This document shows positions 1 to 64,000 of a stretch of 64,000 bases of DNA, piece by piece. Both the position numbers and the translations under genes were made by a program. The notes beneath the pieces are model-generated. The model saw nothing but the letters and a program-made list of their open reading frames with translations. It was not told the origin of the DNA and made no database searches. The stretch is from Neobacillus sp. FSL H8-0543 (lineage in GTDB: Bacteria > Bacillota > Bacilli > Bacillales > Cytobacillaceae), in NCBI RefSeq assembly GCF_038592905.1, contig NZ_CP151943.1, forward strand, positions 902,001-966,000, given 5' to 3'. Each line of letters opens with the position of its first letter. Within the stretch, counting starts at the first letter, position 1.

Positions 1-31
1 GGAAAGAAAACCTTCCCCCATTAATAGTTAA

Positions 32-1168
32 CTAATCCTTGTTGGTAATATATTTTGCCTTCTTTTCATTGTGCTCCTCAAGTGTTTTTGAGAATAACAC
101 CGTTCCATCACCTGTTGCCAGGAAGTATAAATTATTTGTGTCACTTGGCTCCAGTGCAGCCTCAATTGATGCCTTTCCTGCATTGGCAATCGGACCAGGA
201 GGAAGGCCAGTATGTTTGTAGGTATTATAAGGTGATTTGACTTCTAAATCTTCATATAAAACCCTTTCCTTATGTTTCCCTTGTGCATAAAGGACAGTTG
301 GGTCCGTTTGAAGCGGCATTCCCTGCTCAATGCGATTATAAAAAACACTTGAAATCCCTTTGCGATCTGCTTGCATTGTCGCCTCCTCTTCAATTAAAGA
401 AGACATTGTCAGCAATTGGTGCAAAGTAAGCTCCTTTTCGTTACTTGCCTCTTCATAAACGGCTAAGACCTTCTGAGTTTGGTCAAGCATAGCCACTACC
501 ATTTCTTCTACCGTAGGGTTCGTCTTATAAAACGGATAAGTTGCTGGAAACAGGTAGCCTTCCAGTGGATACTTCACATTAGGATTTAGAATATCGGTAG
601 TCAGCAAATTAGGATACCTACCCATTAATTTTTGAATAAATGCTTTATCATTTATTTCATTTAATACTTCTTCTTCGGGTCTATCTATTGCCTTTGCCAT
701 AATTTGAACAATTTCAGTTAGCTGTTTTCCTTCTGGAATCGTTAAATTAAAAGCAGACTGTTGAAGGACTTTCCCTGTTTTTAAACGATTGACAATCTCA
801 GAAATCTCCATTGAAGGACTTAACTCATATTCTCCGGCCATAAAACCTGACTCATTTTTAAATTTCACATAGTATTTAAAAACCTTTGCATTCTTAATCA
901 CACCACTTGCTTCTAATCTCTCTGATATCCCTGTCACAGATGAACCAATTGGAATATCAACCTTTTTTTGTTGTTTGCTGTCAGCATCAACAGGCTCAAG
1001 GGCTGACTTAATATAAAGATATCCGCCTCCACCAATAAAAACGATTAATATAAGGGTAAGAATTGTAATAATCATGACAATTCTCCGAACAATCCTTGCC
1101 TCGCTTTGCTGTTCAAGCATTCTTTTTTGTATTTGTGCTTTTTTTGAGTCTTTTTCATTTTTTGACAT
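32..1168 (-). CDS. mltG: Endolytic murein transglycosylase MltG (YceG family)
   Basis: This membrane-anchored lytic transglycosylase cuts nascent glycan strands and so ends peptidoglycan polymerisation outside the cell. The 378-residue protein has a charged cytoplasmic head, one membrane segment at about residues 30-55, then a LysM-like part and the YceG domain. The catalytic glutamate lies in SSLIEEEA, followed by the family signature GMPLQTDPTVLYAQG. An upstream start at 1204 is open, but the ATG at 1168 is preceded by GAGGAG and gives the usual MSKNE beginning. It is the yrrL position of B. subtilis and lies downstream of a terminator, so it probably has its own promoter. Confidence 0.93.
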   Translation of the reverse strand: MSKNEKDSKKAQIQKRMLEQQSEARIVRRIVMIITILTLILIVFIGGGGYLYIKSALEPVDADSKQQKKVDIPIGSSVTGISERLEASGVIKNAKVFKYYVKFKNESGFMAGEYELSPSMEISEIVNRLKTGKVLQQSAFNLTIPEGKQLTEIVQIMAKAIDRPEEEVLNEINDKAFIQKLMGRYPNLLTTDILNPNVKYPLEGYLFPATYPFYKTNPTVEEMVVAMLDQTQKVLAVYEEASNEKELTLHQLLTMSSLIEEEATMQADRKGISSVFYNRIEQGMPLQTDPTVLYAQGKHKERVLYEDLEVKSPYNTYKHTGLPPGPIANAGKASIEAALEPSDTNNLYFLATGDGTVLFSKTLEEHNEKKAKYITNKD

Positions 1169-1309
1169 TTTATACGGACTCCTCTCACATGACCCATGCT
1201 GCATCTATCTTTCAAACTCTTTTTTATTCATCTTTTAAAAAAGCATATCGATATTATTTCAGCATATAGAGCGAAGTTTGTCAATTTATCACGAAATATA
1301 GGAATTTTT

Positions 1310-1341
1310 GGTAAAAAAAAACGACCTTATTAGGTCGATTT
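1310..1341 (-). terminator. Intrinsic terminator after yrzB
   Basis: The stem CGACCTAATAAGGTCG on the minus strand is followed by a run of about ten T. It lies just downstream of the yrzB stop and ends the alaS-ireB-ruvX-yrzB unit before mltG. Confidence 0.8.
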
Positions 1342-1351
1342 TTTAAAAAAA

Positions 1352-1645
1352 TTATTCTTCGTCTTCTTCTTGTTCGTCAAAGAAAGTATTAAGCATTTCT
1401 TCAACCATGTCCCACTCTTCTTCTGTTTCAATTGGGATAAGTTCGCCGTCGTCGCCATCCTCAGAAGGGTTGAAAGCATAAGCATGAATCTCAGGTCCTT
1501 CTTCATCCTCATCTACTTCTCCAACTTGTTGGAATAATACGTACGATCTACCGAAGTCCTCTGATTCAAATGTAAACAACACTTCACATAGTTGCTCATT
1601 TCCTTTTTCATCTATAATTGTGATCTGGTTTTCTCCGTGTTCCAT
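1352..1645 (-). CDS. yrzB: DUF1292 family acidic protein YrzB
   Basis: This is a small, very acidic protein of 97 residues, belonging to the DUF1292 family. Its function is not known. It has the family core [14 protein letters not shown] and ends in a poly-acidic tail. The start is placed at the ATG at 1645, which follows GAGGTG with a six-base gap and gives MEHGEN, as in B. subtilis. A longer open frame starts at 1675 and would overlap ruvX. It is the last gene of the alaS-ireB-ruvX cluster, an arrangement conserved across Firmicutes. Confidence 0.85.
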
Positions 1646-1658
1646 TTTCTTCACCTCA

Positions 1659-2075
1659 TTAATTTCTGCTATCAAGATAGCCTTGTAAAATCATCATAGC
1701 TGCCATTTTATCGATTACCTTTTTACGTTTCTTCCGACTCACGTCCGCTTCAATCAATACCCGTTCCGCTGCCATTGTTGTCAGACGCTCGTCCCACAAA
1801 ACAGTATCAACAGAAAATTGCTTTTCAATTTCTTGGGCAAATTGCTTACTTGCTTCGCCACGCGGTCCAATTGTACCGTTCATATTTTTCGGCATTCCAA
1901 TGACTACTATTGTTATACCATACTCTTTTATTAATTGCCCAATTTCCTCAAAACCAAACTGATTTTTTTCTTCGTTAATTTTGAGAGTTTTAATTCCCTG
2001 TGCAGTCCAGCCAAGTTCGTCACTTATCGCAATGCCGACTGTCTTAGAACCTACATCCAATCCCATTATCCGCAT
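1659..2075 (-). CDS. ruvX: Putative pre-16S rRNA nuclease / Holliday junction resolvase YqgF (RuvX)
   Basis: This 138-residue RNase H-fold nuclease belongs to the YqgF/RuvX family (B. subtilis YrrK). Family members are linked to maturation of the 16S rRNA 5' end and were earlier proposed as Holliday junction resolvases. The N-terminal [16 protein letters not shown] carries the first catalytic aspartate, and VLWDERLTT carries the conserved DER motif. It starts three bases after the ireB stop and precedes yrzB, so the three are translated from one message. Length is normal for the family. Confidence 0.92.
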
Positions 2076-2078
2076 TAC

Positions 2079-2345
2079 TTATCCCTCTCGTTGCTGTTTT
2101 AGATAGGACTTAACTAATTCCTCAATTATTTCATCGCGCTCAAGCTTTCGAATGATGTTTCGGGCATCCCGATGGCGCGGAATATAAGCAGGATCTCCAG
2201 ATAATAGATAACCGACAATTTGATTGATTGGATGATATCCCTTGTCCTGCAATGCCTCATAAACTTGAAATAGGACATCCTTGACATCGTGCTCAAAGGG
2301 TTCTTCTGGAAAATTAAATCTCATCGTTTTATCAAATGAGCTCAT
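2079..2345 (-). CDS. ireB: IreB family regulatory phosphoprotein (DUF965, YrzL)
   Basis: This small protein of 88 residues belongs to the IreB/DUF965 family. In Enterococcus it is a substrate of the Ser/Thr kinase IreK and affects cephalosporin resistance. The motif [15 protein letters not shown] and the later [14 protein letters not shown] are diagnostic. The start is taken at the ATG at 2345 because the family begins MSSFDKT. An open frame 16 codons longer exists but lacks support. It lies between alaS and ruvX, its usual place in Firmicutes. Confidence 0.9.
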
Positions 2346-2387
2346 AACATGCACCTCGCTTTTTTGTAGAGGAGATAATTGTATGTC

Positions 2388-2422
2388 TAGCAAAAGCGCC
2401 GAGGCGCTTTTGCATTGCTAGT
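2388..2422 (-). other. Strong stem-loop between alaS and ireB
   Basis: A perfect inverted repeat, GCAAAAGCGCC with a two-base loop and GGCGCTTTTGC, fills most of the gap between the alaS stop and the ireB start. The stem is followed by TAGACA rather than a T run on the minus strand. It looks more like a processing or partial attenuation element than a complete terminator. Confidence 0.5.
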
Positions 2423-2458
2423 TTAGTCACCTTCATTTTACACTACTTTGTTTCATTA

Positions 2459-5092
2459 TCAAATTGATTTTACCCATTCTTCAACGAATTGTAAGGCAGA
2501 ATCGAGTTTTTCAGGGTCTTTCCCACCAGCCTGTGCCATATCTGGCCGACCGCCGCCGCCACCGCCGCAACGTGTTGCGACTTCTTTAATCAGCTTACCA
2601 GCGTGGTAGCCTTTGTCAATTAAGTCTTTAGTTACTGCAGCAATTAGATTTACTTTACCATCATGTGCACTTCCCAGTAGGATTACTGCCGATCCGAGCT
2701 TTTGCTTTAAATCATCCGCCATATTTCTGAGATTATTCATATCAGCTGCTTGAACCTTTGCTGCTAATACCGTAACACCATCAATTTCTTTCGCTTTAGA
2801 AACAAGATTGCCTGCTTCAATGTTTCCCAGCTTTGTTGAAAGTGACTCGTTTTCACGTTGAAGCTGTCTCATTTCTGACATTAAGACTTCAATGCGGTTT
2901 ACCATTTCTTTCGGACTTGTTTTCAGTTTTTCTGATGCTTCCTTCAATAAGCTAACTTGCTCATTTAATAATTGGTATGCAGACTCACCTGTAACAGCCT
3001 CAATTCTCCTAGTTCCCGCACCAATACCACTCTCGGAAACAATCTTAAATAAGCCAATAACAGATGTATTTGGAACATGGCAGCCGCCGCAAAGTTCAAG
3101 ACTGTAATCTCCAACCTTAACGACACGTACGATATCACCATATTTCTCGCCAAATAGCGCCATTGCTCCCATTTCCTTTGCTTGAGCAATTGGCTTTAAG
3201 CTAATATCCACTTCGATATTTTTCCAGATCTTTTCGTTTACGATTTTTTCAATTTCCTCTAATTCTTCTGGCTTTATTTGGCCAAAATGTGAAAAATCAA
3301 AGCGAAGTCGATCGGTTTGTACGAGTGAACCAGCTTGATTTACGTGAGTGCCCAAAACGTCTTTCAAAGCTTGATGCAGTAAGTGAGTTGCTGTATGGTT
3401 TTTAATAATTTGCACTCGATTTTCTTGATTCACACTTGCTTTTACATTTTGGTTGGTTCTTAGGGTTCCAAATTGGACTACAGCTTTATGGAGATTTTGC
3501 CCGTTTGGTGCTTTTTGAACATCTTTAACGGCAACAAGAACTCCTTCAGCCTCTAACAATCCGCTATCAGCAATTTGTCCGCCACTTTCGGCATAAAAAG
3601 GTGTTAGATCGAGAATAAGCTGTACCTCTTCACCAGATACCGCTTCCTCCATTAGCTCACCATTTTTAACAATCGCAACGACTGTGGAGTTAGTTTGAAG
3701 TTCTCCATAGCCGACAAACTCACTTTTGATTTTTAGGTCACCAAGGATTCCGCCTTGAACCTGCATAGAATCAACATCATGCCTTGCTGCTCTTGCACGC
3801 TCACGCTGCAGTTCCATTTCTTTGACAAAACCTTCATGGTCTACCTTCATACCTTCTTCACCAGCATATTCCTCTGTTAATTCAACAGGGAAACCGTAAG
3901 TATCATAAAGACGGAAGATATCAGACCCAGTGATGGTGTCGCTTCCCTTCTCTTTTTCCTTTTTAATGACACTGCCAAGGATAGCAAGACCTTCGTGAAG
4001 TGTTTCATGAAAACGTTCTTCTTCATTCTTAATAACCTTTTGGATAAACTCTTCCTTGTCTTTTACTTCAGGGTAGAAATCCTGCATGATTTCCCCAACA
4101 ACTGGTACAAGCTCATACATAAAAGGACGATTAATGTTAATTTGTTTTGCGTAACGGACAGCACGACGAAGTAAGCGGCGCAAAACATAACCACGCCCTT
4201 CATTTGAAGGCAGTGCACCATCACCAACAGCAAAAGCAACTGTACGAATATGGTCAGCAATGACTTTAAAAGCAATATCCTTTTCTTTATCTACACCGTA
4301 TTTCACGCCAGAAATCTCTTCTGTAGCCCGAATTGTAGGTATGAATAAATCAGTATCAAAGTTCGTCGGCACATTTTGAACGACAGATGCCATTCTTTCT
4401 AAGCCCATTCCAGTATCAATGTTTTTCTTTGGTAGCGGTGTATAGGTACCATCTGGATTATGGTTGAATTGGGAAAATACTAGGTTCCATACTTCTAGAT
4501 AACGATCATTTTCGCCGCCCGGATAGTTTTCTGGATCGGTTGGATCATCTCCATACTCAGGACCTCGGTCATAGAATATTTCTGTATTTGGACCACTCGG
4601 GCCTTCCCCGATGTCCCAGAAGTTACCTTCCAGACGGATAATCCGCTCTTCGGGAATACCAATTTTTTTATTCCAGATTTCAAAAGCTTCATGGTCTTCA
4701 GGATGAATGGTCACGGATAATAGCTCTGGGTCCCAGCCAATCCACTTTTTATCCGTTAAAAATTCCCATGCCCATTCAATTGCTTCCACTTTAAAGTATT
4801 CACCAATCGAAAAATTTCCAAGCATTTCGAAAAATGTATGGTGGCGAGCGGTCTTGCCAACATTTTCAATATCATTGGTGCGAATTGATTTTTGAGCATT
4901 AGTAATCCTTGGATTTTCAGGAATGACACGTCCATCAAAGTATTTTTTTAATGTTGCTACGCCGCTGTTAATCCACAGCAAGGATGGATCTTCGTGCGGA
5001 ACGAGTGGCGCACTTGGTTCAACCGCATGTCCTTTTTCTTGAAAAAAGTCTAGATACATTTTTCTAATTTCTGATCCAGTCAGGTATTTCAT
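2459..5092 (-). CDS. alaS: Alanine--tRNA ligase
   Basis: Alanyl-tRNA synthetase joins alanine to tRNA-Ala and hydrolyses mischarged Ser/Gly-tRNA. The 877-residue protein shows the class II catalytic domain (from [17 protein letters not shown]), the editing domain with the zinc motifs HTATHLLH and CGGCH, and the C-terminal DHHA1 domain with a glycine run ([10 protein letters not shown]). Length is standard. It heads the alaS-ireB-ruvX-yrzB unit and is preceded by a T-box leader, so expression should rise when tRNA-Ala is uncharged. The ATG is preceded by AGGAGGCG. Confidence 0.97.
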
Positions 5093-5127
5093 TTCTCATC
5101 GCCTCCTATTTATTAAAAAAATGAACA

Positions 5128-5376
5128 CAAAAAAGCCCTCATCCCTAACAGGGACGAAGACTAGCCTCGCGGTACCACCCTGATTATGAACACAAGAAAA
5201 ACTGCATTCATCTCTCAAAATTGCCTTAACGCGGCACTCACGGCAGTGGTTAGCTGCACTCTGGATTAGCTTTCTGTTATCCTTCATCTAGAGCTTCTTT
5301 CAGCTATGGAAGCTCCTCTCTAAAAAGATGGACTATAACATACTTGATCCTTCAACATGTTCATTCAATATTCTAT
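5128..5376 (-). promoter_or_regulatory. T-box leader of alaS
   Basis: This is a T-box riboswitch on the minus strand. The hallmark T-box sequence AGGGTGGTACCGCG is at 5168-5181. It is followed by a terminator whose ten-base-pair stem CTTCGTCCCT / AGGGATGAGG runs into GCTTTTTT at about 5127-5160. Upstream lies an AGAGAGGAGCTT stem I region. Uncharged tRNA-Ala should stabilise the antiterminator. The exact specifier triplet was not assigned. Confidence 0.88.
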
Positions 5377-5382
5377 ATGAGG

Positions 5383-5411
5383 ATTATAGCGACACAAATA
5401 TCGTTTGTCAA
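5383..5411 (-). promoter_or_regulatory. SigA-type promoter of alaS
   Basis: The minus strand reads TTGACA (5406-5411), a 17-base spacer and TATAAT (5383-5388). This is a consensus vegetative promoter, placed so that transcription starts a few bases upstream of the T-box leader. Confidence 0.82.
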
Positions 5412-5448
5412 TATTCACCACTATTTAGGGGGCAGGTTCTTTTTATTA

Positions 5449-5556
5449 CCCAAACTTGGTTCCTTTACATGGTTCGGTCGATGAAACCCTCTTTCATCGA
5501 CTCAAACTACGTTCCATGACTTGGTTCGGTCGATAAAGGGCCGACAATATTATCGA
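5449..5556. repeat. 52-bp-period hairpin repeat, locus A
   Basis: GGTTCGGTCGAT occurs at 5471 and again exactly 52 bases later at 5523. The flanking sequence also repeats (CAAACTTGGTTCC near 5451 versus CAAACTACGTTCC near 5503). In the first unit, 5476-5502 forms a hairpin with 11-base arms and the 5-nt loop CCCTC (GTCGATGAAA / TTTCATCGAC). The second unit has a degenerate stem (TCGATAA / TTATCGA). The array lies between the yrrI stop and the alaS promoter. Together with the T-box and promoter it accounts for the gene-free stretch from alaS to yrrI. Confidence 0.75.
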
Positions 5557-5575
5557 GAATGGAAATATGAGAAAA

Positions 5576-6643
5576 CTACTCAGTATTAATATGGGAAAGG
5601 TGATTTTTCGCATGAATAATACCTACTTTAAGAATAGCTAGCGTTGGAACCGCCAAAATCATTCCAATGATTCCTCCAATCTCTCCACCTCCGGTTAATG
5701 CAGCCATGATTATTAACGGATGCATGTGCAGACTTTTCCCGACAATATAGGGGGATAATATATTCCCTTCAATAAATTGGAGCCCAAAAACAATGGCAAT
5801 GGTAATGAAGACCATTTTCCCTGAAGTCGTTGCAGCGATAACGATTGCTGGTACAGCGCCAATTATTGGACCAAAATAGGGAATCACATTCGTAATGGCG
5901 ATAACTAACCCTAAAATTAACGGATACTTCAAGTCGAATATCCAAAATAAAATAGCAGACACCGTTCCGATGATGACACAAACTAACAGCTGCCCCCTGA
6001 TATAACCGCCAAGGGATTCGTCAACATCCTTTAGAAACTTAGTCCCTTTTCTTCTCCATTTTTTTGGCGTCATATACCAAGCAGCTCGTTTCATTAAGTG
6101 AAAATCCTTTAGCATATAAAAAGCAATAAACGGAATAATCACGATAAGTATTGCAGAGTTTAGAAAGCTTAGCAGTATATCAACAATAACCGACAAAAGC
6201 GAATCTAATTTATTTTCAAAGGCGATTATCCCTTTATTTATTTCCTCCTGAAGGCCATCTGGCCATTCCCTTGTGTGTGATTGAAGTATTTTTATCCAAT
6301 CACGGTACTGCTCAGCAAGTATTGGAGCACTTTCAGATAGATCTCTTAATTGTGCGATTAATGCTGGGATACCTTTATAAAGGGCAAATCCAATCCCTCC
6401 AAAAAATAGAAAATAAATAAGAAATATGGCAATTCCGCGGTGTAAGCCTTTTTCATGGAGTTTTTCAACAATAGGATGGAGCAAATAGGTAATAAACCCT
6501 CCGATAAAAAAAGGAAAGACGATAATCAGAATGATTTTAACAACCGGAAGCCAAACAAAACGAATTTTAAGGAATACATAAACAGCAATTAATAATAAAA
6601 GAAAAAAACCAATTCGATAAAACCATTTCATGCGAATATCCAA
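5576..6643 (-). CDS. yrrI: AI-2E family transporter YrrI
   Basis: This multi-spanning membrane protein of the AI-2E transporter (PF01594, former UPF0118) family has 355 residues. The family includes the E. coli AI-2 exporter TqsA and Na+/H+ antiporter-like members, so the substrate here is unknown. About eight hydrophobic segments are visible, with the family motif NVIPYFGPIIGAVPA in the C-terminal half. The start is set at the TTG at 6643 (LDIRMKWFY), because AAGGAGG lies seven bases upstream. An ATG at 6709 would add an unsupported Asn/Lys-rich stretch. It lies upstream of alaS, as in B. subtilis. Confidence 0.88.
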   Translation of the reverse strand: MDIRMKWFYRIGFFLLLLIAVYVFLKIRFVWLPVVKIILIIVFPFFIGGFITYLLHPIVEKLHEKGLHRGIAIFLIYFLFFGGIGFALYKGIPALIAQLRDLSESAPILAEQYRDWIKILQSHTREWPDGLQEEINKGIIAFENKLDSLLSVIVDILLSFLNSAILIVIIPFIAFYMLKDFHLMKRAAWYMTPKKWRRKGTKFLKDVDESLGGYIRGQLLVCVIIGTVSAILFWIFDLKYPLILGLVIAITNVIPYFGPIIGAVPAIVIAATTSGKMVFITIAIVFGLQFIEGNILSPYIVGKSLHMHPLIIMAALTGGGEIGGIIGMILAVPTLAILKVGIIHAKNHLSHINTE

Positions 6644-6732
6644 CGAATTTGCCTCCTTATTATTATTATTTTTAGAGACATTCGTTTTAGTTATGCACTT
6701 TAAACACATTATCTAGTCTAAGGAAAAGCAAA

Positions 6733-6756
6733 ATCCCCCTCATATTCGAGGGGGAT
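6733..6756 (-). terminator. Intrinsic terminator after yrzQ
   Basis: The stem ATCCCCCTC / GAGGGGGAT lies just past the yrzQ stop and continues into ATTTTGCTTTT on the minus strand. Confidence 0.75.
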
Positions 6757-6761
6757 AATTA

Positions 6762-6896
6762 TTAGAATAATGCTCTTTTTACTTTTCTTTGCATTTTTTT
6801 CATCTGACGGCCAGACATCATGTTATTTCTTTGAGCGATGTTATATGCTGCTACACCAACACCCAACGCAATTACTGAAGTCATAACTTTATTCAT
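6762..6896 (-). CDS. yrzQ: Small YrzQ-like protein (DUF3918)
   Basis: This is a 44-residue protein with a hydrophobic N-terminal segment (TSVIALGVGVAAYN) and a basic, Met-rich tail (MMSGRQMKKMQRKVKRALF). It matches the small YrzQ/DUF3918 type found beside yrrI in Bacillus. Function is unknown. It may sit in the membrane through the single hydrophobic stretch. A GAGGTG site precedes the ATG, and the gene lies 27 bases after the yrzR stop, so both are probably co-transcribed. Confidence 0.75.
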   Translation of the reverse strand: MNKVMTSVIALGVGVAAYNIAQRNNMMSGRQMKKMQRKVKRALF

Positions 6897-6923
6897 TACG
6901 TTTCACCTCTTCTTCCTATTTCG

Positions 6924-7115
6924 TTAAAGGGTGTAACGACGCTCTTCTTCTTCAAACAAGTCATCCAGGGAACTGAGCGTTCCATCTTCTTCGACTTGAT
7001 GGGTGTTGATAATACCATTTGATACAGACAATTCAATAAAACAACCCCAGCAATAGTATTGATTAATACCAATCTTACCAATATCTTTGCTCTGACAATT
7101 AGGACATTTAAACAT
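6924..7115 (-). CDS. yrzR: Small zinc-ribbon-like protein YrzR
   Basis: This 63-residue protein has two CxxC knuckles at its N terminus (CPNC and CWGC), the pattern of a zinc ribbon, followed by an acidic tail (LDDLFEEEERR). It sits where yrzR lies in B. subtilis, between yrrD and yrzQ. No function is established. GAGGTG precedes the ATG. The longer frame overlapping it on the same strand lacks homology-like features and was left out. Confidence 0.75.
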   Translation of the reverse strand: MFKCPNCQSKDIGKIGINQYYCWGCFIELSVSNGIINTHQVEEDGTLSSLDDLFEEEERRYTL

Positions 7116-7127
7116 GAAAGGAACACC

Positions 7128-7601
7128 TCACGTATGATTTACGTCAACAATGATGGCATCCTTTCCGATCGCTGGGGGCGTCTCAGATTGTATTACTTGT
7201 TTACCTTCCGTAATATCCGAAAAGAAACCATCCGTGATTTCGTACCCTACGATTGTGCCCAATTCTTCATGAAAATATACATCCTCCAGCAGACCAAGTG
7301 ATTCTCCGCTTCTTGATAGAAGCATTTTACCGCTTAAGGAATGCTGATGGTTAATTGTATATTCTGGAATTGTTTTTAGTTTTTCTAATTGGTCATTATC
7401 TTCAATCATTACCCCATCCCAGCCAAAAGAAGATACATTATGAATGTCTAGATAGTAGTTTTGTTTGAAGAATACGCCTTTTTTTACCATTAATCCTTTG
7501 ACCATTCCGTCTATAATACACAAGTCAGTTACTTCACCGATTTTTGATCCTGATCTCGTTTCAAAAATTGGCTGCCCTTTTATTAAGGAAAATGTTCGCA
7601 A
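7128..7601 (-). CDS. yrrD: PRC-barrel domain protein YrrD
   Basis: This 157-residue protein holds two PRC-barrel-like repeats (GSKIGEVTDLCIIDG near the start and GESLGLLEDVYFHEELGTI near the middle), the fold seen in RimM and photosynthetic reaction centre H subunits. Its role is unknown, and RNA or membrane-protein association is a guess. The TTG at 7601 is preferred as start because AGGAGGTG lies eight bases upstream. The GTG at 7613 overlaps that Shine-Dalgarno site. It sits between recD2 and yrzR as in B. subtilis. Confidence 0.8.
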   Translation of the reverse strand: MRTFSLIKGQPIFETRSGSKIGEVTDLCIIDGMVKGLMVKKGVFFKQNYYLDIHNVSSFGWDGVMIEDNDQLEKLKTIPEYTINHQHSLSGKMLLSRSGESLGLLEDVYFHEELGTIVGYEITDGFFSDITEGKQVIQSETPPAIGKDAIIVDVNHT

Positions 7602-7634
7602 AGAGTGTCTCACCTCCTGTGAACATTTATAGTG

Positions 7635-10049
7635 TCAGCCATTTGCCATGAAATCATAAGGTGTAAGGTTTTCCATGCCAATCATTGGATTAACTTGCAT
7701 CAACCTCTCTTCAGCGGATAGAGTACCAATTGCAATATCCTCTTTGTCATCATTTGGCTGGGTGAGTGAAATTGTTTCCTGGAGCTTTTGGCGTAGTGTC
7801 GTTAGCCGACTTTGCTCATCCGCCCTTTCCACTCCCATTCGGAAAGCATCCACTTCCCCGCACAAAATTAATGATTGTTTACTTCTTGTGATGGCTGTAT
7901 AAATAAGATTTCTCCTTAACATTCGGTAATAGCTTCTAGTAAGCGGAAGGATAACAATTGGAAATTCACTGCCTTGGGACTTATGTACAGAACAGCAATA
8001 GGCATGAGTGATTTGATTCAAATCCTGTTTTGAATAGGTTACTTCATTTCCTTCAAAAGAAATCAGAACCATGTCTTGTTTTTCGGTATTTTCCTTAGCA
8101 TAAAAAATCGAAACAATCTCACCGATGTCACCATTAAAGACATTGCTTTCAGGCTGATTCACTAACTGGAGCACCTTATCGCCTATGCGATATTTTACAT
8201 CACCAAATGCAATTTCTTTCCGAGTCCCATCAGGGTTAGGATTAAAGATTTCCTGCAATATTACATTTAAGCGGTCAATGCCAGCTGGACCTCTATACAT
8301 CGGTGCCAGCACCTGAATATCCTTTGCAGTATATCCTTTCGTTTTCGCGTTTAACGCTACTTTTTCCACCACTTGAGGAATTTGTGCTCCAGAACATCTA
8401 ATAAAAGACCGATCCTTCTGTTTTTCTGTAATATCAGCAGGTAATAAGCCCTTTTTAATTTCATGTGCCAATTCAATGATAGATGAGCCTTCCGCTTGCC
8501 GGTAAATATCGGTTAATCTTACCGTCGGAACACGTTCGGACATTAACAAGTCCTTTAATACTTGACCAGGACCTACCGATGGCAACTGGTCTTCATCACC
8601 AACAAGGATTACTTGAATGTTTTCAGGCAGTGCCCTAAACAATTGATTTGCTAACCAGATATCAAGCATAGAAGTTTCATCAACAATGATGATTTTCCCT
8701 TCTAGCGGACTTGCTTCGCTATGGTCAAATTCTTCTGTCCCATTAAATCCGAGTAAACGATGGATTGTGACAGCAGGAAGTCCTGTCGATTCACTCATTC
8801 TTTTTGCAGCCCTGCCTGTTGGAGCAGCGAGTAAAAACGGAAACGGTTCATCTTTTTTCTGATAATCCTTGAGCTCTAATGAACAGCCATGCAGTTCAGC
8901 ATAGAGTTCAACAATTCCTTTGATAACAGTAGTTTTTCCTGTTCCAGGACCACCAGTTAAAATCAACATTGGCGACATTAACGCTGTTTGGATAGCTTCC
9001 TTTTGGGTTGGTGCATATTGAACATTTATTCGTTCTTCAAGGCTTCCTAAAGCAAGTAGAAATTCTGATTCCGGAAATTGTTCTTTATATTCCTTTTGCT
9101 CTAAAATGCGGTTAATGCTTGTAACAAGTCCTTTTTCAGCGAAATACAAGGAAGGTAAATATACCCTTTGCTCTTCGCCAATTACCTTGCCTTCTTCCTG
9201 AAGCTTAATTAGCTCGTTAGAGATTTCTAAAAACTCAATCTGATCTCTCTTATTCCCCTCAAGAAGTTCTTTAACCTGTACAAGTAAATCCTCTGCTTGA
9301 ATAAAAACATGCCCCGTCTGCATGCTTTCACTCTCGAGTGTATAAAGGCAGGCTGCTTTAATCCGGTCTGGATGACTCCCTGAGATTCCGAGCTGATATC
9401 CAAGCTCATCAGCTCGTCCAAAACCTATTCCTTCGATATCCTCAACAAGCTTGTAGGGATTTTTTTGAATGATTTCAAGTGTGTTGTCCTTATAGGCCTG
9501 ATAAATTCTCATTGATATTTGCGGACCAAATCCATACTGATTTAATGCGACCATTACCTGCTCGAGGCCTTGATGGTCCATTAAGGTATCATAGAGCATC
9601 TTCGCCTTTTCAGGAGGAAGCCTTGGAATCGAATCTAGTAAAGATGGCTGCGCAAGAATTTTTGAAATAGCATTTTCACCTAATGTTTCAACAATACTTT
9701 CTGCTGTCTTCTTCCCAATTCCTTTAAACATCTCACTTGATAAATAGGTGATAACGCCTTGTTTTGTCTGTGGGATTTCTTTGCGAAAGTGTTGGACTTG
9801 AAACTGCATCCCAAATTTTGGATGGTCTTTAAATTCGCCGAAGAAAGTGTAAGTTTCCTGTTCATGGATCTTAGGAAAATAGCCTGTTATCACTGCTTCT
9901 TTATCTTCATATTGATCATTCGTTTCTTCCACACGGATTCGTAATACGGTGTACAGATTTTGCTCATTATGAAAAATTGTTACCAGATGCCTTCCCCTCA
10001 CAAACTTACCTTGCTCTTCAAATAAATCGAGTGAGTCCTGTTTTACCAT
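7635..10049 (-). CDS. recD2: RecD2-type ATP-dependent DNA helicase
   Basis: This SF1B 5'-3' helicase of the RecD2 (YrrC) family has 804 residues. RecD2 occurs without RecBC partners and acts in DNA repair and replication-fork maintenance. The long N-terminal extension with helix-hairpin-helix repeats (GIGKKTAESIVETLG, IEGIGFGRADELG) marks RecD2 rather than RecD. The helicase core has Walker A GGPGTGKTT, Walker B VDETSML, and the C-terminal motif HKSQGSEF followed by YTAITRSK. AAGGAGG precedes the ATG. It follows yrrB closely, so both share a message. Confidence 0.95.
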   Translation of the reverse strand: MVKQDSLDLFEEQGKFVRGRHLVTIFHNEQNLYTVLRIRVEETNDQYEDKEAVITGYFPKIHEQETYTFFGEFKDHPKFGMQFQVQHFRKEIPQTKQGVITYLSSEMFKGIGKKTAESIVETLGENAISKILAQPSLLDSIPRLPPEKAKMLYDTLMDHQGLEQVMVALNQYGFGPQISMRIYQAYKDNTLEIIQKNPYKLVEDIEGIGFGRADELGYQLGISGSHPDRIKAACLYTLESESMQTGHVFIQAEDLLVQVKELLEGNKRDQIEFLEISNELIKLQEEGKVIGEEQRVYLPSLYFAEKGLVTSINRILEQKEYKEQFPESEFLLALGSLEERINVQYAPTQKEAIQTALMSPMLILTGGPGTGKTTVIKGIVELYAELHGCSLELKDYQKKDEPFPFLLAAPTGRAAKRMSESTGLPAVTIHRLLGFNGTEEFDHSEASPLEGKIIIVDETSMLDIWLANQLFRALPENIQVILVGDEDQLPSVGPGQVLKDLLMSERVPTVRLTDIYRQAEGSSIIELAHEIKKGLLPADITEKQKDRSFIRCSGAQIPQVVEKVALNAKTKGYTAKDIQVLAPMYRGPAGIDRLNVILQEIFNPNPDGTRKEIAFGDVKYRIGDKVLQLVNQPESNVFNGDIGEIVSIFYAKENTEKQDMVLISFEGNEVTYSKQDLNQITHAYCCSVHKSQGSEFPIVILPLTRSYYRMLRRNLIYTAITRSKQSLILCGEVDAFRMGVERADEQSRLTTLRQKLQETISLTQPNDDKEDIAIGTLSAEERLMQVNPMIGMENLTPYDFMANG

Positions 10050-10082
10050 TTCGGCTTCCTCCTTTCATTAGGATGATTATTT

Positions 10083-10736
10083 TTACTGACCTTTTTCTAT
10101 TAGCTTTTTCGCATATCCGGCTAAAAGATGGTCTGGCTGTATTTCAAGTGCTTTCTCAAACATTGCTAATGCCTTTTTTGCATCTTCTTTGAAGGCATAG
10201 GAAACCCCAAGATTATAGTATGCGTCTGAATGTTCTGCATCTAACTTAAGGCACTTCTCTAATTGCACTATCGCCTCGTCAATTAATTCCAGCTGCGCTA
10301 GGCATAATCCATATTGAAAACATGCTTCAGCGTCCTCTTCATTCAACTCGACACTTCTCTGCAAATATGGAAGGGCAAATTTTCCCTGATCCAACTGCAC
10401 AAGTGTCAGACCTAACATGAAGTAATTGTCACTGGAATGAAGCCCTTTTTTCATGGCATGTTCAAACATATCTTTCGCTGTCTCAAATTTTTCATTGCTG
10501 AAATATATATTACCCGCACTATAGTAAGCCGCAGCGGCATTTTCATCTAACTGGATTGCCTTCTCATAAAATTTCAATGCCTTTTCATCGTCACCTACCG
10601 CAGAAAGCACATTTCCAAAGTTAATATAGGCGATGGCATCTTGTGGATTTTCTTCAATTACTTCATTAAAAATCTTCGCTGCCTCTTCCCATTTTCCTTC
10701 TTGCATGTATTGTACACCTAATTGGTTTTTATCCAT
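10083..10736 (-). CDS. yrrB: TPR-repeat protein YrrB
   Basis: This 217-residue protein is built almost wholly of about six tetratricopeptide repeats of 34 residues, for example AIAYINFGNVLSAVGDDEKA and AAAYYSAGNIYFSNEKFETA. Such solenoids bind partner proteins, and the partner here is not known. It has no signal peptide, so it should be cytosolic. In B. subtilis yrrB sits between trmU (mnmA) and recD2, as here. A terminator separates it from mnmA upstream. Confidence 0.88.
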   Translation of the reverse strand: MDKNQLGVQYMQEGKWEEAAKIFNEVIEENPQDAIAYINFGNVLSAVGDDEKALKFYEKAIQLDENAAAAYYSAGNIYFSNEKFETAKDMFEHAMKKGLHSSDNYFMLGLTLVQLDQGKFALPYLQRSVELNEEDAEACFQYGLCLAQLELIDEAIVQLEKCLKLDAEHSDAYYNLGVSYAFKEDAKKALAMFEKALEIQPDHLLAGYAKKLIEKGQ

Positions 10737-10811
10737 TTTTCATCAACTCCATCTTAATTTCGAGTATATCATATATACTAATACCTGAGCATCTAGGCTG
10801 AATCTAAAAAA

Positions 10812-10838
10812 TCCCTGACTCCATTTAGGAATCAGGGA
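10812..10838 (-). terminator. Intrinsic terminator after mnmA
   Basis: The stem TCCCTGACTCC / GGAATCAGGGA has one mismatch and is followed by a TTTTTT run on the minus strand. It lies directly after the mnmA stop. Confidence 0.82.
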
Positions 10839-10843
10839 AACAC

Positions 10844-11977
<1,134 letters not shown>

Positions 11978-12000
11978 TCACCTTTCAAATGGTCGTGCAT

Positions 12001-13143
12001 TTATTTTTTCAGACGAGAAACAACCTTTGCTGTTTCGCAAGCCGCCTTAATAATCTGTTCCTTCGTTGTGTTATAGCCAAAGCTATAACGAATCGAATTG
12101 GTCAAACGTTCTGATTCCTCACCAAACATGGCAACAAGGACATGTGAAGGTTTAACGGAGCCAGCAGTACAGGCGGAACCACTTGAAACAGCAATACCAG
12201 CTAAATCAAGATTAACAAGCATAGCCTCAACGTTTGTTCCCGGAAAGCTTAAGTTTAATACATGGGGTAAGGATTCTTCAAGTATTCCGTTTAATTTGAA
12301 TTCAATATTTTGTTCCGTTAGCTGCTGAATAAATATTTCTTTATATTCAATAAAAGCTGATCGCTTCTCGGTTTGCATTTTCCCAGAAATCCTTACTGCC
12401 TCATGTAAGCCAATAATCGAGGCAAGATTTTCTGTTCCGGCACGCCTTTTTCTTTCTTGGTCCCCACCAAAAGAACGTGGGACCAATTTAACATGGTCAC
12501 GTGAAAACAGGAAGCCTATTCCTTTTGGACCATTAATTTTATGAGCGGATACTGATAATAAATCAATGCCGCAACGATTTACATCAATTCCTTCGATACC
12601 ATAGGCTTGGACAGCATCCGTATGAAACAGTGCCTGATGGTCCTTTAAAAGCTGGCCAATTTCACTTATCGGCTGGATGGTGCCCACCTCATTATTACCG
12701 TACATAATCGACACCAAAATCGTATCTTCCCTTAATTCCCTGCTCAAATCTGTAAGAGAAATTTTTCCTGTTTCGTCTACCGGTAAATAAGTAACCTCGA
12801 AGCCTAGTTTTTCTAATTTCTGACAGGCGTGAAGCACCGCGTGATGTTCTATTTTGGTTGTGATAATATGTTTCCCTATATGCTGATAGCCTTCGGCGAC
12901 ACCAAATAAGGCCATATTATCGGCCTCTGTTCCCCCGCTTGTAAAAATAATCTCATTTTCCTTTGCACCGATACTGCGTGCTAATTCTTCACGAGCTGTA
13001 TCGATAGAGTGACGTGCTTCCCTGCCAAAAGAATGAATACTGGAAGGATTCCCAAAAGTGTTAGCCATCGCTTCCATCATTTTTTCAACAACGCTAGGAT
13101 GCATCGGTGTTGTAGCCGCATGGTCGAGATAAATTCGTTCCAT
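12001..13143 (-). CDS. iscS: Cysteine desulfurase (YrvO type)
   Basis: This PLP-dependent class V aminotransferase-fold enzyme of 380 residues releases sulfur from cysteine. It begins MERIYLDHAATTPMHP, carries the PLP lysine in SVSAHKINGPKGIGFL, and has the catalytic cysteine in SSGSACTAGSVKPSHVL. In B. subtilis the equivalent YrvO passes sulfur directly to MnmA, whose gene follows here. Placement after cymR, the master repressor of cysteine metabolism, supports a sulfur-relay role for the unit. Confidence 0.94.
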   Translation of the reverse strand: MERIYLDHAATTPMHPSVVEKMMEAMANTFGNPSSIHSFGREARHSIDTAREELARSIGAKENEIIFTSGGTEADNMALFGVAEGYQHIGKHIITTKIEHHAVLHACQKLEKLGFEVTYLPVDETGKISLTDLSRELREDTILVSIMYGNNEVGTIQPISEIGQLLKDHQALFHTDAVQAYGIEGIDVNRCGIDLLSVSAHKINGPKGIGFLFSRDHVKLVPRSFGGDQERKRRAGTENLASIIGLHEAVRISGKMQTEKRSAFIEYKEIFIQQLTEQNIEFKLNGILEESLPHVLNLSFPGTNVEAMLVNLDLAGIAVSSGSACTAGSVKPSHVLVAMFGEESERLTNSIRYSFGYNTTKEQIIKAACETAKVVSRLKK

Positions 13144-13188
13144 TTTTCCACCTTCTATAAAAAATAATTCTTTATTATACCATTCACA

Positions 13189-13608
13189 TTAAATATAAAA
13201 CATATAACCGTCTATTTCACCGTCTTCGCTATGACTTGCCAGATCAGTGAGCGTGGTCTGATCAAGAACGCCCTTAATCGCATCACGAATTCGAATCCAA
13301 AGTTCCCGCTGTGCGGGACCCTCATCTTCTAGTCCCTCAACAAGTGTGATTGGTCCTTCAAGGACACGAATCACATCACCTGCAGTAATTTTTGAAGGTT
13401 CTAGGGCAAGAACATAACCGCCGTACGCTCCACGGATACTTCTTACCAATCCCGCATTTCGGAGCGGGGCAATTAATTGTTCAAGATAATGTTCCGATAA
13501 ACCATTAGCCTGAGCAATGGCTTTTAAGGATGTAGGACCCTCACCATAATTTTTTGCAAGTTCAATCATGATCGTAAGGCCATAACGGCCTTTCGTCGAA
13601 ATTTTCAT
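13189..13608 (-). CDS. cymR: Rrf2-family cysteine metabolism repressor CymR
   Basis: CymR is the repressor of sulfur and cysteine uptake genes in Bacillus and Staphylococcus. It works together with CysK, which signals cysteine supply. The 139-residue protein begins MKISTKGRYGLTIMIELA with the winged helix that follows, and contains the Rrf2 stretch NGLSEHYLEQLIAPLRNAGLV. It lacks the cysteine cluster of Fe-S Rrf2 proteins such as IscR or NsrR, which fits CymR. It heads the iscS-mnmA unit and is divergent from rarA. Confidence 0.92.
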   Translation of the reverse strand: MKISTKGRYGLTIMIELAKNYGEGPTSLKAIAQANGLSEHYLEQLIAPLRNAGLVRSIRGAYGGYVLALEPSKITAGDVIRVLEGPITLVEGLEDEGPAQRELWIRIRDAIKGVLDQTTLTDLASHSEDGEIDGYMFYI

Positions 13609-13695
13609 CTATAAGCACCTCTATTCGTTTTGATTCAGTATTTATTTAAGTAGTATTCCAATAAAAAATCCTTAGTAATTTGATAGACATTAGCT

Positions 13696-13722
13696 ATTAT
13701 AGCATATTGTTCTTTAATATGC
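13696..13722 (-). promoter_or_regulatory. Probable extended -10 promoter of cymR
   Basis: The minus strand has TGCTATAAT (core -10 at 13696-13701), a perfect -10 with the TG extension. It lies about 90 bases upstream of the cymR start in the gap shared with divergent rarA. The -35 region is poor, as is usual for extended -10 promoters. Confidence 0.5.
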
Positions 13723-13781
13723 TTTTTCGCTAAAAAATGATAGAGTTAAGATAATTCATTTTATAAGTTGGAGAGGTTATC

Positions 13782-15053
13782 ATGCAACAAAAACCGCTTG
13801 CATTCCGTATGCGCCCTAGAACAATTGATGAAGTTGTCGGCCAGCAGCATTTGGTGGCCGAGGATAAAATAATTGCCCGGATGGTGAAGGCCAAACAGCT
13901 AACATCAATGATTTTATATGGCCCGCCCGGTATCGGTAAAACCTCAATTGCGAGTGCTATTGCCGGAAGTACGAAGTATGCTTTTCGTACCCTTAACGCT
14001 GTCACAAATAATAAAAAGGACATGGAAATTGTTGCCGCTGAGGCAAAAATGTCTGGAAAGGTGATACTACTCCTCGACGAGGTCCACCGTCTTGATAAAG
14101 GGAAACAGGATTTCTTACTCCCTTACCTAGAAAATGGGATGATTACGTTAATAGGAGCGACAACCAGCAACCCCTATCATGCAATTAATCCTGCTATTCG
14201 AAGCCGCTGTCAGATATTTGAACTCAAACCGTTGTCGGCTGAGGAGATAAAGACCGCTCTCCTGCGTGCAATTGAAGATCCAGAGCGAGGATACGGCCGC
14301 TTGAGAGTAAAAATTTCGGAGGAGGCATTAAATCATTTTGCCCAAGCTTCGAACGGTGACGTAAGAAGCTCGTTAAATGCACTTGAGCTAGCGATTCTTT
14401 CGACAGATACGGCAGATAATGAAGTCATTCCTATTGATTTACAAACGGCTGAGGAATGCATGCAAAAGAAAAGCTATGGTTCTGATAGGGATGGTGATGG
14501 TCATTATGATGTGCTATCCGCCTTTCAAAAATCAATCCGCGGCAGTGACGTAAATGCTGCGCTCCATTACCTAGGAAGATTAATAGAAGCGGGCGATCTT
14601 CAAAGCATTAGCAGACGACTGCTTGTCATTGCTTATGAAGATATTGGACTCGCTAGCCCGCAAGCAGGAGCTCGTACGTTAGCAGCGATTGAAACCTCTG
14701 AACGAATTGGTTTTCCCGAAGCAAGAATTCCGCTTGCAAATGCAGTGATTGAGTTGTGCTTATCACCAAAATCAAACTCAGCAGTAATCGCCATTAGCGA
14801 AGCACTTGCAGATATCCAAAAGGGAAACATCGGTGAAATACCTGATCATTTACGCGATGCCCATTATAAAGGGGCCAAGGAGCTTGGTAGAGGAATTGGC
14901 TACTTATATCCTCATGATTACGAAGCAGGCTGGGTTCCACAACAGTATTTACCAAATAAGTTAAGAAGCAAACAATACTATCACCCTAAGAAAACCGGTA
15001 AATTTGAGCAGGCCTTGGCAAATGTTTACGGTAAATTAACGCGTAAAAAATAA
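13782..15053 (+). CDS. rarA: Replication-associated recombination protein A (RarA/MgsA)
   Basis: This AAA+ ATPase of the RarA/MgsA/WRNIP1 family (B. subtilis YrvN) works at stalled replication forks with RecA and SSB. The 423-residue protein has an N-terminal clamp-loader-like core with Walker A GPPGIGKTS, Walker B LLDEVHR, the sensor region ATTSNPYH and the arginine-finger region AIRSRCQIF. The C-terminal tetramerisation domain includes GARTLAAIETSERIGFPEAR. It is transcribed divergently from cymR and ends at a two-way terminator. Confidence 0.94.
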   Translation: MQQKPLAFRMRPRTIDEVVGQQHLVAEDKIIARMVKAKQLTSMILYGPPGIGKTSIASAIAGSTKYAFRTLNAVTNNKKDMEIVAAEAKMSGKVILLLDEVHRLDKGKQDFLLPYLENGMITLIGATTSNPYHAINPAIRSRCQIFELKPLSAEEIKTALLRAIEDPERGYGRLRVKISEEALNHFAQASNGDVRSSLNALELAILSTDTADNEVIPIDLQTAEECMQKKSYGSDRDGDGHYDVLSAFQKSIRGSDVNAALHYLGRLIEAGDLQSISRRLLVIAYEDIGLASPQAGARTLAAIETSERIGFPEARIPLANAVIELCLSPKSNSAVIAISEALADIQKGNIGEIPDHLRDAHYKGAKELGRGIGYLYPHDYEAGWVPQQYLPNKLRSKQYYHPKKTGKFEQALANVYGKLTRKK

Positions 15054-15083
15054 CCTTCAGGAATTTACCTGAAGGTTATTTTT
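15051..15083. terminator. Bidirectional terminator between rarA and the ABC permease gene
   Basis: The perfect stem TAACCTTCAGG / CCTGAAGGTTA with a six-base loop is followed by TTTTTATTAT on the plus strand. It sits between the convergent stops and can serve both genes. Confidence 0.85.
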
Positions 15084-15084
15084 A

Positions 15085-16035
15085 TTATGCAGCAACGTCT
15101 CGCTTGTTAAAAACATAGAAGGCGAGAAATTGAAAAATCACGAAGTAAACAAGGATCATGATGATTGAGAAGGTAATTGTCATCCCTTCAACTAATGGTG
15201 CTCCTTCGAAATACTGCATTAAGTTTGTATTCGCAAACAAAATATATTTTGCCCATGTAAATTTCATCGATAATAAACCAGTTAGTGAAGAACCCATAAA
15301 CATTAAAAATATTGATAACCCAATTGCTAAGGAACTGTTCCTGAAAACAGAGGATATCATGAATGCCATCGTTGCCAGCATAATCATCTCAATAGAAGCC
15401 AACCCATAGTAATTGATTAAATAAATCACCATATGCTGCTCGGTTACTTGTCCATCAAAATAATTTAAATAAGGTATGGCTTGTTCCGGCAATCCAAAGA
15501 GAATCGTCCCTAGTACCGCAGAAAAGACAAATAAGGACACAACCAGCAACAAGGCAAACAGTAATACTGTCAAATACTTTGATAATAATATTTTGCTTCG
15601 ATTAATTGGCCGAATTAATAATAGCTTAATTGTCCCCCAAGTAAATTCACTTGCGACAATCCCGGCGGAAACAATAATTGTAAACAAGCCAGCCAATATG
15701 ATAATTTCTGAACTATCCTTTACGAACGACCAACTATTATATTTTTCTCTAAAAGGAATATCATGCTCGATTCGATACTCGTTAATGGCAATTTGCTTTT
15801 TATAATAATCCTGTTCGACTTTCATCGGACTTGAATCTAACTGACTCTTTAATGCCTCATTTTCCTGAACTAGTACTGTCTTCCAATCCTCGTTATGATT
15901 CTGATCCGTTCCATTTTCTTGGTACTTCATAAATGCACCCGTAATGGCAACAATTAACAACAAAATAGCAAGCATTACATATGTACCCGGTCTTCTAAAA
16001 ATCTTCATCCATTCATTTCGTATTAAATTAAGCAC
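15085..16035 (-). CDS. ABC-2 type transporter permease
   Basis: This membrane protein of 316 residues has six likely membrane segments. The first is at about residues 20-40, followed by a roughly 95-residue extracellular loop and then five clustered spans, the usual ABC-2 permease plan. It overlaps the ATPase gene upstream by eight bases, so the two form one transporter. ABC-2 exporters of this shape often act in bacitracin, lantibiotic or similar drug efflux, but nothing here fixes the substrate. It is not one of the conserved neighbours of this region in B. subtilis. Confidence 0.85.
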   Translation of the reverse strand: MLNLIRNEWMKIFRRPGTYVMLAILLLIVAITGAFMKYQENGTDQNHNEDWKTVLVQENEALKSQLDSSPMKVEQDYYKKQIAINEYRIEHDIPFREKYNSWSFVKDSSEIIILAGLFTIIVSAGIVASEFTWGTIKLLLIRPINRSKILLSKYLTVLLFALLLVVSLFVFSAVLGTILFGLPEQAIPYLNYFDGQVTEQHMVIYLINYYGLASIEMIMLATMAFMISSVFRNSSLAIGLSIFLMFMGSSLTGLLSMKFTWAKYILFANTNLMQYFEGAPLVEGMTITFSIIMILVYFVIFQFLAFYVFNKRDVAA

Positions 16036-16954
16036 GTTTGCCCGCCCCCTTATCTGACGTCACTTCAAGGAAGCGATCTTCTAGTGTTTTTGCTACTTCT
16101 TTTATTCCATAAAGTTTTATTCCGCCTTCGACGAACATATTTACGATTTGAGGTATTTCTTCTTTTGCGAGTGTGACCGTTATCCCATTTCTTGAACTAG
16201 TGACAGATACATTCGGGAAGTTGGATTGCAGAAGCGAGAGTGCGGTTTCACTAGGGGTGACCTCAAACTCGAAGGTTGCTTCATGGCCTTGAACAAAATC
16301 ATGTACAAGCTGTACATCAATAAGGCGACCATCCTGAATAATTCCAATTCTATCACACATCATTTCCATTTCTGACAGCATATGACTTGAAACAATAACC
16401 GCCATCTTTTTCTCTCTTGCAAGTAAACGGATGTAGTCACGAATTTCTCTGATTCCAGCTGGATCCAAACCATTTGTCGGCTCGTCCAATATTAATATAT
16501 CTGGATCATGTAAAAGGCATTGCGCTACACCTAATCTTTGACGCATACCCAGTGAGTACGTTTTAACCTTGTCGTTAATGCGACTCGTTAATCCAACAAG
16601 TTTAACAACTTCATCAATTTTTTCTTTTGTAATTCCTTTAGACATTCTCGCAAAATGAATGAGATTTTGGTACCCGGTAAGAAATTTATACATTTCCGGA
16701 TTTTCGACAATTGCACCAACATGTCTAACCGCATCCTCGAATTTTGTTTTTATACTTGAACCAGCGATGGTAATATCCCCAGAGGTAATACCCATTAAAC
16801 CGACAATCATCCGAATGGTCGTAGTTTTTCCCGCACCATTTGGACCAAGAAAGCCAAAGACCTCTCCTTTATTCACCTCAAAGCTGATATTATCAATGAT
16901 CTTTCGCCCTTTAATTACTTTGGTGACATCCTTGAGTACTATGATAGATTCCAA
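16028..16954 (-). CDS. ABC transporter ATP-binding protein (drug-efflux type)
   Basis: This 308-residue ATPase has Walker A GPNGAGKTT, the Q-loop region, the signature YSLGMRQRLGVAQ, Walker B DILILDEPTNGLDP and the H-loop serine-histidine in VIVSSHML. The C-terminal 80 residues after the nucleotide-binding domain are typical of BcrA/CcmA-like exporters. It pairs with the overlapping permease downstream. No two-component system lies next to it, so a bacitracin-type inducible unit is not indicated. Substrate unknown. Confidence 0.9.
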   Translation of the reverse strand: MESIIVLKDVTKVIKGRKIIDNISFEVNKGEVFGFLGPNGAGKTTTIRMIVGLMGITSGDITIAGSSIKTKFEDAVRHVGAIVENPEMYKFLTGYQNLIHFARMSKGITKEKIDEVVKLVGLTSRINDKVKTYSLGMRQRLGVAQCLLHDPDILILDEPTNGLDPAGIREIRDYIRLLAREKKMAVIVSSHMLSEMEMMCDRIGIIQDGRLIDVQLVHDFVQGHEATFEFEVTPSETALSLLQSNFPNVSVTSSRNGITVTLAKEEIPQIVNMFVEGGIKLYGIKEVAKTLEDRFLEVTSDKGAGKRA

Positions 16955-17030
16955 TGTTTTTCCCCTCTCTGCATTTATACCTCTATTAAGTTTACCGCAT
17001 TTTTCTAATAATTTCCTTCAAAAAAAATAA

Positions 17031-17053
17031 CCCCAAACTTTTTAAGTTTGGGG
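17031..17053 (-). terminator. Intrinsic terminator after tcdA
   Basis: The stem CCCCAAACTT / AAGTTTGGGG is followed on the minus strand by TTATTTTTTTT. It separates tcdA from the ABC transporter genes. Confidence 0.85.
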
Positions 17054-17059
17054 CATTTG

Positions 17060-17827
17060 TTATTTCTCATCGGATACCCGTTGAATTTTTATATCCTTTA
17101 GAAGTTTTCTAACAACATAACTTGCCATGATCAGTCCGCAGGCAGATGGAACAAAGGCATTTGAGGCTGGGGGCATTTGTCCTTTTCTTGTTGCCGCTTG
17201 TTCATTTCCAACTTCTTTTTTAATATCTTCGCGAATGACAATTGGACTTTCATCGGAAAAGACAACAGGAATGCCTTTATGGATTCTTTCCTTGCGTAGC
17301 TTTTGGCGGATAACCTTTGCGATTGGGTCCGTATGTGTTTTGGAAATATCTACAATTTGGAAGCGGGTAGGATCCATCTTATTGGCAGCACCCATGCTCG
17401 AAATGATTGGGATGTTTCTTTTTAAACATTCCTTCATCAGATGAATTTTATAAACAATTGTATCTGAGGCATCGACGACAAAATCTAAATTGTAATTAAA
17501 AAATTCCTCATAGGTATCTTCTGTATAAAAGATTTTTAAAGCAATTACTTCACAATCAGGGTTAATATCCTTTATTCGCTCTTTCATAAGATCTACTTTC
17601 GGTTGACCAATCGTAGATAGGAGAGCAATAAGCTGGCGGTTAATGTTGGTAATATCAACATCATCTTTATCGACTAGTATTAAACGGCCCACACCAGAGC
17701 GTGCAAGCGCCTCAGCAGCGAATGAGCCAACTCCCCCCACTCCCAAAACAGCAACGGTGCTGTTTTTCATGATTTCCATACCTTCTTTGCCCATGGCAAG
17801 TTCATTACGAGAAAATTGATGTAACAT
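17060..17827 (-). CDS. tcdA: tRNA threonylcarbamoyladenosine dehydratase TcdA
   Basis: This E1-like ATP-dependent enzyme of 255 residues (YrvM; CsdL/YgdL in E. coli) cyclises t6A37 of ANN-decoding tRNAs to ct6A. The ThiF-fold core shows VLGVGGVGSFAAEALARSG for ATP binding, VDKDDVDITNINRQ, and DASDTIVYK. It begins MLHQFSRNELAMGKEG, typical of the family. In B. subtilis yrvM lies next to the 6S RNA gene and aspS, as here. A terminator follows. Confidence 0.92.
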   Translation of the reverse strand: MLHQFSRNELAMGKEGMEIMKNSTVAVLGVGGVGSFAAEALARSGVGRLILVDKDDVDITNINRQLIALLSTIGQPKVDLMKERIKDINPDCEVIALKIFYTEDTYEEFFNYNLDFVVDASDTIVYKIHLMKECLKRNIPIISSMGAANKMDPTRFQIVDISKTHTDPIAKVIRQKLRKERIHKGIPVVFSDESPIVIREDIKKEVGNEQAATRKGQMPPASNAFVPSACGLIMASYVVRKLLKDIKIQRVSDEK

Positions 17828-17974
17828 ACGTTCCTCCAGAAATTTAGATTCGATTCATTATTAAATATCTTTTACCCTAAAAAATATATCATACCTTTAC
17901 TTAAAAACAAGTATTTTGATGGGAATTATAATAGTTTTACTTGTGGAAAGCCTTTTTCCAATTTTCATTTTTCG

Positions 17975-18208
17975 GAGCTCGTAGACGGCTTCTACGTGAC
18001 CTCTTTTTCTGACTTTTTCTTTTTAAGGTCACGTAGACAGCCTCTACGTGACCTCTTTTTCCGATTTTTCTTTTTTCAGGGCACGTAGACAGTCTCTACG
18101 TGACCCCTTTTTCTGATTTTTCTTTTTTCAGGTCACGTAGACAGCCTCTACGTGACCTCTTTTCCGATTTTCCCATTTTCAGGACACGTAGACGGCTACA
18201 GCGCACTC
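17975..18208. repeat. 52-bp-period hairpin repeat array, locus C (five units)
   Basis: Five tandem units start at 17975, 18027, 18079, 18131 and 18182. Each of the best three has a 27-base hairpin made of 11-base arms and a 5-nt loop. Units 2 and 4 are perfect (GGTCACGTAGA / TCTACGTGACC, loop CAGCC). A 25-base T-rich spacer follows each hairpin. Unit 1 matches in eight of eleven arm positions and unit 5 is degenerate in the right arm. The array occupies the gap between tcdA and the 6S RNA terminator. On the plus strand the hairpins followed by CTCTTTTT resemble serial terminators, but no plus-strand gene precedes them. Confidence 0.85.
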
Positions 18209-18280
18209 TATTTTCCCTCCAACTGGTAGATATCGAGGACTTACCCCTTGGATAACCCACAATCCGCAAAAAAGCAAATA

Positions 18281-18317
18281 AAAATAGCCCCCTGCTTATG
18301 CAGGGGACTATTTTTAT
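18281..18317 (-). terminator. Intrinsic terminator of the 6S RNA gene
   Basis: The stem AAAAATAGCCCCCTGC / GCAGGGGACTATTTTT has one mismatch and a TTAT loop. It follows the 6S RNA body on the minus strand and ends in T-rich sequence. Confidence 0.82.
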
Positions 18318-18520
18318 AAGAGTCCCAATGGTGCCGTCGCTCTTGTGCCTTCTTTTGATCCCGCTACTTTCGCAGGTGGGTGTCTTGTTCCTAGTTTATG
18401 CAAGTCCCCTTACCGTGAAGGTGGGGCATTTACGCAGCTAGGAAACTCCGGACTCCCGAAGAAATAATGTTGGTCAAAAGATAGGTAATACAACGTACAT
18501 TTCAGGACGCTTATTTGATT
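18318..18520 (-). ncRNA. bsrA: 6S RNA (BsrA/SsrSA type)
   Basis: This gene-free stretch between aspS and tcdA encodes a long imperfect hairpin, as expected for 6S RNA, which binds SigA RNA polymerase by mimicking an open promoter. On the minus strand GAGTCC pairs with GGACTC near the ends. The apical arm is CCTAG..GC..ATGCCCC closing with GGGG..GCAT..CTAGG, and an internal bubble lies between. It has a good promoter in front and a terminator behind, giving about 200 nt. The location matches B. subtilis bsrA. Ends are estimated from promoter and terminator positions. Confidence 0.75.
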
Positions 18521-18526
18521 GGTTTT

Positions 18527-18555
18527 ATAATAACATATATTAAAAACACTTTCAA
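18527..18555 (-). promoter_or_regulatory. SigA-type promoter of the 6S RNA gene
   Basis: The minus strand has TTGAAA (18550-18555), a 17-base spacer and TATTAT (18527-18532). It is placed to start transcription near 18520, at the 5' end of the predicted 6S RNA, just downstream of the aspS stop. Confidence 0.6.
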
Positions 18556-18581
18556 GGATTCATGTAACCGTTTTATTCGCC

Positions 18582-20351
18582 TTATTTCTTAACCTTTAAT
18601 GACAAGTAAAGCTCATTTAACTGGGCTTCTGAAACCTCACCAGGTGCATCTGTTAACAAACAACTTGCACTAGCAGTTTTTGGAAATGCAATCGTATCCC
18701 GTAAATTAGTGCTTCCAGCTAGAAGCATCACCAAACGGTCTAACCCAAGGGCAATTCCTCCATGTGGAGGTGTTCCATATTCGAAAGCATTTAGCAGGAA
18801 GCCAAACTGATTCTTAGCTTCTTCAGGTGTGAAACCGAGAACACTAAACATTTTTTCTTGAACAGTTCTTTCGAATATCCTTAATGATCCTCCGCCGAGC
18901 TCGTATCCGTTTAACACAAGGTCATAAGCTTGCGCACGCACTCTGCCCGGGTCTGTATCGAGGTAAGGAAGATCTTCCCTAACAGGCATGGTAAATGGAT
19001 GATGGGCAGCATAATAGCGTCCCTCTTCCTCTGCGTATTCAAGAAGCGGCCAATCAGTAACCCACAAGAAGTTGAACTGACTTTGATCAATTAAATTTAA
19101 TTCTTTCCCTAACTTTAAGCGGAGAGCGCCTAATGCATCAGCAACAACCTTCTGTTTATCTGCAACAAATAGCAAGAGGTCACCCGGATTTGCTTCAAGC
19201 GTAGCCTTAAGGGCATTTGCATCCTCATCACCAAAGAACTTCGCAATTGGACCTTTCAGACCATCTTCATCTACCTTTAGCCATGCAAGCCCCTTTGCCC
19301 CGTATACAGCAACAAATTCTGTTAACGCATCGATGTCTTTCCGGGAATAGTTATCAGCTGAACCTTTTACATTGATTGCCTTAACCTGCCCCCCATTAGT
19401 AACGGCAGCAGAAAATACTTTAAAGCCTGAATCCTTAACAACTTCTGAAAGGTCAACAAGTTCCAGTCCAAAACGAGTATCCGGTTTATCTGAACCGAAG
19501 CGGCTCATCGCTTCATCATAAGTCATCCTTGGGAAAGCAGCAGGTACTTCAACACCTTTTACTTCCTTCATTAACTGAGTCATCATTCTTTCCATCATCT
19601 TAATGATATCCTCTTGACTTAAGAAACTAGTCTCAATATCGATTTGTGTAAATTCCGGCTGACGGTCTGCACGCAAATCCTCATCGCGGAAGCAACGGGC
19701 AATCTGATAGTAACGCTCAATCCCGCCAACCATTAACATCTGTTTAAAAAGCTGCGGTGATTGCGGAAGGGCATAGAATTCACCAGGATGCACGCGGCTT
19801 GGTACAAGATAGTCACGGGCCCCTTCAGGTGTACTTTTTGTCAAAATCGGTGTTTCAATATCCAAAAATCCTTCAGAATCAAGAAAATCTCTAATTTGCT
19901 TCGTCACTTGATGACGCATTTTTAAGGTTTCAAAAATAACTGGACGGCGGAAATCTAAATAACGATATTTAAGACGAATGTCTTCCGATGCATCTGTTTT
20001 ATCCGATATTGTAAACGGAGGTGTTTTCGCCTCATTAATAATCGTCACTTTTTCCGCATGGACTTCAATCGTTCCAGTCTTTAGGTTTGGATTAACCGTT
20101 CCAGCTTCGCGCGCGACAACTGTCCCAACGATATCTAAAACAAACTCATTGCGGATTTTTTCAGCGGCCTCTAGGGCTTCCTTTGATAAGTCCGGGTTGA
20201 ATACGACTTGAACAATTCCTGAACGGTCGCGGAGGTCAATAAAAATCAGTCCGCCTAAATCTCGGCGTTTTTGGACCCACCCTTTTAGCGTTACTTTTTC
20301 ACCTATAGCTGATTCTGGAACATCACCGCAAAAATATGATCGACCATACAT
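18582..20351 (-). CDS. aspS: Aspartate--tRNA ligase
   Basis: This class IIb aminoacyl-tRNA synthetase has 589 residues. It has the N-terminal anticodon-binding OB fold ([26 protein letters not shown]), motif 2 [16 protein letters not shown], the bacterial GAD insertion and motif 3 [12 protein letters not shown]. The start is the ATG at 20351 (MYGRSYF), as in other AspRS. A longer frame from 20369 would overlap the hisS stop. It lies five bases after hisS in one message controlled by the hisS T-box. Whether it is discriminating or non-discriminating was not judged. Confidence 0.96.
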
Positions 20352-20356
20352 ATTAC

Positions 20357-21637
20357 TCACTCCTCCCAATCCTTTATCTCTTGTAAATGTTTGCTCAAGT
20401 CCGCTAAATCAACTTCCACTTGTTCGCCCGTTTCCATATTTTTCAAATTAATAATATTATTTTTCAATTCCTCGTCACCAAGTACGGCAACATACTTCGC
20501 TTTCAATCGATCAGCAGCCTTAAATTGAGCTTTGATTTTTCGATTTAGATAATCTCTCTCAGCAGAAATACCAGCCAATCGAAGCTGTTGCAGAAGCCCG
20601 ACACTATAGTCCTTTGCTTCCTCACCGAGGGTTGCTATATAGCAATCAATCGGCTGATTAATATTAAGCTCGACTCCTTCTGCATTAAGTGCTGCAATAA
20701 AACGCTCGATACTTAAGGCAAACCCAATTCCAGGTGTTTCTGGGCCACCAATTTCTTCAGCTAAGCCGTTATATCGACCGCCGCCACATAAAGTGGTAAT
20801 AGCACCAAAGCCCTCGGCATCACTCATAATTTCAAACGCAGTGTGATTGTAATAATCTAAGCCGCGAACGAGATTTGGGTCAACAACAAAAGTAATATCC
20901 AATTGAGTTAAGTACTTTTGCAGTTTTTCAAAATAGGCTTTTGACTCCTCATTTAAATAATCGATGATGGATGGTGCAGAAGCCATCAATTCGTGCTTGT
21001 GGTCTTGTTTACAGTCAAGGATCCTTAATGGATTTTTTTCAAGACGGTTCTGGCAATCCTGACAAAACTCTCCAATCCGTGGCTTAAAGTGGTTAACTAA
21101 CGCATTGCGGTGAGCGTTTCTGCTCTCCTTGTCTCCGAGACTATTAACAACGAGCTTCAGTTTCTTTAAGCCCATTTCCTTATATAAATTCATCGCTAGT
21201 GAAATTACCTCAGCATCGATAGCCGGGTCATTACTTCCTAACGCCTCAATGCCAAATTGGACAAATTGACGGAAGCGACCTGCCTGAGGGCGTTCATATC
21301 GGAACATTGGCCCCAAATAATAAAGCTTAACAGGCTGGTTGGCATAGCCAAACATCTTCTTCTCTACAAACGATCTAACAACAGCGGCCGTTCCTTCTGG
21401 TCTTAGCGTCAGGCTGCGGTCTCCCCGATCAGTAAAGGTGTACATTTCTTTTTGCACAATATCAGTTGTATCGCCTACACCTCTAGAGAATAAATCCGTA
21501 TGTTCAAAGATTGGTGTCCGAATTTCTTGATATTGATATTTTTCGCAAAGTTCTCTCGCCTTTGCCTCAATCAGCTGCCACTTTTCTACCTCTCCGGGCA
21601 GAATGTCTTGGGTGCCTCTAGGAATACTAATAGACAT
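20357..21637 (-). CDS. hisS: Histidine--tRNA ligase
   Basis: Histidyl-tRNA synthetase of 426 residues, class IIa. It opens [20 protein letters not shown] and shows motif 2 with [15 protein letters not shown], the histidine-specific signature [14 protein letters not shown] and motif 3 [11 protein letters not shown]. The C-terminal anticodon domain is complete. AAGGAGG precedes the ATG. A T-box leader upstream should tie hisS-aspS expression to the charging of tRNA-His. The gene order hisS-aspS is standard in Bacillus. Confidence 0.97.
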
Positions 21638-21687
21638 AGCAAAATTTCCTCCTTCGCATATGTAATAATCTCTTTTAAAAAATAAAA

Positions 21688-21963
21688 AACTCCCGTCCCT
21701 TGTATAAATACAAGGGACGAGAGTTATAATTCCCGCGGTGCCACCCTAGTTAAAGGCAAATTGAATATGCCTTCCACTTTTACAGTTAACGCCTGCTTAC
21801 GTTCTTCTCCTACTAAAGTAAAACTCTTTCAGAGCGAAGCCTACGGAGTGTTCATTCATTAAGTAACATGCAGAAATGCTTTCAGCCTGGGGCATTTCCT
21901 CTCTTATCATGTTTTAGTCTTAATTACTATGCTCCATCATTGGTTATTTCATTTTGTTTTATT
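21688..21963 (-). promoter_or_regulatory. T-box leader of hisS-aspS
   Basis: The minus strand carries the T-box sequence AGGGTGGCACCGCG at 21734-21747. A strong terminator with arms AACTCTCGTCCCTTGT / ACAAGGGACGGGAGTT lies at 21688-21725 and ends in a T run. Stem I sequence (AGAGAGGAAATGCC) lies upstream. This leader and its promoter account for the gap between hisS and yrzK. The specifier codon was not assigned. Confidence 0.88.
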
Positions 21964-21969
21964 TATATA

Positions 21970-21998
21970 ATAATACGGAGCATCGTTTCTAATGTCAA
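21970..21998 (-). promoter_or_regulatory. SigA-type promoter of hisS-aspS
   Basis: The minus strand has TTGACA (21993-21998), a 17-base spacer and TATTAT (21970-21975), directly upstream of the T-box leader and just past the yrzK stop. Confidence 0.72.
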
Positions 21999-22005
21999 GA
22001 ACGAT

Positions 22006-22182
22006 TTAAGATCTTTCCAAATGTTTTTTCAACTTTCTAACATCTCCGATTGTCAGTCCGAATTCGGATGCCAGTTCAAAGGTACCATTATTTTGTTCCT
22101 TTTGAATAAAATCATGAAAATCCACACCAAACATCCTGCTTTCCATGGACTGAACATTCATTCCCTTTTCACTTGATCTCAT
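22006..22182 (-). CDS. yrzK: Small YrzK-like protein with helix-turn-helix-like tail
   Basis: This 58-residue protein matches the position and style of yrzK of B. subtilis, between hisS and the amidase gene. It reads MRSSEKGMNVQSMESR and ends in LASEFGLTIGDVRKLKKHLE, which resembles the recognition part of a sigma-factor-like helix-turn-helix. Function is unknown. GAGGTG lies seven bases upstream of the ATG. It is transcribed divergently from yrvJ and ends beside the hisS promoter. Confidence 0.72.
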   Translation of the reverse strand: MRSSEKGMNVQSMESRMFGVDFHDFIQKEQNNGTFELASEFGLTIGDVRKLKKHLERS

Positions 22183-22343
22183 CACATTTCACCTCGTCCT
22201 CTTCCTCTATACTCCTATTATTTCCATCAATTCGAAAAACTTACACAAAAAAGGTGATTTTAAAAAAGACATAATATTAACAATAAAGGAATGATTTTCA
22301 TGTAGTTATACGCTAAAATAGAGGATGAAAAAGGGGGGAGACA

Positions 22344-24077
22344 ATGTGCAGAAGGTTTAGTCTACCTTTATTTTGCTTCATGTTAGTTTTCGGTGCCTTT
22401 CAGTTGCCAGAAAAAAGCTATGCAACAGGCGGTACGATTACGATAGCTGAGGAGACCGTCAATGTACGCAGCGGCCCGAGTTTAAGCTACCAATTAGTGA
22501 AGCAAGTAAAGCACGGCGAAAAATACTCGATGATAAAAGAACAGAATAACTGGATTGAAATCCAGCTTTCTAGCGGAAAAACAGGATGGGTGGCCAATTG
22601 GGTTGTAACAATAAACAGCAGCTTTGCTTCAAAAGCAGCTAAAGGCTCAATGCAAGCAACCGCAGAAGTGTCTGAAGACCAATTACGCGTTCGTTCCGGT
22701 CCGGGGACAAGCTTCCGGATCATCGGTGTTTTAAACAAAGGACAAGCTGTCACGGTCCTTGAAGACAATGAAAACTGGTTAAAGGTCAAAACGGATTTCG
22801 GCGAAGGCTGGGTAACCCGACAATACGTATTAATAAAGAATAGTCAGGATCCTCCTAAGTCAGAATCAAAAAAAACAAGCACGGGTGTTGTTAATGAATT
22901 AATAAATGTAAGAAATGAGCCTTCCATATCAAGTACTATTCTTGGGAAACTCCCAAAAGGAAGAACCATTACCATTTATTCCAAAAAGGATAATTGGTTA
23001 GAGATACAGTTTGAAAATCAAAAGGCATGGGTCAGCGCTGATTATGTTCAAACCGAAGGAGAAAACGAAAAGGCAGAAAAAAGTTCTAGCGGGATTACAG
23101 GAGAGTTAACGGCAAGCACTCTTAATGTTCGCAGCAATTATTCATTAAATTCAAGCATCGTTGGAACAATTACAAAAGGACAGCGATTTTCGATTATTGA
23201 GGAAAACAACAATTGGATTAAAATTGAATACCAGCCAGGCAAGTTTGGCTGGGCAGCTGGCTGGTACTTTAGTAAGAATCAATCCCAAGAAAATCTTAGT
23301 TCAAAAGATAGTAAAATTACCATCCTTCATAATGGGACAAACATCCGAAAAAGCCCATCTGTTGAATCAGAGGTTCTTCACCGAGCGAATGAAGGGGAAA
23401 CTTTTTCTATTAAAAAGGCAGAAAATAATTGGTATGAAATTAGCCTTGGAGATGGTTCAAGCGGGTTTGTAGCCGGTTGGATTGTCACCGCCAATGGAGC
23501 TGGTCCAATTATTGAAAAACAAGGTGTAGAAAGTTATCTTAAATACAAAACCATCGTCATTGACCCCGGTCACGGAGGGATTGATGACGGTGCAACGGGA
23601 ACGAATGGAACACGCGAAAAAGAACTGACACTGCGAACAGCTACGCTTTTATATGACAAGTTAAAATCGGCTGGTGCTAATGTTATTCTAACTAGAAGCA
23701 ACGATTCCTATCTCCCCCTTCCCTCAAGGGTAAGGACGGCTGGTGTACACCAAGCAGATGCATTTATAAGCCTGCATTATGATAGCAATTTAGACAGAAG
23801 CATCCGGGGGATGACTGGTTACTATTATCATCCCTATCAAAAGGAGCTCGCCGACTATTTATACCATTCAACAAATGAGCACACAAGATTGAAAAGTCGC
23901 GGTGTACGTCAAGGTGATTACCACGTGATTCGTGAAAACAATCAGAAATCAGTGCTCATGGAACTAGGTTATATTAGCAATCCTGAGGAAGCGATGACAC
24001 TAAATTCGAGTCAATTCCAAGAAAATGCAGCAACAGGTCTTTATAATGGACTTGCACGCTTCTTTAAAGATAATTAA
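22344..24077 (+). CDS. yrvJ: N-acetylmuramoyl-L-alanine amidase with five SH3 repeats (YrvJ type)
   Basis: This secreted cell-wall hydrolase of 577 residues has a signal peptide (about residues 1-28) and five bacterial SH3 repeats, each with an NVRSGPS-like motif, for example VNVRSGPSLSY, LRVRSGPGTSF and LNVRSNYSLNS. A C-terminal Amidase_3 domain follows, from about residue 395. The zinc ligands are visible in VIDPGHGGIDDGA, the following glutamate in GTREKELTL, and ISLHYDSN. The SH3 repeats bind the wall and the enzyme cuts the Mur-NAc-L-Ala bond. GGGGGGAG precedes the ATG. It is one of the few plus-strand genes and ends at a shared terminator. Confidence 0.93.
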   Translation: MCRRFSLPLFCFMLVFGAFQLPEKSYATGGTITIAEETVNVRSGPSLSYQLVKQVKHGEKYSMIKEQNNWIEIQLSSGKTGWVANWVVTINSSFASKAAKGSMQATAEVSEDQLRVRSGPGTSFRIIGVLNKGQAVTVLEDNENWLKVKTDFGEGWVTRQYVLIKNSQDPPKSESKKTSTGVVNELINVRNEPSISSTILGKLPKGRTITIYSKKDNWLEIQFENQKAWVSADYVQTEGENEKAEKSSSGITGELTASTLNVRSNYSLNSSIVGTITKGQRFSIIEENNNWIKIEYQPGKFGWAAGWYFSKNQSQENLSSKDSKITILHNGTNIRKSPSVESEVLHRANEGETFSIKKAENNWYEISLGDGSSGFVAGWIVTANGAGPIIEKQGVESYLKYKTIVIDPGHGGIDDGATGTNGTREKELTLRTATLLYDKLKSAGANVILTRSNDSYLPLPSRVRTAGVHQADAFISLHYDSNLDRSIRGMTGYYYHPYQKELADYLYHSTNEHTRLKSRGVRQGDYHVIRENNQKSVLMELGYISNPEEAMTLNSSQFQENAATGLYNGLARFFKDN

Positions 24078-24103
24078 ATACTGTAGCGTTGAAATTGTTA
24101 CTT

Positions 24104-24296
24104 GTTGATTGGAGCGGAAGGCGCGAAAGACTCCTCGAAAACGCTAGCGCATTTCCTTCGTGCGGTGAGTATTCAAAGGAAGCTTATTCAATGTCCTGCG
24201 GGAGGACGGGGCAGGGGAGACCCCGCAGGAGCTTTAGCGACGAGGAGGCTCCCCGGACCGCCCGCGGAAAGCGAAGCGCCTGGAGCTCCAATCAAC
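24104..24296 (+). repeat. GC-rich dispersed palindromic repeat, copy 1 (long form)
   Basis: This 193-bp element is bounded by inverted termini GTTGATTGGAGC and GCTCCAATCAAC. Inner arms such as CCTGCGGG / CCCGCAGG can form further stems. It is much richer in G+C than its surroundings and closely resembles the elements at 58833-59028 and 62173-62306. It fills the gap between yrvJ and dtd. Short open frames in it are not credible genes. Confidence 0.85.
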
Positions 24297-24317
24297 AGAT
24301 AAGTTAACACAATAAAC

Positions 24318-24353
24318 AAAAGGCTTGGCACCTATAAATGTGCCAAGCCTTTT
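24318..24353. terminator. Bidirectional terminator between yrvJ and dtd
   Basis: The perfect 14-base-pair stem AAAAGGCTTGGCAC / GTGCCAAGCCTTTT with an eight-base loop lies between the convergent genes yrvJ and dtd. T-rich sequence flanks it on both strands. Confidence 0.88.
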
Positions 24354-24365
24354 GTTTTGTATAGT

Positions 24366-24809
24366 TTAGGATTTACTTTCAATGATAAGTGTAACCGGAC
24401 CATCGTTCGTTAAGTCAACATCCATCATCGCGCCAAATCGGCCAGTCTCAACCTTTATATTTTTGTTTCTTAGTAAACGGTTAAAGGTTTCGTAAAGGAG
24501 ATTTGCTTGATCAGGTCTTGCAGCATCCATGAAATTAGGTCTTCTCCCTTTACGGCAATCACCATATAGCGTGAACTGTGAGATCGAGAGAATTTCACCG
24601 CCGACATCGATTAAGGATAAATTCATTTTCCCGGCATCATCTTCAAATATCCTTAAATTAACTATTTTCTCTGCCAAAAATGCTGCATCCGCTTCGGTGT
24701 CTTCATGTGTGACACCAACAAGCAAAACAAGACCTTTTGAAATCTGTCCAACAATTCTTTCGTCAACGGTAACTTTAGCCTTTTTACTGCGCTGAACAAC
24801 AACTCTCAT
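24366..24809 (-). CDS. dtd: D-aminoacyl-tRNA deacylase
   Basis: DTD hydrolyses D-aminoacyl-tRNAs (and Gly-tRNA-Ala) and so proofreads chirality in translation. The 147-residue protein begins [16 protein letters not shown] and has both family signatures: [15 protein letters not shown] and [11 protein letters not shown], close to the GPVT cross-subunit motif. It lies 15 bases after rel in the same direction, an arrangement shared with many Firmicutes. Confidence 0.95.
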
Positions 24810-24824
24810 CTTTTAAGAAACTCC

Positions 24825-27020
24825 TTAATTCATGATTCGACGAACGGAATAAATATCCCGTATCTGTTTAATCCGATCTACTACCCTTTGCAAATGGTTA
24901 ACGTTGTTAATAGCAATAGACATGCTAATCGTTGCCATTTTATTGCGGTCAGACCGACCTGATACGGCTGAGATATTTGTTTTCGTTTCATTGACTGCTT
25001 GTAATACTTCATTTAATAATCCGCGACGATCATAGCCGCTAATTTCAATATCAACATTATATTCTTTGCGATCATTCAACGAGGTTTCCCACTCGACAGG
25101 GATTAATCTTGCCTGCGCATCGTTTGAATCAATATTCGTGCAATCAGAACGGTGAACAGAAACACCACGCCCTTTTGTGATAAAGCCAACAATTTCATCA
25201 CCAGGGACAGGATTACAGCACCTTGATAATCGGATTAATAAATTATCTATCCCAGAGACGCGAACACCGGATTCACGTTTTTTGGTCGATGGAAATGCTT
25301 TTAAATCTGTAATGGCATTCGAAATATCCGAAGATAGTTCCTTATCACGCTTTTTCCGCCACTTCTCTGTTAAACGGTTTGCAACTTGCAGCGCTGTTAC
25401 ACCGTTATAACCGACTGCTGCGTACATATCATCTTCACTGAAAAAATTAAACTTTTCAGCTACCTTTTTTATATTATCTGCTGTTAAAATTTCCTTTAAA
25501 TCGAATTCCATTGCACGAATTTCTTTTTCAACTAACTCTTTACCTTTAACAACATTTTCTTCTCGACGCTGTTTCTTGAAAAAGGCACGAATTTTGTTCT
25601 TTGCCTGTGAAGTTTGTGCAAGCTTTAACCAATCTTGACTTGGTCCATAAGAATGCTTGGAAGTGAGGATCTCGATAATATCCCCTGTCTTCAGCCTATA
25701 GTCGAGCGTCACCATTTTGCCGTTCACTTTTGCACCTATCGTTTTATTGCCAATTTCCGAATGGATGCGGTATGCAAAATCAATAGGAACTGAACCAGAC
25801 GGCAATTCAATAACATCACCTTTTGGTGTAAACACAAACACCATATCTGAAAACAAGTCAATTTTCAGTGATTCCATAAACTCCTCCGCATTTGCGGTAT
25901 CATTTTGGAATTCGAGAATTTCTCTAAACCAAGTTAATTTTTGTTCATAAGAGGTAGTATCACTAAGCGCTTTCCCCTCTTTATATGCCCAGTGTGCAGC
26001 AATACCAAATTCAGCAATCCGGTGCATTTCAGAGGTTCTAATTTGCACTTCTAGCGGATCACCCTTTGGACCAATCACGGTGGTATGCAAGGATTGATAC
26101 ATATTCGGCTTTGGCATCGCAATATAATCCTTGAACCGACCTGGCATAGGTTTCCAGCATGTATGAATGATACCTAAAACAGCGTAGCAATCCTTAATAC
26201 TGTTCACGACAATCCGAACAGCCAGCAAATCATAAATTTCACTAAATTGTTTATTTTGGAGAGCCATCTTGCGATAAATACTATAAATATGCTTTGGCCG
26301 TCCTGAAAGTTCAGCACTGATGGATACCTCTTCCATCCTTCCGCTCACTTCAAGCATAACATCTTCTAAATACTGCTCTCGTTCCGCACGCTTTCTCTTC
26401 ATTAAGTTTACAATCCGGTAGTATTGCTGCGGATTTAAATACCTTAATGCAGTATCTTCTAACTCCCACTTAATCTTAGAGATACCTAGACGGTGAGCCA
26501 AAGGTGCAAAGATCTCAAGTGTCTCATTTGAAATCCGACGTTGCTTTTCAATAGGAAGATGTTTAAGCGTCCTCATATTATGCAAGCGGTCAGCAAGCTT
26601 AATCAAAATAACACGGATATCCTGGGCCATAGCCACAAACATTTTTCTGTGGTTTTCTGCCTGCTGCTCCTCGTGGGATTTATATTTAATTTTCCCTAGC
26701 TTTGTCACGCCATCAACAAGCATAGCCACTTCATCATTAAAGGCCACTTGAATGTCTTTTAACGTAACATCCGTGTCTTCTACGACGTCATGAAGAAAAC
26801 CCGAGGCAACCGTTGCAGGATCCATCTCCAAGTCAGCCAAAATTCCAGCAACCTGAATGGGATGAATAATATAAGGCTCACCTGATTTTCTATATTGTTC
26901 ACGATGGGCATGTTTAGCGAATTCATACGCCTTTGCAACTAATTCAACATGTTCCTCGTTCAAATAGGCTTTAGCTTTATCGATGACCTGATCGGCGGTT
27001 AACACTTGATCGTTCGCCAT
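24825..27020 (-). CDS. relA: Bifunctional (p)ppGpp synthetase/hydrolase Rel
   Basis: This long RSH protein of 731 residues makes and breaks (p)ppGpp and drives the stringent response on ribosomes. In order it has an HD hydrolase domain (HPIQVAGILADLEMD, FLHDVVEDTD), the synthetase domain (GRPKHIYSIYRKM, YQSLHTTVIGP), TGS (VFTPKGDVIELPSGS), a zinc-finger part (RCCNPVPGDEIVG) and a C-terminal ACT domain. HD residues are intact, so hydrolase activity is expected. The start is the ATG at 27020 (MANDQVL), matching B. subtilis. A longer frame begins three codons earlier. Confidence 0.96.
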   Translation of the reverse strand: MANDQVLTADQVIDKAKAYLNEEHVELVAKAYEFAKHAHREQYRKSGEPYIIHPIQVAGILADLEMDPATVASGFLHDVVEDTDVTLKDIQVAFNDEVAMLVDGVTKLGKIKYKSHEEQQAENHRKMFVAMAQDIRVILIKLADRLHNMRTLKHLPIEKQRRISNETLEIFAPLAHRLGISKIKWELEDTALRYLNPQQYYRIVNLMKRKRAEREQYLEDVMLEVSGRMEEVSISAELSGRPKHIYSIYRKMALQNKQFSEIYDLLAVRIVVNSIKDCYAVLGIIHTCWKPMPGRFKDYIAMPKPNMYQSLHTTVIGPKGDPLEVQIRTSEMHRIAEFGIAAHWAYKEGKALSDTTSYEQKLTWFREILEFQNDTANAEEFMESLKIDLFSDMVFVFTPKGDVIELPSGSVPIDFAYRIHSEIGNKTIGAKVNGKMVTLDYRLKTGDIIEILTSKHSYGPSQDWLKLAQTSQAKNKIRAFFKKQRREENVVKGKELVEKEIRAMEFDLKEILTADNIKKVAEKFNFFSEDDMYAAVGYNGVTALQVANRLTEKWRKKRDKELSSDISNAITDLKAFPSTKKRESGVRVSGIDNLLIRLSRCCNPVPGDEIVGFITKGRGVSVHRSDCTNIDSNDAQARLIPVEWETSLNDRKEYNVDIEISGYDRRGLLNEVLQAVNETKTNISAVSGRSDRNKMATISMSIAINNVNHLQRVVDRIKQIRDIYSVRRIMN

Positions 27021-27232
27021 AAGAATCACCTTTTTTTTCGTCTCATTTTATTATTAAATGTATACTAACTCATTTCGTTACAATTTTCACATGTCTAACA
27101 CGAGTTTTCTTACTATTATCGAAAAAAAAAGCGAAGATGTAAAGGGTTAGACACCTATTTTTTCGAGTTTTCCAAAAAAAATGTCGAAATAAATATAATT
27201 ATAGCTAAAATCGCACTCTTCTTATAACAAGA

Positions 27233-27255
27233 GAGCACTCGTCCTCCGAGTGCCC
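27233..27255 (-). terminator. Possible weak terminator between apt and rel
   Basis: The stem GCACTCG / CGAGTGC with a five-base loop lies just after the apt stop and is followed on the minus strand by TCTCTTGTTAT. The T-tract is weak, so partial read-through to rel is likely. Confidence 0.5.
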
Positions 27256-27264
27256 CCATAAATA

Positions 27265-27777
27265 TTAGTACTTCATTAATGTTAAAATATCGTAACCGCC
27301 AAGTTTACTTCGGCCATCAAGGTAGGATAACTCAATAAGAAAAGCAATACCTGCTACTATGCCGCCAAGTTCTTCAACTAATTGAATGGTTGCACCAATC
27401 GTGCCCCCAGTTGCTAATAAATCATCTGTAATTAAAACACGTTGTCCTGGTTTAATCGCATCTTTATGAATCGTTAAAACATCAGTGCCATATTCCAATC
27501 CATAATTAACCTTAATCGTTTCTCTTGGAAGTTTACCTTCTTTTCGAACAGGAGCAAATCCAAGTCCTAATGAATAGGCCACAGGACAGCCAATAATAAA
27601 GCCGCGCGCTTCAGGACCAACAACCACATCAATGTTTTTTTCCTTTGCATAGGAAACAATTTGGTCTGTTGCATATTTATAGGCCTCACCGTTATCCATT
27701 AAAGTAGTAATATCTTTGAATTTTATACCTGGCTTCGGATAATCCTCTACGATTGTGATAAATTGTTTTAAGTCCAT
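27265..27777 (-). CDS. apt: Adenine phosphoribosyltransferase
   Basis: Apt salvages adenine to AMP using PRPP. The 170-residue protein has the PRPP-binding motif [16 protein letters not shown] and [10 protein letters not shown]. It overlaps the recJ stop by one base, so the two are translationally linked. The recJ-apt-rel order is conserved in Bacillus and joins single-strand DNA degradation, purine salvage and the stringent response in one region. Confidence 0.96.
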
Positions 27778-30131
27778 TACTTTATTGCCTCCTCAGTTAT
27801 AACCGGCTCTTCTATGACGTCATCGAACCAGTTCTTTAGGTCCTGAAAGGATGAAAACAATAAATCTCTTTCAAGAGCAAACTGAGCCTGTTTCGTTTGA
27901 TAGGTGTGAGAGTCAGTTAAATCACGCTTATGCGCTTGTTTATTCAACGTAATAAATCCCTTGTTCATTGTAACAAATTCCAGTTCAGAAAACACCCGTG
28001 ACATAAAGGTGATCGTTTCCTGTGACCAGCCTCGTTTTTTTGCAATCACTTCCCCATAACGTCCTAAATCAATGGGGCCTTTTTTCATAAGTAGTGCATA
28101 AAACCATTTAAAATGATCTCTTGTCGGTATCGTGCTGAAAAAATCACTATTCTCTTTTTGAAAATAAGCATATATCCGAGCTGGTTTTTTCCCCTTAAAT
28201 AAATGGATAAGAATCTCCTTTGAAGGCGGAAAGTCCATTAATACAATATTGGCATTCTTGCTATTAAAATTTTTCGCCACTTCAACATCATGTATATATG
28301 TTATCTCATCTTTTAGTGCAGGATCTGCTTTATCAAGCTGTTCCTTATTAAAAATAATAAATTTCCGCTTTTCCTTCGGGATGGTGCCGTCCATTAAACG
28401 AATCCTTTTCACTCCGCGGTGATCAAATAATTGCCAGGTATCTACCGCAATATCTTGGATAAATATTTGTGGTTTACGAATATTATTCCACTCATTTACA
28501 GATAATTCACCTATTATTGATATTTTAGCGGCTGGTGAAATTTGGTCAACTAATGTACCTAAACCAAATCCAATTCCATCTAGATTGACACCACTATCAT
28601 TAACCAGTACTTTTAAATGATTTTGATCAGACCCAATTTTCCTGATTGAGGAAATCTGGACATCACTGATTAGCACCTTCGGCTTTGGGTTGTCCATTCC
28701 AAATGGTGCAAGTAGGTTTAATTCTTCAAGTGTTGGTAAATTTATCTCATCAAGGGTAATTTCATGGTCTAGTGATGTAACCGCAATAAAATCTTCATCT
28801 GTCAATTGCTCATTTGCTAATTTATTTAATCGTGAGCGCAGTAACGAGACATCCTCAAGATTCAGCGTCATTCCTGCAGCCATCGGATGGCCTCCGAAGT
28901 GCGGCAGGATATCTCGGCATGTAGATAAGTTTTCAAATAAATCAAACCCTGCAATACTGCGTGCTGACCCCTTTGCCAGGCCCTTTTCCTTATCAAAAGA
29001 AAGGACAATCGTCGGCCGGTAGTATTTTTCAACTAGCCTAGAGGCAACGATCCCAATGACACCTGCATTCCATCCTTCCTTACCGATGACAAGGACAGAA
29101 TTCGAATCAATTGGAAAATTATTCTCCACTTCTTCGATTGCCTCTATAGTAATCGAGTTAACAATTGATTGTCTTTGTTTATTTAAAGCATCCATTTCCG
29201 CTGCTAAGCTCTGCGCTTCATTTGGATCATTAGTGAGAAGCAGCTGAACGGCAAGATCAGCATTTTCTAGGCGGCCAACAGCATTAATTCTCGGTGCAAG
29301 CGTAAAACCAATTGTTTCTTCCGTTATCGCCTGTGAATTAACACCTGCCAATTTAAGGATTGCCTTTAGGCCTATATTTTGCGTAACCTTTAGCTTTTCT
29401 AAGCCTTTTTTTACTAAAAGGCGATTTTCATCCTTTAACGAAACTAAATCAGCAACGGTTCCAATTACAGCGATTTCAAATAGGTGCTCTGGAATGACTT
29501 CGTATAGTGCATGAGCTAATTTAAAGGCTACTCCCACTCCAGCGAGTTCCCGAAACGGATAAATACTATCAGGAAGTTTTGGATGGATAATGGCTAGTGC
29601 TTCTGGCAATTCCGGTCCAGGCTCATGGTGGTCAGTAATGATTAAATCGACACCAAGCTCTTTTGCAACTTTAGCTTCATGGATTGCTGATATTCCCGTA
29701 TCAACTGTAATTATTAATTTTATCCCTGTTTCAGCTGCATGACGAAATGCTGGCTCATTAGGGCCATAGCCTTCCGTAAAACGGTTAGGTATATAGAATT
29801 GAACGTTTGCTCCTAATTCCATGAGGGTAATCATTAATACCGAGGTGCTGCTAACACCATCGGCGTCATAGTCACCATATATGAGGATTGGTTCTTGATT
29901 ATCAATTGCCTCACGGATTCTTATAACAGCTAAATCCATACCTTTTAGTAAATAGGGATCATGAAATTGTTCCTTACCATATAAAAAAAACTGTGCAGAC
30001 TCAACAGTATCTATTCCGCGGTTAATAAGCATCGACGCAACAAGTGGTGTTATATTCAATTCTTTTTCAAGTGTTTTGACTAGTTGACTATCAGATTCAC
30101 GAACAATCCATCTCGTTTTCGACTTTAACAT
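27777..30131 (-). CDS. recJ: Single-stranded-DNA-specific exonuclease RecJ
   Basis: This 5'-3' ssDNA exonuclease of the DHH family has 784 residues and is longer than the E. coli protein because of a Firmicutes-type C-terminal domain. The catalytic aspartates are visible in [11 protein letters not shown] and ITVDTG, with the DHH motif IITDHHEPG. The DHHA1 part has [10 protein letters not shown]. It acts in RecFOR repair and mismatch repair. It lies upstream of apt, with the secDF terminator behind it. Confidence 0.94.
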
Positions 30132-30212
30132 GCGTTCACCCCTCAGACTTTACTATTATACAGGAGCAGAACCAAGCTTTCAATCATTGATATTTTCCTT
30201 TTGCAAAATAAA

Positions 30213-30240
30213 AACCGCAGAATGGTCTGCGGTTTTTTTG
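30213..30240. terminator. Intrinsic terminator after secDF
   Basis: The stem CCGCAGA / TCTGCGG with a four-base loop lies just past the secDF stop and continues into TTTTTATTTT on the minus strand. A T run is also present on the plus strand. Confidence 0.85.
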
Positions 30241-30242
30241 CA

Positions 30243-32507
30243 TTAAACTTGTGGTTCGTCAGAGTATTTTTTCTTTTCCTTTACTGTTCGAATCGTACCC
30301 TTCTTTTTCAATTCTTTCGCTTTTAAAACAACCCAAAGGTTTGTAGCAATGAAGACGGAAGAATACACACCAGAAATTAATCCTACTAATAATGCAATGG
30401 AGAAGTTTTGAATCGATTCATTGCCAAAGATAACCAACGCAACAACAGTAAATGTTACAGTAAGCACTGTATTAAATGAGCGTGTTAATGTTTGACGAAG
30501 ACTTACATTGACAACTTCTACAATTTCATCGAAGGTCTTAAGACGCTTTTTCTTATGCAAGTTCTCGCGCATCCGGTCGAAGGTTACAATCGTATCGTTA
30601 ATTGAATAACCAATAATTGTTAACACAGCAGCAATAAAGGTTAAGTCTACTTCCAGTCTGGTGATACTGAAGAAAGCAAACATGAAAAAGGCATCGTGTA
30701 ACAAGGAAACGATAGCAGCTATGGCCATGGCAAATTCAAATCGGATGGTTACATAAAGAATAATTCCGATCGATGCAATGATAAGTGCGATAACACCATT
30801 TTTCGCTAGTTCTTTTCCGACCGTTGGTGAAACAGTACTAACATTCGGATCGGCACCAAATTCTTTATGAAACTCCGCTTTCAACTCAGCAATTTCGTCT
30901 TTTGATAATACCCCTACTAATCTGGTTGAGGCTCTGTCTTTATTATCGCCAGAAATAACAATACCTTCTGTTTCTAGATCAAGTTTGTCAAATGCACTTT
31001 CCACCTGTTCCGTTGTAAGTGGGGCATCCGACGATACATCAATCCGGGTACCGCTTGAAAAATCGATGGAAAGATTCAGACGGAAAATGAGAATTATTAC
31101 TAATCCAACAGCAAGTAACGCACCTGAAATCATAAAGAATAGTTTTCTATATTTTACAAAATCAAACCTGTCCCATCTTGTTGGAAGATCAATTGTATCA
31201 AAGTTTTCTGCAATATCCTTAATCGCTGATTTTTTCACACTAAACCAGCCTATCCGTTTATTCAAGAAACCGCTATTTACCCATAATCCTAGCAATAGAC
31301 GTGATCCATACACAGCTGTAATAAAGCTTAGCAGGATACTCACCAATAACATGGTGGCAAATCCTTTAATTGAGCTTGTCCCGTAATAGAACAGAACAGC
31401 TGCAGTTAACATTGTTGTTAAGTTGGCATCAAGGATAGATGTAAAGGCATTTTTGTTACCTGCCTGAAATGCAGATTTTACCGATTTGCCTACCTTGAGT
31501 TCTTCCCTAATCCGTTCAGCGGTGATAATGTTCGCATCGACAGCCATACCTACCCCGAGGATAAGGGCGGCGATTCCCGGCAAGGTTAATACAGCATTCA
31601 TCCAATCAAATATTAACAGAACAAGATAAATGTAAGCTGATAAAGTAATAACAGCAATCAAACCTGGGAAACGATAGTATAACAACATGAATAGGAAGAT
31701 GACAGCCACACCGATTATACCTGCAAAGATTGTTTCATTTAATGCTTCTTCACCAAATTGGGCTCCGACAGAGGTAGAGTATACTTCTGTTAATTTTACA
31801 GGAAGGGCACCAGCATTAAGGAGTGAAGACAATTCTTTCGCTTCCTCCACAGTAAAGGTTCCTGTAATAGAAACGGAATTTTGATTAAAGACTTCTCTTA
31901 CAGTTGGTGCAGATAAAAATTTCGGGTTTGCTTTTGTAATTTCAGTTTTAAAGGAATCTTTTCCTTCTTCAAAATCAAGCCAAATGACAAGATAATTTTC
32001 CGGTGCCATTTTAACAATTTCTTCCGTTACCTTCTTGAATTTTTCGGCACTCTTTAGCTTTAAGGAAACACTAGGGGCACCGTTTTCATCAAAGGTTTGC
32101 TTGGCACCGCCCTCAGCCAAATCGGAGCCATCCATCATTATTCGGTCATTGGCATCGCGAAACGTGAGGTTTGCTTGAGTAGATAAAATGTTGCGGGCTT
32201 CATTTTGGTCAGTCACACCCGCAAGCTGAACCCGAACACGATCTACTCCCTCGACTTGTATAGTCGGTTCATTAACGCCGAGGACGTCTATTCGCTTATT
32301 CAGCGCTTCAGCCGTACTTGCTAATGTTTCTTGGGTAACTTTCTCCCCTTTTTTTACTGTTTCAACCTTATACAGGACTTCAAATCCACCTTGAAGATCC
32401 AATCCAAGCTTAATGTCTTTTAAAATACCATTGGTTGTTAATCCCATTGTGCTTCCTATTAGCAATATTACCAGCAGGAAAGCAATGATTCTACTGCGTT
32501 TAACCAT
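30243..32507 (-). CDS. secDF: Fused protein translocase subunit SecDF
   Basis: SecDF is an RND-type membrane protein that uses the proton gradient to help pull secreted proteins out. The 754-residue protein is the fused form usual in Bacillus. The SecD half begins MVKRSRIIAFLLV, with KLGLDLQGGFEVLY in the D1 motif and GMAVDANIITAERIREE in TM4. The SecF half contains SIDFSSGTRID and GYSINDTIVTFDRMRE. About twelve membrane segments are expected. The ATG at 32507 has AAGGAGG upstream, and a longer frame from 32549 is unsupported. Confidence 0.96.
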   Translation of the reverse strand: MVKRSRIIAFLLVILLIGSTMGLTTNGILKDIKLGLDLQGGFEVLYKVETVKKGEKVTQETLASTAEALNKRIDVLGVNEPTIQVEGVDRVRVQLAGVTDQNEARNILSTQANLTFRDANDRIMMDGSDLAEGGAKQTFDENGAPSVSLKLKSAEKFKKVTEEIVKMAPENYLVIWLDFEEGKDSFKTEITKANPKFLSAPTVREVFNQNSVSITGTFTVEEAKELSSLLNAGALPVKLTEVYSTSVGAQFGEEALNETIFAGIIGVAVIFLFMLLYYRFPGLIAVITLSAYIYLVLLIFDWMNAVLTLPGIAALILGVGMAVDANIITAERIREELKVGKSVKSAFQAGNKNAFTSILDANLTTMLTAAVLFYYGTSSIKGFATMLLVSILLSFITAVYGSRLLLGLWVNSGFLNKRIGWFSVKKSAIKDIAENFDTIDLPTRWDRFDFVKYRKLFFMISGALLAVGLVIILIFRLNLSIDFSSGTRIDVSSDAPLTTEQVESAFDKLDLETEGIVISGDNKDRASTRLVGVLSKDEIAELKAEFHKEFGADPNVSTVSPTVGKELAKNGVIALIIASIGIILYVTIRFEFAMAIAAIVSLLHDAFFMFAFFSITRLEVDLTFIAAVLTIIGYSINDTIVTFDRMRENLHKKKRLKTFDEIVEVVNVSLRQTLTRSFNTVLTVTFTVVALVIFGNESIQNFSIALLVGLISGVYSSVFIATNLWVVLKAKELKKKGTIRTVKEKKKYSDEPQV

Positions 32508-32665
32508 TATGTATTGTTCCTCCTTAGGGCTTAAAACAAAGCACCGCATTACGCTGTGTCCTTATATAAAGATAATAAAAAATTCAATGCTTTCATTATG
32601 AAATAAGTTGTAAAAACTGTCAATTTATTATTATGTGTCAATATTGCTAAAAAGTTTTATTAATC

Positions 32666-32962
32666 TTATTTTAAAAGCTCCTTCCATTCATTTCCATCTT
32701 TTAAATTAAAGTCGTTATTTTTGTAAGTTTCAATCGTAGTAAAACTAATAAAATCACTTACCTTTACTGAGAGAATATCATCGACAATCTCATAAAGTCT
32801 TTTTTCATCCTTTACCTTCTTCCATCTTTTTCTTGTTAAAAAATCCCATAGTCCCTCTTCTGAAACGGAATCATAACCGAGCAGTTGAAATTCTTCAAGC
32901 TTGCTTATTAATGCTGGTTCTACCTTCGAGCGAAATTGATTGAACGCGTGGCTATTCTCCAT
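32666..32962 (-). CDS. comN: Post-transcriptional regulator ComN (YrzD)
   Basis: This 98-residue cytosolic protein belongs to the ComN family. In B. subtilis ComN acts after transcription on the comE competence message and associates with DivIVA at division sites. The core KLEEFQLLGYDSVSEEGLWDFL followed by RKRWKK is recognisable. The ATG at 32962 (MENSHAF) follows AAGGAGGC by seven bases and is preferred to the ATG seven codons earlier. It lies between secDF and spoVB, as in B. subtilis. Confidence 0.8.
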   Translation of the reverse strand: MENSHAFNQFRSKVEPALISKLEEFQLLGYDSVSEEGLWDFLTRKRWKKVKDEKRLYEIVDDILSVKVSDFISFTTIETYKNNDFNLKDGNEWKELLK

Positions 32963-33097
32963 CCTAACTGCCTCCTTGGACAAAATTGTCCAATGTGAAT
33001 GTTATAAAATACAAATTACCTTGTCATGCTTTGTCCACCTTATTGCATATAGATTATTGTATATGAATTCTTCTTTTTTGAGAAGGTGGGAAGCCGC

Positions 33098-34654
33098 ATG
33101 TCAAAATTTTTAAAAGGGACTTTTATCCTATTAATCGCAGGATTAATTACTAGAGTTCTTGGATTTATCAACCGCATCGTCATAGCCCGTAGTATTGGTG
33201 AAGAAGGCGTAGGCCTCTATATGATGGCTTTTCCAACATTCATTCTTGTTGTGACTCTAACCCAAATGGGACTCCCAGTAGCAATATCAAAAAATATTGC
33301 GGAGGCAGAAGCGAAGGGGAATTATGCTGAAATAAAAAAAATTCTCGTTGTTTCACTAGCCGTTACCATCTCGCTTTCACTAATATTCACACCTGCTCTG
33401 ATCTTCCTGACACCGATTCTTTCAACAACGTTATTTACAGACGAAAGAGTGTTTTATCCATTAATGGCCATTGCCCCCGTTGTTCCGATCATTGCCATTT
33501 CATCCGTTTTACGGGGCTACTTTCAGGGCAGGCAAAACATGCGTCCTTCTGCTTTCTCACAAATTATAGAGCAACTTGTAAGGATAACTTTAATTGCAGT
33601 GATGACTAGGACGTTTTTGCCCTACGGTATTGAATATGCAGCTGCTGCGGCCATGGTTTCAGCCGTTATCGGCGAAATTGTTTCTCTAATCTATTTAATG
33701 ACAACCTTTAAATTAAAAAAGCGGTTTAAACTAAGAAAGAATTTTTTCCAATTCGTGCATTCTGGAAAAAAAACCTTTAAAGATTTAATGGAAATCGCCT
33801 TACCGACGATGGGAAGCAGAATGATTGGCTCGGTGTCCTGGTTTTTTGAGCCGATTGTCGTTGCCCATAGCTTAGCGATAGCGGGGGTGGCAGCTGTTGC
33901 CGCTACAAAACAATACGGTGCCTTAACAGGCTTTGCGATGCCGCTCTTAATGTTACCGTCGTTTGTCACCTATTCATTAGCCACATCACTCGTTCCGGCA
34001 ATTAGTGAAGCCAATTCACAAAACAATCATCAGTTGATTGAACATCGTTTACAACAAGCTTTACGATTTGCCTTTATCACTGGGGGACTATCCGTTATTG
34101 TCCTTTATGTCTTAGCAAATCCGCTGATGGAGTTAATGTATGGTTCTTCAAAGGGCTCAGCATTTATTCGTCTCATGGCACCATTCTTTTTATTTTATTA
34201 TTACCAAGGACCGCTTCAAGCCGTTTTACAGGCATTAAATCTGGCAAGGGCTGCCATGATTAATAGCTTAATTGGCGCTATTGTAAAAACAGCTGTAATA
34301 TTTTTGCTTGCGTCACAGCCATCATTTGGGATTATCGGAGTGGCTCTTGGAATTATGGTCGGTTTTGTGTTAGTAACGATCCTCCACTTTGCCACGGTGC
34401 TAAAGAAAATTTCATTCAGCTTTTATATTTATGATTATCTAAAGGGTTTCATCGTTATGGGTATATCTGCTTGGCTTGGGTTTTGGTTATTTGAGCACAT
34501 ATTTTTGGACGGGCATTTAGCTATACGGGTATTAACTGCAATTATCGGAATGTCATCTGCCTATACTATTATGTTGATAATCGCTGGCCTAATTAAAAAA
34601 GACGAGCTTTTGAGAATCCCCTTCATCCGAAGGCTATTTAATCAATCATTATAG
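33098..34654 (+). CDS. spoVB: Stage V sporulation protein B (MATE/MurJ-like flippase)
   Basis: This polytopic membrane protein of the MOP superfamily has 518 residues and about 14 membrane segments. SpoVB is needed for spore cortex synthesis and is thought to flip lipid-linked peptidoglycan precursors. It starts MSKFLKGTFILLIAGLITR. The ATG at 33098 lies behind AGAAGGTGGG, while the four-codon-longer frame is less likely. It is divergent from comN and convergent with yrbG, ending in a shared terminator. Confidence 0.93.
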   Translation: MSKFLKGTFILLIAGLITRVLGFINRIVIARSIGEEGVGLYMMAFPTFILVVTLTQMGLPVAISKNIAEAEAKGNYAEIKKILVVSLAVTISLSLIFTPALIFLTPILSTTLFTDERVFYPLMAIAPVVPIIAISSVLRGYFQGRQNMRPSAFSQIIEQLVRITLIAVMTRTFLPYGIEYAAAAAMVSAVIGEIVSLIYLMTTFKLKKRFKLRKNFFQFVHSGKKTFKDLMEIALPTMGSRMIGSVSWFFEPIVVAHSLAIAGVAAVAATKQYGALTGFAMPLLMLPSFVTYSLATSLVPAISEANSQNNHQLIEHRLQQALRFAFITGGLSVIVLYVLANPLMELMYGSSKGSAFIRLMAPFFLFYYYQGPLQAVLQALNLARAAMINSLIGAIVKTAVIFLLASQPSFGIIGVALGIMVGFVLVTILHFATVLKKISFSFYIYDYLKGFIVMGISAWLGFWLFEHIFLDGHLAIRVLTAIIGMSSAYTIMLIIAGLIKKDELLRIPFIRRLFNQSL

Positions 34655-34655
34655 T

Positions 34656-34688
34656 AGAAGAAGACACACCTGTTTGTGTGTCTTCTTA
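34656..34688. terminator. Bidirectional terminator between spoVB and yrbG
   Basis: The perfect stem AAGAAGACACAC / GTGTGTCTTCTT with a six-base loop lies between the convergent ends of spoVB and yrbG. It overlaps the yrbG stop codon. Confidence 0.82.
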
Positions 34689-35348
34689 CATTTCATCCAA
34701 TATATCAACAAAGAACTTTCCATTTTCATAACTGCAAAAGGAGATTTTTTTAATATCCTTATATCCCATTTTCTTTAATTCCTGACGAAGCCAGAGATTC
34801 GTTTTATTAATTCTTCTTAGGTTCTCTTCTTCAATGCTACCATCAACAATTAACGGTATCGTAATATCACCATCGATAGGATCCCCATTACTATTATTTT
34901 GCTTTTCAATGACAGATAAACTTCCAGAGGATTCTAAAATGGCAAACTCCACATCGGCAATACTACGAATGTCCTTTTCCCTTAATTGCGTCATTAAGTC
35001 ATCAAAATTGTAACGCTGCTTTCTCATTGCATCTTCATCAATTTTTCCCTTATTAATAATTACGGTTGGCTTTCCATCAACTAAATCGCGAAACTTTTTA
35101 CTTTTTAAAGAAACTATGGCCAAGGTGATTTGAATGAACATTAATAAAACCATGGGAATCGCCGTTTCTAATACAGGTTTATCTGGACTTTCAATTCCGA
35201 TAATCGCCATTTCACCAATCATAATAAAAACAACGAGATCAAGTATACTTAATTCCCCTATTTCTCGTTTGCCCATTAGGCGAAAAATAATCAGGATAAG
35301 TACGTAATATAACAGTGTTCGAGTCACGATGATTATGTAAGTTTCCAC
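34686..35348 (-). CDS. yrbG: DUF421/DUF3290-type membrane protein YrbG
   Basis: This membrane protein of about 220 residues belongs to the YetF/YrbG (DUF421) family. Three N-terminal membrane segments are followed by a soluble domain of about 130 residues with DGKPTVIINKGKIDED. Some relatives (YetF, YfjQ-type) occur in spore membranes, but function is not settled. The GTG at 35348 is chosen because GGGGCG lies just upstream. An open frame continues to a TTG at 35423 without a Shine-Dalgarno site. It is convergent with spoVB. Confidence 0.82.
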   Translation of the reverse strand: METYIIIVTRTLLYYVLILIIFRLMGKREIGELSILDLVVFIMIGEMAIIGIESPDKPVLETAIPMVLLMFIQITLAIVSLKSKKFRDLVDGKPTVIINKGKIDEDAMRKQRYNFDDLMTQLREKDIRSIADVEFAILESSGSLSVIEKQNNSNGDPIDGDITIPLIVDGSIEEENLRRINKTNLWLRQELKKMGYKDIKKISFCSYENGKFFVDILDEM

Positions 35349-35550
35349 TATTGTCGCCCCTTTTTTGCAATCTTGATTATTGTGTGCAAAGAGGGATATA
35401 AAATGAACGGAATAATATTCCAAATACTACTGACAGATGGAAAATTTCAATTCTACTTTTAACCCTTGCGGAATATGCTTGTACTAGGTAAGCAATAAAT
35501 ATCTTGGGTTTGCTATTTCTTTGATACGGCAACTGAAGGGGGAGAGTAAA

Positions 35551-35943
35551 ATCGAGTCAAAAAGCTTTGGTACATCCATATTGTACGGGTTAATTTTTAT
35601 CTTCTTATTTGCGATTGTCAGCAGTTTAATTTTTTCATTAATTCTTAGGTTTACATCAGTTAGGGAAGTTTCAATTCAATACGTTGTGACCGCAGTATCG
35701 TTTATTGGGATATTCGGCGGCGGATTTTTATCTGGAGGTAAAGGCAAGCAAAAAGGTTGGCTAATTGGCGGATTAACAGGGGTTGTGTACAGCTTGATCA
35801 TCTTTTTATCTCAATTTTTAGGCTATGACCGCCTTTTTGACTTTGAACAACTAATCTATCATGGATGCTATATTTTAATCGCGATGATGGGTGGAATACT
35901 CGGAGTAAATATCTCAACAAACAACTCTCGTACGTCATCTTAA
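35551..35943 (+). CDS. yrzE: TIGR04086 family membrane protein (YrzE type), start uncertain
   Basis: This small membrane protein has four hydrophobic segments, the family motif GGGFLSGGKGKQKGWLIGGLTG in its middle, and a hydrophobic C-terminal span. Function unknown. A strong AGGGGGAGAG site at 35537-35546 points to a start near 35551, but the only in-frame codon there is ATC. The nearest standard start is a TTG at 35521, upstream of that site and without its own Shine-Dalgarno. The ATC position is given here as a proposal, yielding 130 residues (140 from the TTG). Confidence 0.7.
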   Translation: MESKSFGTSILYGLIFIFLFAIVSSLIFSLILRFTSVREVSIQYVVTAVSFIGIFGGGFLSGGKGKQKGWLIGGLTGVVYSLIIFLSQFLGYDRLFDFEQLIYHGCYILIAMMGGILGVNISTNNSRTSS

Positions 35944-35986
35944 AAACAAAAGGAAGCCAAAGTATTTATGGCTTCCTTTTGTTTTT
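35943..35986. terminator. Bidirectional terminator between yrzE and yajC
   Basis: The stem AAACAAAAGGAAGCCA / TGGCTTCCTTTTGTTT is perfect over 16 base pairs, lies between the convergent ends of yrzE and yajC, and has T-rich flanks both ways. Confidence 0.88.
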
Positions 35987-35991
35987 ATGAC

Positions 35992-36279
35992 TTATTTATC
36001 AAGGCTTACCTGATTGCTGCTTGATTCTGTTACTTCACGAATCGCATTGCGGTCATAAGTAAGACGGCTACCGTCTCCACATTTAATTACCACTTTATTT
36101 TCATCGATAGAATCGACAAAACCATGTAATCCGCCAATCGTGACAATCTTATCACCTTTACTTAATTCGTTTTGCATTTGTGAAACCGCCTTCTGGCGCT
36201 TTTGCTGCGGACGAATTAATAGGAAATAGAATAAGACAAACATTAATATTAATGGAATGATTGAACCTAGTCCTTGCAT
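35992..36279 (-). CDS. yajC: Preprotein translocase subunit YajC
   Basis: This 95-residue protein has one N-terminal membrane span (IIPLILMFVLFYFLLIRPQQ) and a cytosolic domain with the signature RPQQKRQKAV and KGDKIVTIGGLHGFV. YajC accompanies SecDF in the translocase. It lies 29 bases after tgt, the usual order tgt-yajC. AAGGAGGG precedes the ATG. Confidence 0.93.
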   Translation of the reverse strand: MQGLGSIIPLILMFVLFYFLLIRPQQKRQKAVSQMQNELSKGDKIVTIGGLHGFVDSIDENKVVIKCGDGSRLTYDRNAIREVTESSSNQVSLDK

Positions 36280-36308
36280 GTTGTTTCCCTCCTTTCAATA
36301 AGCATCTA

Positions 36309-38506
<2,198 letters not shown>

Positions 38507-38537
38507 ACATAACATCCTTACGTTGTCTAAATATAAA

Positions 38538-39539
38538 TTACTGGGTTGGCGGCTTCATACCAAAATGGCGATAGACTAACTCTGTTACCATTCTTCCCCT
38601 CGGCGTCCTTTGCAAAAAACCAATCTGAAGTAAATACGGCTCATAAACGTCCTCGATTGTTTCGGATTCTTCACCAATGGAGGCGGCAATCGTATCCAGG
38701 CCCACAGGTCCGCCGCGGAATTTTTCAATAATCCCTTTTAACAGCTTGTGGTCAATGTGATCGAGCCCGAGCCGGTCAACCTGCAAAAGCTCTAACGATT
38801 CCCTTGCTAAGGCTAAATCAATTTCTCCATTTCCTTTAACCTGGGCGAAGTCTCTAACCCTGCGGAGCAAGCGATTCGCAATCCTTGGTGTTCCCCTCGC
38901 CCTTCTGGCAATTTCAGCGGCGGAAAGATCATCTATTTTTGTATCAAATAAATCAGCCGTCCGGAGGACAATATTTTTCAAATGTTCTTCTTTATAATAC
39001 TCGAGCCTGCTTAAAACTCCAAATCTGTCACGTAAAGGGGCGGAAATGGAGCCTGCCCGTGTTGTTGCGCCAACAAGTGTGAATGGCGGCAGATCGAGAC
39101 GTACAGAGCGTGCACTCGGCCCTTTGCCAATGATGATATCTAAGCAAAAGTCCTCCATCGCAGGATATAGCACCTCTTCAATCGTTCGCGGCAGTCTATG
39201 AATCTCATCAATAAATAAAACATCCCCCGGTTCGAGGGCTGTCAGAATTGCCGCTAAATCTCCTGGCCGTTCAATCGCTGGTCCTGACGTCGTCCGAATA
39301 TTGACGCCCATTTCATTCGCAATAATAACCGCCAGCGTTGTCTTCCCTAATCCAGGCGGACCATATAAAAGCACATGATCCAACGTTTCCTTCCGGAGCC
39401 TTGCTGCCTCAATGAAAATTTCCAGATTCTCCTTCACTTGATCCTGTCCGATATATTGTTTCAGGGTTTGAGGGCGGAGACTTTGCTCCAAGGAAATTTC
39501 GTTCTCGTTTGCTTCACTAGAAATAATTCTGTCGTCCAT
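38538..39539 (-). CDS. ruvB: Holliday junction branch migration ATPase RuvB
   Basis: RuvB is the AAA+ motor that drives branch migration with RuvA. The 333-residue protein has Walker [10 protein letters not shown], Walker B FIDEIHRL, the sensor LVGATTRAG and the winged helix at the C terminus ending with [17 protein letters not shown]. It follows ruvA by ten bases. The ruvA-ruvB-queA-tgt-yajC order is classical for Bacillus. Confidence 0.97.
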
Positions 39540-39549
39540 AATTAATCAC

Positions 39550-40164
39550 CTATTTTAAAAGCCGCTGAAGTGCTTTCTTAATGTATTGGTCCGTTGACAG
39601 CTGTTCTTTTCTTAATTCAGGAGCAATTTTTTTAATTTCTTTTTCAGAATAGCCTAAGGCTTTTAAGGCGAGCATGGCTTCTTCAAAAGCAGTATCATTC
39701 GGTTGACCAGCAGCTGCCGGAAATTTATCGGCATTAAATAAATTCGGGAAGTAATCAGGAACCACATCCTGAAGTTTCCCTTTTAAATCAAGAATCATTT
39801 GTCGCGCCGTTTTTTTGCCGACACCTGGGAATTTAACAAGGAAGCTTTCGTCCTCATTATCAATTGCTGAAACCACTTGTTCCACTTCACCAGACGCAAG
39901 GATTGCCAAAGCCCCTTTAGGACCGATACCGGATACGTTAAGTAATTTCGTAAACAACTTTTTTTCTTCTCTCGTCTCGAATCCATATAGCGCCATTAAA
40001 TCCTCACGGACGTAATGATATGTATATACAGTAACAATCGTATCCATTTTACTAGAATATATAAACGGATTGGGCGTTGAAATTTGATAGCCAATTCCAT
40101 TATTCTCGACCACGATATATTCAGGACCAACAAACATAACGGTTCCTTTAATAAATTCGTACAA
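39550..40164 (-). CDS. ruvA: Holliday junction branch migration protein RuvA
   Basis: RuvA binds the four-way junction as a tetramer and loads RuvB. The 204-residue protein has the N-terminal OB fold ([20 protein letters not shown]), two helix-hairpin-helix motifs ([16 protein letters not shown] and [17 protein letters not shown]) and the C-terminal domain III that touches RuvB. It starts the ruv-que-tgt unit. Upstream lies a 52-bp-period repeat array instead of the bofC gene found there in B. subtilis. Confidence 0.96.
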
Positions 40165-40275
40165 TACTCTTCTCTCCCTCAGTATTTCATGTATCTCATT
40201 CTAACACATTATTTTAAAGGAATTGAAGAAGTTAACTGAGATGAAAACAATAATAATATTCTGATACATTACAAA

Positions 40276-40458
40276 TCGGCTTCGTTCGTGGAATTGGTTA
40301 CCGCAGACGCTTCTCTTTGTGCTGTTCGGTAGCCAATATCCTTTGTTGACTACCGAAGTCTCTTCTCTTTCACTTGTTCGGTCGCCAATAGCCTTTGTTG
40401 ACTACCGAAGTCTCTTCTCTTTCACACGTTCGGTCGTCAATACATCATCAATATTAAC
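40276..40458. repeat. 52-bp-period hairpin repeat array, locus B (three to four units)
   Basis: TACCG-like cores recur at 40299, 40351 and 40403, exactly 52 bases apart, and GTTCGGT recurs with the same step. The clear hairpins are 40328-40354 and 40380-40406: 11-base arms (GGTAGCCAATA / TGTTGACTACC in the first) around 5-nt loops TCCTT and GCCTT. The spacers are pyrimidine-rich (GAAGTCTCTTCTCTTTCAC). Outer units are degenerate. The array lies between ruvA and the response-regulator stop and shares TTCGGTCG with locus A. Confidence 0.8.
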
Positions 40459-40461
40459 TAA

Positions 40462-41103
40462 TTATTCTACTAAATGATTCTTTACGGCAAAGAGTGCTGC
40501 TTGTGTACGGTCAGCAAGTTCAAGCTTTGACAAAAGGTTGGATACATGGGTTTTCACCGTTTTTTCAGTAATAAACAGGGAGGCAGCAATTTCTTTATTA
40601 CTCTTTCCTTTGGCAATTTCCTTCAGGACATCTACTTCTCGTTTTGTTAATTCTCCTAGGAGATTCCTTTCTTCCTTACCTTTATTCGATAACTTGGCAA
40701 GTAGATGTGATGTAGCCTTTTGGTGGAGCTGATTTTCGCCTTCGATTATTTTTCTAATGCAGGAGATTAACTCGTCAGGCTCAATGTCCTTTAATTGATA
40801 GCCGGATGCACCTGCTTCTAATGCCGGAATTACATGGTCCTGATCCGAAAAACTTGTGAGCATCATAATTTTTATCTCCGGCATTTCACTTTTGATTTGT
40901 TTGGTTGCCTCAATCCCGTCCATCTCAGGCATCACAAGATCCATTAGAACAAGATCTGGTTTAAGCGATCTTGCAAGGTCCACCGCCTCTTTCCCATTTC
41001 CTGCTTCCCCAATTATTTCAATATCCTTCTGTGTTCGCAAAAAAAAGGCAAGACCGCGTCTTACTACATGGTGATCATCTGCGATTAATATTCGAATCCC
41101 CAT
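40462..41103 (-). CDS. NarL/LuxR-family response regulator
   Basis: This 213-residue response regulator has a receiver domain with DD at residues 9-10, phospho-acceptor D55 in LVLMDLVMPEMDG, T83 in MLTSFS and K105 in GYQLKD. A C-terminal LuxR-type helix-turn-helix follows (LTKREVDVLKEIAKGKSNKEIA, TEKTVKTHVSNLLSKL). It follows the histidine kinase gene by 11 bases and must be its partner. The pair resembles the YhcY/YhcZ and AirS/AirR type. Target genes are unknown. The operon next door is a possible but unproven target. Confidence 0.92.
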   Translation of the reverse strand: MGIRILIADDHHVVRRGLAFFLRTQKDIEIIGEAGNGKEAVDLARSLKPDLVLMDLVMPEMDGIEATKQIKSEMPEIKIMMLTSFSDQDHVIPALEAGASGYQLKDIEPDELISCIRKIIEGENQLHQKATSHLLAKLSNKGKEERNLLGELTKREVDVLKEIAKGKSNKEIAASLFITEKTVKTHVSNLLSKLELADRTQAALFAVKNHLVE

Positions 41104-41114
41104 AGATGCCCCTC

Positions 41115-42233
41115 CTAGATTGGAATATATACTTTTATCTCTGTCCCATGCCCAGGTTTACTAGTTAACAAAAAGTTTCCATTTAAGTTTTTAGTCCGTG
41201 CCTTCATATTTTTCAATCCAAAAGAAGGGATCTCAAGCTCTTCATTATATTGAAAGCCACAGCCCTGATCTTGAACTGTCATAGTGACAGAATCACTACT
41301 TATTTTTAAAAATAAAGTAACCTGTGAAACTTGAGAATGCCTTTTACAATTGCCAAGGGCTTCCTGACCAATTCTCCACAACGCTTCCTCAACTTTACCA
41401 GGAATACTTGATATTCCTTCTATTTTGGTATCTATCGTTAAACCAAGCATCTTTGCATAACCGCATAACGCACTAACAATCCCGATTTCGAGTCCCTGTG
41501 GCTTTAGCTGCCAAATCAGACCTCGCATTTCCCCAAGCGCTTCCTGGGCAAGGTCTTGAATATATGAAAAAGTTTGTTTAACATCGTCTGCATCCGTCAA
41601 TTCGGTACCCGCTCTTGCTGTTAAACTAAGTGAAAATAATAACTGGTTAACAGAATCATGGAGATCCCTTGCGAGCCGATTTCTCTCTGAAATAAGTGCC
41701 GTCTCCTGTTCTCTTTGCGTTAATTTTATCCGCTTAAGCGCTGTACCAATCTGAAAGGCAACCGCCTCTAGCAAGGCAAGTTCTTCTTTTTGAAAATGAG
41801 TTTTATAAGGCGAACCGACATTCAAAATTCCAACCTTTTCATTTCCCGCACGTAAAGGAACAGTAGCATGATGGGTGAGGCCGGCTGTATTTCCAGCTTT
41901 TTCAAGGATGGCATTTTCAATTCGCTGACATTCTATTATATTCGTAGCCATGTTTAATTTACCACTGTTGTACCGATTGACACACCAACAATCACCTTCG
42001 CACAATCTTTGGTTATTGTGATTAGCCAATGCTGGCGGGAGCGCCTCTTTCGCTGCAAGCTGATGTGTACCTTTTTCATCAATTAAAAAAATCCAGCCAG
42101 TTTGCAGCCCTGTCAAATGCAGAAGTTTTTTTAATACTTCTGAAAGCACAGTCTTAGAATCTGTCCCCTCATTTAGAAGCTCGGCAATTTCCTTTAAGAT
42201 GTTTAATTCTTCGAATCTTGACTCTTCAGACAT
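41115..42233 (-). CDS. GAF-domain sensor histidine kinase with four clustered cysteines
   Basis: This is a soluble 372-residue kinase. It has an N-terminal GAF domain (about residues 20-168), a HisKA_3 dimerisation domain with H192 in ERNRLARDLHDSVNQ, and a HATPase domain with DQGCGFQY. No membrane segment is visible, so the signal is internal. The GAF domain has cysteines C78, C82, C84 and C102 (CEGDCWC and IIEC). This pattern resembles the [2Fe-2S] AirS sensor of Staphylococcus and suggests redox or oxygen sensing. It is co-transcribed with the response regulator downstream. It is absent from this position in B. subtilis. Confidence 0.9.
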   Translation of the reverse strand: MSEESRFEELNILKEIAELLNEGTDSKTVLSEVLKKLLHLTGLQTGWIFLIDEKGTHQLAAKEALPPALANHNNQRLCEGDCWCVNRYNSGKLNMATNIIECQRIENAILEKAGNTAGLTHHATVPLRAGNEKVGILNVGSPYKTHFQKEELALLEAVAFQIGTALKRIKLTQREQETALISERNRLARDLHDSVNQLLFSLSLTARAGTELTDADDVKQTFSYIQDLAQEALGEMRGLIWQLKPQGLEIGIVSALCGYAKMLGLTIDTKIEGISSIPGKVEEALWRIGQEALGNCKRHSQVSQVTLFLKISSDSVTMTVQDQGCGFQYNEELEIPSFGLKNMKARTKNLNGNFLLTSKPGHGTEIKVYIPI

Positions 42234-42381
42234 TCGATCCCCTCCAAATCAACACATAATTAAATCATAGTCGTTTCTTAATCCCTGTGGCAAGAATCAG
42301 GCATATTTAAGGAATGGAGTGATGTTACGAATGTGTAAAAATGAAAAAAATTGGAAATTCTCCTTACCTAAAATTCTTATC

Positions 42382-42528
42382 TGCCAAATTGTTGGTTTTA
42401 TCTGCCACTTTCATTGATTTATTTGCCACTTTCATTGATTTATTTGCCACTTTCATTGATTTATTTGCCACTTTCGTTGATTTATTTGCCACTTTCGTTG
42501 ATTTATCTGCCAATTTATACTCTACTCA
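42382..42528. repeat. 21-bp tandem repeat array (seven units)
   Basis: TGCCAC/TGCCAA recurs at 42382, 42403, 42424, 42445, 42466, 42487 and 42508, exactly 21 bases apart. The unit is close to TGCCACTTTCATTGATTTAT, with small changes at the ends. It fills the gap between the kinase gene and the VOC gene terminator. An open frame runs through it because 21 is a multiple of three, but it has no Shine-Dalgarno site and only repeats FATFIDL, so it is not called as a gene. Confidence 0.88.
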
Positions 42529-42552
42529 ATTTTACAGTTCGGACACCTGTTA

Positions 42553-42587
42553 TTAAGAGGTGCAAATTTAAACTTTGCACCTCTTAA
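42553..42587. terminator. Strong stem-loop after the VOC-protein gene
   Basis: The perfect stem TTAAGAGGTGCAAA / TTTGCACCTCTTAA with a seven-base loop lies just past the stop of the VOC gene. The T-tract is short, yet position and strength suggest a terminator of the three-gene operon. Confidence 0.65.
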
Positions 42588-42592
42588 CTAAA

Positions 42593-42952
42593 CTATGGTT
42601 CAATCTGTAAGAACTCAAGCACCTCATGATCTGGCCCCTCGTAAAACACCGTTTTCCAGCCATTTTCAAGGACATAAGGACCCTCCAAAGGTGCTCTGCC
42701 TCGCTTAGCAAACCGATTGACTATGTCTCCTATTCTATCAACCTCAAAACATAGGTGAACAGCCTGGGGAGTACTTTGTTGCTGGGGCCCACTAAAAATG
42801 AGTTCAAGGCGAAAATCATTCCTTACTAAAAATATGAGTTCCTCATCATCAAAGATCATTCGTCTTTCTTCCTGAAGACCAAGATAATCCTGATAAAAAG
42901 CCGAAGATGTCTCTAAATCATTTACCTCAATCGCTAAATGGTGAAAACGCAT
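42593..42952 (-). CDS. VOC (glyoxalase/dioxygenase fold) family protein
   Basis: This 119-residue protein belongs to the vicinal oxygen chelate superfamily. Two beta-alpha-beta-beta-beta modules are visible, with putative metal ligands H5, E50, H66 and E113 in the glyoxalase I arrangement (MRFHHLAIEV, RLELIF, VHLCFEV, VLEFLQ). A metal-dependent lyase, isomerase or resistance role is possible, but the substrate is unknown. It follows the QueA-like gene by 13 bases in the same direction and is the last gene of the SDR/QueA-like operon. Confidence 0.85.
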   Translation of the reverse strand: MRFHHLAIEVNDLETSSAFYQDYLGLQEERRMIFDDEELIFLVRNDFRLELIFSGPQQQSTPQAVHLCFEVDRIGDIVNRFAKRGRAPLEGPYVLENGWKTVFYEGPDHEVLEFLQIEP

Positions 42953-42965
42953 AAAAATGTCCCCT

Positions 42966-43997
42966 TTATATGATTAAATTCATATCTCCAAACTCATGCC
43001 ATAGGTAGTTATTTTTAATCGCATCATCATACGCATTCCATAATTTATCCTGTGGTACAAAAGCCGTCAGCATGTCAAGATGGCTGGCCTTTGGTTCGTG
43101 GAACCCCGTGATAATTCCATCTACCCACTTCAGCGGATAGCTTTTGGTAATATAAAGATTTGTGATACCGGATAATCTGCCGGTCATCACAGCACTCTCC
43201 AGAGCTCTTACTACTGTTGTTCCAACAGCTATCACCCTTCCACCCGCCAATTTTGTCTTCACGACCTTCTCTACAGTACTTTCAGTAAGCTGATATTCTT
43301 CATAATTATTAGTCGGTGAAAGTTCAAACTCTTCATCCAGCAAATAACTTAGACCGGTATGAAGCTGGATAAAATCAAGCTCAATACCTTTACGCTGCAG
43401 GTTGAAGAGCAGTTCCCAGCTGAAGGCTCTGCCCGCAGAAGGCATCTCGACAGATCCAGGCTGGCTGGCAAAAACGGTTTGATAGTAATCCAACTCCCAG
43501 TTATTAGTGATATACTCATAGCGAACCGGTTCGCCAAGAGAATAAATACTATTAAATAATTCTGTTCCTTTACTGGAAAATTGGATTGTTTTTAACGGGC
43601 TGTTATCTGGATAGGCGATGACAGTCGCAGATAGTTCGGATGAAAACTCCAGAGTATCACCTTGTATAACTTCATCTGCAACAATTAGCACCTCCCAAGT
43701 TTCCTCCGCACGACGCCTCGCTAAGCGAATCTCTACCTTATCCTTGATTAGCTTTTTCTCCCTTAGCACCTTGGCATGAAGAACCGCAGGTATAGTTCGA
43801 CTGTTGTTTAATACAAGCAAATCTCCACGCTTTAGATAATTAGCCAGCCGGAAAAATTGGTCATGCCTAACCTCCCCTGTTAACTTATCGAGAACCATCA
43901 TCTTCACATGATCCCTTCTTAGCCCTCGTCGTTCAGGAGGCTGTGAGGCATTTAAATTAGAAGGAAGGCAGAAATCAAACGCGGTTGCTCCCATCAT
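42966..43997 (-). CDS. Divergent QueA-like protein (second copy)
   Basis: This 343-residue protein covers the full QueA fold (Queuosine_synth family) but differs at conserved places. The [16 protein letters not shown] motif of QueA reads ASQPGSVEMPSAGRAF (residues 177-192), LHVGLGTF reads LHTGLSYL, and [10 protein letters not shown] reads ITGFHEPKAS. AVGTTVVRALES and YQTVF are kept. A true queA lies beside tgt in this window, so this copy probably uses another substrate or has a changed reaction. Its ATG overlaps the SDR stop by four bases, so the two are translationally coupled. It may still bind S-adenosylmethionine. Confidence 0.85.
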   Translation of the reverse strand: MMGATAFDFCLPSNLNASQPPERRGLRRDHVKMMVLDKLTGEVRHDQFFRLANYLKRGDLLVLNNSRTIPAVLHAKVLREKKLIKDKVEIRLARRRAEETWEVLIVADEVIQGDTLEFSSELSATVIAYPDNSPLKTIQFSSKGTELFNSIYSLGEPVRYEYITNNWELDYYQTVFASQPGSVEMPSAGRAFSWELLFNLQRKGIELDFIQLHTGLSYLLDEEFELSPTNNYEEYQLTESTVEKVVKTKLAGGRVIAVGTTVVRALESAVMTGRLSGITNLYITKSYPLKWVDGIITGFHEPKASHLDMLTAFVPQDKLWNAYDDAIKNNYLWHEFGDMNLII

Positions 43998-44719
43998 CCT
44001 TCACCCCCGGTAAATTCCTGGGCTTCATATCGCTGGCCGTTTATTCCTGATGATTTTTCTGAAGCTAAATATAAGAAAACTCCAACAACTTCCTCCGGCT
44101 TAGCTAATGGATAATCGCACTCAGGAACAGCCAATCGATGCATTTCCGTATCCATTTCTCCAGGGTCAACCATGTTCACACGAACATTTGTTGAGGCTAA
44201 TTCATCAGCCCAGGTTTCGGTGAGCCCTTCGACTGCAAATTTTGAAATACCGTAAGCGCCCCAGCCAGCATAGCCAACATTCCCAGCTTCTGATGTCAAA
44301 TTAATGATAGAGCCTAGATTACGCTGGAGCATTCCTGGAATCACTCTCCTTGCCACTAAAAACGGCGAAATAGTATTTACCCTCAATACTTCAGCAAAAT
44401 CGGCTTCAGGATAATCAAGCAATAACGGCATTGGACTTGGTCCCAGAATGGATGCATTATTTATCAGGACATCAATTTTTCCATAAGCCTCCTCGGCCAT
44501 TGCAACAAACCTTTCCACATCTCTTACTAGCGAAATATCTGCTAAAACAGCTAGCACCTCAGCACCGAAAGCTACAGCCTCAGCTTTTACTGCCAGCAAC
44601 TCTTTGGATGACCTTGAACAAATGGCTAACCGCGCCCCTTCTTTTGCAAAAGCTAATGTCAATGCCCTTCCTAATCCCTTGGATGCACCGGTAATCATGA
44701 CAACTTTACTATTTATCAT
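43994..44719 (-). CDS. Short-chain dehydrogenase/reductase (SDR)
   Basis: This classical SDR of 241 residues has the nucleotide-binding TGASKGLG (residues 10-17), LINNAS (85-90) and the catalytic S143, Y156 and K160 (YGISK). An arginine and serine after the second strand (CSRSS) favour NADP(H). The substrate is unknown. It is the first gene of a three-gene unit with the QueA-like and VOC proteins. The tight coupling suggests that it acts on the same metabolite or nucleoside. Confidence 0.9.
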   Translation of the reverse strand: MINSKVVMITGASKGLGRALTLAFAKEGARLAICSRSSKELLAVKAEAVAFGAEVLAVLADISLVRDVERFVAMAEEAYGKIDVLINNASILGPSPMPLLLDYPEADFAEVLRVNTISPFLVARRVIPGMLQRNLGSIINLTSEAGNVGYAGWGAYGISKFAVEGLTETWADELASTNVRVNMVDPGEMDTEMHRLAVPECDYPLAKPEEVVGVFLYLASEKSSGINGQRYEAQEFTGGEG

Positions 44720-44814
44720 ATCAATCTCTCCTTTAAGTTAACTTGATATCTCTAGCTTAAAGGTTTCCGGAAATTCTCTCCTCGGAAAAAAGCTTGAACT
44801 TCATCTACAACTTT

Positions 44815-44945
44815 TGGATGAGGAATCCGGATTCATTACCCAAATCTTTGAGAAATTGATATAGCGGGACACCATGAGCCCTCCATGATGACCGAATTGT
44901 TCAGAAATCGATATTGCGGGCACCATGAAAATTTTTGGATGAGAA
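44815..44945. repeat. 52-bp-period hairpin repeat array, locus D (two to three units)
   Basis: AGAAATTGATAT at 44851 recurs as AGAAATCGATAT at 44903, exactly 52 bases on, and CACCATGA recurs with nearly the same step. The central unit, 44867-44893, forms an 11-5-11 hairpin (GGACACCATGA / CCATGATGACC, loop GCCCT) with one mismatch and two wobble pairs. A perfect palindrome GAATCCGGATTC is centred at 44828, 52 bases before the centre of that hairpin. The array lies between the SDR start and the bofC terminator. Confidence 0.68.
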
Positions 44946-44960
44946 ATTTTAAAAAAACAA

Positions 44961-44991
44961 AAAAACAGGCTGAGGGTATCAGTCTGTTTCC
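44961..44991 (-). terminator. Intrinsic terminator after bofC
   Basis: The stem AAACAGGCTGA / TCAGTCTGTTT has one mismatch and is followed by TTTTTGTTTTTTT on the minus strand, directly after the bofC stop. Confidence 0.82.
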
Positions 44992-44993
44992 GG

Positions 44994-45545
44994 TTATTCT
45001 TCGATCGAATAGGTTTTAAACGTTTCCAGTACTTCTACATAACGATCCTTTGTTTTTATTGGAATTCCTTGCAATAACTCAGCTTGTATCTTACTTTCAA
45101 GCTTTTCTACATCTATTTGAAAAAAGGATTGGATGATTCTTGAACGTCCTGGTCTGCCATTAAATATCGTCAATACGCCATTATCGGTAATCCCAAAGTA
45201 GCCATTTGCCTTTAGTAACGGCGAGATATCATCCTCTATTTTTCTGAATACCATCTTTGTTTCATCCATTTCAACTAGCTGCCACTGGTCATACTTTTCC
45301 CAAAAGTTCTCAATTGACCAATATGACTCATGGAGTGCTTCCTCACTTATTTCTCCATCAAGATATACTCTTTCCAAGATTATTGTTACTTGCTGAGGTT
45401 CCGTCTTTTGCTGATCATGATAGTCATCGATTTGCGTGGCGGAACCAGTCAAAATCATACCTGGTGCCCTTCCGATAAACATGAAGAGAATAACAACTAA
45501 AGCGGCAATACACAGCCGAAACAGCACTATCCTATTGAACCTCAT
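44994..45545 (-). CDS. bofC: BofC, forespore regulator of sigma-K checkpoint
   Basis: BofC is secreted from the forespore and restrains SpoIVB, the protease that triggers pro-sigma-K processing. The 183-residue protein has an N-terminal signal or anchor (LFRLCIAALVVILFMFIG), a first domain with VTIILERVYLDGEISEE and the conserved second domain with KANGYFGITDNGVLTIFNGRP. It has GAGGTG upstream of the ATG. In B. subtilis bofC lies right before ruvA; here an accessory block of five genes separates them. Its target pathway proteins SpoIVFA and SpoIVFB are encoded later in this window. Confidence 0.88.
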   Translation of the reverse strand: MRFNRIVLFRLCIAALVVILFMFIGRAPGMILTGSATQIDDYHDQQKTEPQQVTIILERVYLDGEISEEALHESYWSIENFWEKYDQWQLVEMDETKMVFRKIEDDISPLLKANGYFGITDNGVLTIFNGRPGRSRIIQSFFQIDVEKLESKIQAELLQGIPIKTKDRYVEVLETFKTYSIEE

Positions 45546-45637
45546 GCAAAATCACCTCTTATTGTTATAATCTTGTAACTTTCAGTACTAGTGTAGCCTT
45601 TTTTTCCCTTTTTATCCTTATGTAAAAAACTAAAGAA

Positions 45638-45668
45638 AAAGGACAAAGCAAAATAGCTTCGTCCCTTT
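45638..45668 (-). terminator. Probable terminator after coxA
   Basis: The stem AAAGGACAAAGC / GCTTCGTCCCTTT is slightly bulged and is followed by TTTTTCTTTAG on the minus strand. It lies just past the coxA stop. Confidence 0.65.
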
Positions 45669-45676
45669 CACTATGA

Positions 45677-46369
45677 TTACTTGTTATGTTCTTCATGTTG
45701 AATATCATTGTTTCGGTTACGATCACGTCCAATTGCACCGTCATCAGTGATAACTTGGACGGTCCTGCCATTAATGTAAGGCTTTACAGCGTTACGAATC
45801 GCCCTTACAGTTTCATCTTCACGTTTGTTATTAACTAATTCAACGGAAACTGTAACACTATTGCCGTAAACAACCGAACGCACTTGCTGCACATTGTCTA
45901 TGCCTGCTACTCTCCGTTTAATTTTCCCGGTTACATTATCCTGAAATTCTGGATCTGTTTCAGTTTTTGTTGTTCCAATTCTTTGGTTCGTATGTCCATG
46001 ATAGTTCGTATCACTTGTACTAAAACGATTGTCCCGCTGGAAGAATCCTCGATCATTTTTCGCAAGCGGTTTTGTAGGGTTTGGGGGATTGCCGTTTTCG
46101 TCCCTTTCCTGAAGCTGGTTCCTACGATTCCGATTATTTTCCTGGTCTTCAATACCTACTTTATGATCCATCATCTCTGTTAAAGGACCATCATTATCCG
46201 TAGGGTAACCATTCGGACTTTCTTTGTGATTCTCATTGGAGTAGTAGCCCACCGGATTGCCTGAAATTTTATTGTCTTTATTCATTGAAGCACGGTCATC
46301 ATTTGCACAACCTGCCAGCCCAACTGCAATTATGGCTGAAAGAGGAATCATCCACTGCTTTTTTTTCAA
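45677..46369 (-). CDS. coxA: YhcN/YlaJ-family sporulation lipoprotein (CoxA/YrbB)
   Basis: This 230-residue lipoprotein has a lipobox ending at C21 (VGLAGC) and a C-terminal YhcN/YlaJ domain with RVAGIDNVQQVRSVVYGNSVTV. The B. subtilis equivalent, YrbB/CoxA, is a cortex-associated spore protein encoded next to safA. The start is a TTG at 46369 with GGAGG nine bases upstream. The middle part (about residues 30-130) is polar and rich in Asn and Asp, as in relatives. It lies after the kinase-fold gene and safA, which fits a spore role. Confidence 0.85.
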   Translation of the reverse strand: MKKKQWMIPLSAIIAVGLAGCANDDRASMNKDNKISGNPVGYYSNENHKESPNGYPTDNDGPLTEMMDHKVGIEDQENNRNRRNQLQERDENGNPPNPTKPLAKNDRGFFQRDNRFSTSDTNYHGHTNQRIGTTKTETDPEFQDNVTGKIKRRVAGIDNVQQVRSVVYGNSVTVSVELVNNKREDETVRAIRNAVKPYINGRTVQVITDDGAIGRDRNRNNDIQHEEHNK

Positions 46370-46467
46370 GCGAAAAAACCTCCTCTAGCATTCGTGAGCA
46401 TTAATATTGCTCTTCTTTAGGTTGTGAACATAGAGGAGATTTCATACTGCCAGTATAGACCAGATTT

Positions 46468-47445
46468 TCAAAGTGTCCTTTTAATATCATCGATGAAATT
46501 TTTTCGCAATAAAAATTGTCCGATTGTTAACTCCATTACTTGATTATATTTTTGATGATCCGTATAGGACTTTTCACGGATCAGTCTGTTCCATTCCCGA
46601 AAAATATCTGCAGGGAAGACCAAGGCGTATAAAAAGGCTTTTTCCTTTAACAAGGTATCAAACTTGCGATGACTTTTTAATCGTTCAAATGACCAATCAA
46701 TAAAGGGGAGAATTCGATTGGCATATTGTAAATAATCCAAGACTTCTGGGCCGATACTAATTAAATCGAAATCAATTAAGTGCAGCTTCCACCGTTTATC
46801 ACGCAAGAAATTATGATGTGCCACATCACCATGAAGAACAACAAAAGGTTCATTCATATAAAATGATCGACTTTCCTCCATTTTATTTATAGACCAATTG
46901 GCCCAATCTAACATTTCCGTTAAGTATTTTTCATGCATAAAATATTTTAGTGTTGGAAGGTTGGTTGCAAATAAATTAGTCCTTTCCTTCCATTTTTTAA
47001 TAATCGTGCTTTGGGGGAGAAGTGTTCGATAACGAGATTCAAAGTTCCTAGTCACTTGATGAAATTGCTCAAGTAATTCAATTCCCTCTTGACGGCTTTT
47101 TTGAGTCTGAAAGGTAAATGGCATTTTATTTGGGTGGATGTATTCGATGCCGCCAAAATAGTGTCCATCGAAGTAGAGCATTTCATCGACAGGTAGTCTT
47201 ACGAATTGGTATGTGTTTGAAAAACCCTCTTTTCTTAATGTACGTATAAAAGCTTCTTGCAACTTAAGCCGATTGTTTGTCTGGTACCCTTTGATCATAT
47301 ATGAATTCTTAGTTGTTTTTAACATAATTACACTTTTACGAAACGGCACCATTTCAATAATGTCCTCTCGAAAATGCGACCGAAAATAAGAGAGGAGACG
47401 GATGAAATAATCATCGTCTCCTTTTTTGTTAAAAGTCATACTCAT
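46468..47445 (-). CDS. Kinase-fold (aminoglycoside phosphotransferase-like) protein, probable spore coat family
   Basis: This protein of about 325 residues resembles the APH/CotS/YutH kinase-fold group used in spore coats. The catalytic-loop region is [16 protein letters not shown], followed by [20 protein letters not shown], giving the HGD...N and DFD pattern. It follows safA and overlaps its stop, a place consistent with a coat function. The start is uncertain: ATGs at 47445 and 47439 lie inside the safA end without a good Shine-Dalgarno site. A fine AAAGGAG follows the safA stop but has only an out-of-frame ATG behind it. Kinase activity is untested. Confidence 0.78.
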
Positions 47446-49732
47446 TACTTTCGTCATTGTAACGCTGCATACCAAACTGGTTTCCGTCCATTGGTCCCAT
47501 ACCATACGGGTTCATGTATGGCGGCTGAGCCATATCCATTGGCCCTGTATAGGGTGCGCTGTATATCGGCGGCGTCGGAGGTACGAATTCCGGTTGCATT
47601 GGTGCTGGTCCTGGTGCACCACAGCCGCAATCACCACCAGCGCCTACTGGTATATTTCCTGGTGCTGGATATGGCTGTTGCATAAATGGCATTTGACCTA
47701 CACCCCTATCCGGTGATTCAAAATCTTGTTCTCCCATCACTCGTGGTGCAGGACCCATCTGCGGATAGCCATAAGGCATTTGACCGTAGGATGCTGGTGC
47801 CCCCATTCCCATTGGAGGTCCGCCCATTCCTGGATAGCCCATTTGCGATCCACCCATTGGAGGTCCGCCCATTCCTGGATAGCCCATTTGCGATCCACCC
47901 ATTGGAGGTCCGCCCATTCCTGGATAGCCCATTTGCGATCCACCCATTGGAGGTCCGCCCATTCCTGGATAGCCCATTTGCGATCCACCCATTGGAGGTC
48001 CGCCCATTCCTGGATAGCCCATTTGCGATCCACCCATTGGAGGTCCGCCCATTCCTGGATGGCCCATTGGCGATCCACTCATTGGTGGTCCGCCCATTCC
48101 TGGATGACCCATTTGCATTCCCATTTGAGGTCCGCCCATTCCTGGATAGCCCATTTGCGATCCACTCATTGGTGGTCCGCCCATTCCTGGATGACCCATT
48201 TGCATTCCCATTTGAGGTCCGCCCATTCCTGGATTGCCCATTTGCATTCCCATTGGTGGTCCGCTCATTCCTGGGTTGCCCATTTGCATTCCCATTGGCG
48301 ATCCACCCATTCCTGGGTTGCCCATTTGCATTCCCATTGGCGATCCACCCATTCCTGGGTTGCTCATGTGCATTCCCTGCATACCCTGGGCCTCCGGATT
48401 AAACCAGCCCTGATTTGCCGCTAATGGTGAACCTACAGGGGCTCCTATCGGACTTTCATCAAAATCAAAAGGCATTTCATCGTAACCTGCTGGGGCGTGA
48501 TCAAATTCCGCTGGAGTTTGACCATATCCTGCTGGTGTCTGACCATACCCTGCTGGTGTCTGACCATACCCTGCTGGTGTCTGACCATACCCTGCTGGTG
48601 TTTGACCGTACCCTGCTGGTGTCTGACCATACCCTGCTGGTGTCTGACCATACCCTGCTGGTGTCTGACCATACCCTGCTGGTGTCTGACCATACCCTGC
48701 TGGTGTCTGACCATACCCTGCTGGCTGGCCGTATTCTACTGGCATCTGACCAAAATGGGCAGGATCCAAAGTTGGTGCTTGCGACTGCATTGGATAAGTC
48801 ATTGGCAATTGCGGCATGAAGGATGATTCGTCATCCATTTGATAAGGCATTGCTGATGCACCGACCACTGTAGGTGCTGGACTTGGCTGATACGGCATCA
48901 TTTCAGGGCCTGGATGCATTCCTGGCATCATTCCTGGTGCCCCTGGCATATTTTCTCCTAGCACTTGTGGAAATGGCATAACTGGTGGTGCTTGGAAGCC
49001 TCCAAAAGGAGGACACGGCGGCGGACATGGTAGCGGTGGACACGGCATTGGCGGGCAATAGCCAGGTCCAGGCATGACAGGTGTCATTGGTACACAATAT
49101 TCTTCTTGTAGAACTGGTTGTTCAATGGGTGGTGGCGGTGCTACGATAGGTGCCTCCTTTATTGGTGCAACTGGTACAGGAATTTCCTTTTTAGGTACTT
49201 CCTTTACCTGAGGGAGAATATTAGCAGGCTTTGGCGGCAGTTGTGGTTGAATATTTGCCATGTTTACCGTATAAAAATTGTTTATATCTATTTCAGGAGC
49301 AATTTTAATTGGCATTTTCGGCTGATAAGGTACTTTAGGTGCTTCTTTGATAATTGGTACTTCTTTGATAATTGGTTTTTCTTTAACAATAGGAACTTCT
49401 TTGATAATTGGTTTTTCTTTAACAATAGGAACTTCTTTGATTGGAACCTCCTTTTTCGGAGCTGCAATCGGCTTTTCCTTGACAAACGGATGCTCAGCAA
49501 TCGGCATTTCTTTTTTTGCGCCTAAATTGATTGTAGTTTCCGGTGTAGACCCCATAGGTGCTTCTTTTTTTATTGTTCCACCTGCTGTTGGGACTTTTAT
49601 TTTCATACCGGGCATAATCATATCAGGGTTGCTGAGCTGTGAATTCATCTTTTTCAGCTCTTCAAAATTCACTCCGTACTTCTTGGCGATCTTCCAAAGG
49701 GTATCCCCTTTCTGTACGATATGGATCTTCAC
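47429..49732 (-). CDS. safA: Spore coat morphogenetic protein SafA (long, repeat-rich form)
   Basis: SafA organises inner spore coat assembly and binds the cortex through an N-terminal LysM domain. The LysM is at residues 1-48 ([29 protein letters not shown]). [14 protein letters not shown] Lys/Pro region, a Pro-rich segment, about 11 copies of YGQTPAG and then Met/Gly-rich 15-residue repeats ([15 protein letters not shown]) follow. At 767 residues it is about twice the B. subtilis SafA (about 387), the gain being in the repeats. The GTG at 49732 has GGAGGG eight bases upstream. Long frames on the opposite strand are shadows of the repeats. Confidence 0.9.
47805..48365 (-). repeat. Met/Gly-rich coding repeats in safA
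   Basis: Tandem units of 45 bp encode [19 protein letters not shown] 15-residue repeats. The five or so units from 47805 to 48060 are nearly identical. More varied units with [10 protein letters not shown] follow at higher coordinates. The near identity points to recent expansion by slippage or unequal crossing-over. Confidence 0.88.
48500..48740 (-). repeat. 21-bp coding repeats (YGQTPAG) in safA
   Basis: About eleven tandem 21-bp units encode YGQTPAG. Most differ by at most one base, so the block is recent and likely variable between strains. Confidence 0.88.
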
Positions 49733-49872
49733 TCTGATTTCCCTCCTATGCATAAGTCCATATAGTGTATGTGGTGATAGGCAAAGTGCTAACATTCTTC
49801 ACAGAAACTTATGCTTTTTTTTAATAAAATATGAATTTCCGCTAATGAATTAAAAAGATATTGCAGGTATGC

Positions 49873-49878
49873 TAAAAT
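49873..49878 (+). promoter_or_regulatory. Possible extended -10 box of niaR
   Basis: TATGCTAAAAT gives a TGn-TAAAAT extended -10 box about 30 bases upstream of the niaR ATG, with a weak -35. The niaR operator was not assigned. Confidence 0.35.
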
Positions 49879-49906
49879 AAGTACATATATCTTGAGGAGG
49901 TAACAT

Positions 49907-50446
49907 ATGTCTGAGCAAAAGAAAGTATTAGGAGAAGAAAGGAGAACGCTGATTCTGCAAGTGTTAAAGGACAGCACGGTACCACTAACAGGAAGCGAGC
50001 TGGCAACGAGGACAAATGTGAGCAGACAGGTCATTGTCGGGGATATTACGCTGCTCAAAGCAAGAAATGAACCGATTATTGCCACGAGCCAAGGGTATCT
50101 CTATTTTAAGCAAAATTCGAATTCACCTATTTTTGAGAGAACCATTGTTTGTCAACATACACCAGAAGAAACAGAAAGAGAGCTTAATTTGCTAGTCGAC
50201 CATGGTGTGTTGGTTAAGGATGTAAAAATAGAGCATTCCGTGTACGGTGATTTAACAGCATCGGTAATGGTTTCTAATCGACAAGAGGTAAAACAATTTT
50301 TAACTAACATGAAGAATTCAAATGCTTCGTTACTCTCTGAATTAACAAATGGAATTCACCTTCATACGATTTCCGCCTCCAATACTCAAGCATTGGACAA
50401 AGCAGAAGCCGCCTTAAAAGCAGAAGGTTATTTGGTAGAATATTAA
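49907..50446 (+). CDS. niaR: Niacin-responsive transcription repressor NiaR (YrxA)
   Basis: NiaR represses NAD synthesis and niacin uptake genes when nicotinic acid is plentiful. The 179-residue protein has an N-terminal winged helix (LKDSTVPLTGSELATRTNVSRQVIVGDI) and the C-terminal 3H domain with the histidines in CQHTPEE, VDHGVLV and IHLHTISA that bind metal and ligand. AGGAGG precedes the ATG. In B. subtilis it stands beside nifS-nadBCA; here safA follows directly and no nad gene is present in the window. It is convergent with pheA across a repeat array. Confidence 0.92.
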   Translation: MSEQKKVLGEERRTLILQVLKDSTVPLTGSELATRTNVSRQVIVGDITLLKARNEPIIATSQGYLYFKQNSNSPIFERTIVCQHTPEETERELNLLVDHGVLVKDVKIEHSVYGDLTASVMVSNRQEVKQFLTNMKNSNASLLSELTNGIHLHTISASNTQALDKAEAALKAEGYLVEY

Positions 50447-50474
50447 AAGAATCCAACTGGATGGGTTCTTTTTT
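50447..50474 (+). terminator. Probable terminator after niaR
   Basis: AAAAGAATCC pairs with GGGTTCTTTT (one G-T pair) across an eight-base loop and is followed by TTTT. It starts right after the niaR stop. Confidence 0.75.
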
Positions 50475-50497
50475 GCGTTGTGGGAAGGGGAGGCAGA

Positions 50498-50788
50498 GCG
50501 GGTATCCACCAGTTGGAATGGGTTATACGCTAGTTGGATTCGTTACACGCCCGTTGGGGCCGTTATACGCCAGTTGGCGCGGCTATAACGCCAGTTGCAT
50601 CCGTTATACGCCAGTTGGAATGGGTTATACGCTAGTTGGATTCGTTACACGCCAGTTGGGGCCGTTATACGCCAGTTGGGGCCGTTATACGCCAGTTGGG
50701 ACGGCTATCGGCTATACGCCAGTTGGCGCCGTTATACGCCAGTTGGAGCGGTTATACGCCTGTTGGAGCACCCCATCCGCCAGTTGGC
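50498..50788. repeat. 20-bp tandem repeat array (about 14 units)
   Basis: The unit GTTATACGCCAGTTGGNNNN recurs at about 50502, 50522, 50542, 50562, 50582, 50603, 50624, 50644, 50664, 50684, 50704, 50731, 50751 and 50771. Sixteen bases are well kept and four after TTGG vary (GGCC, ATTC, AATG, AGCG). A few steps are 21 or 27 bases. The array fills the gap between the convergent genes niaR and pheA. Open frames run through it in all three plus frames, which shows a repeat and not a protein. Confidence 0.9.
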
Positions 50789-50812
50789 TCACCTAAATCC
50801 CACAACATTAAA

Positions 50813-50840
50813 AAAGTACCGAGCAGATGCCCGGTACTTA
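50813..50840 (-). terminator. Intrinsic terminator after pheA
   Basis: The stem AAGTACCG / CGGTACTT lies at the pheA stop and is followed by TTTTTAATG on the minus strand. Confidence 0.8.
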
Positions 50841-51692
50841 GTTTAGTTCAATCATAACAGATGGATAGCTGCCAAGCATTTTGACACTGCAGCCGAGTGC
50901 TTCGAGCTCTTGCATTGCTCCTGGTATTAGAACCTCATCAAGCTTCATTTCTAAGTCGATTATGAAAAAATAATTGCCGATTCCTGTTTTCATTGGTCTG
51001 GACTCAATTTTTGAGAGGTTTATTTTTCGCCAAGCAAATGCTGATAACACCTGATGGAGTGCTCCAGCCAAGTCTGCTGGCAGAGTAACCATCAGCGTGG
51101 TTTTATAATGTGTTGAACCGCTGATTTCCTGGAAATCCAAATTTTGATTTGTCAACACGACAAAGCGCGTGTGATTATAATCAAAATCATGAATATTCCG
51201 CTGAACAATCGCGAGGCCGTATTCCTTAGCGGCTAGTTCATTCGCTATCGCTGCAGCATTAAGTTCTGGCTGATCCATGACCATTTTCGCAGCCGCAGCC
51301 GTTGAACTCACACTCTCAGAGGGAATATCTTTAAACTTAGTATGTAAAAATTTATGACACTGGGCAATGGCATGGGAATGGCTGTAGACCTTGCTTATTT
51401 CCTGCCAGTTGCCTGCATTGTCAGGGTGAACCATTAGATGTTGTTTGATAGGGATTGTAATTTCACCAACAATCGGCAGCTGAACAACATGTGTTAAATA
51501 ATCAAGGGTAATATTGACTGATCCCTCAAGAGCATTCTCAACGGGAACAACCGCCAATTCCACTTTTTCATCGACAACAGCATCCATACATTCAGGAATT
51601 GTCCGATACGGTTCAGTTTCAATTCCAGGAAAAACCTTCATCACAGCTAATTCTGTGAAAGTCGCTTTTGGTCCTAAAAAACCCACCTTCAT
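50838..51692 (-). CDS. pheA: Prephenate dehydratase
   Basis: This enzyme converts prephenate to phenylpyruvate for phenylalanine synthesis. The 284-residue protein has the two-lobed catalytic domain (MKVGFLGPKATFTELAV, PVENALEGSVNITLDYL, SHSHAIAQCHKFL, HTRFVVL) and a C-terminal ACT domain with KINLSKIESRPMKTGIGNYFFIIDLE. The ESRP motif indicates feedback inhibition by phenylalanine. It follows pheB by 54 bases. The pheB-pheA order is as in B. subtilis. Confidence 0.95.
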   Translation of the reverse strand: MKVGFLGPKATFTELAVMKVFPGIETEPYRTIPECMDAVVDEKVELAVVPVENALEGSVNITLDYLTHVVQLPIVGEITIPIKQHLMVHPDNAGNWQEISKVYSHSHAIAQCHKFLHTKFKDIPSESVSSTAAAAKMVMDQPELNAAAIANELAAKEYGLAIVQRNIHDFDYNHTRFVVLTNQNLDFQEISGSTHYKTTLMVTLPADLAGALHQVLSAFAWRKINLSKIESRPMKTGIGNYFFIIDLEMKLDEVLIPGAMQELEALGCSVKMLGSYPSVMIELN

Positions 51693-51746
51693 GTTTCATA
51701 CACACTCCCTAAAAAAATTCTCTCTAAATAAGAAAGGGACAGTTCA

Positions 51747-52202
51747 CTATGCCCCTGACCCAAGTACTTCTACTTTTTCGACAAATTCAAGCTTCCTTAA
51801 TTCAAAAAGCAATTCGTCTATTCCCGTTATAATACCAGAAGTATTCAACGAAAGGGTCATATTTGCTCTTCCTTGCAAGGGAATGGTTTGGTGAATGGTT
51901 AATACATTGCATCCCGAGGCAGCAACAACACCAAGCAATTTTGAAAGCGTACCTGAACGATCCTCAAGATAGAAAAAGAGAGAAATGATATTCTCTTTTT
52001 GAATAGTTGAGAAAGGAAAGACAGTATCCTTGTATTTATAATAGGCACTTCTGCTTAAATCAACCTGCTGCACGGCATCCCAAATCGATTCTGCTTTGCC
52101 TCTTTCAAGCATTTCCTTGACATCGAGGGTTTTTTTCATTGCTTCAGGCAATACATCCTCACGTACTAAATAAAATTTTTTATCTAAATTCTCATTTTTC
52201 AT
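51747..52202 (-). CDS. pheB: ACT domain protein PheB
   Basis: This 151-residue protein has an N-terminal helical part ([20 protein letters not shown]) and a C-terminal ACT domain ([23 protein letters not shown]). In B. subtilis PheB accompanies PheA and is thought to tune aromatic amino acid or threonine metabolism; its exact role is not settled. The ATG at 52202 is chosen because AGGTGGG lies just upstream. A GTG four codons earlier overlaps that site. Confidence 0.88.
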
Positions 52203-52228
52203 CTCTCTACCCACCTGATTATAAGAAA

Positions 52229-52289
52229 AGCGCTTGGCGCATGTTCATCTTCGTCCAAGATTACTCTTGAACTTAATGGCGCCAACGCT
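52229..52289 (-). other. Structured element between obg and pheB
   Basis: On the minus strand AGCGTTGGCGC (52289-52279) can pair with GCGCCAAGCGCT (52240-52229). An inner stem GTTCAAGA / TCTTGGAC lies inside. TTTTCTTAT follows the outer stem. It may be an ordinary terminator with a long loop or an attenuator in front of pheB-pheA. Confidence 0.55.
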
Positions 52290-52318
52290 TCACCTTCTCA
52301 AAGTTATACTAGTAAAAA

Positions 52319-53608
52319 CTACTCAATAAACTCAAATTCAAATTCTAATAATCGAACGAGGTCCCCGTCTTTTGCACCTTTTTCCCTTAAGGCTCCGTCA
52401 ACTCCCATACCGCGAAGCTGTCTTGCGAAACGGCGAACGGATTCGTCTGTTGAAAAGTTTGTCATCTTAAATAATTTTTCTATTTTATCACCTGAGAGAA
52501 CAAATGCCCCATCTGGATCTCTTGTAATAAAGAAGTCTTGAGGTTCTGATTCATGCTTGTAAAGGACACGATTTTCTCCAGCTTCCTCTTCTGCATGCTC
52601 AAGAGGAAATTCAGGTGTTTGCTCAATTTTATCTGCAACCGCAAATAAGAGCTCGCGCAAGCCTTTTCTAGTCACAGCAGAAATTGGATAGATAGGATAA
52701 TCCTCTTTCAACTGCTCTTTAAATTTTTGCAGATTTTCTTCGGCTTCAGGTATGTCCATTTTATTAGCAACAATCACTTGTGGACGTTCCGTTAGGCGCA
52801 GATTATATTCTTCTAATTCTTTATTGATGGTCAGGTAATCCTCGTATGGGTCACGGCCCTCTGTTGCTGCCATATCGATGACATGAACAATTACGCGAGT
52901 CCGTTCAATATGACGTAAGAATTGATGGCCTAATCCAACACCCTGGTGAGCGCCTTCAATCAAGCCCGGAAGATCGGCCATGACAAAGCTTCGGTTATCT
53001 TCTGTTTCAACCATGCCCAAATTCGGTACAATCGTTGTAAAATGGTACTCAGCAATTTTCGGCTTTGCTGATGAAACAACTGATAACAAGGTAGATTTAC
53101 CAACGCTAGGAAAACCTACTAAGCCCACGTCTGCAAGCAGCTTTAATTCTAGCAGCACATCGCGTTCTTGACCTGGCTCGCCATTTTCCGCAAGCTCAGG
53201 GGCAGGATTTTGCGGGGTTGCAAAGCGAGAATTCCCTCGTCCACCTCGTCCACCTTTGGCAATAATTGCGCGCTGACCGTTTTCAACGAGGTCAGCAATC
53301 ACTTCTTTTGTTTCAGCATCAATAACAACTGTACCAGGCGGGACCTTAACAATCATGTCCTTAGCATTTTTACCATGCTGATTTTTCGACATTCCATGTT
53401 CACCGCGCGGGGCTTTCCAGTGCTTTTGATATCGGAAGTCCATTAAGGTCCTTAGACCTTCGTTCACTTCAAATATAACATTGGCACCTTTACCGCCATC
53501 ACCGCCGGCAGGGCCGCCTAATGGCACATATTTTTCACGGCGATACGCAACAATTCCATTACCGCCATCTCCGCCTTTTACATAAATCTTCGTTTGATCG
53601 ACAAACAT
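52319..53608 (-). CDS. obg: GTPase ObgE
   Basis: Obg is an essential ribosome-associated GTPase of 50S assembly, also needed for sigma-B stress activation and the sporulation phosphorelay. The 429-residue protein has the glycine-rich Obg domain ([17 protein letters not shown]), the G domain ([26 protein letters not shown]) and a C-terminal OCT domain. It follows spo0B by 68 bases. The spo0B-obg pairing is typical of Bacillus. Confidence 0.96.
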
Positions 53609-53676
53609 AGTAATTCCTCCCGCAACTTCTTTTTTAACTGATGATTGCGCCAGAGTTTCGCACGCTAGGGTACCAC

Positions 53677-54207
53677 TTACAGTGCTGGCACAAAAGCTTC
53701 TAATGCGAGTTCGCTTTCAGAGAATTCCTTGATATCCACATCTATGTCAGATGTAGCCAGGAATTGTTCAATCAGTTCGTTTTTATTTATTATTCCGCTA
53801 AAATCAAAAAAGAAACGGACTCCTTCTATTTGCGGATCAATTGTAATCGATAAATGATTTTCTTGAAATGCCTCAATTGCCTGATCCAAGCAAGCAAAAA
53901 AGGATTGAATCCATGTTGTCAATGATAAATCATTAATTTCCACTGGTTTAGGATCGTTAAGCACTTCGTATTCAAGCTCGAAGTAGTGTCTTTCCCAATT
54001 TGACCGCAACAATAGTGAGGCAAACATTGGCAAATGAAAATTCGAGAGCTTTGATTCGTTCTGTGCAACAATCACAATTTCATCAATGCATGCTTTTGCC
54101 CGGTCAATCCTATTTAAATCCAAGTTTCCTTTAATCAATTGCAGCTTATTAAGCCAATCATGTCGTGAGTGCCGAAGCACCTTAACAATATCCCAATCTT
54201 TCTCCAT
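53677..54207 (-). CDS. spo0B: Sporulation phosphotransferase Spo0B
   Basis: Spo0B relays phosphate from Spo0F to Spo0A at the onset of sporulation. The 176-residue protein has the phospho-acceptor H16 in [20 protein letters not shown], equal to H30 of B. subtilis, whose protein is about 15 residues longer at the N terminus. A degenerate ATPase-like C-terminal domain follows, as in the family. It lies upstream of obg and downstream of rpmA. Confidence 0.9.
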
Positions 54208-54408
54208 AATCGCACTCCTAGACTAAGTGTCGAAAAATCTGTTTGCAGTTAGTATATCAAAAAAGTTCGATAGAGTAAGCCTTTTTTGCGCGAATGATGT
54301 CCAACAGAGGCAAAAAAATGAGGAGTTTTTCGAGAAGGTACCCCTGGAGTTCTGCGAGCATTCCTATACCATGAATGGTTGTGGGAAAATTTGCCTCATT
54401 AAGCAAAA

Positions 54409-54440
54409 AGAAAACTCTAACCGATCAGGTTAGAGTTTTC
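54409..54440 (-). terminator. Intrinsic terminator after rpmA
   Basis: The perfect stem AAAACTCTAACC / GGTTAGAGTTTT with a five-base loop lies after the rpmA stop. T-rich sequence (TCTTTTTGCTT) follows on the minus strand. Confidence 0.88.
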
Positions 54441-54449
54441 ACTGAAAGC

Positions 54450-54743
54450 TTAAGCTTCTTGTGCTACTGGATAAACGCTCACTTGTTTGCGGTCACGACC
54501 CAAACGTTCGAATTTAACCACACCGTCGATTTTTGCAAAAAGAGTGTCGTCTCCTCCGCGTCCAACGTTTTCACCTGGGTAAATCTTTGTACCGCGTTGA
54601 CGGTAAAGGATAGAGCCACCAGATACGAATTGACCGTCTGCACGCTTAGCGCCAAGACGCTTAGAGATAGAGTCACGTCCGTTTCTTGTAGAACCTACAC
54701 CTTTTTTAGATGCGAACAACTGAAGATCTAATTTTAATAACAT
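54450..54743 (-). CDS. rpmA: 50S ribosomal protein bL27
   Basis: bL27 reaches into the peptidyl-transferase centre. The 97-residue protein has the Firmicutes N-terminal extension [10 protein letters not shown] that precedes [15 protein letters not shown]. The Prp protease encoded just upstream removes that extension, with cleavage expected after F10. It ends the rplU-prp-rpmA unit, before a strong terminator. Confidence 0.97.
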
Positions 54744-54755
54744 TTATTCCACCTC

Positions 54756-55085
54756 CTACTTTTTGAAGGTTATTTTTATGTGCTTTCCGTATTCTTCTTC
54801 AATCGTTCGTAATGAGACAGCCATACCTTCAAGCAGGAGCTGTACCTTCTCATATGTGTCTGCCGGAAGATTTTCCGGTACGACACAGCGGAGAAAACCA
54901 TCACCGTTTTCAATCTCGGGCGTGACACCTGTTAGGGCGTGCACGGCGTTGATTGTGCCAACAGATACTGCGGATACGCCTGCACAGACAATATCCTTTC
55001 CCCGATTAGCAAAAAATGCATGACCACTGATTTCGAAGGTAGAAATAGATTCGGACTCAGTACGAGTAATCGTAATTCTAATCAT
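54756..55085 (-). CDS. prp: Ribosomal-processing cysteine protease Prp (YsxB)
   Basis: Prp cleaves the N-terminal extension of bL27. The 109-residue protein shows the catalytic pair H22 (ISGHAFFANRG) and C34 (DIVCAGVSA), as in the Staphylococcus enzyme. It lies between rplU and rpmA, the constant position for genes of this family in Firmicutes. The bL27 extension is present here, so the pair is functional together. Confidence 0.93.
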   Translation of the reverse strand: MIRITITRTESESISTFEISGHAFFANRGKDIVCAGVSAVSVGTINAVHALTGVTPEIENGDGFLRCVVPENLPADTYEKVQLLLEGMAVSLRTIEEEYGKHIKITFKK

Positions 55086-55100
55086 TTGCTGAACAACACC

Positions 55101-55409
55101 TTATGCGTTGATAGCTTCGATAATAACTTTTGTGTATGGTTGACGATGACCTTGCTTCTTACGGTAGTTTTTCTTAGCCTTATATTTGAAAACAATGATC
55201 TTCTTTTGACGACCTTGCTTTTCAACTTTAGCTGTAACCGTAGCACCTTCAACAACCGGGCTTCCTACTTTAACGTTTTCGCCGCCAACGAAAAGAACTT
55301 TATCAAAAGTTACTGTTTCGCCTGCTTCTACATCAAGCTTTTCAATGTAGATTGCTTGACCTGCTTCAACTTTAAGTTGTTTACCACCAGTTTCGATAAT
55401 TGCGTACAT
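55101..55409 (-). CDS. rplU: 50S ribosomal protein bL21
   Basis: bL21 is a 23S rRNA-binding ribosomal protein of 102 residues. It begins [18 protein letters not shown] and has the C-terminal signature [19 protein letters not shown]. The ATG at 55409 follows AAGGAGGTG. A frame three codons longer overlaps that site. It is preceded by an L21 leader RNA that should allow autogenous control of the rplU-prp-rpmA unit. Confidence 0.97.
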
Positions 55410-55424
55410 GAACTGCACCTCCTT

Positions 55425-55518
55425 ATAAACTCAGACTCGCCATCCGCAGGTGTTTACTAGTAAAGTAAAACTTATAACCTGTTCTGTGCGGTTGTAGCAC
55501 GGGTGCTACAAACATAAC
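55425..55518 (-). promoter_or_regulatory. Ribosomal protein L21 leader
   Basis: Upstream of rplU the minus strand forms a short hairpin TGTAGCA / TGCTACA. A larger one follows, CCGCA with AGGT and GTTTTAC on one side and GTAAAC, ACCT, TGCGG on the other. Position and shape match the L21 leader class of Firmicutes, where bL21 represses its own operon. The boundaries are estimates. Confidence 0.65.
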
Positions 55519-55524
55519 ATTAAA

Positions 55525-55554
55525 ATACTAACATAATATCTTCAAAAGTGTCAA
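55525..55554 (-). promoter_or_regulatory. Probable promoter of rplU-prp-rpmA
   Basis: The minus strand has TTGACA (55549-55554), an 18-base spacer and TAGTAT (55525-55530). It overlaps the end of rng and starts the L21 leader. Confidence 0.58.
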
Positions 55555-57011
55555 TAGAAATCGACAGCTTTTTGGGCTAACTCGTCCACATCACCAAATT
55601 GATTTACAACATAGTGATGATGGGAAGATGGCACCGTCACAAAAAACACTTTAAAGTGAAGCATTTCTTCTAAACTTTCCAGGTGTGGCAGTAATAGATG
55701 TTTTACCTCTTTTGTTGTTTCGACTAATACCCCATCAAATTCTGAACGACGGTGTTCAAGAAGTTCGCGCTCAAGGCGGAACGCTACCGTTTCTGCACTC
55801 AAGATTTTACCCGTGCCCTCACAAACCGGACATTTCACTTGAAGAGCTTCAGACAAGCTGACTTTGGTTTTCTTCCTTGTCAATTGAAGGATTCCCAGTG
55901 GCGTGAATCCCATGATTTTTGTTCTTTTTTCATCCTTACGAAGCTCTTTTTCGATGGTTTCGATAATCGAGAGCTTGTCCTTTTCACGCTTCATATCAAT
56001 AAAATCAATCAAGACAATCCCACCGATATCGCGGAGACGTAGCTGTCGGACAATTTCTCTGGCAGCAAGCTGATTGGTTTTAAGGACGGTATCCTGGTAG
56101 TCCACTTTCCCCGAAAACTTTCCTGTATTCACATCGATGATGGTTAACGCCTCCGTTTCATCGAAGACAAGATAGGAACCATTATCAAGCCAAACTAACC
56201 GCTTCAGTGCCTTTTCTATTTCATGCTCCACTCGATGAACGGCAAAAATATTTTCTTTTCCATTATAATAGCTAACCTTTAGATTCGGAAATTTAGTCTC
56301 CACCAACTTTTTCACAGATAAATCATCAATTACGACTTCACCGTCAGTCATACTTCCTGCGGTATCTAATACCAATTCGGTAAAGGTATCTTTTTGAAAA
56401 ATAATTCCTGGTTTTTTCAGGGCTGTCGCTTTTGTAGCAAGCTCATTGTATTGACTTTTAAGGGTTGAAAGCTCCTCAACAATCTCTTTTTCCGTTTTCG
56501 CCGAACTAGAGGTGCGGAAGATTATTCCTTCTTCCCCTGTTGTTACTTGCTTACCAAGTACCCTTAATGTTTCTTTTTGCTTTTCATCGCTAATTTTTTT
56601 GGATACAGCGACATAACGCCCTTTCGGCATGTAAATCAGGTGTTCCCCGGGTATTTCGATAATCCCTGTTACCCTTGGCCCCTTTGTCCCAGTGATATCC
56701 TTGTCTACTTGAACAAGCATTCTTTCACCCTGGTGGACAAAAGCGGTGACAGACATCTTATCTTTTTCTTTATCGGTTGAGATAACATACTTTGCAAGAA
56801 CGTCACGATGCAAATAGGCATTTTTCTCTTCACCGATATCGATAAATACCGCATTCATCCCCTGAAGCACCTTTGTGACGGTCCCATAATAAATATTACC
56901 GACCAGAGAGCGCTGCTCTGGTCGGTCAAAGTTTATTTTTTCAACCTGTTTGTTTTTAATTAAAGCAAATCTTTTTTCCCTTGAAGTAACATTAACAATT
57001 AACTTTTCCAA
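55551..57011 (-). CDS. rng: Ribonuclease E/G family endoribonuclease
   Basis: This RNase G-like protein of 486 residues has an N-terminal S1 domain (about 37-115, GNIYYGTVTKVLQGMNAVFIDIG) and the catalytic core with GGIVLIDFIDM and TIIDVNTGKFSG. The zinc-link cysteines are C394 and C397 (CPVCEGTGKI). It lacks the long C-terminal scaffold of RNase E, so it should cut RNA without a degradosome tail. B. subtilis lacks this enzyme family and uses RNase Y and RNase J; other Bacillaceae keep the gene between spoIVFB and rplU, as here. Confidence 0.92.
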   Translation of the reverse strand: MEKLIVNVTSREKRFALIKNKQVEKINFDRPEQRSLVGNIYYGTVTKVLQGMNAVFIDIGEEKNAYLHRDVLAKYVISTDKEKDKMSVTAFVHQGERMLVQVDKDITGTKGPRVTGIIEIPGEHLIYMPKGRYVAVSKKISDEKQKETLRVLGKQVTTGEEGIIFRTSSSAKTEKEIVEELSTLKSQYNELATKATALKKPGIIFQKDTFTELVLDTAGSMTDGEVVIDDLSVKKLVETKFPNLKVSYYNGKENIFAVHRVEHEIEKALKRLVWLDNGSYLVFDETEALTIIDVNTGKFSGKVDYQDTVLKTNQLAAREIVRQLRLRDIGGIVLIDFIDMKREKDKLSIIETIEKELRKDEKRTKIMGFTPLGILQLTRKKTKVSLSEALQVKCPVCEGTGKILSAETVAFRLERELLEHRRSEFDGVLVETTKEVKHLLLPHLESLEEMLHFKVFFVTVPSSHHHYVVNQFGDVDELAQKAVDFY

Positions 57012-57054
57012 ACGTCCGTCCTCACTTTTTCCTTGATGGTTATATTATACCGTT

Positions 57055-57921
57055 TCAGTAGGAAAAGAGAAGGTCGCTAATTTTATCGGTTAACCGTTTT
57101 TCAGAAAAATACGCATGCAGCAATTCATTTTCATCCAACATGCCCTTTTCCTTCCCGTTACTTTCAACAATAATCGGGTGTTTACAGCCGCGCTGGAATC
57201 TTTCTAGAACGTCGATCAGCAAATCCTGTTCATTTGCCTGTATTGGTTTTAGTGCCTGGAGATCTGCCTTTTTTCCATAATAACGCTCTAATAAAAATCT
57301 CATAAAAATATAGCGTCGCTGCTTCCATTCATAGTACAGCGAGAACAGTAAGAAACCAATAATGATCCAAATATTTAAATGTGCAGGAGCTGCAAGCAGT
57401 GTGGTGATTGAAAAGATTCCCAGACTGAAAAATGAAATGATTAGCGTCAGTCGATGAGCAATGGGGAATGATTTTTTTAGTGATAGCAGCATAAAAATCA
57501 ACTTCCCGCCATCGAGCGGCCAAACTGGGAAAAGATTAAATAAAAATATCATAAGATTATAGCTATAAATGAGCTGATATAGGTTCTCTGGAATCAGTGA
57601 AAAGGAAAATAAGAAATAGGCTAATGCAACCATCCAAACATGCTGAACCGGGCCTGCAAGGACGACAATCGCCTCTTCCTTCAACGGGCGATTTCCATGC
57701 TCCTCCATCTCAGCAACCCCTCCAAAGGGCAGGAGGGTGATTTTTTTTATCCTCCATGAAAAAAATGAAGCCGCAGCAGCATGCCCCATTTCATGTATAA
57801 AAATAATCCCAATTAATAGACAGAGTTCAAGGAAATGTGCTGTAGCAATCGAAAGTGCAATGACAAACCACAACAATGGATGGACATGAACCAGTCGAAA
57901 TAAATTTAATGTCTTACTCAA
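57055..57921 (-). CDS. spoIVFB: Intramembrane metalloprotease SpoIVFB
   Basis: This site-2-protease-type enzyme cuts pro-sigma-K in the outer forespore membrane. The 288-residue protein has the HExxH motif at H43-E44-H47 (FIHEMGHAAA) and the third ligand D137 in NLFPVWPLDGGKL. The C-terminal CBS-like domain that binds ATP follows. About six membrane segments are expected. Its ATG overlaps the end of spoIVFA by eight bases, so the inhibitor and the protease are made together. Confidence 0.94.
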   Translation of the reverse strand: MSKTLNLFRLVHVHPLLWFVIALSIATAHFLELCLLIGIIFIHEMGHAAAASFFSWRIKKITLLPFGGVAEMEEHGNRPLKEEAIVVLAGPVQHVWMVALAYFLFSFSLIPENLYQLIYSYNLMIFLFNLFPVWPLDGGKLIFMLLSLKKSFPIAHRLTLIISFFSLGIFSITTLLAAPAHLNIWIIIGFLLFSLYYEWKQRRYIFMRFLLERYYGKKADLQALKPIQANEQDLLIDVLERFQRGCKHPIIVESNGKEKGMLDENELLHAYFSEKRLTDKISDLLFSY

Positions 57922-58702
57922 AACGAATCACCTGTACCGGGTCGATGAAATCATCGCCTTTTTTTACGGCAAAATAATACTTGCCCTTCGTTTTATCTTC
58001 CCCATCTGAAACGGAAGCCGTGCCGACGACTGTTTCTTTTTCAATATAGGAATAGACGTTTACCTTAATTTCTTCTAGATTAGCGTACCAGGATTGAGTT
58101 TGGTCTAGATGTTCAATTATAACGGTTTTCCCAAGTCCCTCTTTGACTCCAGCAAACTTAACAAACCCCTCATTCATTACCTCCACGGATGCACCATTGC
58201 CTGTCTCAATCATGATTCCCTGTCCATCTTTTTCAAAGTTTTCGAGAACCTTACCTGAAAATACGGGAATACTGCCCTCTTTATCAACGCCAGCTTTTTC
58301 GTTTTCTTTATCCTCAGCTGGGAAAGGCAGTAGGGCCAAGGGCTTGCCAAAATTTTCTTCGTACCAATTTGCTACGGTCGCAAATTTAAAATCGTTATCC
58401 ATTGATTTCGCTACAAAATCCCTAGCAGGATCAAAGGCGGCCGAATTATTTCTAAATAGAATCGCAATGATTAGAAATAATAACGACGATGCTAGGATTT
58501 TGAAGATAAATATTTCTTTTTTAAATAAGGGATGATTCCCCTCGTCATCAAACTTTGTTTCGTACGTTGGGGTATGATTAAACCCATACTTCTCCTCGTC
58601 CCCCGGCCAAGTAACGAGCCGATTGGATTCTTTTCTAGGCGAACCACTACTCCTTTTTCTTTTTGCGATTCGTCGCCGTATTTCCTCCGGTGTAGACCGC
58701 AT
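57914..58702 (-). CDS. spoIVFA: Stage IV sporulation protein FA
   Basis: SpoIVFA anchors and inhibits SpoIVFB until SpoIVB cleaves it. The 262-residue protein has a basic cytosolic head, one membrane span at about residues 72-90 (IFKILASSLLFLIIAILF) and an extracytoplasmic M23-like domain that lacks the metal ligands of active peptidases. BofC, encoded elsewhere in this window, acts in the same checkpoint. The unit spoIVFA-spoIVFB is as in B. subtilis. Confidence 0.9.
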   Translation of the reverse strand: MRSTPEEIRRRIAKRKRSSGSPRKESNRLVTWPGDEEKYGFNHTPTYETKFDDEGNHPLFKKEIFIFKILASSLLFLIIAILFRNNSAAFDPARDFVAKSMDNDFKFATVANWYEENFGKPLALLPFPAEDKENEKAGVDKEGSIPVFSGKVLENFEKDGQGIMIETGNGASVEVMNEGFVKFAGVKEGLGKTVIIEHLDQTQSWYANLEEIKVNVYSYIEKETVVGTASVSDGEDKTKGKYYFAVKKGDDFIDPVQVIRFE

Positions 58703-58832
58703 ATTCCCACCAACCTTTTACCTGCTTTTTATTCAAGTCTATGAGATTGTCCAAGGGAATATGACAAGCTAATAATCTGGTTTACGTTTACCAATAAGGT
58801 AGGTGTCAGAAAAAGTATCTTGTTCATTAACT

Positions 58833-59028
58833 CTGTTGATTGGAGCGGAAGGCGCGAAGAACTCCTCGAAAATGCTACCGCATTTCCTTCGTGCGGTGCA
58901 TATTCAAAGAAGCCTATTCAATGTCCTGCGGGAGTACGGGGCTGGGGAGACCCCACAGGCGCTTCAGCGCAGAGGAGGCTCCCCGGCACGCCCGCGGAAA
59001 GCGAAGCGCCTGGAGCTCCAATCAACAG
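58833..59028 (+). repeat. GC-rich dispersed palindromic repeat, copy 2 (long form)
   Basis: This 196-bp element has the termini CTGTTGATTGGAGC and GCTCCAATCAACAG and is close in sequence to copy 1 (24104-24296). Relative to the short copy at 62173-62306 it holds about 62 extra bases that carry their own hairpin (ACCGCA / TGCGGT). With the minD terminator it accounts for the gene-free stretch between spoIVFA and minD. Confidence 0.88.
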
Positions 59029-59049
59029 CCGAGTTTAACAGGCTGAAAA

Positions 59050-59088
59050 TAAAAAAGCCTGTCCACTTATATTAGTGGCAGGCTTATG
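59050..59088 (-). terminator. Intrinsic terminator after minD
   Basis: The stem AAGCCTGTCCACT / AGTGGCAGGCTT has one unpaired base and is followed on the minus strand by TTTTTTATTTT. It lies just past the minD stop. Confidence 0.82.
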
Positions 59089-59090
59089 GA

Positions 59091-59894
59091 TTAACGAACT
59101 CCAAAGAACTTTTTAATTTTTGTAAACATCCCTTTGTTTGAGTCTTCGAGTGATTGGAGCGGGATCGATTCTCCGAGAATTCTTCTGGCGATATTGCGAT
59201 AGGCAATTGACGCCTTGCTGTTTGGATTTAACGCTATTGGTTCCCCATGATTGGAGGCGCGGATGACTTCTTCATCATCGGCAACAATCCCAATGAGTTC
59301 GATAGACAAATGGCTAGTGATTTCATCCACATCCAACATGTCGCCACTTTTCATCATATGGTTGCGAATCCGGTTAATCACCAATTTTGGCGGCTCGATA
59401 TTGGCTGCTTTTTCAAGCAAGCCGATGATACGGTCAGCATCACGTACAGCCGATACCTCTGGAGTAGTCACAACAATTGCACGGTCAGCACCTGCAATTG
59501 CATTTTGAAAGCCTTGTTCAATACCAGCCGGACAATCAATAATAATATAATCATAGTCTTGCTTTAATTCAGTCATTAAAATTAACATTTGCTCTGGCTT
59601 GATCGCAGACTTATCAACCGTTTGCGCTGCTGGTAGCAAATACAATAAGTCCTCGAATCGCTTATCCTTTACCAATGCTTGATGGATTTTACATCTTCCT
59701 TCGACCACATCGACAAGGTCATAAATGATTCGATTTTCCAGCCCCATTACAACATCTAAGTTACGAAGTCCAATATCTGTATCTACTAAGCAAACTTTTT
59801 TACCTTGAAGGGCCAATGCTGTACCTATATTAGCAGAAGTCGTTGTTTTGCCGACGCCACCCTTCCCGGATGTTATTACTATTGCTTCTCCCAC
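59091..59894 (-). CDS. minD: Septum site-determining protein MinD
   Basis: MinD is a membrane-binding ATPase that recruits MinC near cell poles. The 267-residue protein has the deviant Walker A SGKGGVGKTTT, DTDIGLRNLD and IIDCPAGIEQGF, and ends in an amphipathic helix (MFTKIKKFFGVR) for membrane attachment. It follows minC by one base. It forms a cluster with mreBCD as in B. subtilis. Confidence 0.97.
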   Translation of the reverse strand: MGEAIVITSGKGGVGKTTTSANIGTALALQGKKVCLVDTDIGLRNLDVVMGLENRIIYDLVDVVEGRCKIHQALVKDKRFEDLLYLLPAAQTVDKSAIKPEQMLILMTELKQDYDYIIIDCPAGIEQGFQNAIAGADRAIVVTTPEVSAVRDADRIIGLLEKAANIEPPKLVINRIRNHMMKSGDMLDVDEITSHLSIELIGIVADDEEVIRASNHGEPIALNPNSKASIAYRNIARRILGESIPLQSLEDSNKGMFTKIKKFFGVR

Positions 59895-59895
59895 A

Positions 59896-60576
59896 TTAAT
59901 GTCCCCCTTCTAATCTCGTCAAATTAGGCCTTAATTGTATTAAAACTTGTAATCTATCTACGATGATTTGATGGTTTTCGTCTATGTAAGCACATTCCAT
60001 TTCACGTTTTTCATTGTCTTGGATCGAATCAGGAGAGCGATTAAGATGCTCGCTAATCCTCAGCTGGGAGGGTTTCATACTTGAGGCGGCAATAACTGCC
60101 TGTTCATTCCCAAAGGCTCCTGCATGTGCAATCCCTTTTAGCGAACCCAAGATATAAATATTACCTCCAGCTATTACGGTTCCTCCAGGGTTCACATCAC
60201 CAATAAGCAATAAATCACCAGGAACTTCTAATACTTGCCCAGAGCGGACGATTCGGGCGATGGTAACGACTTCATTTTCTGCCTTTAGACGTTCTGCCTC
60301 TTCCCTAGTGACGACATTTGAGACGATATCATCTACAGCTAGATTCTTTTTTTGTCTAATGAGGTCTTTGAGTTCTTCTCGCTGTTCATCATTTATATAT
60401 CTATTGCCAATTTCAACTTTGACTGTTGTTAATTGGCGCTCGGCTTGCGTTCTTTGGTTAGCAGAAAGCTTTTCATCAAGTTCTTTCTTTAGTTCCTCAT
60501 AGGAACAGCTATCATCAAGATGTAGAACGATTCCAGCCTTCGTTCCTTTAATCGTAACATTTTGTCGTTTTTTCAT
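59896..60576 (-). CDS. minC: Septum site-determining protein MinC
   Basis: MinC blocks FtsZ ring assembly away from midcell. The 226-residue protein has an N-terminal FtsZ-binding domain and the C-terminal beta-helix with [21 protein letters not shown] and [14 protein letters not shown]. The order minC-minD is standard. It lies 149 bases downstream of mreD. Confidence 0.94.
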
Positions 60577-60725
60577 GAAGAAAACTCACCTCAAATAATA
60601 AGAAAAGCATACTATCCATTAAGAATAGACTTTTTTTTCTATTAAAAAAGCCCAAAACTACACTTTTTTAATTGAATTCGACATGCTTTATCTATACTCC
60701 TCTTTTTAAAAAGAAATCCTAAAAT

Positions 60726-61244
60726 TCAATCATCTCTTAATGAATCTGCAAACTTTTCAAAATGACGCTTCAATGGGTAGGCTGCAATAATGATAAAAAC
60801 AGCGTTAAGAATGAGTGACGGGTATAGACGCATGCGAATAAAGCTCATAAATTCCAGATTAGTCACATGAATTAAAAAGTCCATTTCATACACACCCAAC
60901 TCGAGCAGGGCAATTCCGACTAACGAAACAAGAAAGGCGATCACTACATGGTTTTGCAGTAAATGCATAATTTTCGAGACAAGATAAGCAACAAATGGGA
61001 AAAGAAAGAAATAGATTCCGATAATTTCAATCCAAACAATATCAAACACAAGTCCAAAGATCGCCCCATAAATGATGCCGTATTTCCTGCCTGCATATAT
61101 CGTAAGGAATAGGATTCCCACAAACAGAAAATGTGGAACCAATATGTAATTCTGACCAAACATAACAGGAGGAATATACTGAACAAATAGGCTCTCTAGT
61201 ATGAAAAGAAATAGAAACAAAAGAGGAAGCAGGAACTTCTTCAC
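60726..61244 (-). CDS. mreD: Rod shape-determining protein MreD
   Basis: MreD is an integral membrane protein of the elongasome that links MreC to the synthesis machinery. The 172-residue protein has about six membrane segments and the family stretch GRKYGIIYGAIFGLVFDIVW. Its ATG overlaps the mreC stop by four bases, so translation is coupled. Confidence 0.92.
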   Translation of the reverse strand: MKKFLLPLLFLFLFILESLFVQYIPPVMFGQNYILVPHFLFVGILFLTIYAGRKYGIIYGAIFGLVFDIVWIEIIGIYFFLFPFVAYLVSKIMHLLQNHVVIAFLVSLVGIALLELGVYEMDFLIHVTNLEFMSFIRMRLYPSLILNAVFIIIAAYPLKRHFEKFADSLRDD

Positions 61245-62122
61245 AGATCCTCCTCCTCCCCTTCTATCATTTCATCGCCATTAGGCTGCAGCATCGTTCT
61301 TTTAATTACAATAATATTTTCGAGATCATAGAAATTAGCACCAGGCTCTACTAAGGCCGTCTGATTTAACCCAAATTGGTCAGGCTTGACCTCGATGACC
61401 TTGCCGATTTGCAAGCCCTGAGGAAAGACTCCGCCTAATCCTGAGGTAATCACGTTTTGACCTTTTTTGATTTCTACTCCTGCTGGAATCGTTTTGACCA
61501 ATAATGCCTTTTTCTCTTTATCCCAGCCTTCAACTAAACCGAATACATTTGTTTCGCCTTGAACAATTGCCGAGATACGATTTTTCGGATCCATTGCACT
61601 CAATAATTGAACGGTTGAGCTAAATTGATTGACGGTTTTTACCTTGCCGATGAGGCCATGAGCAGTAACAACCGCCATGTTTTTCTTAATACCATTGATT
61701 TTTCCTTTGTCGATAATAATCATTTCATGCCAACGATCAGGGTTTCTTCCAATTACGGTTGCTTGTAAAGGTTCATAATCTCTCAGGGTATCTTTTTCAC
61801 CGAGAATATCACGCAGCTCGTTATTGTCCTTTTCTAGCTCTTGAACCTGTGCTTCGAGGCTAACAAGTTTTTCCATGCGCGACTTTAATTCCTTATTCTC
61901 TTCATATGTATTTTGCAAGTCCTGGAGATTTTCAAAGAATCCTGCCACAAAATGTGCAGGCTTTGAAACCAGGGATTGAACCCAGCCGGCAGAATCTTTG
62001 ACGAATTGCTCCGGCCAGGTGAGCTTATCTCTCTCCCTTAACGAAAACCCAATCAATGCCACGAGAACAATAATGCTGACAAGCAAAATGATCAGACGTT
62101 TATTCAAAAAGAACTGTGGCAT
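61241..62122 (-). CDS. mreC: Rod shape-determining protein MreC
   Basis: MreC is a bitopic elongasome protein that activates PBP2-type enzymes. The 293-residue protein has one membrane span at about residues 9-27 (LIILLVSIIVLVALIGFSL), a coiled coil at about 68-108 and a beta-barrel domain (GLIGKVKTVNQFSSTVQLLS). It overlaps mreD. A GC-rich dispersed repeat of 134 bp lies between it and mreB, which is not seen in B. subtilis. Confidence 0.94.
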   Translation of the reverse strand: MPQFFLNKRLIILLVSIIVLVALIGFSLRERDKLTWPEQFVKDSAGWVQSLVSKPAHFVAGFFENLQDLQNTYEENKELKSRMEKLVSLEAQVQELEKDNNELRDILGEKDTLRDYEPLQATVIGRNPDRWHEMIIIDKGKINGIKKNMAVVTAHGLIGKVKTVNQFSSTVQLLSAMDPKNRISAIVQGETNVFGLVEGWDKEKKALLVKTIPAGVEIKKGQNVITSGLGGVFPQGLQIGKVIEVKPDQFGLNQTALVEPGANFYDLENIIVIKRTMLQPNGDEMIEGEEEDL

Positions 62123-62172
62123 GATTATACACCTCTATTTTTTATGTCTACTTGTGATTTTGTTAAAATTGG

Positions 62173-62306
62173 CTGTTGATTAGAGCTCCAGGCACTTCGC
62201 TTTTTAGCGGGCGTGCCGGGGAGCCTCCTCGGCGCTTAAGCGCCTGTGGGGTCTCCCCAGCCCCGTACTCCCGCTGGAGTCTCGTGCCTTCCGCTCTAAT
62301 CAACAG
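62173..62306 (-). repeat. GC-rich dispersed palindromic repeat, copy 3 (short form, inverted)
   Basis: This 134-bp element lies between mreB and mreC, with termini CTGTTGATTAGAGC and GCTCTAATCAACAG. Read on the minus strand it aligns with copies 1 and 2 but lacks about 62 internal bases. As mreB and mreC are probably in one message, it should be transcribed as a highly structured spacer. Confidence 0.88.
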
Positions 62307-62338
62307 AGTTAGCAAAATCAACAATTGGTTTCTTTACA

Positions 62339-63361
62339 TTAACGCGAATCCTTCGCTTTGTTTTTAAATAATTGGATGTGGTCTAGTGCTTTTCCTGTTC
62401 CGATGGCTACACAGTCAAGCGGATTTTCGGCGATTAGCACGGGCATATTGGTTTCTTCACTAATGACCTTGTCCAAGTTTCGAAGCAAGGCACCTCCACC
62501 TGTTAAGACAATCCCGCGGTCCATGATGTCGGCAGCCAGTTCAGGCGGTGTTTTTTCTAACGTATTTTTTACTGCTTCGACAATTGCATAAACCGTATCC
62601 TTTAATGCCGAACCAATCTCTTTTGCTGTAATTTCGATCGTTTTTGGCAGGCCAGTTAATAGGTCCCGACCACGAATCTCCATGTTCTCGATTCCTTCAG
62701 AATCGCCTGCAGATCCAATTTCCATCTTGATTGTTTCAGAGGTCCGTTCACCGATCATTAAATTATAGTGTTTGCGGATAAAAGAAATAATGGCATCGTC
62801 CATTTCATCTCCGGCAACACGAATCGATTGGCTTGTGACAATTCCGCCTAATGAAATAATCGCCACTTCTGTTGTCCCGCCGCCAATATCAACGACCATA
62901 CTGCCAGTTGGCTCCCATACAGGAAGGTTGGCACCAATCGCTGCTGCGAACGGTTCTTCAATCGTGTAGGCATCCTTTGCACCAGCCTGACGGGTTGCGT
63001 CAATGACTGCTCTTTCTTCTACTGCAGTAATTCCTGACGGTACACAGACCATTACATATGGCTTACCTGAAAAAACGCTATTGCTTTTTAGTGCTTGACG
63101 AATATGGTGTTTCATCATTATCGCAGTCGTTTCGAAATCAGCAATAACGCCATCCTTCATTGGCCGCATCGCAACGACATTCCCTGGTGTACGTCCAATC
63201 ATATTTTTTGCATCGTTGCCAACCGCAACAATGTGCTTAGTATCTGTCTGCATAGCGACAACTGACGGCTCTCGTAAAACAATCCCTTTTCCTTTTACAT
63301 AAACAAGGGTATTTGCTGTCCCCAAGTCAATCCCAAGATCTCTAGTACCAATTCCAAACAT
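62339..63361 (-). CDS. mreB: Rod shape-determining protein MreB
   Basis: MreB is the bacterial actin that guides side-wall synthesis. The 340-residue protein begins [24 protein letters not shown] and has the actin ATP-binding motifs, including [17 protein letters not shown] and [15 protein letters not shown]. An amphipathic N terminus is present. It heads the mreBCD-minCD cluster, behind radC. Confidence 0.97.
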
Positions 63362-63522
63362 AGTGTATCTCCCTTTCTGATACGAAATGCAATCATTCCA
63401 ATAGGTAAGGTTATTTACCTCTTTATCATGTCTTTTTTTTTATAATTTATATTGTAGATTCGAAAGTAGTCTTAAAAAGTCATACCCATTATTATAGCGT
63501 AATGCTTCTTAAAATCATAGTA

Positions 63523-64000
63523 TCATAAATACCCTTTTTCTTTGAGGCTGACAAATTTATTTTCGCCAATGATGAGATGGTCCAGGACATCAATGCCAAT
63601 CATTTTCCCGCATTCAACAAGCCTCTTCGTGACCTCGATATCCTCACGACTCGGTGCGGGGTCGCCACTGGGGTGGTTATGAATGGCTATTATTGAGGCT
63701 GCAGAGCGTTTTAATGCTTCGCGGAACACCTCACGCGGATGGACAATCGAGGCATTTAAACTGCCGATAAAGATCGTCTTTTTGTGGAGTACCTGATTCT
63801 TTGTGTTCAAATATAGACAAACAAAGTGCTCTTGTGAAAGAAAACGCATGTCGTTCATCACAAAGTTGGCTCCGTCTTCTGGTGAGCGGATGACGTAACG
63901 ATCATTATCGTTTAAGTTGGCTATCCTTCTTCCGACCTCAACGGCAGCAAGAACTTGGATGGCCTTTGCCTGACCGATACCCTTGATGCTAGTCATTTCT
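63523..64000 (-). CDS. radC: DNA repair protein RadC (5' end outside the window)
   Basis: This is the C-terminal 158 residues of RadC, a JAB/MPN domain protein, the frame being open to the window edge. The metal-binding motif [24 protein letters not shown] is complete. The helix-hairpin-helix part ([13 protein letters not shown]) lies at the edge. Despite the name, a role in DNA repair is not proven. The neighbouring mreB matches the B. subtilis order. Confidence 0.93.

What the first reader, a model, noticed from the sequence alone, without database searches (positions are those of the whole stretch)
17975..18208. A family of intergenic tandem repeats with a fixed 52-bp period and a conserved 11-5-11 hairpin
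Four gaps in this window (5449-5556, 17975-18208, 40276-40458, 44815-44945) contain tandem units stepping exactly 52 bases. The sequences differ, yet the best unit at each site has the same plan: 11-base arm, 5-nt loop, 11-base arm, 25-base spacer. Arms change together across loci (GGTCACGTAGA, GGTCGATGAAA, GGTAGCCAATA, GGACACCATGA with matching partners), which looks like compensatory change that keeps structure. Fifty-two bases is five turns of B-DNA (10.4 bp per turn), so every unit would face the same side of the helix. All four arrays lie between the end of one minus-strand unit and the next promoter or gene start. A role as a protein-binding scaffold, chromosome landmark, antisense terminator array or RNA element is possible. 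I know of no named element with this description.
Basis: partly seen in the sequence, partly recalled or inferred. Interest (0 to 1): 0.82.

Follow-up and report, generated by a model that had tools for sequence, protein, structure and literature searches.

The report
Five-turn hairpin repeat arrays between genes
Bacteria related to Bacillus carry many gene-free repeat arrays, each unit exactly five turns of the DNA helix long and built around a small palindrome, which look like landing strips for a protein that bends or wraps DNA rather than like genes or RNAs.

Summary
Three window arrays are clear; the fourth (44815-44945) is a weak relic. In 1.65 Mb sampled from this Neobacillus-like genome, lag 52 gives 26 noncoding arrays, while lags 43-50 and 55-62 give none: by scaling, about 80-90 per genome and 0.8% of the DNA. 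A covariance model finds the family in 128 of 397 genomes of the order (E 1e-4), and in one weak case outside the order among 398 sampled across the phylum (E 1e-5). Arm sequences differ between arrays but stay complementary. Linkers no more alike than chance still show A/T content oscillating at about 10.4 bp in phase with the hairpin centre. The purine-rich strand is the leading strand in 38 of 39 clear cases, including both where the two neighbouring genes are lagging. I conclude these are DNA-level elements: tandem palindromic satellites phased to the helix, most likely sites where a DNA-bending or wrapping protein assembles. Gyrase is the leading but unproven candidate, by analogy with E. 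coli BIME-2. Replication-driven (neutral or REP-like) satellites and RNA hairpin arrays remain rivals. No known family that I tested fits, and eight paper searches on repeats listed no description.

The parts
17958..18217 (-). Main array: about five 52-bp units, arm class GGTCACGTAGA/TCTACGTGACC; purine-rich (leading) strand is the minus strand; end units degenerate
   Evidence: R1 matches 18073-18163 (9e-19, a row of the model) and 17968-18059 (8e-15)
18130..18158 (.). Perfect 12-5-12 palindrome of one unit
18026..18054 (.). Perfect 12-5-12 palindrome of another unit, two steps (104 bp) away
40291..40453 (-). Array of about three units; near-perfect palindromes at 40325-40357 and 40377-40409
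   Evidence: (5e-9)
5437..5544 (-). Two-unit array, hairpin 5476-5502, between the end of gene 5576-6709 and a T-box leader (5147-5364)
   Evidence: (6e-7)
44815..44945 (.). Degenerate lag-52 relic; weak, orientation unclear
   Evidence: 0.62 vs shuffle max 0.50; R1 E 0.3-0.9
18318..18511 (-). 6S RNA gene upstream of the main array (neighbour, not part of it)
   Evidence: Rfam RF00013
17060..17827 (-). Gene downstream of the main array, used to fetch the same place in 80 named genomes; name yrvM/tcdA recalled, not tested

Best explanation
The arrays are DNA-level elements: tandem satellites of a monomer five helical turns long (52 bp), each with a short inverted repeat (about 27 bp) and a purine-rich, A-rich linker (about 25 bp). 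Shown: fixed step, complementary but variable arms, A/T-G/C oscillation in phase with the helix across unrelated linkers, strand tied to replication direction. Inferred: because every unit and its A/T-rich steps face the same side of the helix, the array bends in one direction and a DNA-wrapping or bending protein binds it cooperatively, unit by unit. The most likely single candidate is DNA gyrase acting near the ends of transcription units, above all between convergent genes where positive supercoils collect, as BIME-2 does in E. coli; another wrapping protein (HU-like, SMC) would fit the sequence data as well. Arrays grow, shrink and are replaced by new arm classes, so the shape is kept while the letters turn over.
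For: (1) Lag spectrum: 26 noncoding arrays at lag 52 in 1.65 Mb, lags 51-54 giving 9, 26, 3 and 1 and none at 43-50 or 55-62; unit steps: 393 of 434 exactly 52, 26 are 51, 10 are 53, 5 other. (2) Harmonic 5 (10.4 bp) is the strongest of 26 harmonics of A/T content: 31% of power in the registered profile of 39 arrays; mean share 0.090 over 50 arrays against 0.039 with shuffled columns, z 9.5, and 0.045 in 3762 other intergenic windows. (3) Linkers alone: 34 non-redundant linkers of 50 arrays give best period 10.4, phase coherence R 0.76, p 3e-9; the 12 linkers no more alike than chance (identity 0.317 vs 0.312 shuffled) still give R 0.83, p 2.6e-4. Linker and hairpin have the same phase, A/T maximum 5.1 bp from the centre. 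(4) Covariation: 89.0% of cells paired vs 59.5% shuffled, 243 double changes vs 71, slid versions 33-45% (best unit pair per array was chosen, which inflates the percentage). (5) Stems vary less within arrays than linkers (0.073 vs 0.111 per site). (6) Strand: leading in 38 of 39 clear cases, convergent 13 of 13, divergent 3 of 3, both neighbours lagging 2 of 2. (7) The published E. coli gyrase motif is symmetrical with G/C periodicity of 10.75 bp and BIME-2 are strong gyrase sites (PMC6379681, passages and one section read).
Against: No binding data; no protein identified. Gyrase binding is symmetrical and does not by itself explain the strand bias. A/T phasing near 10.4 bp is weakly present in all intergenic DNA (0.045 against 0.0385 uniform), so it is an excess, not unique. 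Dropping the first three linker bases weakens the phasing (R 0.63, n 42; 0.48, p 0.015, n 18; 0.71, p 0.007, n 10). Convergent enrichment is not significant across this genome (Fisher p 0.36), though strong at one slot. Within arrays only 9 of 383 departures from a paired consensus are compensated. Stem substitutions lean to G-T over A-C (66 vs 46 events, p 0.059), which would favour a folded single strand.
Confidence: 0.46

Rival explanations
1. Neutral or selfish satellites: hairpin-prone units amplified and moved by replication slippage, template switching or a REP-like single-strand mechanism on the lagging-strand template, with no benefit to the host.
For: Near-identical units within arrays (mean identity to consensus 0.86-0.94 where there are two or more units), degenerate end units, the same arm class at scattered places with different linkers, seven arm classes in the nine loci examined 3' of the same gene, strand tied to replication. 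Y1 transposases (PF01797) are commoner in array-positive genomes: 107 of 128 against 179 of 269 (odds ratio 2.6, p 3e-4). Quasipalindrome correction (recalled) can make arms change together without selection.
Against: Does not predict one fixed length across many families or helical phasing of unrelated linkers. PF01797 is not found at E<=1e-5 in 21 of 128 array-positive genomes. One array queried against plasmid and phage records: no match.
Confidence: 0.29
2. RNA element: arrays are transcribed in the leading direction and act as chains of RNA hairpins (mRNA 3' protection, protein or sRNA sponge).
For: Strong covariation; purine strand folds slightly better than its complement in 20 of 32 (p 0.036); G-T over A-C lean; in codirectional contexts 19 of 22 arrays are sense with the genes.
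Against: In 2 of 2 cases where both neighbours are lagging the array is antisense to them (one pair confirmed as real genes by Pfam). Most predicted pairs join different units, so the fold is not modular. No reason for a strict 52-base step or 10.4-bp phasing. No Rfam match on the window's arrays or in eight array loci.
Confidence: 0.15
3. Chromosome polarity mark read by a directional DNA motor or repair enzyme, because of the near-fixed strand.
For: Leading-strand bias 38 of 39; purine content of the leading strand 0.595 in 28 arrays against 0.518 in 572 other gaps; the recalled B. subtilis Chi word occurs 46 times on the leading and 13 on the lagging strand of arrays, 4.2 times its density in the sample.
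Against: The recalled SpoIIIE and FtsK words occur once and not at all on the leading strand in 13.9 kb of arrays. In the chromosome scan 3 of 26 clusters lie on the other strand (my count).
Confidence: 0.07

Closest known systems
REP / BIME-2 palindromic repeats of enterobacteria
   Same: Short imperfect palindromes in clusters in intergenic DNA; BIME-2 are strong gyrase sites (PMC6379681)
   Different: Units here are direct repeats in one orientation, step fixed at 52 bp, arm sequence free to change, no conserved word at the hairpin foot, no strict tie to a Y1 transposase, confined in my samples almost wholly to one order of Bacillus relatives
E. coli gyrase binding motif
   Same: Symmetrical, helical G/C periodicity over wrapped flanks (10.75 bp)
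   Different: 130-bp degenerate motif at single sites, not a 52-bp tandem array; different organism
Eukaryotic satellite DNA (recalled)
   Same: Fixed monomer length, homogenised arrays, fast sequence turnover
   Different: Bacterial, 52 bp, 2-30 units, many small arrays per chromosome
bcr elements of the Bacillus cereus group (recalled; bcr1 seen only in a reference list)
   Same: Noncoding repeats of a Bacillus relative
   Different: Recalled as about 155 bp, dispersed, not 52-bp tandem; not compared by sequence here

Membership tests
REP/BIME | Clusters of short intergenic palindromes | tested here: met
REP/BIME | Associated Y1 (RAYT-type) transposase in the genome | tested here: inconclusive
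   PF01797 in 107 of 128 array-positive and 179 of 269 array-negative genomes (p 3e-4), 21 positives without; E<=1e-5, at most 10 candidates scored per genome; IS200 copies and RAYTs not told apart
REP/BIME | Conserved tetranucleotide at the hairpin foot (recalled) | tested here: not met
   the six columns before the hairpin show no conserved word (46 arrays)
BIME | Alternating orientation of units (recalled) | tested here: not met
   direct repeats
BIME-2 | Gyrase binding | not testable with these tools
   only indirect: helical phasing
CRISPR | Conserved repeat with unique spacers | tested here: not met
   linkers repeat within an array
Intrinsic terminator | Hairpin followed by a T run | tested here: not met
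   0 of 39 arrays on the purine strand, 6 of 39 on the other strand, the main window array among the six
Rfam RNA families | Match on the arrays | tested here: not met
   window at gathering score and eight array loci up to E 1: matches only outside the arrays

The most novel reading that the evidence does not exclude
A bacterial counterpart of satellite DNA: a monomer defined by shape (five helical turns, palindrome, phased A/T steps) rather than by letters, replaced again and again at fixed chromosomal slots across an order of bacteria, working as a strong wrapping site (gyrase or a nucleoid protein) that sets supercoiling between genes and is laid down in register with replication.
Probability: 0.3. 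Interest if true: 0.88.

Novelty: new variant of a known kind. Interest (0 to 1): 0.76.

Why it matters
If right, close to one percent of this chromosome, and an unknown share of many related ones, is a shape-coded element that ordinary sequence search misses because its letters change. It would give Gram-positive bacteria a counterpart to BIME arrays, make the question of how supercoils between genes are handled testable at defined places, and provide a bacterial case of satellite-like turnover under a length and phase constraint.

Tried and rejected
Terminator array: T runs are rare (0 and 6 of 39), and gene ends next to arrays have terminators as often as elsewhere, 23 of 52 against 40%. 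Known polarity words: SpoIIIE and FtsK words too few; Chi is over-represented and is kept as a lead. RAYT dependence: Y1_Tnp is enriched but not required. Plasmid or phage origin: one array queried in each collection, no match. Modular RNA fold: not seen. Genome-wide convergent enrichment: not significant (Fisher p 0.36); seen at one slot, and in 6 to 8 of the 12 model-chosen loci by my reading (two of the eight rest on ORFs of 85 and 90 aa). The peaks at lags 42 and 63 belong mainly to a separate repeat of about 21 bp. Within arrays, changes usually break pairs (218 other, 101 G-T, 55 A-C, 9 compensated).

Paper searches: eight on repeats listed no paper on such arrays; four of them returned nothing at all, so this is weak evidence of absence. 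Two more were on gyrase. Read: passages of PMC2267715 and PMC1590033, passages and section 23 of PMC6379681; the rest only as listings.

Full report
What is there. The window lies in a 5.30-Mb Neobacillus-like chromosome at 902001-966000. The main array (17958-18217) sits between the 6S RNA gene and the gene at 17060-17827. Sites 1 to 3 are clear 52-bp arrays; site 4 is a weak relic.

How common. At 70% identity over 40 bp, noncoding lag 52 occurs 26 times in 1.65 Mb; lags 51, 53 and 54, mostly inside the same arrays, occur 9, 3 and 1 times; lags 43-50 and 55-62 never (the first 1.26 Mb). Merged, that is 28 arrays covering 13.9 kb of 1.66 Mb, so about 80-90 per genome by scaling. Eight congeneric genomes gave 12 merged arrays in 800 kb (two of the eight gave none); one genome of another family (G033) gave 3 in 60 kb; five others gave none in 340 kb. 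The longest here is about 1.5 kb.

Anatomy. One search took 50 arrays: 35 of the 43 sampled arrays (the 8 shorter than 130 bp dropped) and 15 chosen from named genomes. Steps between units: 393 of 434 are 52, 26 are 51, 10 are 53, 5 other. In 33 of 50 the consensus hairpin beats all 30 shuffles. Registered on the hairpin centre, 39 of the 50 (11 dropped for low score or wrong register) share a plan: GGT or TGT at the outer left, four to five free positions, an A/G-rich loop (often ending AGGT), the complementary free positions, GAC plus C or A, a GAA-like tail, and an A-rich stretch midway to the next hairpin. MAFFT aligned these 39 with practically no gaps.

Covariation. On that alignment 89.0% of cells pair, against 59.5% in shuffles and 33-45% when slid; 243 cells change on both sides against 71. 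Caveat: I picked the best unit pair per array, which inflates the paired percentage; the fairer check is the 33 of 50 above. Within arrays, changes usually break a pair rather than compensate it (218 other, 101 G-T, 55 A-C, 9 compensated), but stems still vary less than linkers (0.073 against 0.111 per site).

Spread. Model R1 found 62 matches in 1.57 Mb of 80 named loci. By my reading 60 lie in or at the edge of arrays found by lag 51-53; the other two are L026:7991 (a lag-50 repeat) and L054:11021 (no lag call). Twelve of these loci gave rows to the model, so their matches are built in. In the order, 128 of 397 genomes and 50 of 135 genera have a match at 1e-4, the window's genome included; only ten candidates were scored per genome, so this is a lower bound. 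Across the phylum, 5 of 398 at 1e-5: the window's genome, three others of its order and one weak one outside. The twelve loci fetched come from the window's genome (1), another genus of its family (4) and other families (7); all twelve show lag 52 and the plan. E-values are rough.

Helical phase. Five turns of 10.4 bp make 52 bp. Fourier analysis of A/T content over the unit gives harmonic 5 as the strongest of 26 (31% of power, 39 arrays). Averaged over 50 arrays without registration its share is 0.090 against 0.039 for shuffled columns (z 9.5) and 0.045 in 3762 other intergenic windows. For the linkers alone I used 50 arrays (the 39 plus 11 of the 12 loci). Reduced to 34 with less than 60% mutual identity they give best period 10.4 and phase coherence 0.76. 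The 12 that are no more alike than chance still give 0.83, best period 10.0. Linker and hairpin agree in phase. Omitting the GAA-like tail weakens but does not abolish this (R 0.48-0.71, p 5e-8 to 0.015). I take this as the main evidence that the double helix is what is recognised. It does not name the protein.

Strand. GC skew flips near 2.5 Mb. The purine-rich strand is the leading strand in 38 of 39 arrays with a clear strand (4 of 43 unclear and left out): convergent 13 of 13, divergent 3 of 3, both neighbours lagging 2 of 2; the gene pair of one of these two was confirmed by Pfam. In named loci, with the leading strand taken from local skew, 17 of 19 clear cases agree; L034 and L054 do not and L036 is unclear. 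The chromosome scan lists 26 clusters by my count, 3 of them lagging (incomplete, 150 of 1831 candidates scored). Arrays are more purine-rich than other gaps (0.595 against 0.518, p 7e-11). Leading-strand composition bias may add to this.

Places. At the gap 3' of the 17060-17827 gene, among 35 loci that I counted as Neobacillus-like, a convergent next gene goes with an array in 8 of 10 and a codirectional one in 1 of 25 (p 1.6e-5); among all 78 loci with a next gene it is 9 of 37 and 1 of 41 (p 0.005); neither is corrected for kinship. The nine arrays of this slot whose arms I could read fall into seven arm classes; L014, L021 and L029 share one. Genome-wide the convergent excess is not significant (p 0.36). 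Neighbouring genes look ordinary: of 20 proteins scanned, out of 37 listed, 18 have Pfam families and none is a transposase.

Reading. Fixed length, shape kept while letters change, helical phase and replication-linked strand point to a DNA-level array. E. coli gyrase recognises a symmetrical site with 10.75-bp G/C periodicity, and BIME-2 palindromic repeats are described as transcription-independent strong gyrase sites (PMC6379681). That makes gyrase the best candidate, roughly a one-in-four chance on its own; the broader claim of a bending or wrapping array I put near one half. Satellite turnover by slippage probably explains how arrays grow, whatever they do, and the commoner Y1 transposases in array-positive genomes leave room for a REP-like origin. 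An RNA role keeps some support from covariation and a weak G-T lean.

Noticed in passing
window 42371-42527; L028:3480-3930; L032:18310-18500; L033:6270-6550; L038:18780-18910: A second intergenic tandem repeat with period about 20-21 bp (two helical turns), with different letters in each species.
   Followed up: partly
L033:18064-18441 and 19258-19665: The same array appears twice about 1.2 kb apart, a duplication or an assembly effect.
   Followed up: no
L159:11431-11539 and L169:12919-13032: Two similar 51-bp two-unit repeats with a different hairpin (AATAGACGGAG... type), possibly another small family.
   Followed up: no
Order-wide PF01797 search: Many genomes have a single divergent Y1 transposase match (E about 1e-13), weaker than the IS200-like ones (about 1e-40); it may be a retained single-copy gene.
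   Followed up: no
L142:13512-14103: The only clear array of the main sample on the lagging strand; one of its unit steps is 93 bp.
   Followed up: no
L024:7255-8072: A roughly 16-unit array with a 48-bp step variant inside and no strong hairpin.
   Followed up: no
L026:7991-8083 and L054:11021-11107: Model matches outside the lag-52 arrays, the first a lag-50 repeat.
   Followed up: no
window 47429-49795: A 788-aa reading frame with several internal tandem repeats (45, 21 and 18-36 bp), perhaps a spore-coat type protein (guess, not tested).
   Followed up: no
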